A stretch of 64,000 nucleotides of DNA, from contig NC_089430.1 in NCBI RefSeq assembly GCF_026210795.1, positions 5,704,001-5,768,000 of the forward strand. Reading direction: 5' to 3'. This DNA comes from Rhizophagus irregularis. Lineage: Eukaryota; Glomeromycota; Glomeromycetes; Glomerales; Glomeraceae. Within the stretch, counting starts at the first letter, position 1. Each line of letters begins with the position of its first letter. The notes under the pieces are model-generated. The model saw only the letters and a list, made by a program, of their open reading frames with translations. It was not told the origin of the DNA and made no database searches. Of the stretch, positions 1 to 64,000 are shown one piece after another. Both the position numbers and the translations under genes were made by a program.

Positions 1-1819
1 GCTATTACAACACACTGGATTACAAAAGATTGGAGACTTCAGGATAAATTACTGGATTTTATAGATCTTTCCGGTCCTCATTCTGGCGAGAACCTCTGTA
101 ATGCTTTTGTAAAAAGTTGTCATGAATTCGGAATTTTAGCAAAGGTAAATATATAATTTGTATAATATTTATATCATATGAACTTAGATCTCATAAAATC
201 ATTGTAACTTTAATAGGTTTTTGCAGTTACAAGCGATAATGCATCGAATAATATCACTTTTATGAAACATTTAGAAGATGTTTGTCACAAAGAAAATATT
301 TTTTTTAATGCTATCAATTCTCATTGTCGATGCCTTGCTCATATTATAAATTTAGTTGTACAAGAAATCTTAAAGCAATTAAAAGCTGGTGAAGCGCAAA
401 CTGAGGATGACATCATGAATAATATGGATGCAACTATAAATGCTGGAGAAATAATTCCAAAAGTTAGTTGATTTATTGATTATTTTTAAATTTTTCAATT
501 GTTATAATATTAATTTTATACTATAATTATAGCTTCGTAGACTTGTAGTAAAAATAAGACTTTCACCACAACGCCAAGAAAGATTTGTGCGCCACTCCGA
601 AGCTGCTAATCTTAAGGATCTTAAACTCATTTTAGATGTGAAAACACGGTGGAATTCCACCTTTGACATGCTTAACCGTGCATTTGAAATGCGTGAGGTT
701 AGAGTATTTATTAAATACAATTGCTTTTTTATTTATATTTAAAATAATAATATTATTTTTATATTTAGGCAATAGATGCAATGGTAAATTCAGATAGAGA
801 TCTTAGAAGTTTTGAAATTACTGATGATGAATGGAATAAAATCAAAGAGATTATTTCTGTTTTAAAGGTAAGTAAATTGTAATATTTATTTAACCTTTAT
901 GATTGATTAAAATTTTTTTTTTTATTTATATTAAAATAGATATTCGTACAGACTACTAAAATACTTTCATCTGCAAAATATCCTATGCTTTCTTCTGCTA
1001 TACCAATATATAATTATTTAATGGATGGACTTGAAACATATTGTGAAAATTTTGATAGCTCTGGTGATATGGTAATTGCTGTTAAAGCAGGATTAGAGAA
1101 ACTTGAGATTTATTATGAAAAAACTGATGATACTACTATGTATACAATTGCTACTGGTAAGTTAAATATAAAAAAATATAATTTTATTATAAATCTGACT
1201 AATATTTATCACATTAACAATTATATAGTGCTTGATCCACGGTTTAAGCTGGGCTATTATGAAGATAATAAGTGGAAGCAAAGTTTTATTCGTTACGCAA
1301 AAGAAACAGTTCTAAATGCTTACAATAATAATTATGCACCTGTTACAAATGTAGAGGTTAATGATAATAATGACGAAGATAATGAATTTTTAGATCATAT
1401 TTTTGGCAAAAAGCAAAATCTTCAGCAAAATGAAGTGGAATTATACCTAAAAACTCCTCGAGCAGATCGAAATCAAGATGTTCTACTTTGGTGGATGGTA
1501 ATTATTTAATAGTAACAATTAATATAAATTATTAGTTTAGTTTTACTAATTTAATTACTATAAACATACGTAGTTGAATGAAGTAGAGTATCCGCACCTA
1601 GCAATAATGGCAAGGGATTATCTCGCAATTACAGGTAAAGACATTTAACAATTTTTAGTATTACTAATTACTAGCTAATAAAATGATTTTAATTTAGCTA
1701 CAAGTGTTCCAGTAGAACGGATCTTTTCTGGTGGCACGGATTTAATTACGGCTAAAAGAAGTAATCTCAAAACTAATACAATCCGTGCATGTATGTGTTT
1801 GAAGTCTTGGTGGGCGTAA
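1..1819 (+). CDS. hAT-family transposase, 5'-partial, eight visible exons
   Basis: This is the catalytic core and C-terminal dimerisation domain of an hAT (Ac/Tam3-like) DNA transposase. Exons read in one frame are 1-144, 217-462, 533-697, 769-867, 940-1156, 1229-1497, 1574-1634 and 1698-1819. They encode 440 residues with no internal stop, and every intron is GT..AG. Seen directly: the start T-H-W-I-T, the segment V-T-S-D-N-A-S-N-N, the motif T-R-W-N-S-T, L-D-P-R-F-K, and the C-terminal dimerisation block running from Y-P-H-L-A through S-V-P-V-E-R-I-F-S-G. These are family hallmarks, similar to plant RICESLEEPER-like and fungal BED-finger transposases. The 5' part, with any BED zinc finger, lies before the window. 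The conserved frame across eight exons suggests a recent and possibly active copy. Confidence in the family is high; activity is inference. Confidence 0.93.
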
Positions 1820-1969
1820 GATATGGAAAGAATGATTTAATAATGAGAATTAGAATTTTAGAATTTTATACTTTATCAATAAAAATATGAAATCTTTCTT
1901 GTAAAATTGTGCGATCTACATGTTACTATTATTGTCTTGCTGATCATAAACAAATTCGTTTTGAAGATC

Positions 1970-2139
1970 TGAAAAATTTATCTGACCCGGGTTATCCGGG
2001 AGTTAAGCTATATCGGGTCGGGTCAGGAATCGAGTTACATAAATTTTAACCCGAATATTTATCGAGTTTGATTTTTATACTCGGGTCAAGTTCAAATACA
2101 TTATCAAACCCGACCCGACTCGACCCTTTCGGAACACTA
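1970..2139 (+). repeat. 3' subterminal and terminal region of the hAT element
   Basis: Just after the transposase stop there are GC-rich blocks in an AT-rich setting. CGGGTCGGGTC lies near 2014, and its inverse AACCCGACCCGACTCGACC lies near 2108-2125. Inverted subterminal repeats of this kind are common in hAT elements. The likely outer end is CTTTCGGAACACTA, ending at 2139, whose complement TAGTGTTCCGAAAG looks like an hAT terminus. The next eight bases, GATATAAT (2140-2147), would be the target duplication. The matching left end is outside the window, so the boundary is inferred. Confidence 0.6.
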
Positions 2140-2401
2140 GATATAATTGAGGAATATATATATGAAATTTGTGATGATCTGCAAATAAAATAAGCTTTCT
2201 ACAAAAAACAATATGGTGGGGAATCGTCAGGGAATCATTTTCCTATTGGATGTTGTAAATATATGACATGTTAAAGTTAGTATAATGTGCTCTATTTTTA
2301 TAACATTATTTGCACATTATTACGTTTATTAAGGCATTTTAAACAGCAGTTTATGCTGTAAAACTTTTTTTAAATATATTAATAGGTTTATTTTTATTTT
2401 T

Positions 2402-2767
2402 TACTTTACTAAAAATGGCCAATTTTTTGAAATGATTTTGTAATAATTTTAAAATACTACAAAAATACATTTAATACATCAAAATGTTTTTATTATATTT
2501 TTGTTATTATTTTGTAATTATATTGTATCTGGGTCTATAAAAATAACTCAAAATAATATCACATAATTTTTTAATGTTTTTGTTATTATTTTAATATTAT
2601 AATATAATTAACTTTGATATTATTTTAATATTTTAATCTTAAAAATACTTCAAATATATCTTGATATATTTTAAACATTTTACAAAATAATTGCACAATT
2701 GTTTTGAAAGCCATTGTATCTAGGTCTATAAAAATATTTCAAAAAATTAGCCATTTTTAGTAAAGTA
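2402..2767. mobile_element. Mariner-type miniature element (MITE) with TA duplications
   Basis: The ends are inverted repeats of about 30 bp. The left arm reads CTTTACTAAAAATGGCCAAT from 2404, and the right arm is its complement, ending AGTAAAG at 2765, with one mismatch. Both ends are flanked by TA (2402-2403 and 2766-2767), the target-site duplication typical of Tc1/mariner elements. There is no coding capacity. Inside, a segment containing GTCTATAAAAAT occurs twice in direct orientation (near 2530 and 2722), so the interior has its own duplication. Confidence 0.75.
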
Positions 2768-5700
2768 GGCATTATTGTTTAATAATTATTGTAATTATTG
2801 TATATTATATGTATTTATATAATAAACAGCATATTTTTAAGGGTTATTCTTTATTTTTGGCGGTATTTTATAATGGTTTTATTACATAAAAGAAGCGTTT
2901 GAAATATTTTTTTTGATTTTTTTTTTGCTTGTTACACTAAATTCGATTGGTTCGATATTGTCACACTTATTTTCATGTGACATTTGGTTGGTGAGTAGCC
3001 CATATGTGTATCTTTCTAATAACCCGACTAGCCGAGTAACCGCGATCCAATTTTCAAGTGTCCACTATATTTCTAATTTTGATGTAATGCAGTCCAGAGA
3101 CTTGGTAATTTCAGTCATGTGTTCCCAAACTCGAAGTTTTAAAACCAAAATCGATTTCGTAATTTGGTGCATTTAAATAACAAAAATCAAAGCTAAAACT
3201 TGATGCTCAAAAATATTTTTGTGTTCGTCAGGATGTAAATTCAATTTTAATATACATACGTACAGAATTTTTTCCTATTTTATATTAATAATGGTATTGA
3301 TGAAAAATAATCTTCTTTCGGTTTTATTGCCAAGTCGTGTAGCTATAATGGTAACTGCGACTCTAGCAGCGAAATTTCCCCAGAAATCTTTAAATATATT
3401 GTCGTTTATTATTGTAAATTATTTTTTGAGAAAAAAAAATGAAATTATACTGCTTTTTACTTGACACTGAGATGGGAATTATAAATTATTTTTTGTGAAA
3501 AAAAAAAATAGAATTATTCAGCTTTTTACTTTCTTACAATCGACACTGAGATGGAGTTTAGATTAAAAATGTAAACATCGCATAATAGTTATGCGGCGAG
3601 CGACATTAGTGCATCCAACTGAATTTGTAAATTTTAAATTAAATTAACGAATTCTGTGAATCCGAATTCGTTTATTTAAATGAAAATTGTACTCCTATTC
3701 TTCAATCAAAGTGATATTGTATTATGCATCAAACTAAAATCACTTGTTTTCCATATTCATAGAATAAATTGAGGACGATGATTCCATGCTGCAATAAATC
3801 CAATAAAAGTAAATATGCATTTTAATGCGTAGCAGTAATTCAGCTGCAGCCTGAATTACAAAATATATTGTTCGCGTGATCGTTAATGTTTTTTTTTTTT
3901 AAAAAAAAAATAAAATAATTTCTGGCTCCAAAAAGGAAATGGTTGACATAAAGCATATTTATGTATTACCATTACTTATGCGGCATTATACGGCGACTAT
4001 GCGTTTGAGCATTTCATACCATATTCACTCGATTTCTGCGGTTTTATGCAATTTGCATAAAATTATCGTCCCTGATTATACAAATAAGCCTCCTCGCATT
4101 TCTATGCAATATTACTAAGACTTAAATATGTAATTACAGAATTATGCGCAGCTTGCGTACGTTTTTGTTGGCAAAGACCACGTATTTCTCATTTCTGACT
4201 TACAGCTGTAATAAAATTGGATAAATTAACATAGGACAGGGTCATGTACTCATGTTTATGGTTTTATTAACAATAAGTTTATGTATAGTCTTGGACGATT
4301 ATTAACAACATAACTATAAAGTATTCAGTATTGAGTATAACTAGTAGCAATAAATATCGGAGGTCATTATTTTCGTAAGTTGATTTTATTAATTTTATTC
4401 AACAAGATGATTTCTCGCCAATAATCTTGACAAAAAAAAGATTACATTCTACTGTAGTACTAGTGTAATGCTTTGTTCAAATAAAGTACCAGAAAGACAG
4501 AAACATTACATTATCGTGAAAATTTGGTAAACTCAAAAGGTCTGAAAAGAAAAACAATTAGTTATACCTATGGAAAATACTCTGAATAAAATCTCCGACG
4601 GAGAAATTTTTACCTCACGGAATGGTCATACATGTCATTAATTTTATGATGACAGCAACTTATTGATAGTTTGATTTTTTTTAGCTGCAATCTATATTTA
4701 TTTTTGTAAGATTTTGAAAGAATGTATCAAAAAATCAAAAAATAGAAGTTTAAAATTTTTTATCTAAAAAATTATTTATCTTATATTTTTTCTACATGAT
4801 GACAATTTTTCCGAAGTTAGAGAATAAATTATTCACGTATATTTAAGTGTTTCATCCAAGACGGATTTATTTGAACTACATTGTATTCAATATTCAAGTA
4901 TGACATACCAACTTATTGCTTATTTATAATACATTGAATTTTTAGAATTATCGAGGAATACAGTATCAAATTACTCGATAAATTTTTTAAAAAGTTTTCA
5001 CGTTAAATTAAAATTTTTCAAATTGGTGAATCATTAATTTTACATTTTATTCTTGTTTTATAATATCATTCTATAGATCATAATTTAAAATTGAATCATA
5101 AGTAACATTTTTATTTTTCCAAAAAAAAAAAAAATTCGAAATTGAAATTCGAAATTATGTAATGAGAAATTACTTTTTCATAATAATAATTTTATTTTTT
5201 TTTACTATATTTAATTTTTTTGATACGATTAATAATTTATAAATAACTTTTTTTACTTTTTTTTTGTACAATAACCAAAAAAGTAAAATTATTATATTCT
5301 ATTAAAAGGCCTCGAAGAAAAGAATTTTAATACAAAAAATTCAAAATTACATCAGATGTTGATGATCATTTAATACAAGATTGGAAAGATTGGAAACAGG
5401 TTCACAAAAAAAGTAAATTGGCTTTTTTTTTTTAGGATAATCCGATTGTAACGTGATTTTTTGATGTTGATCACGGAGACCTCGGAATTTCAAATATCCG
5501 TATATAGAAACTTTTATGAACATTGTAAAAAATTTCAAAAAAATTTCAAAAAATCGTCATATGATTCTATATATGAACTTTAATACGATAGATTCTTTTA
5601 AATCAAATGATTTAGTATAAGTATAATACATATTTTAAATACCAAATTTAGACATATTAATAATAAATTTGGCATTAAAAATTTTTGTACAATCATTTAA

Positions 5701-6409
5701 AAAGTTACACAATTAGTCAATTACTACAATGAACCAATTGGATCATGTACCGACCTTACTCCAACTTTACCCGGATTAATCAACCTGATAATTAACCAGA
5801 AATATGGGCAAAATGATTATATGGGTAATTCGTATTGGGTATAACAGTAAACAAATATAATAAATAAATAAATAAATTAGAAGAAAAGATTTCGCATCTT
5901 CCGAAATACACAGAGATAAAATGTTAAAATGAATGATTTTTAATTGGATTACTATATTCGAATAGGAATCATAATTTTAGTTAGCAGAATAAGCGTAAAT
6001 AAAGGTATTAAACAATGAGTCTTTAAATAATCTCCATTTTATCAATCCTTTGCCAATAAAATTTTATTATGAAAAAAAAAAGAAATTGAAATTAAATAAT
6101 AAATGTAACATTTAAAAAACCTGAATTTATTTAATTTATTTTAATTGTTTTTTTTTCATTCTAAAATTCTTAAGTAACATAGATTAACGCCAAAACACAG
6201 TATATCATGATTTGTTATACGTAAAAAAAAAAATTTTATTGTAAATATTTGCTAAAAATGAAAGAAAAATGAGTCAACATCAATGCAGATCGATCAGAAT
6301 AATTTGATTTTGGGATGACACCAAAAACCAATAAGGTTATATGAGATTCTTTTACTATATTTAATATTTCGTGATCGACATGATTTTGTTTGTTTTTATT
6401 TATTATAAT

Positions 6410-6517
6410 TTTTCATAACAAGTTAGTCTTTTTTTTTCATAACGAGTTAGTCTTTTTTTTTCATATCAGGTTAGTCTGTTTTTCATATTAGGTTAGTCTA
6501 TTTTTTCATATTGGGTT
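6410..6517. repeat. Degenerate tandem repeat upstream of kinase 1
   Basis: Five imperfect copies of a 24-27 bp unit built on GGTTAGTCTTTTTTTTCATA lie 80-190 bp before the start codon at 6595. The copies differ by a few substitutions and by poly-T length. A role in transcription is possible but not shown. Confidence 0.7.
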
Positions 6518-6594
6518 ATTTTTTTACGCTTATTAATTTATCCCCCACTTTTATTTTAACTTCGCCACAAAAAAAAAAAAATTATTTCTTTTAA

Positions 6595-8109
6595 ATGAGT
6601 CCTTTAATCAAGAAAATTATTAAGGGCGGTAAAAAATTACTTGATAATCTTAGAAAAAAATTCAAAAAGTCATCATCATCGCATGAATCACAAGAGATGT
6701 GTGAAATATGTAATGATTTTGATTGTAATGTAAAATATTTTAAACGAAATTTTAAAAATTGGATGAGTGGAAATAACGATATTGATTTATTTATTCAAAA
6801 TACTCAATTATCAGCTCATTATAATGTGGATGATATATTAGAATGGATACCTTATGATAAATTTTATAATATAGAATATATTTCAAAAGGTGGTTTTGGT
6901 GAAGTATATAAAGCAAATTGGATTGATGGAATAATAAATAAATGGGATGATAAAATTAAAAATTGGAAAAGAAAAGATAAAAATAAAATTTTTGCTTTGA
7001 AAAGATTAAATGATTCAAAAAATGTTAAATCTGAATTTATTAATGAGGTATTTATTTAATGAAATATAACAAATACTTTTTTGTTATAAAAAAATTATTA
7101 ACACAGTTGTACTTTTTTTTAGATTGCATCACATTATAAAGTAAATTCTAATAGTAATATTATTAAACTTTATGGTATAACTCAAGATCCAAAAACAGAA
7201 CATTATTTAATGATTTTGGAGTATGCAGAAAATGGAAATTTAAGAAATTATTTAATTAAAAATAATAAATTAAATTGGGAAAATAAAATTAGTTTTTTAA
7301 ATGATATTGCAATTGGTCTTGAATATATTCATGAAAAAGAAATAAATCATCAAAATTTACATACTGGAAATTTATTATATATGGATGATATTCGTATTTG
7401 TATAACTGATATAGGTTTATGTAAACCTGATGATACTAATAATAATAATGTATATGGAGTTTTACCTTATATTGCTCCTGAAATTTTACAAGGTCAAAAT
7501 TATACAAATGCTGCTGATATTTATAGTTATGGTATAATTATGTATGAAGTCATTTCTGGTTTACCCCCTTTTTATGATGTATGTCATGATGAAAATTTAG
7601 CTATAAAAATTTGTAACGGTCATAGACCAAGATTTAGTATTAAAGTACCTCAATTAATTGTACAATTAATTAAAAGATGTTTAGATTCAAATCCATCAAA
7701 TCGTCCAACAATAAAAGAAATTACAAGAATTATAAGTCAATGGTTGGATGGTTGGAATTGTTTAGATTTACGTAAACAACTTAGTGAATTAGGTGAAAAT
7801 AATGATTCTAGTAATACTATCTTGACCTTTTCTTATTCAATCCATTCAGATGCTATTTATACAAGTAGATTATTTAATTTTAATAACCTTCCTGCTCCAA
7901 AAAATTTTGATAATTATTATGAAAAAAATGATGATATAATAACCATGGATGATTCAGGTATTTTATTTTTATTTTTATTTTTTTTTTTAATAAAATATTA
8001 AAAATAAATATACTCATATAATTTTATAATTTATTAAATAGGGTTTATACCTATTGATACAATTGATAATTATTCACAATTAGATATTAGCGTTACGTAT
8101 TGTCCATAA
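6595..8109 (+). CDS. TKL-type protein kinase, probable pseudokinase (HQN loop)
   Basis: Exons 6595-7047, 7123-7957 and 8042-8109 encode about 451 residues. The N-terminus is basic and Lys-rich (residues 1-28). A short Cys module follows (C-E-I-C, then D-C), and then the family signature W-M-S-G-N near residue 56, normally W-T-S-G-N. The kinase domain has a Gly-rich loop G-G-F-G-E-V (99-104), the ATP-binding Lys in A-L-K (K136), D-I-G for the DFG motif (near 245) and A-P-E. The catalytic loop reads H-Q-N-L-H-T-G-N: the HRD Asp is Asn (about residue 229). ATP and metal contacts are present but the catalytic base is not, so reduced or no phosphotransfer is likely. The tail carries the Y-T-S-R-L-F and N-L-P-A-P-K motifs shared by neighbouring kinases. 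The start is the first ATG of the open frame. Cytosolic signalling is an inference from the family. Confidence 0.9.
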
Positions 8110-8328
8110 CGTTAAATATGTATCGTTTGAATAGATTATAGTGTAAATAGAATAATTTAATAATCTTCAAATATGTTATACTTAACATACTTAACAAAAA
8201 AGTTACGAGATTCAACTAAAAATAATTCTGAAAAACAATAATAAAGATAAAGGATTATTAGTCTTCTGAATTTAGTTTTTATCTTTTTTTTTCGTTGGTA
8301 GTTCCCCTTCTTTTTGGGTAACATAATT
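8110..8328. other. 3' flank of kinase 1
   Basis: AT-rich sequence without an open frame or recognisable repeat. It ends where the TCCGGAGC-bounded element begins. Confidence 0.5.
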
Positions 8329-9574
8329 GTCCGGAGCGTAGCGAAGGACTATTTATTGTACGGAACTAGATAAATTTGTAGTACCGGTTTAACCCATGTA
8401 ATTTTTCCTTCCTTCCACCTACGTCATCACCACAATTTCCTTTTTGAAACATAATGCCCCTGCTTATTTCCCTTTATACTTTTTATTTTTAGTAACATTG
8501 TATGCAATGTCCTTGATTACTTGATAAAGCAAAATGTATCATGTTCATTATATAAAAAAAAAGACCCTGTATTTGAAAAAATTTTGTCACGTCGCGTTAC
8601 TCCGCGTATCACATCTGATAAGATCAATAATCAAACAAATAAGTCACATGAAAAAAAAAGTACTTTCCTATTTCCTTCGTCTTACCCTTCCCCTTACTTC
8701 TCTCACTTTTTCTGGTGTTTAGTTTCCTTGAGCGTGATATTTCAGGTTTTCATTTTTTTTTTCTTTAATTTTTTTATCTTGATGACCAGTTTTTAACATT
8801 TTTTTCTTTTTTAGGCATTGTTTCTTAGCCCTTTGGATACATAGAAACTTGGTGAGAACATCTGCAAATGTATTTTTTCGAATTTATTTATTCTAACAAA
8901 GCATTGTTAACATTCAATTTTTCTCTTTTTTTAGATGGTTGATGTTTAAAACAAAATACTGAAAGTTACCAGCAGCGCCAAGGAAAAATGGTTTTTTATG
9001 AATAAATTTTGGTGTAAACTTGGCCCTTTCAGACTTTTTTTTTTATTTTTCTTTAATGAAATGTTACTAATAGTTCTTTCTTTTTTTCTTTTGTAGGTGA
9101 TTCTTTGAGTCTCTTGGACATATATTTTGGTAAGTGAAGTATTCTTTTTACTTAAATCAATTCTTTTAGCGAAATGTTTGCTAATATTTCATTCATCTTC
9201 ACTTTTTTTAGAGTCATCTGGACGCGTTAGATTTAGGTAAGATATTTTTTTTACTTTGTTATTTGTTTTAACAAAATAACGAAATTTTTACTAGTAACAA
9301 TTCGTTTTATTACTTTTTTTTAGACAGTTTCTTCAAATATCTATGGACATGAATTTCGGTAAGGTTGGAAATCCGGTTCTCCCTAGATGCATTACGGTAT
9401 GTGTTTAAATATTTTTTCTTTGTCTTTTTTTTTTATTTTTAACAAAATGTAACGTCTGCTAATATTTTGTTTGTTTTTTTAGTTGCAGATTTTAGGCAGC
9501 TTTTGGGTGACGAAACGACTTATTGCTCCGGACTTACAACGGTTCCCGTTTCCCTAGTTGTAACTAACCGTTAG
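8329..9574 (+). repeat. TCCGGAGC-bounded element with a ladder of micro-exon-like units
   Basis: The element opens with GTCCGGAGCGTAGCGAAGGA (8329) and closes around GCTCCGGAC (9525-9533), followed by GTTCCCGTTTCCCTAG. A shorter relative with the same two ends is at 50961-51160. In between, the plus strand repeats one layout about every 100-150 bp: an AACAAA-rich stretch, a branch-point-like TACTAATA or TGCTAATA, a long T-tract ending in AG, a 25-37 nt segment, then GTAAG or GTGAG. Clear segments are 8815-8851, 9097-9129, 9212-9236, 9324-9358 and a longer 9483-9574. Three of them share a core resembling TTCTT..TGGACATGAATTTTGG. No protein frame runs through the set, so a spliced non-coding transcript or a decayed exon array is the best description. 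Confidence 0.55.
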
Positions 9575-10817
9575 GTAAGGAAATTAGTAAAATTAAATAA
9601 TTAACAGAACAACTGGGTATTTACTTTTATTTTTTTAGCTGCTAAAAGAAATAAACGTCTTCAAGCGGTTTGTACAAGATAATTATTGAATCAATGGTTG
9701 AATTTCTGAAAGTTTTTTATTAATTTTGTTATTTTTTTTTAGTAACGAAGTACTATATCTACGCTTGATGGCGTCATGTCCGGATATCTGTGTAATTCCC
9801 AATTATGCCGTTCATACTAGAAACTGAACCTATATTCCTTGGCGCACCACCTCGGACTTAATAGCAGTTTCCGTTTTCCTAGTCAGTCATTAATCTTTTT
9901 TTATTTTTAAAAATTTAAAATATAAGAATAATTGATTTTTTTGCCAATATAAAATAATTAACTTTTTTGAATTAGATAGAAGGGTATGGGCCGACGGGTA
10001 CGAAACCCAGAACTCTAATGCTGGTAAAACACGTCACGTGACTCTTAATAATTCTCCATAACGCGGGCCATTTGATTTTGTACGGGATAATCATGCGTGA
10101 TGGTAATAGACATGTAACACGTGAATGTCAGCACGCACGTTGAAATTCTTGAGTTTTTATTGTAAAAATTTTTTTTTATATCTTTAATTATTAATTCTGT
10201 TATTCTGAATTTAGTATTTGTTATTGTTGACTGCGTGTAGCAAATTTTTTTCCAAAATTATGAATTCTTGATTTGGTGCGTGCTTTTTTTGTTGATATTT
10301 TTATCAAGTTGTTGATGAATTTGATAGTGATGTCACTGTGTGGTCTTAGATAAACGTTCATGATAATAAATTCTATTTCCCTCTGAAATACAAGTTTGCT
10401 ATCAGAAGTCGGCCTGGGATGCAGTCTATCTTTTGTAGACGTGCACTGAAAAGGAGTCAACAATTATTATAATGCCAGCACCTTTATTTATAAGGTGCGT
10501 TGTCGAGATAATCGTGAATGATTTTTGTTTAAAAAGATTTGTTTTTTGGTATAATAATTGTTGCTTGAATTTTGGTTTGTTTCTTGTATAGTAAATACGT
10601 TGATAGGATCCCGAGTCCCGACGAGTTATATATACTGTATATAGGTCAGGGGAGATCGGCACACATTTACTATTAGCTCCACGCATTTTCTTCAGGGCCG
10701 GCACTATGTAATGCTGGTCGGCATTATCCACAAATGGAAGCGATCTACATGATTTTGGCAGGACTTTTCTATGTATAGCTCGGGGTCCTACGTTGATGTT
10801 CGATCGTTGTGTATGGT
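9575..10817. other. Intergenic region between the micro-exon element and kinase 2
   Basis: One more T-tract/AG boundary occurs at 9637-9638. A second degenerate copy of the element end (CTCGGACTTA followed by GTTTCCGTTTTCCTAG) lies near 9860-9890. Minus-strand open frames at 10221-10857 overlap one another, have no domain and are not called. A GC-richer patch at 10600-10800 resembles parts of other dispersed sequences in the window (GGCATTATCC also occurs near 14480). Confidence 0.45.
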
Positions 10818-12083
10818 ATGTTGTATATTTTATTATTAGAAAGGGATTACTACACATTATTGCTAGCCACAGTGATTGTATTTTCTAGTAGTGTTTGTTG
10901 TTTAGAAGATATTATAACTGGGCTTGAATTTATTCACGAAAGCAATTTGATTCATCGAGACTTACATATTGGCAATATATTAAAGCTTAAATATAAAACT
11001 GCCATAACAGATATGGGATTATCATGTAAACTTACAGATTGTAATACAAAAAAAAATAGTGCGTATGGTGTTTTACCTTATATGGCTCCTGAAATTTTAC
11101 AAGGGCAAAATTATACAAAAGCCGCAGATATTTATAGTTTTGGAATAATTATGTACGAAGTAATTTCTGGTTCATATCCTTTTTGTGATGAAGGCCATGA
11201 TGGAAATTTAGCAATAAAAATTTGTCAAGGATATAGACCAAGTTTCAATATTAAAGTCCCTCAATTAATTGTCCAATCAATTAAAAGATGTTTAGATGCT
11301 GATGCATTAAAACGACCAAGTGCAGAAGAAATTGAAGATACTTTATACAATTGGAAGAATGATCCAGTAGAAATTAAAGAAGCGGATGAAATAAATAACA
11401 AGCCAACAAATAGTAGAATTCCTTTAATTAATTTAGGATTATCATACGAAACACATTCTGAAGCAATTTATACAAGTAGATTACTTCGTTTTGATAATCT
11501 TCCTAAGCCAAAAAATTCTGATGACTACTATATACACAATGACAACATAATTAGCGCTGAATTTTCAGGTATTGTTAATGAAAAGTATTTGGAATAATTA
11601 TTAAAGAATACTACTAAAAAATTATTTGTTAAATAGTATCGTTATCTCAACAAATTGATGCTTCTCGATCAAAAATTAATGATAATAATCTTCATAAACC
11701 AAAAACTTCTAATGATTATTATAAACAAAGCGATAACATAATTAACGTTAAATCTTCAGGTATTGTTTAATAATGAAAAAGTGTATATTCTATATTCATA
11801 AAAAAATACTAATAAATAACATAAATGACATTACTTATTAATAGCATCGTTATCTCAGCAAATTGATGTTTCTCGATTGGACATTAATGATAGTAATCTT
11901 CCTGAACCAAAACATTCTGATTTCGAACAAAATAATGACATTATAAGCATGGAATATTCAGGTATTAATTTAATAATCACAAAGATTAAGATTTATAAAT
12001 ACTAACGAAATTTATTTTGTTAAATAGAATCATTACGAATTGATATTTCTCAATTGAATATTAATGAAGATGGTGAATTATAA
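10818..12083 (+). pseudogene. TKL-type kinase lacking its N-lobe, with duplicated tail exons
   Basis: Homology to the kinase at 17197-19685 begins abruptly near 10909 (D-I-I-T-G-L) and runs to the tail. The Gly-rich loop, the ATP-binding Lys and helix C are absent; upstream sequence is unrelated, though a T-rich AG acceptor sits at 10904-10905. The C-lobe is complete: H-R-D-L-H-I-G-N, T-D-M-G for the DFG motif, A-P-E-I-L and D-I-Y-S-F-G. Exons are a main one ending at 11568, then 11637-11759, 11845-11961 and 12028-12083, all in phase 1 and open to a TAA. The last three are successive copies of an S-L-S-Q-Q-I-D tail unit. The first ATG in frame is at 10818. It is unlikely to be an active kinase because it cannot bind ATP; it may be a relic or may express a C-lobe-only protein. 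Confidence 0.8.
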
Positions 12084-15000
12084 ATATATGATAACAGATA
12101 AACATCAATCTACTGATACAAGATATTTATTTGTCATTTTAGTTGCTGTAATTAAATTTTACTTTTTTTTATTTTTTTTATGTATTATTTTTCGCATTAT
12201 AAATTAGATTCTATTTAATGTTTAGTTGTTCTGTTTTTCTTGGTAAATTGACGAAAATTATGATTTTAGAATTTGTTATATATATATTTGTTATTCAATA
12301 ATTGAATTGCAAATTTTTTTTTTATAAGGCTAAGTTTGAAGGGATGGTAACATTAAATAGAACTTTAAATTGTAATGATTTTCAATTTGATAAAAATAAA
12401 AAATTTAGACTATAAAATGTAACAAAATGATGGATTCCGTTCTTTAAAAAAATTTTTTAGTGTTAATATTTTAATATGAAAGATTTCGATGCAAAGTTTT
12501 CAATTGTAAATATTTTGTACTGGAACCGGCCGAAATTTTACATAATCATTAGTAGTAAGCTATTAATATTTTTCTTTTTATGTAAGATTCGAAGATAGAA
12601 CTTTCTCTCGAAATTTAGCGAAATTACGTTCTAACATTAAGTAATTTGCAATCAAGATCGTTTACCAGAATTGTGAAAGTTATTTTTAAATAAAGTATGG
12701 TACAAGAGTACTGTTTTGTTATTGCGTAATGATATCAGTGTATTAAATCATTTAATTCGTGTTTCGTGTTATGACGTATTCATCTAATATATCACTTTTA
12801 TCAGGAACATTAAATTTATGAGGTATTTTTTTTTTCTATAAATTTTGATGAAACGCGAAATCTTCCATCAAAAAACACATTTTCTCTATTAAAAAAAAAT
12901 TCTTTACCGAAATTCTCTATCGAAAAAAGATCCCCTGTTAAAAAATTTACTAACGAAATGATCTATCAAAAAAAAAAAAATTTTCAGCAAAATTATTTAT
13001 CTCCCTATTTAAGATAAATTCTTTAATGAAATTCTCTATCATTAAAAAAAGTTCTCAAATGTAATTCTTTACTGAAATTATCTATCAAAAAATAAAACTC
13101 CTCTATTAAAAGACATTCCCTATCAATAAAAAATTCACTAACGAAATTTTTTATCAAAAAAAAAAAATTTTTCTATTAAATAAAATCCCCAAAGAAATTC
13201 TATCAAAGAAAAAGCTTTTAATACCTATATTAAAAAAAAATTCTACCAAAAAAATTTATTTCAACCGGTGCTGATCTTTTGCCAATTCAGTTTGTCCTTA
13301 GATTGAACAGCCAATATTTTGCAAGAAACTTAACAATTATCACTGTATCTTTTTTGTGTAATTTCAGGTATAACATAAAAATTACCGTCTACTACTCAAA
13401 AAAGAGATAATTTCGATCAAATTGAATAACTAAATTCAATTATTTATACTAAACTTGCAGCTGGAAAAGTATAAAAGTTTAATTTGATTTCCGCTCAGCC
13501 ATGATAAACTTATCTTGAAAAGTTTACTATTGATATGTATTTGCCTCATCCAAAATAAGTAATCGGATACAAGCCCATTAAAAAAAAATGATAAACAAAT
13601 AAATAACGATAACAAAAAAAATCGCAATAAATAAAATAAAAAGATTCTACAAACTTAAAAGTGGCATATACAACGCTTTTGCTTTCATTATCATGTGTTG
13701 TTTCAAGTTCTATTCTCCGTAATATGAAAATTTTCATTAATATTAGATCTTATTTCGACAAGATTTACCATTTTTAGGAGTATCATCGTCAAAAATAATA
13801 CTAAGCTGGAATGAAAACTATCGTTTAAAAAAATTTTGCAAAATAAATTTTTTTTTAAAAAAATTATCATCATTCGTGTACATAAATATACAGTATTTTA
13901 TAGGGATAAACAAAATTTACAATTTCGTTACCTCTATCAACGAATGTTGCTATTCATTTTTCTGAGGTATATATAATTGAAGAAAGAAATAATTTTAAGT
14001 TTACGACGGTTATATTTAAGAAGTTATTATTTTTGATTCAAAAAGGTTAAAATTAATGATCAATCTCAAACTTTTAGAAAAAAAACAAGATCTTCCTCTA
14101 TTTTTTAATTTTATTTAATCTCTTTTTTTTAGTGAATAGTGTAGAGCTTTTTATTTTTTTTATTATCCAAATAAATTAATTTTAAATAGATTTTTTTTAA
14201 TTGCTTTTTTTCTTATTTGTTTACAATATTGCGTTTGATTTTGTGACTTTTGTTACTTTTGAATATTTGTTTGCGTACAATCTTAAAAAAAGATCAATGA
14301 ATAACAAAATAAAAAAATTTTTATCTTTATTAATAAAAAAAAAATGTAATTCTTGGCAGCTTATTATAGATAAAAAAAAATCCATTTAATTTAATATAAA
14401 TCATGCGATGCCGTAAAAAATTCAAATTTGATAAATCATTTAAGATAATTTCGCAAATACAAATAACGTAATGCCGCCTGGCATTATCCAAAGAAGGAAG
14501 GATCTTCGCATTATTTTAGTTCGTTCTTCACAAATTTTGTATCGTTACATTACTTGGTGTCCTACGTTACCTATCGAGTCATCATTTGAAAAAAATATGA
14601 AATTCACCAAATTTACCAAATTTTGATATTACAAAAATAAACTGTTTTACAAACAATAATTCTCTCACATACATTTCACAAATAAAACCATTTAAATTAT
14701 TTAAATTACCAATCAGAAGTCTCCTTTCGGAAAATCTATTTTTTGATAGTAATTATTTTATGTTACTCATAGTTAAATTTCACAGGTCTTTTAGTCTTAT
14801 TTACGAAACATAATTCTTTATTATTTTATTAATGTAGTAAAAACATTATTAATATCGTTCAAATTTTAATAAAATAAATTTTTTTTAATGAAAAACAGAA
14901 AAAAGATCTCGTACAACATTAAAATAAAAAAATGTATATCACGAAGATTTACATTTAATTTGTTTGTTTGCAATGTTTACAGTGGATTAAGCAAATTTTT

Positions 15001-17196
15001 TTTCAGGACATATTAGCAAAAAAAAGGTCCTGGCACGAAATGTACGTACTTGGCTTTTTGTATCCCTTTTGACAAACTGATGATAAAGGATTGGTTACAC
15101 CTGGACGTTCTATTATGCTTTTCCAGCGTGCGTCACATTTACAAGTTTTGTAATTGGATTTGATTTGGTCATACTCGGAAGCTTTACAATTTAAACAAAA
15201 ATTCTGAGCGACCTTAAAATAGACCAGCTATCCTAAGCTACTACTATATTTTTCACATGATGATATCATATAAAGTTTGGATTTTATTTACAGTAATTTT
15301 ATAATCTAGAGATAATACAGTACAACTGGTGAGCCCACTGTAGTGACAAAACTTCTTGGGAATCTACACCTGCATCGCAGTAAATTAATATCATAGAACA
15401 ACTGCTTATTGATCCAGCTAAGCTTCAAAACGACACCCTTATATTTCAAAACTCAAAAATAAAATGTAACCTGACCTAGATGATCAGTAATCACTATAAA
15501 AAGACCGACTACATAAAGGAAAAAAATTTTTATTCTAATTGCAATCCGGACCTATCTGAAAACACTTTCTATAAATTGCAATTAAAATTAACGTTCCTTA
15601 ATATAATTATAAACTTTTCAGTAGTAAATTCAAAATCTTCGCTAGTACTTCTCCTTTATTACCTGGCCTACTCTTCTGTTACTGTCCAATTTCTTGGAGA
15701 GGTGGAGTTTTCTTTTAATGCATAATGAGTTCTTACCTAGTATCTTTTTTTTGATAACCTTTCTGAAGAATCTGAGTTATTATTCTTCTTTTGCGCGTTT
15801 GAAGAAGCGTAGCGTGACCAACAACATACTTTTGAACTACAAGGTTATGAAATAATGACAGCACAATGGAAAATATGTTAATAGAATATTTCAAAAAAAT
15901 GATTCTCAAAAGAATTTTGTGTGGATTTCATAATTCCAGAGTTAGACTCTGTACAGTCTCTATACATACTTTCAACTATATATATCGTAAACGACTGCAA
16001 TAGAACTCTCCCTATTCTTTCTAAAAGGGCGTGTATATATTTATAATTCATCTCCAAGTGTGTAAGACCATAGGCAATTAGGCACCGTTGAGAAAGTGAA
16101 CGAAGAGAGTTCTATATTGATGCATACTGCTTGATATTTGCGTTGATTTTTGATAGACGTGTTAAATCGCCTAAAATTTTTTTTGACCAAATTGACGTTA
16201 CGCAATGTCTAATTCGGATCACCTGACCGTAATGATCTCGACGGACGATTGGTTTTCAACGAAATATTTTTATCACGTGAGCGATCTGCCTTTCTTTGTC
16301 TCATGTGATGAAAAGCATTTCGATCGTTGCATTATACTTTCCGAATTAAGTATAGCTTCTAAACTGCGCCGCCTCTTCTTCCTCTTCGTCAGTCGATGAT
16401 AGGATGTTGTAATATAATTCGTATATGCTGCTCTTGAAGCAATTTCTAAAAAAATGAAGGGTCAGTATAACTTCTATTATACAGCTTCTTGACGGAAGTT
16501 TATAGGGTTAACGCAATCACCAAAAAACTAATAAGTTTTGAACTTGGTCGTCATAGTGATGAAAAAGTTTTTATGTGATAGTATATCATTATAATGAGAT
16601 TGAAAACTATCATAAATAGTTGTAAGTATTTTCCTTTGTTCTTTAAAAAAAAATTATCTTTATTAAATTTAAGCTAATATTTTTATATAAATAATTTTTT
16701 ACTGCGGTCTTATTTAAATTTTTGCCCTTAGTAAACATAATAAATTTTTTTTTTTGTTAAACATCGTGGGTTATATTGGAGTAACAAATGTAACAAATAG
16801 ATAAGCCGTAAGCGTCGATATTTTCTGTGTAACAGTATCACAAAGGAATTCTCAAAAACTTTACAATTTAAAAAAGCTTTTAAGTTTAGAAACAAAAGCA
16901 ACCAATAAGATTCGGACTAGTATTATAATTTTTATTTAAGCCACATGATATTTAACAAATGATCATCACATAATTTGTTTATTTCCTCTCCTGTAATATA
17001 TATATTTATTTATTTACATTTAGAATTCTTTTATATACACAATTTGTACACTTTTCTATGCGCTTTCCTGTTTCAAATAAACAAACAAACAAAACAAAAT
17101 AAAACACACCCACCACATTCATTTATATAATTTAAAAACTTTATTTCAGTTTTAATATTTTAAAAATCTTTGTTTATTAATCAATAATAAATCATA
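12084..17196. other. Long AT-rich intergenic region
   Basis: No supported gene. A quasi-tandem low-complexity block lies at 12840-13265. Short open frames (13436-13737 minus, 14201-14389, 15480-15725 and 16205-16399 plus) lack domains, and none has splice or homology support. The stretch near 16150-16400 is less AT-rich than its surroundings and could be an old transposon end. Confidence 0.5.
12840..13265. repeat. Degenerate tandem A-rich repeat
   Basis: Repeated motifs resembling AACGAAATTCTCTATCAAAA alternate with poly-A runs. At least seven diverged copies occur at uneven spacing of roughly 40-70 bp. Copies have drifted too far for a firm unit length. No coding potential. Confidence 0.55.
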
Positions 17197-19685
17197 ATGG
17201 ATACGTTACTTAAAAAACTAACCCCAAATAAGAAATGCGTTAAATGTAAATTTAAATGTAACTCAATATATTTTCAACAAAATTTCAAAAATTGGACTAG
17301 TGGTAATGAATATATTGATAAATTTATTCAAGATTCTCAAGTATTATCTCATAAGAATTATAGATCAAATTTATTAGAATGGATACCATATGATAGATTT
17401 CATAACATCAGATATATTGAAAACATTGGAGTGTATAAAGCAAATTGGATTGATGGATATATTCATTATTGGGATTATGTGACTAAAGATTGGAGAAGAT
17501 TTGATCAAAATATGTTTGTTACTTTGAAACTTTTAAATGAACCAAAAATTATTGCATTAGAATTTAAAAATGAGGTAATGATATATTTTTTTATTTTAAT
17601 TAATTTTTGAAAAAATTTTAATTTTTACAAATATAATATATGTGTAGATTAATATACCTTGCGGAATAACTCAAAATCCACAAACAAAAGATTATATGAT
17701 GGTGTTGCGTGATAAATGCAAACAATGTATTTGCAAATGTAATTCAATATACTTTAAACAAAATTTTGGGAATTGGACAAGTGGTAATGATGATATTGAT
17801 GAATTTATTCAAAATACTCAACTATTAGCTCATAAGAAATTACCAGTATCTGATGTATTAGAATGGATACCTTATAATAGACTTAATAATATCAAATATA
17901 TTGAAAGAAATGGATTGTATAATGCAAATTTAATTGATGGATGTATATGCAAATGGAGTGTACTTTACCAAAATTGGGAAAGAGAAAATCAAAATATGTT
18001 GGTAACTTTAAAATATTTAAATAACCCAATAAATGTTACGGAAGAATTCATGAATGAGGTATAATAATTTATTATTTAATTTTAAGTTTTGAAAATTTTT
18101 AATTTCTATTAATACAGTAATATTATATTTTGTAGATTAAAATAGATTATGAATTTTATGGAATAACTCAAGATCCACAAACAAAAAATTATATGATTGT
18201 ATTGAGTGATAAATGCAAAAAGTGTAATTCAAAATGTAATGCAATACACTTTAAGCAAAATTTTGAAAGTTGGACTAGTGGTAATGATGTTATTGATCAA
18301 TTTATTCAAGATAGTCAGCTATCAGATCATCATAATGATGTAAATGAAGCATTAGAATGGATAAATTATGATAGATTTAATAATATTGAATATGTTTCAA
18401 AGGGTGGATTCGGTGAAATATGTAAAGCAAATTGGATTGATGGATGTATTGACAAGTGGGATAATATAAATCAAAATTGGAAAAGACATGATGAAAATAT
18501 GGTAGTAGCTCTGAAAAGTTTAAATCATTCAAAAAATATCACATTAGAATTTATGAACGAGGTATGAATAATTTATTACTTAACAAAAACTTTTTAATTA
18601 TTGTAGTTTTTAATATTATTTTTTTTTTTGCCTTTATATTATGTAGATGATACTTCATCATAAATTAGATTCTAATTATAAAATTATTAAATTCTATGGA
18701 ATAACTCAAAATCCGGAAACTGAAAATTATGTAATGGTTTTAGAATATGCAGATGATGGAAGTTTACGAAAATATTTGGACACAAATTTTAATAAATTAC
18801 TTTGGAGAAATAAATTTATTTATTTATATGATATTATAAATGGGCTTAGATTTATTCATGAAAGCAATTTGATTCATCGAAACTTGCATAGTGGTAATAT
18901 ATTAAAGCTTAAATATAATGCTGCTATAACTGATATAGGATTGTGCAAACCTGCAAATTGTAATGTACAAAAAAATAATATATATGGTGTTTTGCCTTAT
19001 ATAGCTCCTGAAATTTTACGGGGACAAACTTATACTCAAGCTGCTGATATTTATAGTTTTGGTATAATTATGTATGAAGTAATTTCTGGTTTACCTCCTT
19101 TTTATGATTTAAGTCATGATGAATATTTGGCAATAAAAATTTGTCAAGGACTTAGACCAAGATTTGATATTAAAGTACCTCAATTAATTGTGGATTTAAT
19201 TAAAAGTTGCTTAGATGCAAATTTATTAATGAGACCAAAAGCGGAAGAAATTAGAGATATTTTATACATATGGCGATGTGAATTAGCTAGCAAACAAACA
19301 ACAGAAATACAAAAACAAATTAAAGAAGCAGATGTAACAAACAACAATTCAAATTACAGTATATCTTCAACGTGTTTAGGATTATCATATAAAACACATT
19401 CAGAAGCTATTTATACAAGTAGATTGCTTAATTTTGATAATCTTCCTGAACCAAAAAATTCCGATGATTTTTATGAACAGAATGATAATATAATTAGCAT
19501 TGAATCTTCAGGTACTGTTTAATGAAAAATTATTTAAAATAATTATAAAATAATACTAACAAATTATTACTTATTAAGTAGTATTATTATCTCAACAAAT
19601 TAACGTTTCTCAATTGAACATTATTAATCTCCCTGAACCAAGAAATTCTGATGATGATTATTATGAACAAAATGGTAATATATAG
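17197..19685 (+). CDS. TKL-type kinase with three tandem N-terminal modules, probable pseudokinase
   Basis: Five exons (17197-17574, 17648-18058, 18136-18561, 18647-19511, 19582-19685) form one open chain of about 727 residues with GT..AG introns. Exons 1-3 each encode a copy of the same module: K-C-x-x-C-like cysteines, Q-N-F-x-x-W-T-S-G-N, L-E-W-I-x-Y and a kinase N-lobe. Only the third copy has an intact Gly-rich loop (G-G-F-G-E-I near 353) and A-L-K (K389). In copies one and two the loop has collapsed to N-I-G-V-Y and R-N-G-L-Y, although T-L-K remains. Exon 4 is the C-lobe, with H-R-N-L-H-S-G-N in place of HRD (N484), T-D-I-G and A-P-E. Exons 2 and 3 start with I-T-Q-x-P-Q-T-K, the strand that normally opens the C-lobe exon, so the array arose by internal duplication. 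The final tail exon ends at TAG 19683-19685; a further decayed tail exon follows near 19740-19790 without an AG. Confidence 0.85.
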
Positions 19686-21052
19686 TAAGTATATAGAGAT
19701 TTATAAATACTAATAAATTTATTTTGTTATATAAATCTTTACAAATTGATAATTTCTCAATTGAATCTAACAAAGATGGTAAATTGTAAGTTATACGATA
19801 ACTTATACTATATTATTTTTCAAGATACATTTTCGCATCATAATTTTTTTTTTTATTATGATTTTAGAATTTGATTTTTTTTTCAATAATTGGATTGCAA
19901 CTTTATCTATAAGATTAAATTTGGTATGGCGGTTTAAGGAAAATGAAAATATCATTAGATAGATCTTTTAATTGTAATAATTTTTCAATTAAATAAAAAT
20001 ATAAAGTTTAGACTATAAATGTAATATAGGTCCCGTTCTTTGTATTGTATATAACAACTGAATTTTTTGTATTAAGATTTCAATGCAAATTTTCAATTAC
20101 AGTAGTTAGGATTATGAAGCCTATTTCTAATTAAAATATGATACAAGGGATCACAAACATCATATTAATGTATGTATATATTAATAAAATTACTATAATT
20201 ACTACGCCAAAAAATTAGTTGGCATCGCCGTATTGATTAAGGAAGCGGCAGGGATCTTTGCATCTCCATCAGCAAAATATTGTACAAGAAAAAAAAATAA
20301 TAAAAAAAAAATTGTAGTATCATAATAGAATAACGGAACCGTTGATAAAAATAACTATTTACAATTCGTACAAAGTTGATAAAATTGAGAAAATTTTACT
20401 AATTTTTGCAAATAATCATCTTTAATGAAGTTAAAATTTCGAATTCCAAATTGTAATAAGGATTTGTAAATTTTCTCAACACGTTTGTGATTATAATTTT
20501 TGAAAGACGTCCAATCAATATTTATGCGGCAAATAAAACTACAATTTCGTCATGTTAAAATTATGTGTCGTACCAAATGATAAACCCAAAAAAAATTTTA
20601 ATTAAATATCATTCCATTTTGATTTCTTTAACGCCAAGTACTTGTGTAACGTTCATCATACGGTGATCTATCCGTCTATCGGAATAGTTTTCGTTGTTCA
20701 TTTATCAAATACATTGATAATTCGGAGTAAAATCCTGTAAAGGAACTAAGCCCATGAAATTATTGAAATTATTCAACTTGTTTTGCTTATATAGAATCTT
20801 TTATATCATTATATTTCGCAACATTTAAAAAATTTCGTGTTATTATTATCACGTTCTTGATTCACGTTAATTTTTTTTTAATATTTAATATTAATGTCAA
20901 AATACGTCAAAATACGGATTCTTTTTTATATAAGTCATGATAACAGAAGTTTTGAATGATGTATTAAATAAATATAGAGTTAAATATATATATAAAGTTA
21001 GTCGCTATAATAAATAAACTTTGGAATTCGTCACGATAAAATGAAATATTTG
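19686..21052. other. AT-rich intergenic region
   Basis: This contains the decayed extra tail exon of the kinase (about 19730-19790, ending G-K-L-stop). At 20181-20212 there is a copy of a motif ending ATTACTACGCCAAAA that also occurs near 30885-30915. Otherwise no gene. Confidence 0.5.
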
Positions 21053-22461
21053 TTAATGTGGTATTCTTTTTTTCCTAATATTAACTAATCTGCCTTTATA
21101 ATCAAATATATGAGGCCCGGATTTTTTATTACTAAACCTCTTTTTACGACATTTATAATAACCACATTCTGGGCAATATCCATCCGAGCTTCGATAAGAT
21201 GGCCGGCATTTACAATATGAATAATTACAATGTCCACACCAAAGTTGAATCTATTTTACAAAATAAAAACAATAAAAGAATATTATAAAATGATAAAATG
21301 AATGATTATACACGCTTTTTCTTACTTGTCCTTCAGGATTGTTTTCTTGATTTTTAAGCTCGTTTTCTACAAATTCTTTTTTAGAGTTACGTTTTTCAGT
21401 TTCATCTTGCCTTTCAGATTCTTTAAGTGGTTTATCTACAAAAACTTCTCAAAAGTCAGTGAAAATATCCAGTATTGAAAGCGTGTGTTGTCCAGAATAT
21501 TGTATAGTTATGAACGGGTTGCAAAAGCTGTGGAGGATACCACTCAGTACAACCTACCTTCGGGCTTATTTTCTTCAGAATTATGTTTTTCAGTTTTGAG
21601 TTGTTTATCTACAAAAACTTATCAAAAGTCAGTGAAAATGCCTGGTGTTGAAAGTGTGTGTTGTCCAGAATGTTATATAGTCATGTAAACAGGGTTGCAA
21701 AGGCTGAATAGGGACTGGAGGATACCACCCAGTACAACCTACCTTCGGGCTTGTTTTCTTCAGAGTTATGTTTTTCAGTTTTGAGTTCTTTAATTGGCTT
21801 ATCAACAAAAACTTCAGTGAAAATGCCTGGTGTTGAAAGCATGTGTTGTCCAAAATGTTATATAGTCATGTAAACAAGGTTGCAAAAGCTGAATAGGGAC
21901 TGGAGGATGCCACCCAGTACAACCTACCTTCATGCTTGTTTTCTTCAGAGTTATGTTTATCAGTTTTGAGTTCTTTAAGTGGCTTATCTACAAAAACTTC
22001 TCAAAAGTCAGTGAAAATGCCTGGTGTTGAAAGTGTGTGTTGTCCAGAATGTTATATAGTCATGTAAACAGGGTTGCAAAAGCTGAATAGGGACTGGAGG
22101 ATACCACCCAGTACAACCTACCTTCAGGCTTGTTTTCTTCAGAGTTATGTTTTTCAGTTTTGAATTGTTTATCTACAAAAACTTCTCAAGTCAGTAATAT
22201 GCCTGATGTTGAAATCATGTGTTATCCAGAATGTTGTATAGTTATGTAGTCACGTAAACAGGATTGCAAAAGCTGAATAGGGACTGGAGGATACCAGTAT
22301 AACCTACCTTCAAAATAAACTTTCGTTTGTACTTTTCTTTGTTTTTCTTTCTGTTCCTTTTCTAACAATTTCTCTAGTAATTTTTTTTTTCTTGCTCTTG
22401 TAATTCCTCTTACATAATCTTTACATTGCTTAAAAAAAGAGCGGGCTTTTTTTCGAGCCAT
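21053..22461 (-). CDS. Small Cys-rich (zinc-ribbon-like) protein with tandemly duplicated exons
   Basis: I do not recognise this family. Read on the minus strand, exon 1 (22308-22461) starts at an ATG and encodes a Lys/Arg-rich helix, M-A-R-K-K-A-R onward. It ends in phase 1. Near-identical phase 1-1 exons follow: 22122-22172 (51 nt), 21928-21987 (60 nt), 21743-21802 (60 nt) and 21558-21608 (51 nt). Each encodes D-K-x-x-K-x-x-K-T-E-K-H-N-S-E-E-N-K-x-E. Next come a longer relative (21328/21326-21435, 110 nt) and a last exon (21053-21250) with C-G-H-C, C-K-C, C-P-E-C and Y-K-C, a likely zinc-binding module. The introns are also near-identical, so exon plus intron was copied as a unit of about 185 bp. 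The copy at 21743-21802 has lost its acceptor AG and is probably skipped, which keeps the frame. The protein is about 155-175 residues. Charge and cysteines suggest nucleic-acid or protein binding; that is a guess. Confidence 0.75.
21440..22310. repeat. Tandem exon-plus-intron array, unit about 185 bp
   Basis: Four full units lie head to tail, with spacing between exon starts of 185, 185, 194 and 173 bp. Each intron copy carries GTAGGTTGTACTGGGTGG at its donor side and CAACACACTTTCAACACC in its middle. Differences are single substitutions and a 9-bp exon length variant (51 or 60 nt). Introns are as conserved as exons, so the expansion is recent. Confidence 0.9.
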
Positions 22462-23939
22462 TTTTTTTCAATGATAAAATATTTCTATATATTGCCTAAT
22501 GTTGTTAAATCCGATGCTGTTAAAATCCGTTAAAATCCGTAAAAATTTTAGTTCCGTAAAAATTTTAGTTTGGAGAAAAAAGGTTTAGCAGGAGCTTTTA
22601 TTTTATACTCTCAGTACGTGAGTGAATAATACGGTTTTATCATTACTCATTAGATTATGATTATTGTTATGTAGTACGATTGAATAATGTGGTTTGAAAC
22701 TAAGATAATAACATAATATGTGTCATGACAAAACATGACAAATATCATAGTATGTAATAAAATAATATTATATTATTATGCAGCCAAATAGGATCATGTT
22801 GTTTTTAACATACTGATATTTTTTAGATAAACTATTATTGCGTGAATATCTTCAATATTTTTGACGCATTACGTCATATAGATTATTATCACACATTTAT
22901 TATGCTTTTCATATGGAACATGATCTTGGCCGTCTGCATAATTAATAGTTATTCGGCACGAATTTATGAATAATAATTTAGCGCAAAAATAAACTATTAT
23001 ACAATAATTGAAGAGATAATAATTATATGTAAATTTATATTATAAAAAGGAATATAAAAATAATAATTAAAATTACTAAAAAAAAATTGCGAAATTACAA
23101 ACCTAAATTTTAAATTTAGTACAGTATTATACATACATTCTCAATCACATTGAAATATTGGAAATATTTGATATGTAATTTGAATGATATTTGGATTTTT
23201 GGACTATTTTTTACATATAACGAATTTTATTATAATTTTTTAATGAAAAATTAACGTGTTAAAGGCGATCAGCGCGAATTTACATCATGGATAATCAAAG
23301 ATTTAGCTTTGGAATCCTGGTAATTAGTTTCAAGTGTTTCAAAAACTTTCTTTTTCTTTGTAGGATGCTGGCTAACTTCATTACCAGAATCCTGAAAGTA
23401 AGCTCTCGAAATAATTGGTAACTTTCTTTTTTAAAAACATTATTAAGTCTTATTTATTAATTTATACATTTTTTTTCCTTTTTTTTTAAGGAAGCGGCTC
23501 CAACTTGGATATATCGGAATTTAGTCAATTCGGAGATCTCCGTTTTTAGAAAGAAAACATTTATTACTAATAATGTATTTTACATTTATAGAACAATGTA
23601 TATTAATAAAACATTTTACATTTATTGACAGAATAATAATAGATTTGAAGATCTCTTTAATATCTCCTAAATAAAGTTTAACAACTAATTTAAAATAAAT
23701 TTACTTTTTAATATATGTTTACTATAACTCAAACATATATTCATTATAACTTAAATATGCGTTAACTATAACTTTAATTTGCATTTTACGATTTCAATAC
23801 TATTTTTGTACGACCCGATTAGATTTTCTTAATATACAGTAACTTTATACATGCGATTGTCTTGAACTTATCGTGGCGATGTGAAACCATATCGTGACCA
23901 AGTCTTGATTATAAGGTCTATGATAAAATTTCAACTTGG
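22462..23939. other. Intergenic region between the tandem-exon gene and the channel gene
   Basis: AT-rich, with no supported gene. Two splice-like segments on the plus strand (about 23365-23396 and 23492-23545) have AG and T-tract boundaries but no continuing frame. They may be non-coding or chance. Confidence 0.45.
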
Positions 23940-26900
23940 TCATGATATGGTTCCAATTTTAAAGTTTTGCAAAGTTTTTCTAATTTCTCTAATTTCTTCT
24001 TTTAAATTATCTAATTTATCATCGTTAGATTTTAATTTCTCCAACATTAGCTCATTGTCAATAGGATTATGTTTAATTTGAAGTTCTTCTAATAATTTTT
24101 CCCGCATCTCTGTGAATTCCTTAGTATCCCATTCACCTTCTTTAATCAATCTTTTAATTTCTATTCGAGTCTTATCAACATCGGCATAGTAATGTCTTGA
24201 AAAAAATAAATTTTGAATAATTAATAAAATCATGACATTAAATTTTTTTTTAAAGTAAGATTACATACATTACTTCAGGAAACCATGTTTGCCAACGTCT
24301 CTGATATGGTAATAGGTAAAATAACTCAATCTCAGCCAAAATCTAAAAGTTGAGATATATTAGTATATTTACAGAAATAGAATGATTAATAATATTATTA
24401 TTTACCTCTGCCTTTTGCATCAAATATGAGACTCTATTATTATTTTCTTCAATTGCATTGCTGAGTAGTCCAATTAACAAGTTCATAAGATATATAACAA
24501 TTAAAAGAGAAAATAAAACAATCAATATTGCAATTGATGGATTGTCAGCATATGGCCAATTGGATAATGCGCTTGAGTCACCTATTGATATGAAAGAAGA
24601 ATTGCTTAAAAATATTAGAAAAAATATTTATGTAATAAATTATGAAAAATTAGATATACCTGCTAAAAATAAATACATAGCAAAAAGAGAAGTTCTAAAA
24701 TCTATAAACATGTTTGTATTTTTATCAGGAATTTGAAACATAAATGGATTGGAATTGATATTTCCATCATTATCAATTTGACTATAACTAGGAGCTAAAT
24801 TCCAAGGATTATTTGGATCATTATTATGTTGATCAAGTGAAAATTCAGATCTTGGTGATAATAAAATATAAAATGCATGTGCAAAACTTATTATAATAAT
24901 GAATAAGACTAATAAAAAAGAAAAAATCTTTTTTCCAACACTAATAATAATTGCAAAATATACACCAAAATATTCAAATGCTCTAAAAAATAATAAAAAT
25001 TTTATATCTAAAAATAAGCATGAAAAAGAAAGCAACTGAATTAGATAATTATCATTCTTATTATTTGTTTGAAGCCAATAAATAGAAGTGTAAATTGAAA
25101 GCACATAAGCAATTATATCTGAAATATTAAAATATTATATAATTAATTTTATTTTCTTAAACTATTGTAAAATAATTAAATTAAACATTTATATTTACCA
25201 AAAATATTCCAAAAATTATAGAACCACTTAATAATATTATAAAAAAATTGACGAATTTCTAAAATCAGATGAATAAATCCAAGTATGATCGAAGCAATAA
25301 AAAGTTGTTGTTTAACTTCTTCATTGATATATTGTTGGGGTACTGTTGCAGCAGCAGTAAAGCATCCAAGTAAAGACATGAATAAAATCCAAATCATTGC
25401 AAAATAATATTTTCCATAAGCATTCCATTTAAAATTAATTAATGCTTCTCCACTCCATGTTTTATAGATATTCCTATTTATTGTTTCAGTAAATAAACTA
25501 GGTTGAGGTCTAATTAATTCTAAAAACCAATTGTAATCTCTTGAATAATTAACAAAATTAATATAGGGAACAATAAAAGTAATTGTTGGTGTTGTAGTTG
25601 TCATATTATCTTCAAAAAATTCAAAAACTTTAAAAATAATACGTACAGCAAGGAAATAAACATAAGAAAATGCATCTGAAGCGTAAATATTATTGATAAA
25701 ATTGTATTTTGATAAAATATAAAATGTAACAAAATAAAGGGGTAAAGTTAAAAGTATTATTAAAGCTTGAGTAACACATATAATTAACCATATAATAGAA
25801 GTAGTAACTGATAATAATTTCAATTTACGATGGAATTTTGTCCATAAAAGAGATTTCGATAAATTAGCTAATTGAGGATATTGAGAAAAAGAATAAAGAT
25901 GTAAATTTTTATTTCGATGCTTTATGCTATAAAAAGGAGAATCTATGATCATATTCGTTTCTGATGAATATTTTAGAATATATTCCGGATAATATTTATC
26001 TAGTAATGGCATTGTGGAAGTGATAATGCTTAAAAATGACTTATTGTTAATTAAGTCCTCTTTAAAATAAGTCATACATTTTTTATAATTATCATCAATT
26101 AATTCTAAATTATGTTCTTTAATTGCAAATGTTAATAATCCAACTCCATATTTCAAAAGACTTGTCTTATTATTTATTACATCTGAATTCCATCCATTTA
26201 ATCTAAAACTATTATAATTTGGTAATGGTAAAGTAGATTTTAAAAAAATTTGGAGTGATTTCATACAATCTTTATATCTTATAATGTCATGATTGTTAAT
26301 GCTATTTTTATATCTATAGTTCTCTAAATTCATATAATAAAAATAGTTTAAAAAAATAGATTTGTCTTTTTCGCTAGATTTGTTATTATCACTAGATTTG
26401 TTATTTTCATTAAAAGTATAAATAAGAATACCAAAATTTGTCAATATAACAATATCATCGTTATTAAATAATGAGCTTGCAATTAATATACAATAGTAAT
26501 CTTTAAATTTATAAGGATGATTTTCAATTCTTGTGCTAATTGATTCCCATTCAGTATTAATCCTTCTGAAAACTTCTAGTTTAATTTTTTCATTATCAAC
26601 ATGTACATCCCATTTAATTAAATTTCCAGTTAACTCAGCTGATTTTTTCACTTCACTATCACCATTATTTCTTATGGCTTTTTGAAATAATGTAAACACA
26701 GTACCCATATATAGATTAAATGAATAAACATTTAAGTGTTTATAAGTTTTCTTGTTGATTTTATCATGATCACCAAATTTAATAATTTTATTATTTTCTT
26801 TATTTAATTCGTTAGAATTTTCAGGTGAAAAGTTTGTTGACATCTTTTCTTCAAATTTAGATTTCCAAACACGTCCATTTAGAATTCCAAGCACAAACTT

Positions 26901-28217
26901 TGTTTGCTCATCAGTTAGTACATAAATTGGGTCAGTGCCAAAAGTAACATAAGTTAGTTTATAAGTTGATTTATCAAATAAAGTTTGATTAAACACATTT
27001 TTGTATTTACTATTCCAGCAATATTTGATTTCTTTATCTGGTGTATAATAGAATACAGAAGGTAAAAGAAATAAATCAGTATGATTCATAAAATTATATA
27101 GTTGAATATCTAAATAAAAAAATGATGATTTAATATGAGTAATAATTAACGTATAAAATAAAATTTATTAAAAATGGTTACCATCATTTATATCCAAAGA
27201 AGCAATAGGAATTCCCAATTCGATTGAATAAACAATGATAATTTTATACTGGATTTTTAGAAAAATCAACTCTTCATTACTGAATATTCCGATGTTTTTT
27301 GTTTTAAACTAAAAAATAATTAGTATTTAATATATTTAATTATAACTTAACACTGATTGGTTTGAAAGTAATTTCATAATATTTATTACCTTATAAGTTC
27401 TATTCTTATTATTAACAAATATTTTTACACTTTTCTCAGTATTAATATTCCATTCATAAATGTAATCATTTTCATCTGAATACAGGTAAACTTTATCATA
27501 TTTTGATATACTAATTAATTCATAATCTTCAGGTATCATATAAAATCTCTTACATTCCCATTTGTTATTTTTAGTTTGTGTGGAATAAATCCAAATAATT
27601 TTATGATCATCTTCAGAAATATCATCCTTTACACTATATAAAATAAATTCACTTTTTAAATTAAAGGCACAATAATAAGCATCTTCTGTATCTAAATTTA
27701 ATGTAATTTTTTTATCTTTGTTATTCATATCGATTACTAAAAAAAATATTAAAATAAATATCAATTACCATAATTTAATAATTACATAACCAAATAATTA
27801 TTACTTACAAGTAATAGCATTATAACCATTATTATAATATCTAATAATATAAGCAAGTTTCTTATCATCAGAAACACATAAACTTTTGATTTCACATTTA
27901 TCTTTTTCATCAATTTTAACAGTTTGATGAAATTTAAGTTGAACCTTATCTATATTTTTAACATTCCAACCGATAATTGAACGATCTTCTTTACTATAAG
28001 TAATAAGGTAGTTTTCACTTGGTGATATTTCTATCATAATAATAGATTTACTATTATGTCGTTCATCATCGATATCATCGAAGGTAAATATTTTATCAAC
28101 ATCATTTTCATCAACATCGATCTTATCAAAATCTATTTTATCAACATCAATTTTATCAACATCGATTTTATCGATTTTATCAATATCGTTAATTTCGATT
28201 ACTGAATTGTCACTCAT
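23940..28217 (-). CDS. TRP-like ion channel with beta-propeller-like N-terminus
   Basis: Eight exons on the minus strand (27809-28217, 27390-27736, 27182-27308, 25199-27109, 24660-25118, 24406-24581, 24269-24342, 23940-24195) give 1,252 residues with every junction in frame. The N-terminus has a D-K-I-D repeat (residues about 11-42). Blades resembling WD repeats follow (for example S-I-I-G-W-N-V and Y-I-Y-E-W-N-I), then a long soluble region. The C-terminal third is membrane-embedded. Hydrophobic segments begin at S-I-I-W-L-I-I, F-A-M-I-W-I-L, L-F-I-A-S-I-I, and two or three more before the pore. The pore loop reads L-F-L-A-G-D-S-S, and the last helix L-M-N-L-L-I-G-L-L-S-N-A-I resembles S6 of TRP channels. 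A charged coiled coil (E-E-I-R-E-I-R-K) closes the protein. This fits a cation channel of the plasma or vacuolar membrane; ion selectivity cannot be read. The G-D of the pore is created by the exon 5/6 junction, which supports that splice. Confidence 0.87.
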
Positions 28218-29041
28218 TTGGTAATCGCTTATAAATATTATAAATATATAAATTTATTACCAAAGAAATTATTTTTTTTATATCGTCTATTTGCGATTAT
28301 ATACTTTTTTTTATTTTGAAACACCATGTATAAATATGCATGGCTGTATGCAAAATTTCGCCTCTTGCATAAAAAAAAAATTTCTTTATTGTCAAAAGTT
28401 AATTGAGCAATGATCATCGTGATCAATTTCATTTTTTTTTTGTGCATGGTTGTGCATATATATAAGGAAATCTCGGGTATTGCCTGGGCGATCATCGCCT
28501 TTACCAGCATTAGAATGCCATTTGGGCGAAGTTACATTCATGTTCTTAATTCTGCCCAAGTTCCATACTAATGCTGGTAAAGGCGATGATCGTCCAGGAG
28601 ATTTTTTTAATTATTTATCTTAAACTATAAAAAGCCTTATATAATAAACACAAATACTAAGAGATCGGCATCATTAGAGAAATCCTTATTAGGAAAATGA
28701 TTTCATACTTATGATTAATAAAAAAATTGATTAATAAAGAAAATAACAAAGTAATCAAAAGAATTTAGATTTTAAGATATTAATTTTATGTGTTTACATG
28801 CTCAACGATTTCTAAAGGTAAAAGATCAAATTTAAAATTTTTCAGTACTAATTCGAATCATTATAAAATTTTCAATCATTTATCTTCAAATTTTATTTTA
28901 TTTATTTTATTTTTTTTTAATTTCAATATATTAATAAAAAAAAGATAGATTAAAAAATTTTCACTTCATATATATAAAGATTCTATATAACTGTACTTCA
29001 TTAAAGATTACATAAGATTTATCTTGTTTGATAGTTATACT
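28218..29041. other. Intergenic region upstream of the channel gene
   Basis: This is the 5' flank of the channel gene. It contains a near-perfect hairpin at 28483-28598 and then AT-rich sequence up to the hAT miniature element at 29042. The open frame at 28238-28510 overlaps the hairpin and shows no domain. Confidence 0.5.
28483..28598. repeat. Foldback hairpin, two 45-bp arms around a 26-bp loop
   Basis: The left arm (28483-28527) and right arm (28554-28598) are inverted copies. They share CGATCATCGCCTTTACCAGC exactly and the rest with about five mismatches. The arms are GC-richer than their surroundings. It is probably a small foldback transposon; no clear target duplication is visible. 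Confidence 0.85.
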
Positions 29042-29338
29042 CAGGGTTGTGGTAGTACACCTGTACTAGCAAAATTCTAGTATGTACTGTACTAGCAAAA
29101 ATTTCGTACAAGTACTAAGTACACTGTACTAATACAATTATTACTTTTTAGGATATAATTTAACCATTTTAGGTAGATATCATGTGATCAATATTGTTTA
29201 TATTTATAAAATTAACCAATAAAATTTATTAATAGTATGTACTAAAATTGTATTTGTACTAAATTTTCAAGTACAAGTACAGTACTTAGTACTGTACTAT
29301 ACTGTACTAGTACTGTACTAGTACAATTCCCAACCCTG
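29042..29338. mobile_element. hAT-type MITE with perfect 8-bp target duplication
   Basis: The 297-bp element begins CAGGGTTG and ends CAACCCTG. It is flanked by GTTATACT on both sides (29034-29041 and 29339-29346), an exact 8-bp duplication as made by hAT transposases. Both subterminal regions are full of short GTACTGTACTAGTAC palindromes. Non-coding. Confidence 0.93.
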
Positions 29339-29346
29339 GTTATACT

Positions 29347-31238
29347 GTTACTATATTAAACTTACATCACATATCAATAAAATTGCATCTCAAATTGGGT
29401 AATTCTGATAGTAATAAATTTATATATTCACTAGTAATAATAATAATACAACTTTGGTAGATTCGCTTTCGATTGTATGGCTAAATTAACTGATTAAAAG
29501 AGGAGAGAAATTTTTTTTTATCCTGATTCGTTTTTTAATGTTAGGTGATGATTATTATATGAAGGTTAGCGGAGGATAGTCAAAATTGAAAGTCTACAAG
29601 AAAAATAACTAAACTGAAACGAATATTTACTCTATAAAAAAACTGGATACGCTTTTTAATAATGTTTTTTACTTTTTATGGAAATAATGTATCATAATAG
29701 TCCGTTGAAAAAATACAGAAAAATGCACAATTTCGTATAACTAAAATATGGTTTGGATACGGAATTTGTACGGGATTCGTACGGAATTACATGATTTGAT
29801 CATGAAATTTATACTTCACCCCCTTTTATTAGTATTGCAAAGAATTACAACGTAATCAATTACAATGTTGACGCAACAGAATCAAATCAATAAAGGTATC
29901 TAAACTAGAATAACACAAAAATAAAAACAAATACAAAACAAAAAAAAAACTAAACTATAAACTACAAACAACCCTTTAAATTTTTGTTTATAACGAGTAT
30001 CACCTATGAGTAATAGATAATTTATTTGTCCTCCACTCGCCACCTCTTTGTAAATTCCCTACTCTTTGGACTCTTAGTCGCTGGCTCTTTTCTCGTTAAT
30101 GTTCTTGGTATCTATCTCTCGGTTCTCTTCTTTAACACGTTTTGTCGTTTTGTGAAGTCGTCGTATATCTTTGTATCACATCATGTGATTGCACCGCTTC
30201 AATGACTCTTGATATTGTAATGCCGTAATATACCTAGTAAATTTATTAATTATAAGGCGCAGTATTATATTTAGAAATTAGTGTATATAGTTTAAAATTG
30301 TATGATGTTACAAATTTAACGTCCGAGATGACGTTAAACTAGAAAACATGTGATTTGAATGAATAGTAGATCATTTGGGGAGAGAACTAAAATTAGAAGC
30401 TTGATATTTTAAGAAGATCGAAAGAAGGAAAAATTCGAAATTTCAAAAACACGAAAAATGTTAAGATCTGAAGTGTGCAGTTTGATTGAGCATGAAATTC
30501 AGAGATGGATAAAATTTTAGGATTTTGACCTAAAAATGTGAAATGGGATAAAATCTTTCTTAGAGAAAGTACTTTTAGATTTAATATAAATATGGTGCCG
30601 AGAAGTCTATACTCGACAATCACGTGATTTTGTTTCCGATTCTATATCATGTGATCCGGAATTCAGCCAATAAAAAACTGGGATTTCTTGTGTAAAGTAC
30701 TTCACCATTTCGCCGGAGTATTTAATCACCTGATGATCATTTTCATATTGTATAAATTCATGTGGCATATGATCTACTCTGATTGGTCAAAATTTAGTGG
30801 TTGACATATAAAATTTACCCCCGGTTGACAAGCAAATTTTTTCACAGAATAAAAAACGCGAATCGATATACTGTTTTAGTTATAAATAAAATTACCATAG
30901 TTACTACGCCAAAACAATAGTGTATGTAGCAGCCATTTTCATTATGTAAAAAAAAAATGTACAGTTAACTAATATATTTTATTTTTTAAATTATTTCATT
31001 TGATATTTTTATCCAATAAATAAAATGTTTCAAATTTGAAATAAAGGATCGTAAGAAACTAAAATGTAACTCACGTCTTAGAGAAAAGCAAAATAAAAAT
31101 AAAAATTCGGCATCAATATTTAATTCAAATATTTACTTCGTATTTTATGTTTGAGAATTTTTTGACTAAATCATTTGAAAAATTTTTCACTATGCTATTT
31201 GTAAAATATCTACATTAGATTCTGTGTTTACCTTGGGC
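29347..31238. other. AT-rich intergenic region
   Basis: No supported gene. The open frame at 30393-30623 (minus) has no domain. A motif ending TTACTACGCCAAAA (30885-30915) recurs from 20181. Nothing else is visible. Confidence 0.5.
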
Positions 31239-31593
31239 TAGGGATGGGAATCGATTATCAAATCTTTGTAGATTCGATTTTTTGTTCCTTAAAAGATAAT
31301 CCATTTTAAGCTTTGATAATTAATTCCATGATCAGTAAATATATAAATTCTGAATTAAATTGTAAAATCTATTAAGAAATTATGTATCGTTACTAATACC
31401 CAACAAATTACTATAACATCATTTCGTCATTTTTAAGTTTGAAGGCTATTATCGATCAATTTTTTTTAAAAAATATTTTAAATCATGCATTTTAATTTTA
31501 GATGCAATGCTAAAATTAATTTTTTTGCTTAATTTCAATTTTCTCTTCAACAAGTGAGATTCGATTTTGATTCGATTATCGATTCAATCCCTA
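31239..31593. mobile_element. hAT-type MITE with 8-bp target duplication (7 of 8 matching)
   Basis: The element starts TAGGGATGGGAATCGATTAT and ends with the inverse ATAATCGATT-type sequence TATCGATTCAATCCCTA. Flanks are CCTTGGGC (31231-31238) and CCTTGGGA (31594-31601). It is 355 bp, non-coding, and rich in ATTCGATT subrepeats near both ends. Confidence 0.82.
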
Positions 31594-32288
31594 CCTTGGG
31601 AAACTATGCAACTAACCGAATTACAAATTACCAACAATCAATTCGGTAATAGGCTTTTCTCTCGCCGTTTTTGTTTATTCTTAATTCGTAATCCATCTCC
31701 GAACCAGTGAAAACTACTAATACATTTCGGGGAATTATTTTGTAAATTAATTATCTCTTAAATGGCTTTTGAGCTAATTTGTCCAGAATTTTTTTTAAAT
31801 ATTGTAGAATAACAAGAATAATTATCAGGCCTAAAAACTCGTCATACTTGAGAGAAAGAATCCGAAAGTAGAACTACATAAAAAAATAATTATTCGCATA
31901 TCTAAGTAATGTGAAGAAATAGAATAATATCCTATATTAGAAGAATTTCTAAGCACAAATTTGTTGAAGTTATACATTCATTACAGGATTTAAGCCATTT
32001 AAGAAATTACTAATACAAATCTAACTTCTATACCTTACGTTAAATTTACACCTAAAATTTTGACAAGAACCATTATTAAGTATTTTCATATTATTTGATA
32101 CTAAATTTATTAATATAAATGTAAATTTAGTAATTGACATTACAATTTACATTTAAAAATTTAGAAAAATTTAAGTAATTTTTTACTTACTGTTATCTTG
32201 AAGTTCCATTCTTTTAAAACGTCAACTTCATTTCATCATTGTTAAATATAAATCCGACTTCTTCATAGAGTAATATAAAAAATATCTT

Positions 32289-32398
32289 ATGGAAAATATT
32301 AAATATATTCAGTTCGCTTGATAAGTAATTCATAAGTATTAATTATGGAAAATATAAATATATTCAGTTCGCTTGATAAGTAATTCATAAGTATTAAT
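32289..32398. repeat. Direct tandem duplication, about 52 bp
   Basis: Two head-to-tail copies share CAGTTCGCTTGATAAGTAAT and their flanks. They differ by a few bases (AAATATTAAATA versus AAATATAAATA). Non-coding. Confidence 0.9.
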
Positions 32399-32769
32399 TT
32401 TTTAAGTCTTCAAGTTAATTAATTCATTTAAGGTAGCGGTATTGGCGTGAGATAAATTACTAACCAGGACTATATTCATAAATTTTGCAATAAAAAAAAA
32501 GGGTTGTACGTCCGGTGAAAGATTTATTGAAACACAACAAGATGTGATTTTATCATTGCCAATCGGTGATACGAGTTATGCCATATCACAACATATAAAT
32601 TTTTAGCAACACAATGACGCCGGAATTCAGGATTAAATGATATAATAACACTTTATCATATATTTTTTATTCTACTTATTTTTTTTTGTTACAAACTTAA
32701 TTATTCTTAATGTAAAAAAATCATATAGGTTTTAAGATTTGAAAACTAAAACGCCAAATTCAGATGAAG

Positions 32770-32950
32770 CCAATCTTGAAAAAAAAACAACGAAAAATAA
32801 CGACGATATAAAAAGTACAAAAAAAAAAAACAACGAAAAATAACGAAGATATAAAAAGAACGAAAAAAAAAACAATGAAAATAACGACGATATAAAAAGT
32901 ACGAAAAAAAAACAACAAAAAATAACGACAATATAAAGTACGAAGAAAAA
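32770..32950. repeat. Four-copy tandem repeat, about 42 bp, 3' of the HMG gene
   Basis: The unit contains AACGACGATATAAAAAGTAC between poly-A runs, with four imperfect copies. It abuts the end of the HMG gene. Its unit length equals that of the repeat inside that gene, but the sequences are unrelated. Confidence 0.85.
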
Positions 32951-32983
32951 AAATTTTGAAAAATTTTGATTTAGGATTGCCCA

Positions 32984-33727
32984 TTAATTAATAAAATTAT
33001 TCTGGCATATTTCACAAAAGCATGAATCGATAGAAAAAAAGTTTATATTAATTAAATCATCTACTACTGGTGTAGAAAGTTGGTAATGATTGAAATTTAA
33101 ATCATCTACTGGTGTAAAAAGTTGGTAATGATTGAAATTTAAATCATCTACTGGTGTAAAAAGTTGGTAAGGATTGAAATTTAAATCATCTACTGGTGTA
33201 AAAAGTTGGTAAGGATTGGAATAAGGGATTTGAATGTTACTTGAATTAACATTTAAGGTAACCTCAGGATATAGTGAGTCATAAAGTTGGTAGGAAGGAA
33301 CAGAAAGGATTGGAATGTGTCTTGGACTAACAACATTGTTGTACTCGGTAACTCCGGATGGTGAGTTATCTTGTAGGTCCAGAGACAATGACTCATTGAC
33401 AAGAACTAATTTTTCCTTCCGCCTTATTTCCGTTAGCCGATTTTCCACTTGTTCAGATAGATTCTTATAAGCATCTCTTACTGCAGTCGTTTCATTGAAC
33501 CACATCGAACTAATGTAAGATGATATTTTTGTCATAGGCACATTGTCATTGGTTCGTTTTCTAAGTTCTTTGAGGAAAGCTAGTCTGTATATGAAGTAAC
33601 TGTTGGGAGCCCTCGACTTAAGTCTATCTTCTGACCTATTGCTCAAGATCTCTTCAACTGTCAGTTCTGGTGGAAATGGTACTTTAAAGAGCGGAATTTC
33701 ATATTTGGTTGATTTTTTAACGTTCAT
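32984..33727 (-). CDS. MATA-HMG-type HMG-box protein with tandem C-terminal repeats
   Basis: This is a single-exon gene of 247 residues, a putative DNA-binding regulator that would act in the nucleus. The HMG box covers roughly residues 37-103, from S-R-A-P-N-S-Y-F-I-Y-R through M-T-K-I-S-S-Y-I-S-S-M-W to A-Y-K-N-L. This matches the mating-type-like (MATA_HMG) subgroup, which is greatly expanded in AM fungi. Residues 173-229 contain four 14-residue repeats, Y-Q-L-F-T-P-V-D-D-L-N-F-N-P/H, encoded by a near-identical 42-bp tandem array (about 33050-33222). The last copy is diverged. The C-terminus has C-F-C-E-I-C, a possible metal-binding touch. The start is the only upstream ATG consistent with the box. 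A mating role is not implied for an individual paralogue. Confidence 0.88.
   Translation of the reverse strand: MNVKKSTKYEIPLFKVPFPPELTVEEILSNRSEDRLKSRAPNSYFIYRLAFLKELRKRTNDNVPMTKISSYISSMWFNETTAVRDAYKNLSEQVENRLTEIRRKEKLVLVNESLSLDLQDNSPSGVTEYNNVVSPRHIPILSVPSYQLYDSLYPEVTLNVNSSNIQIPYSNPYQLFTPVDDLNFNPYQLFTPVDDLNFNHYQLFTPVDDLNFNHYQLSTPVVDDLININFFSIDSCFCEICQNNFIN
33050..33222 (-). repeat. 42-bp coding tandem repeat inside the HMG gene
   Basis: Four in-frame copies, three of them almost identical at DNA level (shared TCATCTACTGGTGTAAAAAG on the plus strand). The identity includes silent positions, so the expansion is recent and copy number may vary between isolates. Confidence 0.92.
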
Positions 33728-36700
33728 ACTATCAAATGAAGTAAAGAGAATTAGAACTGTAGAGATGAAATAGGTAAACCAGTGGTATATATATATTTAT
33801 TTTTGAATTAGCTTTATCTGTTTTTCTTTTGAAAGTCAAATGAATTGTATATAAAAAGTTTATTATAAATCATGATAAGATCAATTAAGAAGATTTCATG
33901 CATTAATATTTTGTTTTAATTTACGAAAATAGTTAATCCTATTGATTATTCTTGATAAAACTAATTCCGAAAAGGTAGAAACAAATCTGTAATAATTGAA
34001 AAAATAAATAATCGTCATTTTAATCATTCATTCATTGATTTTATACTTTACCAGTAAAAAAAAAAAATTCGATGATTTCGTCCAAGATTCCATTTAATTA
34101 TGGCGTTTGTTGATGTTTGATTGTTACAGAATTTCAAATCGTTTAAAAGTATAAAAAAGGTATGTACATATTGAAATCATTAAGAAGTAAACCCATTATT
34201 TCATTATGTTTACTAAATTGGTAAATTTATATATTTAGGAATTATGAATGTTGTGACTATTTTAAAGGGTAAACCTTCTTCATCTCATGAAAAAAACTCT
34301 GAGACCTTATGTTTTTATTTCATATTTTAATTGAATGTTATTTTAGCGTAATCGATTGACAATGCATTGATTTTCTTTGACCGCAGCAGCAGATCTAATT
34401 TTTCGATCAAATTGGTTAAAAATCCTACGTAATTTTTAAAATTACAATGGTTTATGTCATTTGATTCCAATATATGCATGATTTATTGTTACCGATTATA
34501 GTCGATACGATGGGAATACAATTCAAAGTTGAGTACTAGATCGTATCTTTTCTTCGGTGAATAGTGATTTTAACTTACTAAAAAGTTTAACAGATAAATT
34601 TCATAATATCAGATTATGCAATATACGTAAGGTACTTTCTTTTTATTTCCAAATTAACCGACAATATCCTACATTTTTATGTTATTCATTTTTTAATTTA
34701 ACCTTTTGACTTTCAAAACTTATTATGCACATTAATTTATTATTTGCATCTTTCTTTAAACAATTAGAACTCTAAAAAGGAAAATTCTCTTTGAATCTAG
34801 AATACATTTTGGCGTAACGGATCAACTTTTCATGGTGCTAAATAATTTTAAAATTGATGATAAATATTTCACCATAAATATATAATGAAATATGTTATTA
34901 TGGCGCAAATTCCGCACTGCCGAAGGATACTACACCATCTATATAGATTTAATGAAACATCACATAACAGATTTAATTTTATTCTAACATGCATTCTAAG
35001 TATTAAATATTATGATCATTAAATTTCTTGCTTTATAAGTCTAGAAACAATTTCTTTTAATTTTACGGATATAGGTCATAAGAAATAACTGAATAGTCTT
35101 TCATATAACTTACTATAATAACATTTTTAATTCTTTTAGTAATTGAATTATAAAACGTTTAAATTTTTATGCCCGTCGCACATGAATTGATCGTCAAATA
35201 GCAAGGATTTTCACCTAATTTTAGGTTAATTCAAATTATACATTCATTGTTAATTAACTATATTGAAAATAATGCATTTGTTATACTTATTATACTTCGC
35301 CGCCGAAAAATAGTAGCTATCGAATGAGTATCGAATGCCAGGCTAAACAGAAATTTAAAGGTAAAGTACATATTGTTTAATATTAAACACCATATTGTTT
35401 AGTACAAAGAACATTTGGCATAATATGCAAAGTGTTTATCATTAAATAAATGCAAATATTATGAATTTTTTAAAAAAATTTCCTAAAAGGAAATATACTC
35501 CGTTTGAAACTTCCAAAAAAGAGAATTTCTTTTACAGGATTACTTAATTTACACCTGTCCAGTCCGGGAGTAGTCCGGGTAGCCGGTTTTATATGCCGGT
35601 AGACAAACAAATTTTCTTCTTCACGTGATTTTGTGGCGTCAAAATTTTGATTGGCTTACATTTATCTTTTTTAAAAAAAAAAACGGAACAGACGAAAAAA
35701 AAGGAAAAAAAAAAGTGTATTTTTTTTTCTTAAAATATTATAACAAAAAAAAAAACATTTTATTTCTTTTACAATAAGAACATTTAAATATAAAATTTTT
35801 ACACTTAATTAAATTTAATAAACAAATAAACTAACATTATTTTACTAAGATTACGTTGTAAAGTGTAAAAACAAGGCAAAGTAATTTTACACAAAAACAT
35901 TCATACGTCATACCTTTGAAATTACTTAATATGATAAAAATTAATATTTGATTAATACCATATATACTGAACAACTTTATTTAAGATTCCTAGACCTATT
36001 TCATTCAACCAAAGTATTGAAATTACGCTATAAACAAAAAAATAAATTAAATTTCATTAATGTATAAATATGTATATATAAATATCTGTTTTTCGCAAAA
36101 TTTAAGAAATATTAATAAAGTGTAAAAGCAATAATTTTTAAATGTGCTGTTATAAAAGTAATAAAATAATTATTTATATAAAATAATATATATATAATTT
36201 TTTTTCTTTTTTTTTTAATAAATGTTATGTGCGAAAGCAATTATCAAATATTTGTTGTTGTTTCCGTGCCTTATTAAGGAGAATAACGTAGTCATGCCGA
36301 ATTTTCATGTAGTATTAGTTATGGGTTTCATAAACAAAAAATCGATTTCGTAAATCTGGGACAATTATAATCACATGCTGTAATAGGTGATGCGCAAGTT
36401 ATACAGAGATTACGTAATCAATTACGTTATAGAAATTTTTTTTAAACAAGTAAATACGAAATTTTAAATAAATAAATATAAAGATTTTTTTTACAATAAA
36501 TACAACGAATAAAAGAAATTCTGGTTGGGATCTGAATTGGACTGGCTGGGTTTCAAAAAACGGACTTTTGTGCAGGAATACAGTCAAGACCGTTAAATTA
36601 GGAAATTTCTCTCACCAAAATTATATATTTTGTTAAGTCAATTCTTTAACATGTTAATTTTTTTTATAAACGAATTGAATATAAATTCGAATTATTAAAA

Positions 36701-37458
36701 AATTATGTATTAAATTAATTTTTCTTTAAAGTTTTGATTCATTAGGAAAAGAAGTATTTATGATTTTACAACCTGACGAAATCTAAAACCTTTAAAAAAA
36801 AATGAATGAATAAACTTTAATTTCGCAGTAAAACATAGGTTTAATTCGGCTACTGCTTTGTGGAGCGACTAAACCAACTTGAAGCGGTTCAGCATGAATC
36901 AACTCAAATCAAGCCTAACTCAAACTGATATTAGTGGCTGATCAGCACATGACCAAAATAAATTCTTTAATCTTTCCGAATTAACTATTATTTTCTTTAC
37001 TTTTTTGATTTATTTATCTATTTTTTTTAAAAAAAAAGAAATACTAAAGACTCTTTATTTTCTGTTTTTGTAGGTTTCAGCTTCAATTCAGAAGGATTTT
37101 TCGGATTAATTATTAGCTCCAAATAGATAACTTCAGGGTGATAATAATTAAATTTATTAAAAGTAACTGAAATTTAATATAATCTTTTGTAAATTTTATT
37201 TGTAGTTAATTTTTTTTAGTGAATAAATTTTAATAATATAAATAGTAAAAAATAAATAACAATTATTTTAATATTTTATAGTTTAAAACTTATTTTTCTT
37301 TGATCAAATAAAGTCACGTCGCTACATTGTATAATAAAAATAAAAAAATTTTGCTAAAATAATATAATAAATAAAAGTACTGAAATAGAATAATATATAA
37401 TAAAAAGAAATACTAAAATTTTTTGAACAATATACTAATTTAATATTCATCACACATG

Positions 37459-37496
<38 letters not shown>

Positions 37497-37562
37497 CATC
37501 GCTACCGCTACCTTTTGTCACCCGTGACACTCCTCTTAATTTTGCCCAGAGGCGATGCATCG
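33728..37562. other. AT-rich intergenic region
   Basis: No supported gene. The open frame at 36399-36587 (minus) overlaps a dispersed repeat (36521-36587) that recurs inverted near 46355-46424. An (AT)n tract occupies 37461-37494. Confidence 0.5.
37461..37494. repeat. (AT)n microsatellite
   Basis: About 17 uninterrupted AT units. A second simple repeat, (AAT)n, lies at about 37636-37663 inside an intron of the kinase pseudogene tail. Confidence 0.95.
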
Positions 37563-38135
37563 CTATGGGCGATAAATAAATTTACCCCTTAAAATTAATT
37601 CATCATCGTCTTGATTGAGATCTATTTTTAAAAAAATAATAATAATAATAATAATAATAATAATTAAATTAAATTAATAATTTCATATATTTAAAAAACG
37701 GATGTCTTACCTAATTCATTTAATTCACAATCCAAACATTCAGTAACTATTAATAAAATGAAAATAAACATTATTATAATAATCACAATAATCTTTAATA
37801 ATTCAAATATATACTTACTTGGATTTGCTGATGACGATGAAATAGTTTCTATTAAAAAAAATAAAAAAATCAATAAATTATATTTTAAATATTAATTTTT
37901 TAAACGTACAGTATAATTACCTTGATATGAAGATAAATAATCGGTGGTTCTGAAAGATTTTCAAAATTTAAAAGTCAGCTAGTATAAATTGCTTGTGGAT
38001 GTGTTTGAAGATTTTTAGATTTATTTTCATTGGTTCTGTTTTTTGATTTATTCTCTTTAATTTTTTCACATTCTTTTATTTGAGAATAAATTACGCTACC
38101 TTCATCATCACTGTCACTAATATATTTTTCCAATA
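37563..38135 (-). pseudogene. Detached C-terminal tail exons of the split kinase pseudogene
   Basis: The minus strand continues the kinase body at 41966-43130, from which it is separated by a MULE. Reading begins L-E-K-Y-I-S-D-S-D-D-E and runs to T-H-P-Q-A-I-Y-T-S. The expected Arg codon of the conserved Y-T-S-R-L-L motif is TGA (37975-37977). Then come L-L-N-F-E-N-L and small phase-1 tail exons (T-I-S-S-S-S-A-N-P, T-E-C-L-D-C-E-L-N-E-L, and D-L-N-Q-D-D-D-E-L-I), ending at a TAG (37563-37565). These match the tail layout of neighbouring kinases. Confidence 0.8.
38123..38135. repeat. Left copy of the 13-bp target duplication of the MULE
   Basis: TATTTTTCCAATA here is identical to 41966-41978 on the far side of the element. 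In both places it belongs to the same kinase codons (L-E-K-Y), so it marks the insertion point exactly. Confidence 0.88.
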
Positions 38136-38675
38136 AAACAAAAAAGTGTCAATCACGTGACTGAATTTATTCATCATATTGTCACACCCGTATATTTAAT
38201 CTTCGCCAGCGTCGCCCCAAGATTTTTCACCCCACGTGACTTTGTAATTCTGGCCAAAATTTTGTTTGGCAAAAATTATGATGTACGGTTGTACAATACA
38301 TCACGCGACATTTATTTATCAGGTACATTTTGGGCGTTTTGGCTTTTTTTTTTTTCTTTGTCTTTGGTCACTAAAGAAAGAAATAAATCACCGTAAGTGC
38401 TTAATATATATTACCATAATGATTAAACGAAAAGGAAATTTATATTATATTTATTTATTAGAAAACTATTTTATAACTTATAAGTTGATTATTATTTTAT
38501 ATTTTTATATTATAATATTATTGTAACTTTATATGTTGTGAACACAAAATATTTTGTATAATATTAATATAATAACAATAAAATTACTTTAAATAAATTA
38601 TTACTTTATTGAGATTTATTTATTTTATATTATTAATTATTGATAATATTCATTTAAAATATTTATAGAACTATA

Positions 38676-41114
38676 ATGACTTCAAAAATTCTTACGACAA
38701 ATGACAATAACAAGCAGTATTGTAAAGGATGTGAAAAAACTTTACCCCTTAACTTATTTACCGTTAATGGAAAATCCTTTCGTATTTGCAATACATGGCG
38801 CGTTCAAAATAAGGAAGTTTATCAGCGAAAAATGATGCAAAATAATGCAGATGTTGATCGCGTTATGGTGGATTTTCATGATTTTGATGACTATATAGCA
38901 GATTTATTTGAAAATATGAATAATAGCACGAACAAAGAAAATCATGAATTTAAACTTTCTTGTACTATAAAAAGTACTAGACTGGAAGGTGATTTAAAGG
39001 AATGGGCCAATTGTATTGTAAAAATAATATCTGATGTGGACGAATATACCTGGGTGTGAGTTGAATTTATTTATACAGTATTTGATTTTATGTGTTTATT
39101 ATTGATTTTACTTTTTTTTAATAAAGATTTCACGATGCTTTAATGCAAAAAAAAAAAAATGTAACTTATCGATATTATTGTTCTCAGAGAGATTGCTTAA
39201 AGGAAAAATCAAAAAAAAACATTCAGATATTAATAAGCATCGTGATAATCAATCGATGATTCGGTATTCGTGTAAAGGTTGCATAAAAATTATTATTAAT
39301 GACTATTTCACCTGAACTTAAACTTTTTATATCAGATAATATTGATTTACTTCCACGAGAGATTTACAAGCGGCTTGTTGAACGTGGTTTAGACCTTAAT
39401 ATTCGTCAAAAACAGATACATTATTGGTGGACAGCAATTGGGCAGCATAGATACAAACGAGATGAAGATCCTTTTATTTCTGCTCAAAAATGGCTTAAAG
39501 AAGATTCATATCATGTTATATTTCAAAAAAATTGTCCAAATTCCCTTGGTTTTTTAACAGAATTATGGAATGTGTTGAAGAATTCTCAATTCAAAATACA
39601 TGAAATTGGAGTTGATGCTACATGTAAGTATTTTTTTTTTGTATAATTTAATTATAATACATTTGATAAATTATATTTATTCTTTTTTAGATAATACGAA
39701 TAATTTAAAGTTTGAGTTGTATGTAGTACATGCTGAAATCGATGGCATGGGATTTCCATTGGCATATTTGTTCATGGAGAATAATGGAAATTGCGGCAAT
39801 GGAATACGTACTGGAATCTTAATTGACTTCCTGATACAACTAAAAGAACGGGATTAGAACCAGAGTTTTTTATAAGTGATAAGGACTTTGCTCAAATATC
39901 AGCTGCTCGTTTTGTTTGGAAAAACATAAAGGTACAACTCTGTCTTTGGCATATTAAAAAGGCAGTAGAAGCAAGACTATCAAGTAATAAAAAACCAATA
40001 CAAATTAATTATAATGGCGAGGCAGCACACAAATTATTCTCTTTTATTGATCCTTCATTTCGGCCTAATTTAACTAAGGAGAAGATAATTTTTTGTCCAA
40101 AAGAATTACGTTCTATAGTCTGGGAAAAAATGAATAAACATTTACATGAACATCCACTTATTCCAATGGCCAATGGGCAGTTTCGTTCATCAAATCAAAT
40201 TTGGAAAGAAGCTGTAAAAGAAATTTATGATTTTTGTCAGCAGCATTTATTATCATGGCTTTGGGTTTATCTGTGGAATGAGTGGTATAGTGCAGACCGG
40301 TGGTTTCTATGGTTTCGGGCAGGATGTAGTAATAAACTTTCAATTATGAAAACTAATATGTTTGTGGAAGCTCACTGGAAAGTACTAAAGCGTGATTTTC
40401 TATACAAATTTTTTCGTCCGCGCCTGGATTTAGTTGTCTTTATTATCATGAAGCAAGTGGTTCCACAAAATGAAAGAAAATTTAATCATATTTTTGTTGT
40501 AAAACGAGAAAAAGTTGATCGGCGAAAGGCATTTAAAAGGGAATGGAAGGAGCTTTCATCACGAGTTCTTAATAATAACTTATATTTAACTGACATCAAT
40601 AATTGTTTTTGTGGATGTCCATCTTTTCTTACTAGCCGTTTTTTAATTTGTAAACATCTTATACAACAAAAAGGAATAGTAGATACTTTATTTTTTGATA
40701 TGGTTTATCGTCATCATCAATATCTTTTCATTAATACAATATCCTCTCAAATTATTGATTTTGAACGATCTAATTCTCATAATTTACAAACAGCATTAAT
40801 TTTTGAAGTTGCCGAAGATGAGAATTTACAAGTTTGTAAAGAGATATATGAAAGGCTTATTAATACAACAGAGAAAGTACTTGATATTCTTAAAGGTAAT
40901 TGATTTGTAATTAATTAAATTAAGTTTAATGTAATTCTTTATTAATGGTCTAATAGATCAACAAGATAAAGGAAATTTTAAATGGGTGAAGAGTGTTGAA
41001 AAAAATTTTCAACCAATTGAAAAAATGTTGACTGAAATTACGGTTTACAAAAGAAGAAGAACAATGGTTCGAACCTTCAAAGATAGTTCTCATAATACTT
41101 TATTTTTTAACTAA
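38676..41114 (+). pseudogene. MULE transposase with SWIM zinc finger, frameshifted
   Basis: The transposase would cut and paste the surrounding element. Visible parts are an N-terminal Cys motif (Y-C-K-G-C-E-K-T-L) and a second Cys region near 39175-39285 (Y-Y-C-S-Q-R-D-C and S-C-K-G-C). The DDE core has its first Asp in I-G-V-D-A-T (near 39612), F-F-I-S-D-K-D-F-A, C-L-W-H-I-K-K and the Glu in V-E-A-H-W-K (near 40365). A SWIM finger follows (C-F-C-G-C then C-K-H, near 40604-40660). A last exon after a short intron ends at TAA 41112-41114. The frame breaks at least three times: in a poly-A run near 39215, near 39300, and near 39828 where L-I-D-F shifts to L-P-D-T-T-K. The copy is therefore probably inactive, although its terminal sequences may still be mobilised in trans. 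Confidence 0.85.
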
Positions 41115-41510
41115 CTAACAATAAACTAACTACCATGTTCAGATTTTTAACGCGTCTCAATTGTAAATGGTGTTTCAGCCATAGTTATTTACTTATGCAA
41201 AGGTAGATTATTTATTGGTTTGGATTATTTTAACAGGAAGCGAAAGTTTTACATGAATTGGATGATATTGGAAATTTGTGATCACGAAATTTAGGGATAT
41301 AAAAACAAAAAAACTATATATGACAGGTCTTCAATTTGTTTTTTTAATGGTTTTCTTAAAATTTTTACGTTTTTGCTTACAATAAAACTTTATAACTTTT
41401 ATTAATTAATACTATTAAAGATTTATCAGGAAAATTTAAAATTTAAATATGAATAAAAATGTTAAGATTTATTGTACAAAAAAAAAATTTTTTTTTTTAC
41501 GAAAATATTA

Positions 41511-41705
41511 CAGTCAAAGCTCGTTATAGTGAATCTCGTTATAGTGAACATTAAGTAAAATCGTGTTATAGTGACCTATTGATTTTTTTCTTTATAATTA
41601 ATTTCTCTCGATATAGTGAATTTTCTTAATAAATCTCGTTATAGTGAAAAAAAGGTAAAAAATTATATAGTGGAACGGAAAGTTCACTATAACGAGCTTT
41701 GACTG
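41511..41705. mobile_element. Pogo/Tigger-type MITE nested in the MULE
   Basis: The 195-bp element has ends CAGTCAAAGCTCGTTATAGT and its exact inverse, flanked by TA on both sides (41509-41510 and 41706-41707). The TIR sequence is typical of pogo-like Tc1/mariner elements. CTCGTTATAGTGAA is repeated several times inside. Confidence 0.93.
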
Positions 41706-41965
41706 TATTTTATTTTATTTCATTTTACGAAAATTTTAGTAATTTCGAACAATTAATTTTGCCCAAAATTACAGTCACGTGGGGATGAAAAATCTTGAGG
41801 CGACGCTGGGGTAAATCGTATATTTATCTGAGGGACTTAGTTTTTTCGAGTAGGTAAAAAATTATTCGTCACAAATTATTCGTCACTGTTCATTTTCACG
41901 TGTAAGTGCATAACGGTTACAAGTCACGTGACTACCACTTTTTTTTTTCGCCATGGCTAGGGTAC

Positions 41966-43130
41966 TATTTTTCCAATATTTGACGTAATTCTTTAGGTTG
42001 GTCTATTTTCTGCTTTAGCATTCCAACATTTAATAATCAAATCTACAATTAATTTTGGTGTATCTTTAGAAATTTTTGATCTAAATCCTTTACATATTTT
42101 AACAACCAAAAAATGATGAGGAATATCATTATAAGGAATTTCTTCTGACATAAGTTCATTCATTATTATTCCAAATGAGTAAATATCAGCTGCTTTTGTA
42201 TATTGATATCCACGGGTGCCATATAAGGTATTACTCCACAAATTCCTTTTCGCTCATTATCATTTACTGGTTGACACATTCCCAAATCACTAATTGTTAG
42301 TACATAATTATGATTATCATGTAATATATTTCCCGAATGAAAATCTTTATGAATATTTCCAGCATCATGAATATCTGAAAGTCCATCTATAATATAAAAT
42401 AAAAAATCCATTTTGATTTTATAATCTAAACCTTTCGTTAAAGTATTTCTCAAATTTCCTCCCACACAATATTCTAAAGCCATCATATAATCTTTAGTAT
42501 TTGGATCTTGAGTTATTCCAAAACACATAACAGTATTAGTAGCATGAACATGACCTGAAATATAATAATTAATCTAAAATCATTAAAAAGAGAAATTTTG
42601 TTAATAAATTACGTATTAAAATACAAATATTAATAAGCAATATTTATTTTAATTACCTCATATAAAAAATTATTACTCATATTAGATGAATTATTTAAAC
42701 TTTTCATGCAACTTTTCTTGGAGTTCGGACCCATTCTTGATTTTCAATATCCTAATACCAAATATTTCCTTCAGGCCAGTCAGCCAAATAAATTTACCTC
42801 TGGTAAGATAGGTAACATTGTCAAATTTTTCAAAAGGTATCCATTCAAGACATTTTACATAAAATACATGAAAAAAAGCATTAAGTTGTGATTGCTGTAT
42901 TAATTCATCAAATATTTTTATTTCCACTAGTCTAATTTTTAAAATTTTCCTTTAATCTTTTAGCATTACAAGATTGACACCAATGCCATCCTGTACCTGG
43001 TTCATTACATTCCCCACATACTCCATATATATACTTCTTTTCTTTTTTCTAAATCCATAATATTTACTTTTTTAAGAATGGAAATAGTTTCATCTGATTC
43101 AGTAGTTGCATCAGTTGAAAAAATTGTAGC
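41966..43130 (-). pseudogene. TKL-type kinase pseudogene body, interrupted by a MULE
   Basis: The minus strand carries the N-terminal Cys module (C-G-E-C-N-E-P-G and W-C-Q-S-C-N-A), then K-N-stop-T-S-G-N, where the invariant Trp codon is TAG (42932-42934). L-E-W-I-P-F-E-K-F follows, and then a shortened Gly-loop region (T-R-G-K-F). After an intron comes F-G-I-T-Q-D-P, H-K-D-F-H-S-G-N (HRD with Lys), S-D-L-G and Y-M-A-P. A frameshift with a small deletion lies in the A-P-E segment (about 42215). D-I-Y-S-F-G follows, then another frameshift after N-R-P-T (about 42002). Coding is then cut by the MULE, and the tail resumes at 38135. A frameshift also affects the start near 43040. Several independent lesions show it is long dead. 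Confidence 0.87.
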
Positions 43131-44394
43131 GTGGGACTATCAATTACATAATGAACCTTAGAATTTTGTGTTATGTTATGACCTCATGACTAAAGGTTCC
43201 TTTTTAAAAGTTTCAGTTGTTTTATATGTAAATGGCAAAAATTTCCTTTTTAGATAGAACTTTTATGATAAAATTAACTTTCTTTTTACTTTATTGATAA
43301 AACGTGATATTTTGATACTGTAAGCAATTTTATTTCTTGTGTTTGGTAAAAAATTAAATATAATGGTTTCAAAATTATGCGATCATGTGTCGTCTTGTGT
43401 CGAACATTTTTTATTCTAGTTTCGTTTCTCCAATAAAAATATTTATTGAACACATTTTATAAGTGTATAGAGTTTTTATATGAAAAACCTGTTGTTATAT
43501 CCCTAAAAAAAAGTTGATGTTTGAACTTTTAAAGGTTCACAATATTAAAAATCATACTGAAGAAAGTTGCTCTTTTAACAGAAAAGTAATTTTATGAGAT
43601 CAAATAACGATGATAGGATGTATTATTTATTATATATTGTTATAATTAGTTAATTGTGAAATTGTCTAATTAATACATTTTCTATTAGTGTTAGATATTG
43701 TATGACATAAATTATTAGATTGAATAAACTTTTGGGAAACTATGAAAACTATGCAATAGTTATAAATTAAATATATAATTTTATTCAAATTGTTTTTTTA
43801 ATATACTGTAATAATTTAACATCATATTTTAATTTGTATATAGAAATTTATTTTTATTAAATTAAATGACACTAAATTTCGATTCTTTATTTGACTTATT
43901 TATGCGGGTTATGTTTAATTTTTATAAAATTTTTAAAATTCAAAATTCAAAATTCAAAATTTCTTATTAACATGTGGTTATGTCACATGATTTGTTGATC
44001 ATTTGTGTGTTGTTTCGAATGTTTCGTCATTTAATTTTGAAAGCCACTATAAAAAATATGTAAAATTGACAAATAATGAAATTTAAAAATACACTACAAG
44101 ATGTTGTTAAAAAGTATGCCAAAATCAACAAAGGACAATATTCCAAAGAGTTTTCAACCCATTTTGCCGCTCAGTAATACCAATTTTTAATTACACAATA
44201 GTTTAACTGAATCTATGTTTAAAATTAAATTAATTTTTGTATACAATATGCATTTTATATGTAGAAATTTTTAAATGAAAGTCTCTTTATAATGAAACTA
44301 AACTTTTTATTGTTAAATTTATCATTACGAAAGAGAGTCTACTGTAGATCTTAGTGATTTATAAAAACCGCAATGATAAATTTAATTGTTGATC
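43131..44394. other. AT-rich intergenic region
   Basis: No gene or clear repeat is seen. The last part borders the conserved upstream block of the next kinase. Confidence 0.5.
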
Positions 44395-44566
44395 AAGATT
44401 ATTGTGTGTATTTTAACTAGTCTATTTTTTGATAATTTTGTTGCCGATCTCAAAATCATTGCAACAGTTTCACCACTTTTTTTTTCTTTTCCTTTATTAT
44501 TTTTTAATAATTCTTACATACGAATTAATAACATCATATTTTTTGTTCAAAAAATTATTTATTAAA
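44395..44566 (+). promoter_or_regulatory. Conserved upstream block shared with the inverted kinase paralogue
   Basis: The 170 bp before the ATG at 44567 match the region upstream of 49990 (about 49991-50165) in inverted orientation. Shared words include TGTATTTTAACTAGTCT and TGCCGATCT. The match shows that the duplication included the promoter region; particular regulatory sites cannot be named. Confidence 0.55.
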
Positions 44567-46201
44567 ATGGATGAAATTAAACTAAGTGATAATGTTATTG
44601 AACAAATAAAAGATTTTGACCACCTGTATCAGAATTTGACTGAAGAACAAAAATCGGTAATTGATAAACTAATAACAGACAAAGAATTAAAAGAACGTTA
44701 TAAAAAACATGATTTATGTAAAATTTGTAAGCAGCCTAATACTAATTATTATTATTGTCAGTCATGTGTTTCTAATCATTTTCAACAAAATTTCAAAAAT
44801 TGGACAAGTGGAAATCATAACGTTGATGAATTTATTCAAAAAGCACAATTAAAGACTAAAGATACTGCACATATCATAAAGTGGATTGAATATGATAAAT
44901 TTGAAGATGTTGAATATTTATCAAAAGGGGGATTTGGAACTACTTTTAAAGCAGTTTGGAAAGATGGTCCTTGGAATACGAATTATAACAATAATCAATT
45001 GGAAAGAAAAGGTGATACAAAAGTCGCTTTAAAGTGCTTATATAATTCACAAGATATTACAGCAGATTTTTTAAAAGAAGTAAGATAATTTTTTTATGAA
45101 TCTTCATTAATAGCCTTCATAAATGTTAAACTAACTATAATTTTCTTTTAAGGTTGAATCAAATATTTTAGTACATAATAGTTTCATAGTTCGTTGTTTT
45201 GGTATTACTAAAGATCCAAAAACAAATAATTTTATGATGGTAATGGAATTAAAAAATAGTAGTTTAAGACAACATTTAAATAACAACTTCATTTCACTGA
45301 ATTGGGTGCAAAAGTTGTATAGTTTAACTGGTATTACAATTGGTCTTGAAAATATTCATAAAAAAGGATTAATTCATCATGATTTTCATTGTGGAAATAT
45401 ATTAATTAATTTTGGTCATTACACTTATATTACTGATTTGGGATTATGTCAACCAGCAAATGCCAAATCCCCTCAAAATAGTAATAAAGAAATATATGGA
45501 GTGTTACCTTATGTAGCTCCAGAGATTTTAAGAGGAAAAGAATATACTCAAGCAAGTGATATTTATGGATATGGAATTATTGCATACGAAATTTGTACAG
45601 GGTTCCCTCCTTATCATGATATAGCTCATGATGAATTCTTAGCAATGAAAATTTGCCAGGGATTGAGGCCAAAGTCTAATTATAAAATTCCTCAATTGGT
45701 TTTTGACATTATTAATCAATGTTGGGATGCAGACCCTTTAAAACGACCAAATGCAGAAGAATTATTTAATTTAATTAATAATTTATTTTCTGATATTGCT
45801 AATAATAAAGTGGATTCTATAATTTATGGGCAAGTTAAAGAAGCGGATGAAATTAACAAAAAGTCATCTTCAACAGTTCAGTCACCATTATCATCTATTA
45901 GTACACTCCCATATATAACACATCCTCAAGCAGTTTACACGAGTAGGCTTTTAGATTTTAAAAATCTTCCAGAACCTAAAAATGCAGACAAAAATGATGA
46001 TTTAGAATATTCAGGTAGTTTTCTATAATGATTTAAATTTTTTTATGATGCTAACAACTAATATTTATAGATTCTTTAAAAATGGATTTTACTAAACTTG
46101 ATCTTAATTCTAAAGGTAATTACTTTTATATGTGATTTTTTTGATCTATTAGATTTTAACTAAATTGAATTAATTATTTTATTATAGATGAAACCAATTA
46201 A
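44567..46201 (+). CDS. TKL-type protein kinase (HHD loop), intact
   Basis: Exons 44567-45079, 45153-46014, 46071-46115 and 46188-46201 encode 477-ish (about 306 + 171) residues. Start: the longer open frame upstream is hydrophobic filler, while M-D-E-I-K-L-S-D at 44567 is conserved in the paralogue at 49990, so it is chosen. Domains: acidic N-terminus, Cys module (C-K-I-C-K-Q-P-N and C-Q-S-C), W-T-S-G-N, Gly-loop G-G-F-G-T-T, A-L-K, catalytic loop H-H-D-F-H-C-G-N (Asp about residue 248 kept, Arg changed to His), T-D-L-G and A-P-E. The tail has Y-T-S-R-L-L and N-L-P-E-P-K-N and two phase-1 mini exons (D-F-T-K-L-D-L and D-E-T-N-stop). Catalysis is likely but regulation by activation-loop phosphorylation may differ, since HRD Arg is replaced. 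Probably cytosolic. Confidence 0.92.
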
Positions 46202-47255
46202 GCTCAGATTACTTTAAAGGTAACATATCTATGTTTATTTTGTAATTATTTAATTTTATTTGTACAGTATTTTTTTACTTGGTCAAAGATTGAAGGAATT
46301 TTTTATGATTTAAATTTAACAATTGATATAAATTTTCTAATTTAATGTTCTAGTGTCTAGACTGGAGTCCTGCACAAAGTCTATTTTTTGAAATCCGGCC
46401 CAGTCCGGTCCAGATCCAAACCAGAATCTCATATTATGGTACCTTTGAGAAAAAAAGCCATTTTTTAAAAAAAAAAATCTTCACATTTATTTATTAAAAA
46501 ACCTTTATATTACTTACTAAAAAAATATCTTTGTATTTACTTATTAAAAAAATTTCATATTTACTTTTAAAAAATTTTTTATATTGTATTTACTTATTAA
46601 AAAAAATTTTCTTATTTTTACTGTTTATTGAATAAAATTACCTTTAAATTTATTAAAATTTATTTACTAAAAAACTATCTATAGAAAAAATATTTACATG
46701 ATTTTTAAAAAAACAAAATTAAAAACATAAAAAGTTGGAAAAATGTAGTATATAAAAAAGCTATAAGATAAGCTAATTCTTTTTTTTTTTCATAGGAATC
46801 GAGAACTTCGCCTACAGATCGGATGGATCAGAAGAATTGGGAGACAAAAAAAAAAAAAAATCGTGTACGAAAAAAAATTTAATTCTTTTATAATTTTTTA
46901 TAAAAGGGAAAGCGTCTAATTCTTTTTTTTGTTTTGTAGGAATTTTTTTTTTATAGTAAATAAAATAATCATGAACAAAAGCCTAATCACATATAATTTT
47001 CAACAATCTATCTGGTCACCACACATCAACAAAATCTAGTTTTCCATATAAATAAACGAAGAACAGATTTTATTTAAAACTTCATACTTATTAATTTCTT
47101 TATACAGTGGTTCAAAATAAATATTAATCACATGACTCAGTAATGCAATATTACATAAATTATGTATCTTTCTCATCTCATTTCATTATTTTTTTTTTAC
47201 TTTTTTTATTTTATCCATAATCTCTGTATGATATATTCCTTATTTATTATTTATT
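46202..47255. other. Intergenic region
   Basis: AT-rich. It includes an inverted copy (about 46355-46424) of the dispersed repeat at 36521-36587 and several poly-A/T runs. No gene. Confidence 0.5.
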
Positions 47256-47358
47256 ATGGAAGAAATTAAACTCAGTGATGAAGAATTTAAAGATTTCATT
47301 ACTAGTCACATAACTAATTTTATTTATACTGTAAAAAGTAAATTTTACTCCAATTTGT
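47256..47358 (+). pseudogene. 5' relic of a third kinase paralogue
   Basis: An ATG followed by M-E-E-I-K-L-S-D-E-E-F matches the N-terminus M-D-E-I-K-L-S-D of the two paralogues on either side. Homology then fades, and the frame stops after about 34 residues with no kinase domain. It lies between the inverted pair. Probably a decayed copy. Confidence 0.6.
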
Positions 47359-48419
47359 AATGATTGAAAATGCTGGATCTTTCCAGTTTTACCATCACTT
47401 TGACTTTTATACCTGTTTAACAGAAATGATTTATCCATTTCAAATTGGAAATACTATTAAAAAGTGTAAATTTTGTTTATCACTGATTTATATGTTAATT
47501 AGTTTATTTTTTTTCGTCCTTTATGAGTTTATGGATGTCTTGTCTTATAAATTGGTGTCAAAAATAATTTTTTTCTTTGACTGATCATCAAAAAAAAAAA
47601 AGATAAAATTTGAATGATTTTTTCATCTGAATTTGCAATCTAGTAATTCAGATTAGATCTTTGTATAACTAACATTCAGATCTGATTTCATCTTGTCAAT
47701 TGTAATACAAGGAATATGTTCTTTCTCTTTTTTAACTATGAATACTAGCTTTGCTAATTTATTGCCTGTAATGTTTAATCTAACAACGTAAAGGAAATAT
47801 TGAACGCAAAAATTGTACTACAAATTAATAAATAATTCAAATTTATAATATGTTTAATTTGATTTACTAACTCGATGAGAATTAGCATTGGAGATTTAAG
47901 ATACTTCTGGATCAAGTCAAACTTTTCTTTTAACATCCTAAGTGGCGCTAGAGGACCTTTTTATTTCCTGATACCTTAAATTTGTCCTTTAATTAAATGT
48001 TATTTCGTGTCTAAATTTCATCACATGGCATCAGTGGTTATTTAGATAATTTTTATTTTATTAAAAATAAATATATATTTGTTAATTAAAAAAAGAACTT
48101 TAATAAATAATCAAATGATATTTTTTTTAAAAAAAAATTATGTGTAATTTTTTCTTTAATCCACTACGACGATAAAAATAGAGAAATCATTCTTTTTTCT
48201 CTTAAATTTTAAATAGAGGATTCCAGAAAAGTAAGTTAATGTATTTCCTTTAATGTATAATAAATATATAGATATAAATATAAGATAATTTTTTAAACAT
48301 ATAAATTTTATAAACTTAAAACAAGTATAAAATAAAGTAATAAGGTTAGATTTGATGATAAACAAAATTTTGCTTTTACATTATTTTAACTATGTAAACA
48401 AAGAATTTAATTGCAATCT
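47359..48419. other. Intergenic region between convergent kinases
   Basis: No supported gene. Frames at 47247-47584 and 48156-48365 are AT-driven. Confidence 0.5.
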
Positions 48420-48432
48420 TCGGAATTAATAT

Positions 48433-48480
48433 TGAGTTTGGTAAAATCAACTTTTATTGATTCTAATGTATATAAAAAGT
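48433..48480 (-). pseudogene. Orphaned tail exon of the inverted kinase
   Basis: Encodes S-I-K-V-D-F-T-K-L-N-I-N-S-E, matching S-L-K-M-D-F-T-K-L-D-L in the paralogue. The acceptor AG is present; the donor reads GAAG/AT instead of GT. Confidence 0.7.
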
Positions 48481-48565
48481 CAGAAATAAATATTGTATCA
48501 AAAATATGATTTAATAAAACAAATTAAATTCATATAATTTACCTGAATGTTCTATTCCAAGTAAA

Positions 48566-49990
48566 TCAAACATTACTATCGGCATTTTTTGGTTCTGGAA
48601 GATTTTTAAAATCTAAAATTCTACTTGTATAAACTGCTTCAGGATGTGAAATATATGAGAGTGTACTTGTAGAAGATAATGGTGATTGAGCTGTTGAAGA
48701 TGGCTTTTTATTAATTTCATCTGCATCTTCAATTTGCTTATAAAACACAGTATTATTACGATTATTATATGATTCCTCTATTAACTCTTGTAATTCTTCT
48801 GCATTAGGTCGTTTTAAAGGGTCTGCATCCCAACATTGATTAATAATGTCAAAAATAAATTGTGGAATTTTATAATTAGATTTCGGTCTCAACCCATTAC
48901 AAATTTTCATTGCTAATAAATCATCATGAGCTATATCATAATAAGGAGGGAAACCTGTACAAATTTCATATGCAATAATTCCGAATCCATAAATATCACT
49001 TTTTTGAGTATATTTTTTTTCTCTTAAAACTTCTGGAGCTACATAAGGTAATACACCATATATTTTTTTATTACTATTTTGAGTATTTTGAGAGGATTTA
49101 ACATTTGCCGGTTGGCATAATCCCAAGTCAGTAATATAAATTTCATCATAATCGATTAATATATTTCCACAATGAAAATTTTTATGAATTAATCCTCTTT
49201 TATGAATATCTTTAAGAATAATTGCAATAAGACGTAAACTATGCAACTTTCCCGCCCAATTCATTGAAATGAAGTTGTTATTTAAATGTTGTCTTAAGCT
49301 ACACCTTTCTAAATCCATCACCATTATAAAATTATTTGTTTTTGGATCTTTGGTAATACCAAGACAACGAATTGTACCATGAATATAAAATACTGAAATA
49401 CTTGATCCAACCTTAAAAGAAAATTATAGTTAGTTTAACATTTATAAAGGCTAATAATACTAAAATCAGTAAAAATATCTTACTTCTTTTAAAAAATCTG
49501 CTGTAATATCTTGGGAATTATGTAAGCACTTTAAAGCGACTCTTGTTTCACCTTTCCTTTCCAATTTACAATTAAAATAATTCGATTTCCAAGGACCATC
49601 ATTCCAAACTGCTTTAAAAGTAGTTCCAAATCCTCCTTTTGCTAAATATTCAACATCTTCAAATTTATCATATTCAACCCACTCTATGACATTGTGTATA
49701 TTCTCGGCTTTTAATTGTGCTTTTTGAATAAATTCATCAACGTCATGATTTCCACTTGTCCAATTTTTGAAATTTTGTTTAAAATATTGTGTATTACATA
49801 ACTGACAATAAATAAAACCAGTATTAGGCTGCTTGCAACTTTTACATAAACCATTTTCTTTATAACGTTCTTTTAATTCTTTGTCTGTTATTAGTTTATC
49901 AATTAACGATTTTTGTTTTTCAGTCAAATGCTGATAGTTGAAGTCTTTTATTTGTTCAATAACATCATCACTTAGTTTAATTTCATCCAT
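48566..49990 (-). CDS. TKL-type kinase, probable pseudokinase (HKN loop), truncated tail
   Basis: On the minus strand, exons 49484-49990 and 48566-49411 encode about 450 residues. It is the closest paralogue of the gene at 44567-46201, lying inverted to it. Features: Cys module (C-K-S-C-K-Q-P-N and C-Q-L-C), W-T-S-G-N, G-G-F-G-T-T, A-L-K, T-D-L-G and A-P-E. The catalytic loop is H-K-N-F-H-C-G-N, with Asn in place of the Asp (about residue 247). The reading frame ends after N-A-D-S-N-V; one base earlier or later the frame would continue to a G-I-E-H-S-G end and a splice donor at about 48541, as in the paralogue. The next tail exon (about 48433-48477, V-D-F-T-K-L-N-I) still exists, but its donor GT is AT. 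So the tail has been lost by a frameshift and splice decay. It may still fold as an ATP-binding pseudokinase. Confidence 0.87.
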
Positions 49991-50960
49991 TTTAATAAAT
50001 AATTTTTAAATAAAAAATATGTTAATAATTCGTGTGTAAAAATTACTAAAAAGTAATAAAGGGGGAAAAAAAACATGAAAGCGAAACGTTATTTTATGTT
50101 TGAAATGATTTCAAGATCGGCAGCAAAATTGTGAAACAAGACTAGTTAAAATACACAAAAGAACACAATTAATCTGATCGGCAATTAAATTTATCCAATT
50201 TTGGCAAATAAGGGTTTTTATTTAAATTTTCTATAATAGGTAAGATCAAATGACGAAATAACGTTCCACAGCTGTGGGTTTGAACTTTAAATATTAACAA
50301 AAAAAAATTGATTAACTTAATAAATAAATAATATAAAATAAGTAAAAATAAGATAAGATAAAATAGTTTACCACAAGAAAAAAAAATGATTAAATGAATA
50401 AAAAATAAAACAAAACAAAAATAATAAAATTCAATAAAGTAAAATAAAATATTTTTTCTGTAAAATATAAATAAGGTAACGAGTTTTATTAAGCTTTATT
50501 AATTTGATCAAAATTTTTTGGCGATATTCAGAGTGGTGCGGATCAATTGATTCGTGATCTGCTAGGCGTTACACTCTTTGCGTTTCTCATTTTCATAAGT
50601 ATTCTGGAAACTTTGGTTTTTACAAGGTGTGAAATCATACTTGTCGCTCTCATTTAATTTCCTAACGCAATAATGCCGGCCAAAAGTCATATGCATACAA
50701 TTTCCTTTTTTACATTTTAACAAGCTATGGTAAAGAGATTCCATAAGTTCTAGACTTTTAAAAAGATTATGTAAAAATGTAAAGAACAATAGGATCATCG
50801 AATGCATATTTAAATGACAATTTTTTCAGGTAATGAAATTCTATAAAAGGAATTACAATTTTTGTAACAAATAAAAGAGTTATGAGAATTTTAAAATCTT
50901 ATGTCTAGCGGGTTCCAAATGATAAATTATTCAGATTACTAATAATTTTTTTTTTATTAG
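49991..50960. other. Upstream region of the inverted kinase
   Basis: The first 170 bp match the upstream block at 44395-44566. The remainder is AT-rich. The open frame at 50562-50807 (minus) has several cysteines but no splice or domain support, and is not called. Confidence 0.45.
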
Positions 50961-51160
50961 TCCGGAGCGTAGCGAAGGACTCTATATGTTCTAGCCATGG
51001 TGGTACAAAATATCCCGTTATCCGTCCGCTTGTTCTTTGAGTCGACGTTTAATTGGTTTTTATATTACACGAAATTATCTTGATCGGTTAATTGAGCATG
51101 TGGTTATCTACCTATATACTGATAAGCTCCGGACTACGTAACGGTTTACCGTTTCCCTAG
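50961..51160. repeat. Short TCCGGAGC-bounded element
   Basis: Starts TCCGGAGCGTAGCGAAGGAC and ends GCTCCGGAC..GTTTACCGTTTCCCTAG, about 200 bp. The same ends border the longer element at 8329-9556. A degenerate single end lies near 52254-52285. TCCGGAGC and GCTCCGGA form a short inverted repeat. It is a dispersed, non-coding family. Confidence 0.7.
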
Positions 51161-51194
51161 TAAATATTTAGATATATCATAACTTGGATGTTAG

Positions 51195-51489
51195 CCCTAT
51201 AAAAAAAGAAAATTCGGAATTTGTCCTGAAAAGTATGGAAAATGTCCAGAAATTTTCCGTGCGTCCGGAAAACATTTGGAAACGGTCACGTTTTGGAACA
51301 CTTTCCGGACGCACAAATTCCAGACATTTTCTTGACACTCCAGAATTTGTCCAGAATTTGTCCAGGATCGAGCGTCCGGAAAATGTTCCAAAACATGACC
51401 GTTTCCGAATGTTTTCCAGACGCACAGAAAATTTCTGGACATTTTCCATACTTTTCAGGACAAATTCTGAATTTTCTTTTTTTATAGGG
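51195..51489. mobile_element. Large palindromic foldback element (about 120-bp arms)
   Basis: From CCCTATAAAAAAAGAAAATT to the inverse ending ATAGGG, the two halves are inverted copies with roughly 90% identity. The arms include GTCCAGAAATTTTC and TGCGTC(C/T)GGAAAACATT. It is almost all arm with a short centre (about 51320-51370). Because of the palindrome, similar open frames appear on both strands; none is a gene. Confidence 0.9.
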
Positions 51490-51566
51490 TAGTGATATTA
51501 TAAACAAGATAGATTTTTTTATTAAAAGATAAGAATAGAAAAATTCGGAGAGATTGGAATTTTTAG

Positions 51567-51848
51567 CTAAAATTTAATAGCAAGAGAAAGTTTGCTGCCG
51601 ATTCAATTAAACATATTTTACATAGTAGTAATCTTAATGAAGGGGTTGTTGAAGAATTTTTAAATGAATGGTATCCTACTGAATCTAGAATGAGATTCAT
51701 TGAAGGAAATAATTATAAAGCTTATGGAGCTTGATTAGGTATCGTTCTTATACTTATTGGTGGAATTCTGTGGGTCATATTTATATCAATTACTTTTGTT
51801 TTAAAAAGAATTATTCCTTATTTTATTCAAAAACTAAAGAATGAATAA
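51567..51848 (+). pseudogene. Broken ORF with one C-terminal membrane segment, family unknown
   Basis: Not recognised. After a T-rich AG boundary (51565-51566) a frame reads L-K-F-N-S-K-R-K-F-A-A-D and S-S-N-L-N-E-G-V-V-E-E-F. It continues past a single TGA (51732-51734) into L-G-I-V-L-I-L-I-G-G-I-L-W-V-I-F, a clear transmembrane helix, then a basic end (Q-K-L-K-N-E) and TAA. The frame stays open on both sides of the TGA, whose neighbours would fit Trp (one base change from TGG). It is probably the last exon of a recently disabled membrane-protein gene. The upstream exons were not found and may have been displaced by the adjacent palindrome. Confidence 0.5.
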
Positions 51849-53653
51849 TTTATAAAATCTTAAAATGTTAGGTTTTCTTTACACATGTCAGTACACATAT
51901 TTATATATTTTTTTTTTCATAGAATAATTTGTTGTTTCTTTATTTTTAATAAGTATGATTATTAAATCAAAACATTAAATACTCTGAAATTTGATATTAT
52001 CTTGATTATCGTCATTTTCGAAATAGTAGCGTTCAATTACGTATCACATGTTGATCAATGAAATACACCCCAAAATTTTAGGGACTCGCTCAATTAGCTA
52101 ATATGTAATAAATACAACATGGAAATAAATCCAAAATTTGCAACGCGGCATTAACTTTTAACATACAATTTAATATTTATGATAAATTTAATGATGCAGC
52201 GAACATTTTTTTTAGAGAGGTTTTTTATATATTTTTTTTTGTGATTATAATGCTTCGGACGCTCTTACAGTTCCCGTTCCTAAAGTATTATCTCTGTTAT
52301 CTGTAATGCCAATGACTGAAAGTTCGTGGTGATAAATACGTTTCACGAAATTACTTGCGATCAACTTTCCGAGGCATATGTTTGTCTTATCTGTCCCCAC
52401 TCCCCCTAACTACTTTGCGTTGAAATTTTATTTTTAATCATGATATTTTTAGTAAAATTTTAAACGTTTTATTATTATTATTTTTATTTTTTAACATAAT
52501 TTTTTTTATCTTGTAACTGATCAATGAAATAGTGGATGGAATTCTGTTTAATGCTGCACTTAAAAAGATTTTAATCACAAAAATAAATAAATGGAAAAAA
52601 AAACTAATTATTAATAATCACTTGATAAAATAATTTTGAACAGGCGGTCGGTTAAAAATTTGATTATTTTAGCTTAGAGGCTTGGATTTGTGCTTGTGTA
52701 ACTCAAGTCTTGAGTCAACTCGAGTTGGCTCGATTTGAACTATTTTGGCTATTTTAATAAATTTGAAATTGAAATCTATCCCTTGAAGTGATACCTTAGA
52801 AAATATTACTTCAAATAAAAATATATTTTTAAGCTTTGATCTATGAAATGGTTTTCTAAAAAAACTTTTAATAATGGATGATAGTCAATTAATTACAAAT
52901 ATATGTGAAATCTATATAATTTTTTTTTATTAAACTTATTAATAAATTTATTATGCAAAATATCATCTGAACTGCTTTTATTTGTAGCCGTAGAAATAGG
53001 GAAAACAAATCAAGTAAAGGAAGAAAATGTCTAATAAATTATCATAAAGTTTGATTATTAATATTATGTGGACTTTTTTATGAAAGTTATCTTACACTTT
53101 TTTTTAGATCTTGGACGCTATTTAACTAAAATTTAGAATATAAAGAACTGTGAAAATTATAATTAAATTTTAAATTATTTGAATCTTTTATCAACTTGTT
53201 TCATTTCTGCTTTTATATACTCATGATAATTTTTTTTAAAAAAATAATAAAAATTTTATATATAAAAATAATCAATATCGATTTTTTCAACCAATATTTT
53301 GAAATTTAATGACTAAGGACAAAAAGAATTATTATTACGAGGGTTGTTACACAAACAGCAAATACTTGCTTTTAATGGAAAAAAAGGAAGTTACGATATT
53401 ATAGTAACCTGTATCACGCGACAATAGTTGATCACTGCATTTATAGAATTCTTTTTATTCTTTCATGGAATTCTAGTCAGGAGTTCATTCAAAATTTTTC
53501 CATAATGAACTTCTAGATTAATTGTTTACTATAATTCTTTAGGATTTTGAACTCCTTACTTTAAATATATATACTAGAAGGTTTTCTTGAACGCTACAAA
53601 TAATTTATATATTTTTTGAATTAACAAAACAACAATTAATATAAATATTGTTT
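51849..53653. other. Intergenic region upstream of kinase at 53654
   Basis: AT-rich. It contains one degenerate end of the TCCGGAGC family near 52254. No gene. Confidence 0.5.
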
Positions 53654-55533
53654 ATGATGTTAGACTTTAGTCGTCCAGAACGAACTTCTGTAGTTAACAA
53701 AGGAGAGATAAAATGTAAAGAATGTAAGATAAGAAAAATTATAGACGAAAATCATGAAACTTGTCAATTATGTTATGAAATATTCAATTCTAATTTAAGT
53801 GGGAACAAAGTTATTGATGACATTATCATAAATACACGAGTTGATTTTGTTAAAGGTGAAATTTATAGGGTATTGGAGTTTGTTCCCTATGATCAATTCA
53901 AAAATATAGAATTTATTGCCGAAGGAGGATTTAGTAAAATTTATAAAGCTATTTGGGTTGATGGTCCAATTGATGAGTACTACGATTTTCATAGTAATAC
54001 AACTGTTCGTAATAACAATTATACAGTTGTTCTCAAAAAACTTAATAATTCTAAAAACATTACATCCAAGGAACTGAACGAGGTACAGTCCTGCAATATT
54101 TTAATTTTCAGCGTGATGATAATAAATTAATATTTTTTTTATTTAGCTTAAGGTATATTATCAGATTTTATCAAAAATTGAATTTGTTGATTACATTAGT
54201 AAATATTTTGGAATTACTCAAGATCCTATTACTAAAGATATAATGATTATCATGCCATATTATAGTTCAGGTGATTTGATACATTATTTAAGCAATAACT
54301 TTTATAATCTCAGCTGGAAAAAAAAAACGAAAAGATTACTTCGCATAATAATTGGACTTCAAGAAATACATATTACAAAAATTATCCACAGGGATTTACA
54401 TAGTGGAAATATCTTTCTTGATAAACATTTTGCGTACATAGGTGATCTGGGAATAAGTAAATCTGCAACTGAATCAAATAATGATAATGAGAAATATGGT
54501 ATTATTCCTTACATGGCACCAGAGATTTTTCAAGGACAAAAATATACTGAAGCTTCAGATATATATAGTTTTGGAATGATTATGTGGGAATTTATGACAG
54601 GTAGAAGACCTTTTTGGGATGAAATTCATGATATAGAACTTATAATCAAAATATGTGATGGTTTACGACCACCAATTGTTACAAATGCACCTGAAGGATA
54701 TATTGAATTAATGAAGGAATGCTCCAGCAAAAAGACCAACAACTGAAAATATATATTTGAAAATTAATAAAATGGATGATAATGAACAATTTGGACGAAA
54801 TCAAACTAAAATTATTAAATCATCAGATATTGGACCTGCAACAATGACTAGTCCAGGTGCCATTTATAAGAGTAGACCATTAAGTCGCATGATTCAATCT
54901 GCAATGTCTTTAAGGAGTTCAAGAAGTCAATCTATTGGTAAAAAATTTTATTAATTATAACGCATTTTTATTGCAAGAAAAATTTTAACAATTATTTATT
55001 TTTAAACAATTTTTAGATCCATTTTATTATTATCAGAAAAATACTGGTAATTATTCAGTTTTGTTTAATGGTTTTTTTATGTTCTTACTTATAATTAATA
55101 TTATTTTAAAGATAAAAGAAAGTTTGAAGATGATTCAGTTGAAGACAGTAATGACAATGGTACGGTAATTAATTTAAAAATTATTATTTTTCATTATACT
55201 TTCTACTATTTAATTCACATTCATAATTATTTAGAACAAATTATTAAAAGAAGAAAATTTCTTGAAAATGAAAATAGTGGTAAATAAAATTACATTTTAA
55301 CAATCAACATATTTCATTTTATAATTTAATTGATTTTTGTTATTTTATAGATTACTTTACAAAAGAAATTGAATTAGATATTAATATGAGCTCTAACCAA
55401 CCTCGTGATAAAGGTAAGAAGATATACATTTATAAATATTAGTCAACATTATAAAATTTTTATCTAATTTTTGTTTTCAATATAAGGATACGCCACCAAA
55501 GAAATTGATCTTGATATCAATCATGCTCTTTAA
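53654..55533 (+). pseudogene. TKL-type kinase with one frameshift in the C-lobe
   Basis: Exons 53654-54082, 54147-54937, 55017-55046, 55112-55159, 55235-55279, 55351-55413 and 55487-55533 form a complete layout. The ATG at 53654 is used because the frame further upstream opens only with TTG. Features: C-K-E-C and C-Q-L-C, shortened S-G-N motif (Trp-Thr lost: N-L-S-G-N), Gly-loop G-G-F-S-K-I, V-L-K, canonical H-R-D-L-H-S-G-N (Asp about 226), G-D-L-G and A-P-E. At about 54721 the sequence runs L-M-K-E-C and then shifts: family members continue W-x-x-D-P-x-K-R-P-T, while here P-A-K-R-P-T-T is in another frame. About 11 bases are missing. Read as is, it stops at 54744-54746. All five downstream mini exons are still in phase 1 and open, so the lesion is recent, or an assembly error. 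Confidence 0.83.
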
Positions 55534-58266
55534 GTTATAATGTTTAAACCAAATTTTTTTACTTATTATGCAGTACTATAAATAGTTAATATACAAATAT
55601 ATTTATATTAAACCATAGATGGATTATTTATTTTATATGAACTTTAATCGTTGATTAATGGCTAATGACTTAACCTAATTTTTTATTACTTATTCATTTT
55701 CATGCATGATAGCAAATGAAAGTTAAAAAATTGGGTCTCATCAAAATTTGTAGTTAGTGCATTAAATAAATGAATTATATAGTTTAGAATTTCTGGAATA
55801 TGAAAATTGAAAATTATATTTTGTATCGTCTAACTAAAAAGCTTTAATTGCGAAAAGTTTATTGATTAATAAATGGTATTTTATTATCTACATAAAAAAC
55901 TGCAATTTTATTAATTATTAACCACGTAAAAGAATCGTCACCTTTTCTTTTGGCACGCGTTCAAGTTAACCAAAAATCAAAAAAGTGGAACAAATGATTT
56001 ATATATATGACGATAATGTATTTTCATCCCATGATGGGAAAATTTGGTATGAAATGTTTCAATAAGGGTACTTAAAATGTAATCCTATTTGTATCAACTT
56101 GTATGGAGTTTGACAATAAGAATATCAATATCAATAATAGGTCATTAGTCCTCACGGCTTACGCCATTTAAGTATATGGATCCAATTCGACGACTATATC
56201 ATCACCTTCATATTCTCCAAAATAGGTTTCTTCTGATTTGTAAAATCTTCATTTCATGGAATCTAATTTTTATCAGTATAAAGTTATTACTCTCAACTGT
56301 TTATCGAACATTCATTTTAATATGCAGTAATCGTGGACTCATTTTTCCTTTTGGTGAATTTTTTTTAAATTTATTTGTTATACTGTAATTCAAAAATTTT
56401 TTTTTTATAAAGATAATTTTGTAAAAAACCATGTTACGTATGTAAAAAAAGAAAAAAATATTCAACTAGGATTAAATCAGATTTTTTAATAAAGTGTTTC
56501 AACTGTTTCATGATAATTCCTAAGCGCTTGATTATAAATTCCAATTAAATTTTTTTTTCTCTGTCATTTTATTACTTTATTAGGAAATCAAGAAAAATTA
56601 CAAAAAAGGGAAAGATCTACATTATATAACTTTTTTTTTTTGACAACTCGCGTAAACACATTTCTTTATTATGTAAGTGCGATTAAGAACAAATTACAGA
56701 TTAAACGAAAGAAATACATTGAAATTGATGGCGTCAAGCACCAACAATCTCTCCATACCGGGCGCTTCAGCCTACCGCTCGGTCCCCACACGTCTAACTT
56801 AAAATACTACTCAACTACAATGAAACTACTTGTTAATGTATCTACGGCTACCTCCTCTACCTTTTCCATAACTTCCAGGTTTACCTCCTCCTTTTTTGTT
56901 GATACTTACTGTCCACTCTTCCTTCGTCACTCTCTTCCTCTTCCGCTTTACTCCTGTCACCTTGTTTACCTATAACCTGCTTTTTACCTTCTTTTATATC
57001 TTCTTCATCAGAAGATGAGACTGCGAAAGGGTTAGGTCATTATATAACATTTAGTAAAGAACACGATTGAACTATACTTTAGTATTATTAGGGACTTAAG
57101 ATTTTATGTTCAAAAGAACTATCTTCCATCCTGCGCATCCAAATAGGTTCACTAAACTACCCGCATAACTACTACTATTTGTATGAACTTCAGTAATGTT
57201 ATATAAGAACCCGCCACAACACCTTTTAAAACTACTATAACTACAAAAAATAATAATAATAATAAAACTACGAAACACTACCGTAAACAATAATATTATT
57301 CCTATAAAAAAATTGGATACGTTTTTTATAAAGTTTTTATACGATTTATTTCCTTAGAAATTAGTATTTTCTCGCATTTTTTTAATACTTAATTTTTCTG
57401 CAATATCAATCATGAAATGTTTACTAATAACATGCAAATTTCTTTGAATTTGAAAGATCTTTCTTATCTTCCTGCTTAAAGATCTTTCCCGTACTTATTT
57501 TCCTATTGAAAGTAATCACTATACTCCGTGCTATTAATTTCATATTCACTTTATGACTTACGAATAAATCACTTTAAGTTATAAAGCCATGTTTTTGTAT
57601 AATACGCAAGGATAAAGATAAAGCCGAATGAAATGTAGATTTTCTCTCGCCATTCTCGCCGTAATATTATGTCCAATCTTAAACAATTATTTTATGAAGC
57701 GAATGCTACCAAAGGTATTGAAAACGTGTGTTCCAGAAATTTTTTTATGGCTGTGATATCGCGAATAGATTGTAATAAATTGTAATAAGATTAGAGAACG
57801 TTTGATAATTCTGTAATTTAAAAGCATTGTTTATTAATATTTATTGATTTTTTTTTTTTTTTTTTTGAAAAAATAAAATTTATTGAATACTCGAATCTAA
57901 ACTTTAGCTACAACCATCGAAATGTTAATTTTTTTCTTGTTATAATAGGAACAACATTAAAAAATTTGAATAATTTAAATAGTATACTAATTCATTAAAT
58001 CAATATACGGTATTTATTCATTTAATAATTTGGAATAAATTTATTAAAATTATTTAAATTACAAACTAAGAATTTTGTAAAACATTTACTACTCTAATCT
58101 TAGTGTTTAAATAATCCATGATAAATAAATAATAAGTGATAATAATTTAACATATAAAAAAAAAAATATTGTTAATTTGATTTATAAAAAGACAATTTAA
58201 AATCCATCTAAAGATAAAAAAAAGATTAATTATTTTGCTTTATAAAGAAATTTATTTTTTTCTACT
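55534..58266. other. Intergenic region
   Basis: Mostly AT-rich. A GC-richer patch at 56720-57030 holds a possible coding relic on the minus strand. The open frames at 56176-56388 and 56640-56975 (plus) are not supported. Confidence 0.45.
56838..57030 (-). pseudogene. Possible coding relic with Gly-rich C-terminus
   Basis: On the minus strand a T-rich AG (about 57030) is followed by an acidic frame (S-S-S-D-E-E-D-I-K-E). A second frame then ends K-K-G-G-G-K-P-G-S-Y-G-K-G-R-G-G-S-R-R-Y and N-K-stop, an RGG-like tail. The two parts are in different frames, so at least one shift is needed. Family not recognised; it could be the end of a retroposed or transposon-derived ORF. Confidence 0.35.
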
Positions 58267-60455
58267 TTATTTTAAGAGCTTACCATCAGGAATTTCCAGT
58301 TCATCTTGTTCTTTTGAATGAAAGTTTGGATTATTATATACTTCTTCATCATCTGTAATAGATAAGTAATTAGTAGTAGAATTAAAATAGTATTAAAATT
58401 TATTATGTAAAATTTTCACCTACCATCGACACATTTTTGAGTTTTTTCTTTTTCGTCATCTAAATTTTAAATAAAAGTCGTGTTTAATAAATTAAATTGA
58501 TATAGTAACTTTATTTGTTAGTAATTTACTCACTATTTGATTTAATTTGCAACTTTTTAAATAATTTAGATAATTTTTTATTACTATCTAAAAATTAAAA
58601 TATAAATTTAATATATAAATCAATCTCGATTTGACAATAATTAAAATATATTACCTCTAAAAATAGTAATTACTTTTGATGATTTGCTACTATTCTGCTC
58701 ATTTGATTTATTAAAGTCGTCAACTAAAAAAAAATTAATTAATCATTATATGAAAATTCAACGCTATAATGTTAATAAATACTTACTATTGTTAGGAATG
58801 TTAAAATCATACAATTTACTATGAAACGCTATTAATAGTAAAATAAAGTAGATTATTTTAGTATCCAAATAAAATGGTAGAATTATTATTTATAAAGTTA
58901 TACCTTCTTGTTCTTCTATTATAATAAAGACAACATTAATAATATATTTTAAAATAAATACATTCGATAATAAAATATTATACACTTATTTATACCTTCT
59001 GTTGCATTTCTTGGTTCAGGTAGATTTCCAAAGTTGTGAATTTTACTTGTAGATAATCTGCTACTCGTATAATTTTCTTCTACTTTATTCATTTCTAAAT
59101 TATTTTTTTCTGATTTGAATAAATCATCTGACATATTTTGATAATCTAAATGAATTCTGCTTATTCTTCTCATAAGTTTATAAGCGGTAGGTCTTTTTAA
59201 TGGATCAGCATCCCAACATTCTTTCATTAAATTTTTATATTCTAATGGAGTTCCTGGCACAATTTTTGGCCTTATACCGTTAATAATATTCATTACAATA
59301 TCATTTTCATGTTCATAATTTATAAATGGTGGTTGTCCAGATGAAATTTCCCACATAAGAATTGCAATACTATAAATATCAGATGCAAAAGTATATTCTC
59401 TTCCAACAATAACTTCGGGTGCTATGTAAGGAAGATTTCCATATATACTTGTTGAAGATTTATCAGCAGGTCCACAAAATCCAAGATCGCTAATATACCA
59501 ATGATTATTTAATTGTGAATATAATATATTTCCAGAATGCAAATCTCTATGCATAGCTTTCTCTACATGAATATAATAAAGTGCAAGAGTTATTTCGTCA
59601 ATAATTTTCATTCTATCTTTCCATGTAAGTTGATTATGATTTTGTTGTAAATATTTTCTTAAATCTATATCCATTTTCTCTATTACAAGCATATAATTTC
59701 CATTTGATGGATTTTGTGTTAAACCAAAACATCGAACAACATCCGGCCATTTATTACTTATAGTTAAATGTGATTTAGCCTAAAAGACAATAATTTGTAA
59801 AAATAGTAGTGCTAATACAAAAATTACAACAATTTTATAAAATATAGAATATTATAATACAAACCTCTTCAAACCAATTTCGATTTGCACTTTCAACATT
59901 TTCTAATTTTTTTAATATTACTTTGAGATTTCCAAATCTTGTTAATTGTTTTTTTTCAGAATCCCATTCTTCATACGGTCCGTCAATCCAAACTGCTGTA
60001 TAAATTTCAGAAAACCCACCTTTTGTTAAATATTTAATATTTTCTAAATTACTATATGGGATCCATTCAACTATTTTACTCGGCATGAGTGATTCTATTT
60101 GACATTTCTGTATTAAATTATCAATATCATCATTTCCAGATGTCCAATTTGAAAAATCTTCTTTTAAATAATTTCGAACACAATATTCACAATATAATGT
60201 GGCTAAACATTCTTGCTTACAATTTTCACAAATTCTTTTTGTTCCTGAATTATTTCTAACTTTACTTCGATCATAACCTTTAGTTATCCATCTTATTGCA
60301 TAAGTTTTTTCATCATTTGTAAGAATTTTATCAGCAAGGACTGTTTGTTTTTTAAATTCAAATCGTTTGTGTATATCATTGTAAATATTAGTATCTGTTA
60401 ATGATGTTGCTCTATGAATTGTTGCACCAATTAATTCATATCGAAGAGTGGACAT
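58267..60455 (-). CDS. TKL-type protein kinase, canonical HRD, eight exons
   Basis: Minus-strand exons 59865-60455, 58996-59779, 58904-58915 (only 12 nt), 58787-58828, 58655-58723, 58534-58587, 58424-58459 and 58267-58352 total 557 residues. Every junction keeps frame. The start is the first ATG in frame (M-S-T-L-R-Y-E-L); the upstream extension begins only with GTG. Features: N-terminal helix region, Cys module (C-E-N-C-K-Q-E-C and C-E-Y-C), N-W-T-S-G-N, Gly-loop G-G-F-S-E-I, I-L-K, H-R-D-L-H-S-G-N (Asp about 276), S-D-L-G, A-P-E and D-I-Y-S-I-A. The tail R-L-S-T-S, then N-L-P-E-P-R-N-A-T-E, is followed by acidic or Lys-rich mini exons. Intron 1 has a weak donor (GTTTGT). It is the best candidate for an active kinase in the window. 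Substrate unknown. Confidence 0.9.
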
Positions 60456-63400
60456 AATGTAATCAATAAGAAAGAAAGAATGAATGAATTTAAGTTCATT
60501 CACTTGATAAATTAGTAAAATTGTTGATCAAAATTTCATGTTGTCCCACATAAATTTTGTGACCTTAGGGCGTAATATTTTACGCCTCATAACCAAAAAA
60601 GAAAAATATTACTACCATTTACATATTTAGATTTGCACATTTAGTATGATCAATAATTTACGTTTTTTTTTTTTTTTTTTTCAGCGTATAATTTGCGTTT
60701 AACAAATTTGATTGTCATACTTAATGAATAGATAGTATCAAATAATTTGATAAACAAAAATCAATGATTATTATTCAATAGACTATTTTTTTGTAGTATC
60801 TTACTTAAAAAATCTAGTGTAATAGGTATGTCATGGGTTTTCATGTACACAATCCAAATTATTTATATGAAGACTATTCTAAAGTCTAAACGTCAGACAT
60901 ATTTTTTTTTATATAGATGAAGTTTAAAAAAAATTTACAAAAATAAAATAACAAAAAAAAAATACGAAATATATTAAATTATATTCTAAAAATTGTACTT
61001 GGTTTTTTATGTTGTATTATTTTCATTTCTATTATTAAATTAAATAATATTACAATAAATTTAGTAATAAAAAAAAAATTCTATTTTGTAATAAATAGAC
61101 TTAATATATAATTTTCCAGTAAGTCAAATTAGAAGGATTTATTATAAGATTTTTTAATACTCATCTAAAATCTTTTTATTTAATAAAATTCACTTTTAAA
61201 AAAATCTTTTTTTAACGAGAAAATTTTTTTATAGAGCCTATGAAAATTTTTTAATAAAATCCATTTGAATTTTTAGATATAGATTTTTGTTCATAAAGAT
61301 ACTTTATTAATATAAATATAAAATTACAAGAAGTTAATATAATAATTCTCAGTTTAATAATATTCCAATAAGATAATTTCTAAAGTATAATCATAATTTC
61401 TAATAAATTCTAATAATAGACCCCTTTCAAACCGTCCAAATTTTATAATTTCTGTCGATCATTATTTTTCACTAAAATATTCTTTCATAAAATTATTTCA
61501 ATTTTTTTCATTTTTAAACTTTTTTTCAATTTTGATTTTTCCACTTTTTGACTTTTTTACTCACAAAATATCCTTTTCAAAAATGTCGTTTTTCACTTTT
61601 CGTAAATATTAATTTTCCAAAATTTTCAATTTTCGATCTTCAAATCCTTTTCTTATTATAGTAATATCTCGATTCTAGTTCCCAATTCTAAATCTAAAAA
61701 TAAAAGTGAACACAAGAATCGTTACGGATGTTACACTTGTAACATTACACAATTATAATACTATACTAATAAATTCACTAGGTGCTCACGGCATTACAGT
61801 AATGCCGGGATCTAAGGCATTTATTAATTACAAACCGCAGCAATTTATTTATTGTCGGTACATAACCTACGAATTTTGAAGTGAAATACGTATAAAAACC
61901 TCCTGGGTCATGAGGTTAAACTGATTCATATACAATGTTAAGTGTTGTATGGATTTTATTGGTTAACTGGAAATGATGATTAATATTTATCAACTGCGGG
62001 ATACTTTTATGGAAGTTCATTACGATTGTCAACTTTTTAATGATTATAATTTAGGAAATAATTTATCTTATTATCATAATTTTGGAAGGAATTACGTATG
62101 TTGATCACAAATTGATGAAATAATCACGTGGAAAGATGACGATATAATCGATATATTATAACATGAAGTTGGACATAATCTTCGACCTTAAATTTTGGAC
62201 CTTAAATTATTATATTTTACACATTCCTTAATATTCGATTCTTTTATACTATTTTCTTATGATGTAAAAGTACATTTCTTAATAACTTATGAATTCTATT
62301 GGTAATTTAACCTAAGTTACTCTTGTGGTTTCACCGGGGACAACAGGTTATTTTATTGATTTTATTCGTGAATTTCATTTTATTTCATATTTTGGGATGG
62401 GAATTTTGGGCATTCGATGAATTTTATAATATTTTATTCATGAAATAATGTTTGAAAATGGGTTTTATTAAGGAAATAATCTTATTTTTGAAAAACGGAA
62501 GGGGAATTATAGCAAATTTTTATTTGATGAATTCATGATAATTTATATTTAGGTTGATACTATTATGTATTTCCCCAATAGTGGGAAGATAATCGAGAAA
62601 ATTAATATTTTATTATATTTAATAAAGGAATATTCACGTAAGACCATCGACCCCCAGTCTTACAGCGTCGAAGCGGTGCTACGATCCGTTCATCCGTCAC
62701 TTGGATAATCTTTAGTGTATTATTTTAATAATCAGGAAATTAGCTCTTTTAAAGAATAAAAATTTATACAAGTTGTACAATGGTATTACTTTGTAAATAA
62801 TTTTTATAAACCAGTTGCACGCATTAGCAATATATCTTACAGTTCCTGTTGCTGCGCCACACAAGAAAGCGAAGAAGAAGCAAGTTTTTGGAGCGACTTC
62901 TTTTTGCAGTATACTTCACCAGTGTTTTTATTGCCTGAAGTACTGAATAGTCTATGGCCAATAGGCTTCGTAACTTACTTGCCAAAGGAACCTATACTGT
63001 GATAATTGCAGAGAAAAAAATTTCATATCGGGTATTGCATTGGCCACTTTTTTGATGGGTTTTGTCGTTGTAAAATTTGTGTCATAAAATTTGTAAAGTA
63101 ATTAAAAAATAAAGGAAAGTAAGTTTTTTATATATTATTTTGTTGTACAAGCTTTTCAATAGCAATAAATACATAAAAGTTAAATTGTAATACTTAATGA
63201 AGTCATGATTTACGCGAAAGTATATTTTTTATATGAAAAAATAATTTTTATTTCGCGTTAATGTCACATAGCTTTGACACGGACAAATTTTAAGGAATTT
63301 CACATTTTGTAATTATATAAATATTTATTATAGTTTGGATTAATAGTGAAAATTATTATTATTTATTATTATTATTTTAAAAAAAGTTTCTTAATTAAAC

Positions 63401-64000
63401 ACATACAATTTATTTAAAATTTAAATATGCAAATAATTCTTTATATTACGATCGCTTTCGTTAAACAAAGATAATTATAAATACCGAAAACTTCTTCATT
63501 AATAATAAACAAAAATTCTCACGAAATGATTTTTACTTTAGAAAGGCGGTCAAATTATACAAATAAACCATATCGGTACCAAATACATAATCAAACTTTA
63601 CGAAATGTGCTCATCTCCTAGTACGGGGACCCACCCTTCAAATTTCTTACGAAATGATCCAATTAGAATTTGTCAAATTATTCATTATCACGATGTCTTC
63701 AAAGGTATTTATATATGGTATTATACGTAGAAAAACCATCTGTTTTAAACTTAAAAATTTTATTTAGCTTTTCTAAATTCCCATTTAATTAAATTTTTAT
63801 TTTCACTTGGACCATTTTATTTTAGGATAACTTAATACTGGAAACATAGCGGGCTTTCCAATTTTATCTCAATTTTATCACACGATATACTGTAAGTACC
63901 GTTGTGAGATTTTGTTTTTTGAAAAATTCTACATATTAAAATATTCCTCAAATTTTGCTATCTAGTTGGTATTTTTAGCATACCTATTTTTATTAAATCT
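60456..64000. other. AT-rich intergenic region at the right end
   Basis: No supported gene. Between 60900 and 61600 there are diverged A/T-rich repeats such as TTTTTAATAAAATCCATTT. Short GC-richer patches occur near 61790, 62650 and 62840-62900 (the last has a T/C-rich AG and a basic frame P-H-K-K-A-K-K-K-Q, too short to call). No tRNA or rRNA was recognised. Confidence 0.45.

Follow-up and report, generated by a model that had tools for sequence, protein, structure and literature searches.

In the window (the whole stretch of 64,000 nt analyzed here, C2:5704001-5768000), the minus strand at 22461-21053 carries what is quite probably an intact protein-coding gene, hereafter W, belonging to a small family whose genes gain and lose copies of a single intron-plus-exon unit through tandem duplication. 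Within this unit, as far as sequence comparison with relatives can tell, the intron looks like the inherited part and the exon like the variable part. The splicing and expression of W are read from frame and splice-site logic, under which seven predicted exons join into a reading frame of 227 amino acids without an internal stop. The predicted features, in the direction of transcription, are as follows.

22308..22461, minus strand: exon 1, 154 nt, with the start codon and a basic head (MARKKARSFFKQCKDYVRGITRARKKK...); it ends in phase 1, and related heads occur in locus L006 and, weakly, in L011 (z 4.0).
22173..22307, minus strand: intron 1, 135 nt, the first copy of the repeated intron.
22122..22172, minus strand: exon 2 (unit exon 1), 51 nt, phase 1-1.
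21988..22121, minus strand: intron 2, 134 nt, with 98.5% identity to intron 4.
21928..21987, minus strand: exon 3 (unit exon 2), 60 nt, phase 1-1.
21803..21927, minus strand: intron 3, 125 nt, ending in TTG, not TAG, with 9 nt gone near the presumed branch site and a possible acceptor AG ending at 21812.
21743..21802, minus strand: exon 4 (unit exon 3), 60 nt, phase 1-1, predicted to be skipped or to be 9 nt longer in frame.
21609..21742, minus strand: intron 4, 134 nt.
21558..21608, minus strand: exon 5 (unit exon 4), 51 nt, phase 1-1.
21436..21557, minus strand: intron 5, 122 nt, a shortened copy of the repeated intron.
21326..21435, minus strand: exon 6, 110 nt, a diverged and enlarged fifth unit, phase 1-0, with 76.5-84.3% identity to exons 2 to 5.
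21251..21325, minus strand: intron 6, 75 nt, with no resemblance to the repeated introns.
21053..21250, minus strand: exon 7, 198 nt, with the conserved Cys-rich tail and the stop codon.

The array at the center of W consists of exons and introns that were duplicated together. Unit exons 2 to 5 share 86.3-93.3% identity (6 pairs), and the five repeated introns (135, 134, 125, 134, and 122 nt) share 85.8-98.5% identity at aligned positions (10 pairs). Tandem Repeats Finder reports the array with a period of 185, 4.7 copies, and a score of 1146, which is far beyond chance. The original prediction, which described four near-identical phase 1-1 exons of 51 or 60 nt with near-identical introns, had both coordinates and phases right, and its proposal that a single exon-intron unit was copied in tandem is well supported, with paralogous loci that hold 1, 1, 1, 2, and 3 units compared to four in W. 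The phase symmetry that it pointed to also holds for exons 2 to 5, so that either a change in copy number or the skipping of an exon leaves the frame intact.

Internal tandem copying is seen a second time in the window, at 17197-19522, where three successive ORFs follow a tandem period of about 497 nt (2.4 copies, Tandem Repeats Finder). Each of these ORFs opens with a short Cys motif and then F..(N/S)WTSGN, and a kinase ORF (Pfam PK_Tyr_Ser-Thr) lies downstream. Elsewhere, at 33064-33222, a 42-nt tandem repeat (3.8 copies, 97% match) is located within a 247-aa minus-strand ORF that has a weak HMG-box match, below the Pfam cut-off. A 637-aa minus-strand ORF at 25176-27089 has no Pfam match and appears, by eye, to be part of a multi-exon membrane protein.

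We searched the organism's own genome (146.7 Mb in 32 contigs) at the DNA and protein levels and scored the best candidates, so that the number of family members given here is a minimum. Five close copies of W (L001-L005) have 3, 1, 2, 1, and 1 units, respectively, ahead of the terminal unit, where W has four. All five contain frame-disturbing gaps, four of them contain in-register stop codons, and the 4.5 kb fetched for L003 yielded nothing that matches the last exon. Some of the single-base gaps in A-runs could be assembly errors, which is a less easy explanation for the in-register stops and for the deletions of 11 and 19 nt. Four more loci, L007-L010, hold pieces only. In L004 (1806-2134) and L005 (1799-2130), about 330 nt are inserted at the identical point of the unit exon, and thus these two loci probably descend from one copy.

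Introns 2 and 3 are identical in L001; in L003 they are identical at aligned positions (129 vs 135 nt, with a 6-nt gap), and introns 2 and 4 of W differ at only 2 of 134 sites. Near-identical introns at these three loci point to recent copying or conversion. The mean similarity of the W introns is 0.905 among themselves and 0.907 to the introns of L002, and the clade of W introns has 60% support; within-locus copying therefore was not recent for all units. The best reading of the family is one of birth and death, with growth by tandem exon-intron duplication.

A second intact gene, L011 on C5 (minus strand, 2437-1720), encodes 151 aa with an architecture like that of W and a unit exon of other sequence. 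Its basic head and its Cys-rich tail, which is without the last intron, are joined by a single phase 1-1 exon of 72 nt between two introns. The two introns (150 and 112 nt) are identical at 107 of the 111 positions where they align and, by eye, lack an AG 9 nt ahead of the acceptor. Two relatives of L011, L016 and L017, are without an intact tail frame (by eye). The intron of L017, at 1425-1873, contains minisatellite units of 84 nt and ~14 nt (TTTCTGGACAACA), and similar repeats are visible by eye in the intron of L016, at ~1000-1500. Given these minisatellites, the C5-type intron also amplifies without its exon.

A third lineage is represented by L006, on C29. With a head of 193 nt (phase 1, no stop) and a middle exon of 71 nt, it has to omit the middle exon for the tail to fall in the conserved frame; the gene may be spliced without this exon, or be broken. 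More distant Cys-rich tails are encoded at L013-L015. One of these tail-bearing distant relatives, L014, has a two-copy protein repeat (ELNDTTMDQAPHESPNA) within a single ORF (minus strand, 2017-2346), and the intron upstream of it (minus strand, about 2480-2930) has ~60-nt repeats with GGAGAARTCTCC.

To judge from the ratio of nonsynonymous to synonymous change, purifying selection acts on the Cys-rich exon (dN/dS 0.15-0.26; dS saturated). Specifically, dN/dS for the tail is 0.145 between W and L006 (58 codons; 0.235 with a gapped alignment), 0.235 between W and L011 (53 codons), and 0.264 between L006 and L011 (52 codons), all with saturated dS values above 1. The tail pattern is C-x2-C-x4-C-x-C-R-P-x6-8-C-x2-C-x4-C, with the second Cys absent in one of six sequences, and 11 tail positions are invariant in six sequences, six of them Cys (the broken L016 was left out). 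The head exon of W compared with that of L006 gives a dN/dS of 0.58.

The predicted protein has a pI of 9.4 and no hydrophobic stretch (highest 15-residue mean hydropathy -0.03), and of the 111 residues of its spacer, 24 are K and 26 are E. The K/E/N-rich spacer is probably disordered and the Cys-rich tail is probably zinc-binding. With low confidence, the basic head and the Cys cluster together suggest a putative small zinc protein that binds nucleic acid or protein. A Pfam search with the whole protein and with the tail (E up to 10) returned four matches, all under their cut-offs, a PDB sequence search with the tail only had a best E of 0.32, and an AlphaFold2 model of the tail alone (pLDDT 53.5) was too poor for a fold search. 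The profile search of the last exon that had been proposed earlier thus yielded nothing credible in Pfam or PDB, but it did uncover the family within the genome. It is also very unlikely that the tail derives from the N-terminal Cys module of the many kinase-like genes of this genome. C-x2-C and K-x-F-S-N...S-G appear similar by eye, but a profile comparison gave a probability of 1.7% (E 0.029) over 18 columns that include the last Cys position only, and the search that suggested the likeness used a chimeric query, hence its matches are biased.

Because its five close relatives are broken, W could be on the same path. In the extreme, W itself would be a decaying copy (a pseudogene) whose frame is open by happenstance, a reading that we consider improbable. 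It draws on the frame-disturbing gaps and in-register stops of the close copies, and on intron 3 of W, which has lost its AG. W nevertheless stays open for 227 aa over seven exons, and the tail dN/dS of about 0.15-0.26 against L006 and L011 also argues against decay. Furthermore, the only gap among exons 2 to 5 is a single one of 9 nt, whereas 24 of the 32 gap events in the introns are not multiples of three (10 pairs, which are not independent); in the four pairs that involve exon 6, however, this is true of 8 of the 14 gap events. The state of the paralogs also bears on the original prediction of a linker whose length varies by copy number. Unit number does differ among loci, but the five close paralogs in which it varies are all broken, so length variation between working proteins comes down to W and the one-unit gene on C5.

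Introns usually lose similarity long before exons do. Between W and L011, the repeated intron is alignable where the unit exon is not. We scored these comparisons against dinucleotide shuffles, with z values that shift with the shuffle sample. Using 300 shuffles, introns 2 and 4 of W scored z 13.5 and 12.7 against L011, comparable to a tail z of 13.3, while the head scored 4.0 and one unit exon 0.3; the flanks of the two genes are not alike (z -0.5 for 200 nt upstream and 0.3 for 200 nt downstream). Using 200 shuffles, introns 1 to 5 of W scored z 7.6, 11.2, 10.5, 11.1, and 9.2, and no similarity was detected between exons 2 to 6 and both unit stretches of L011 (z -0.2 to 1.9, 10 comparisons). 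Intron 2 of W and intron 1 of L011 are identical at 101 of 128 positions without gaps, where the shuffled mean is 0.68. Against L006, the introns of W scored z 15.7-22.4 and the unit exons z -0.3 to 3.3 (five comparisons). The unit exon of L006 is still weakly recognizable, and thus the contrast between intron and exon comes mainly from one pair, W and L011.

Parts of the intron can be traced further. The 5' block of the intron is present in L015 on C31 (z 3.4-8.7 against the five W introns; 0 or 1 of 1000 shuffles), and the presumed exon that precedes it is unlike W (z -1.1 and -0.4). L014 has a weaker version of the block (z 4.3, 4.3, and 1.1 with mononucleotide shuffles). The blocks GGGTG-R..YCTCC and TATTCAGCTTT are found in W, L006, L011, and L015, and CACTGAC in W, L006, and L011. 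A narrow pattern drawn from the intron block occurs at 49 places in the genome, compared to 3 for the reversed control, and 23 of the 49 are at family loci or fragments. We rejected GGGTGG...CTCC as a genome-wide intron motif (150 places vs 60 for the reversed control); among the matches listed, up to part of C21, most of its places are outside the W family.

One interpretation, which we put forward tentatively, is that the intron is a selected, inherited core and the exon is expendable, with the phase-1 intron repeatedly seeding units whose coding sequence changes fast between a fixed head and a fixed tail. Exchange between loci, rather than constraint, could be partly behind the similarity of the introns. 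The absence of flank similarity between W and L011 argues against recent copying of a whole segment, and not against short conversion.

Another way to account for the introns would be that they are mobile or introner-like elements that inserted repeatedly, the exons being what lies between insertions. This we hold to be scarcely probable. The introns are indeed near-identical, minisatellites are found within those of L016 and L017, and a fragment of the intron occurs on C16 (L027), with no match to any further part of the C5 gene in the 3.2 kb fetched. Repeated insertion does not fit with exons that were copied along with their introns, nor with the intron search itself, in which 23 matches (best candidates scored) are at loci with other pieces of the gene. 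The exception is L008 on C19, which has the intron and about 15 nt of the adjoining exon. Among the best candidates scored, we found no near-identical introns at unrelated genome sites, the one fragment without a matched gene exon being that on C16.

Neither an RNA fold nor an Rfam family accounts for the conservation of the intron. Excess folding was not detected in any of the four single introns tested (z 0.25 to 1.09), RNAalifold on 15 introns predicted 23 pairs, one of them with a double change, and Rfam gave no match at gathering over the whole window. A known RNA hosted in the intron is not supported, as Rfam on 20900-22700 up to E 5 returned four matches (three snoRNA-like and one Streptococcus sRNA), all far below their gathering scores. 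Hidden coding sequence was rejected, based on a stop in the joined frame in all five repeated introns, with another frame judged by eye only.

Intron 3 of W is the exception in its splice signals. It ends in TTG, and an AG end is present in 22 of the 23 family introns compared, a count that is not independent since the intron ends were set partly from these same signals. The intron has also lost 9 nt beside CACTGAC, which in the repeated intron probably holds the branch point. Without the AG, exon 4 is probably skipped, or entered at an in-frame AG 9 nt upstream. Skipping is permitted by phase and gives a predicted protein of 207 aa; the upstream AG would add three residues (V-F-V) in frame. 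An in-frame AG 9 nt ahead of the acceptor is a feature of the repeated introns of W.

These features raise the question of whether the array serves regulated alternative splicing, with varying inclusion of unit exons providing a set of spacer lengths that is kept by selection. We regard this as rather unlikely, although several observations are consistent with it: the four unit exons are all phase 1-1, the repeated introns offer the in-frame AG, the introns are recognizable in relatives, and exon 4, with its damaged acceptor, can be skipped without loss of frame. Phase symmetry, however, is needed by any viable tandem exon array. Moreover, the intact gene on C5 has one unit only and introns without an AG at that distance (by eye), and the four introns tested for RNA folding showed no excess. 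Growth and loss of units by tandem duplication thus stands as our preferred reading.

Tandem exon copying is already known elsewhere as a means of lengthening repeat proteins, and the unusual part of W is the combination of a conserved intron and a changeable exon. Davis and colleagues reportedly described tandemly repeated 81-base exons in Schistosoma mansoni in 1988, which, as in W, consist of one short exon in tandem. We found no description of W among the matches listed in the open-licence literature, including that on this fungus and on arbuscular mycorrhiza. Micro-exon genes (MEGs) encode signal peptides, and most of their exons have lengths divisible by three, with introns that range from 100 to almost 5000 bp (PMC10526429). 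A length that is a multiple of three is common to both, whereas W differs in its Cys-rich tail and its recurring short intron.

A closer likeness is found in the LRR genes of Tetrahymena, which, according to excerpts of the published account, contain arrays of 90-bp exons of equal phase, with unit numbers that vary between close paralogs and for which unequal crossing over was proposed (PMC6564038). Like W, these genes have exon/intron repeat units of equal phase that are variable in number among paralogs. In the same excerpts they are exactly 90 bp, phase 2, LRR-encoding, and present in thousands of genes, unlike the phase 1 units of W, which are 51 or 60 nt and occur in a handful of genes. 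No LRR match was found in the W protein with Pfam.

The SP7-like genes of arbuscular mycorrhizal fungi encode effectors that are secreted into plant cells. As described in excerpts of PMC11333574, they have imperfect hydrophilic repeats after a conserved intron and paralogs scattered over chromosomes, and they encode proteins with an N-terminal signal peptide and 6-11 repeats whose ends carry the motif Y[KR]Rx[AP]x[AP]. We considered whether W is such an effector and find this extremely improbable. W comes from the same probable organism, has a basic head and imperfect hydrophilic repeats, the first of which is preceded by an intron as in the SP7-like genes of those excerpts, and has paralogs on several chromosomes. 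Its N-terminus, on the other hand, is not hydrophobic (highest 15-residue mean hydropathy -0.51 for windows starting at residues 1-20), so that a signal peptide is not apparent by hydropathy, the excerpted motif is absent, the repeats number four to five, and there is a Cys-rich tail that the excerpts of PMC11333574 do not describe for SP7-like proteins.

For the turnover of units we infer unequal exchange as the mechanism. Unequal exchange between near-identical adjacent introns would add or remove whole units, and because the unit exons are phase 1-1, each event would gain or lose 17 or 20 spacer residues while leaving the basic head and the Cys-rich tail unharmed. The common intron would hand splice signals to every new unit, and the phase-1 intron ahead of the spacer would be the ancestral fixed point of the family. 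Given that the intron is recognizable in the C5 relative and the spacer exon is not, the intron probably carries both the splicing signals and the homology that seeds arrays.

If the intron is indeed the inherited core, then the system would generate variable protein spacers with the intron as its anchor. The retention of intron over exon in comparison with the C5 relative opens a way to test if selection can maintain introns as a stable, recombining frame for a protein region that evolves fast. Such a system would offer mycorrhizal fungi a concrete route to protein-length variants without frameshifts.
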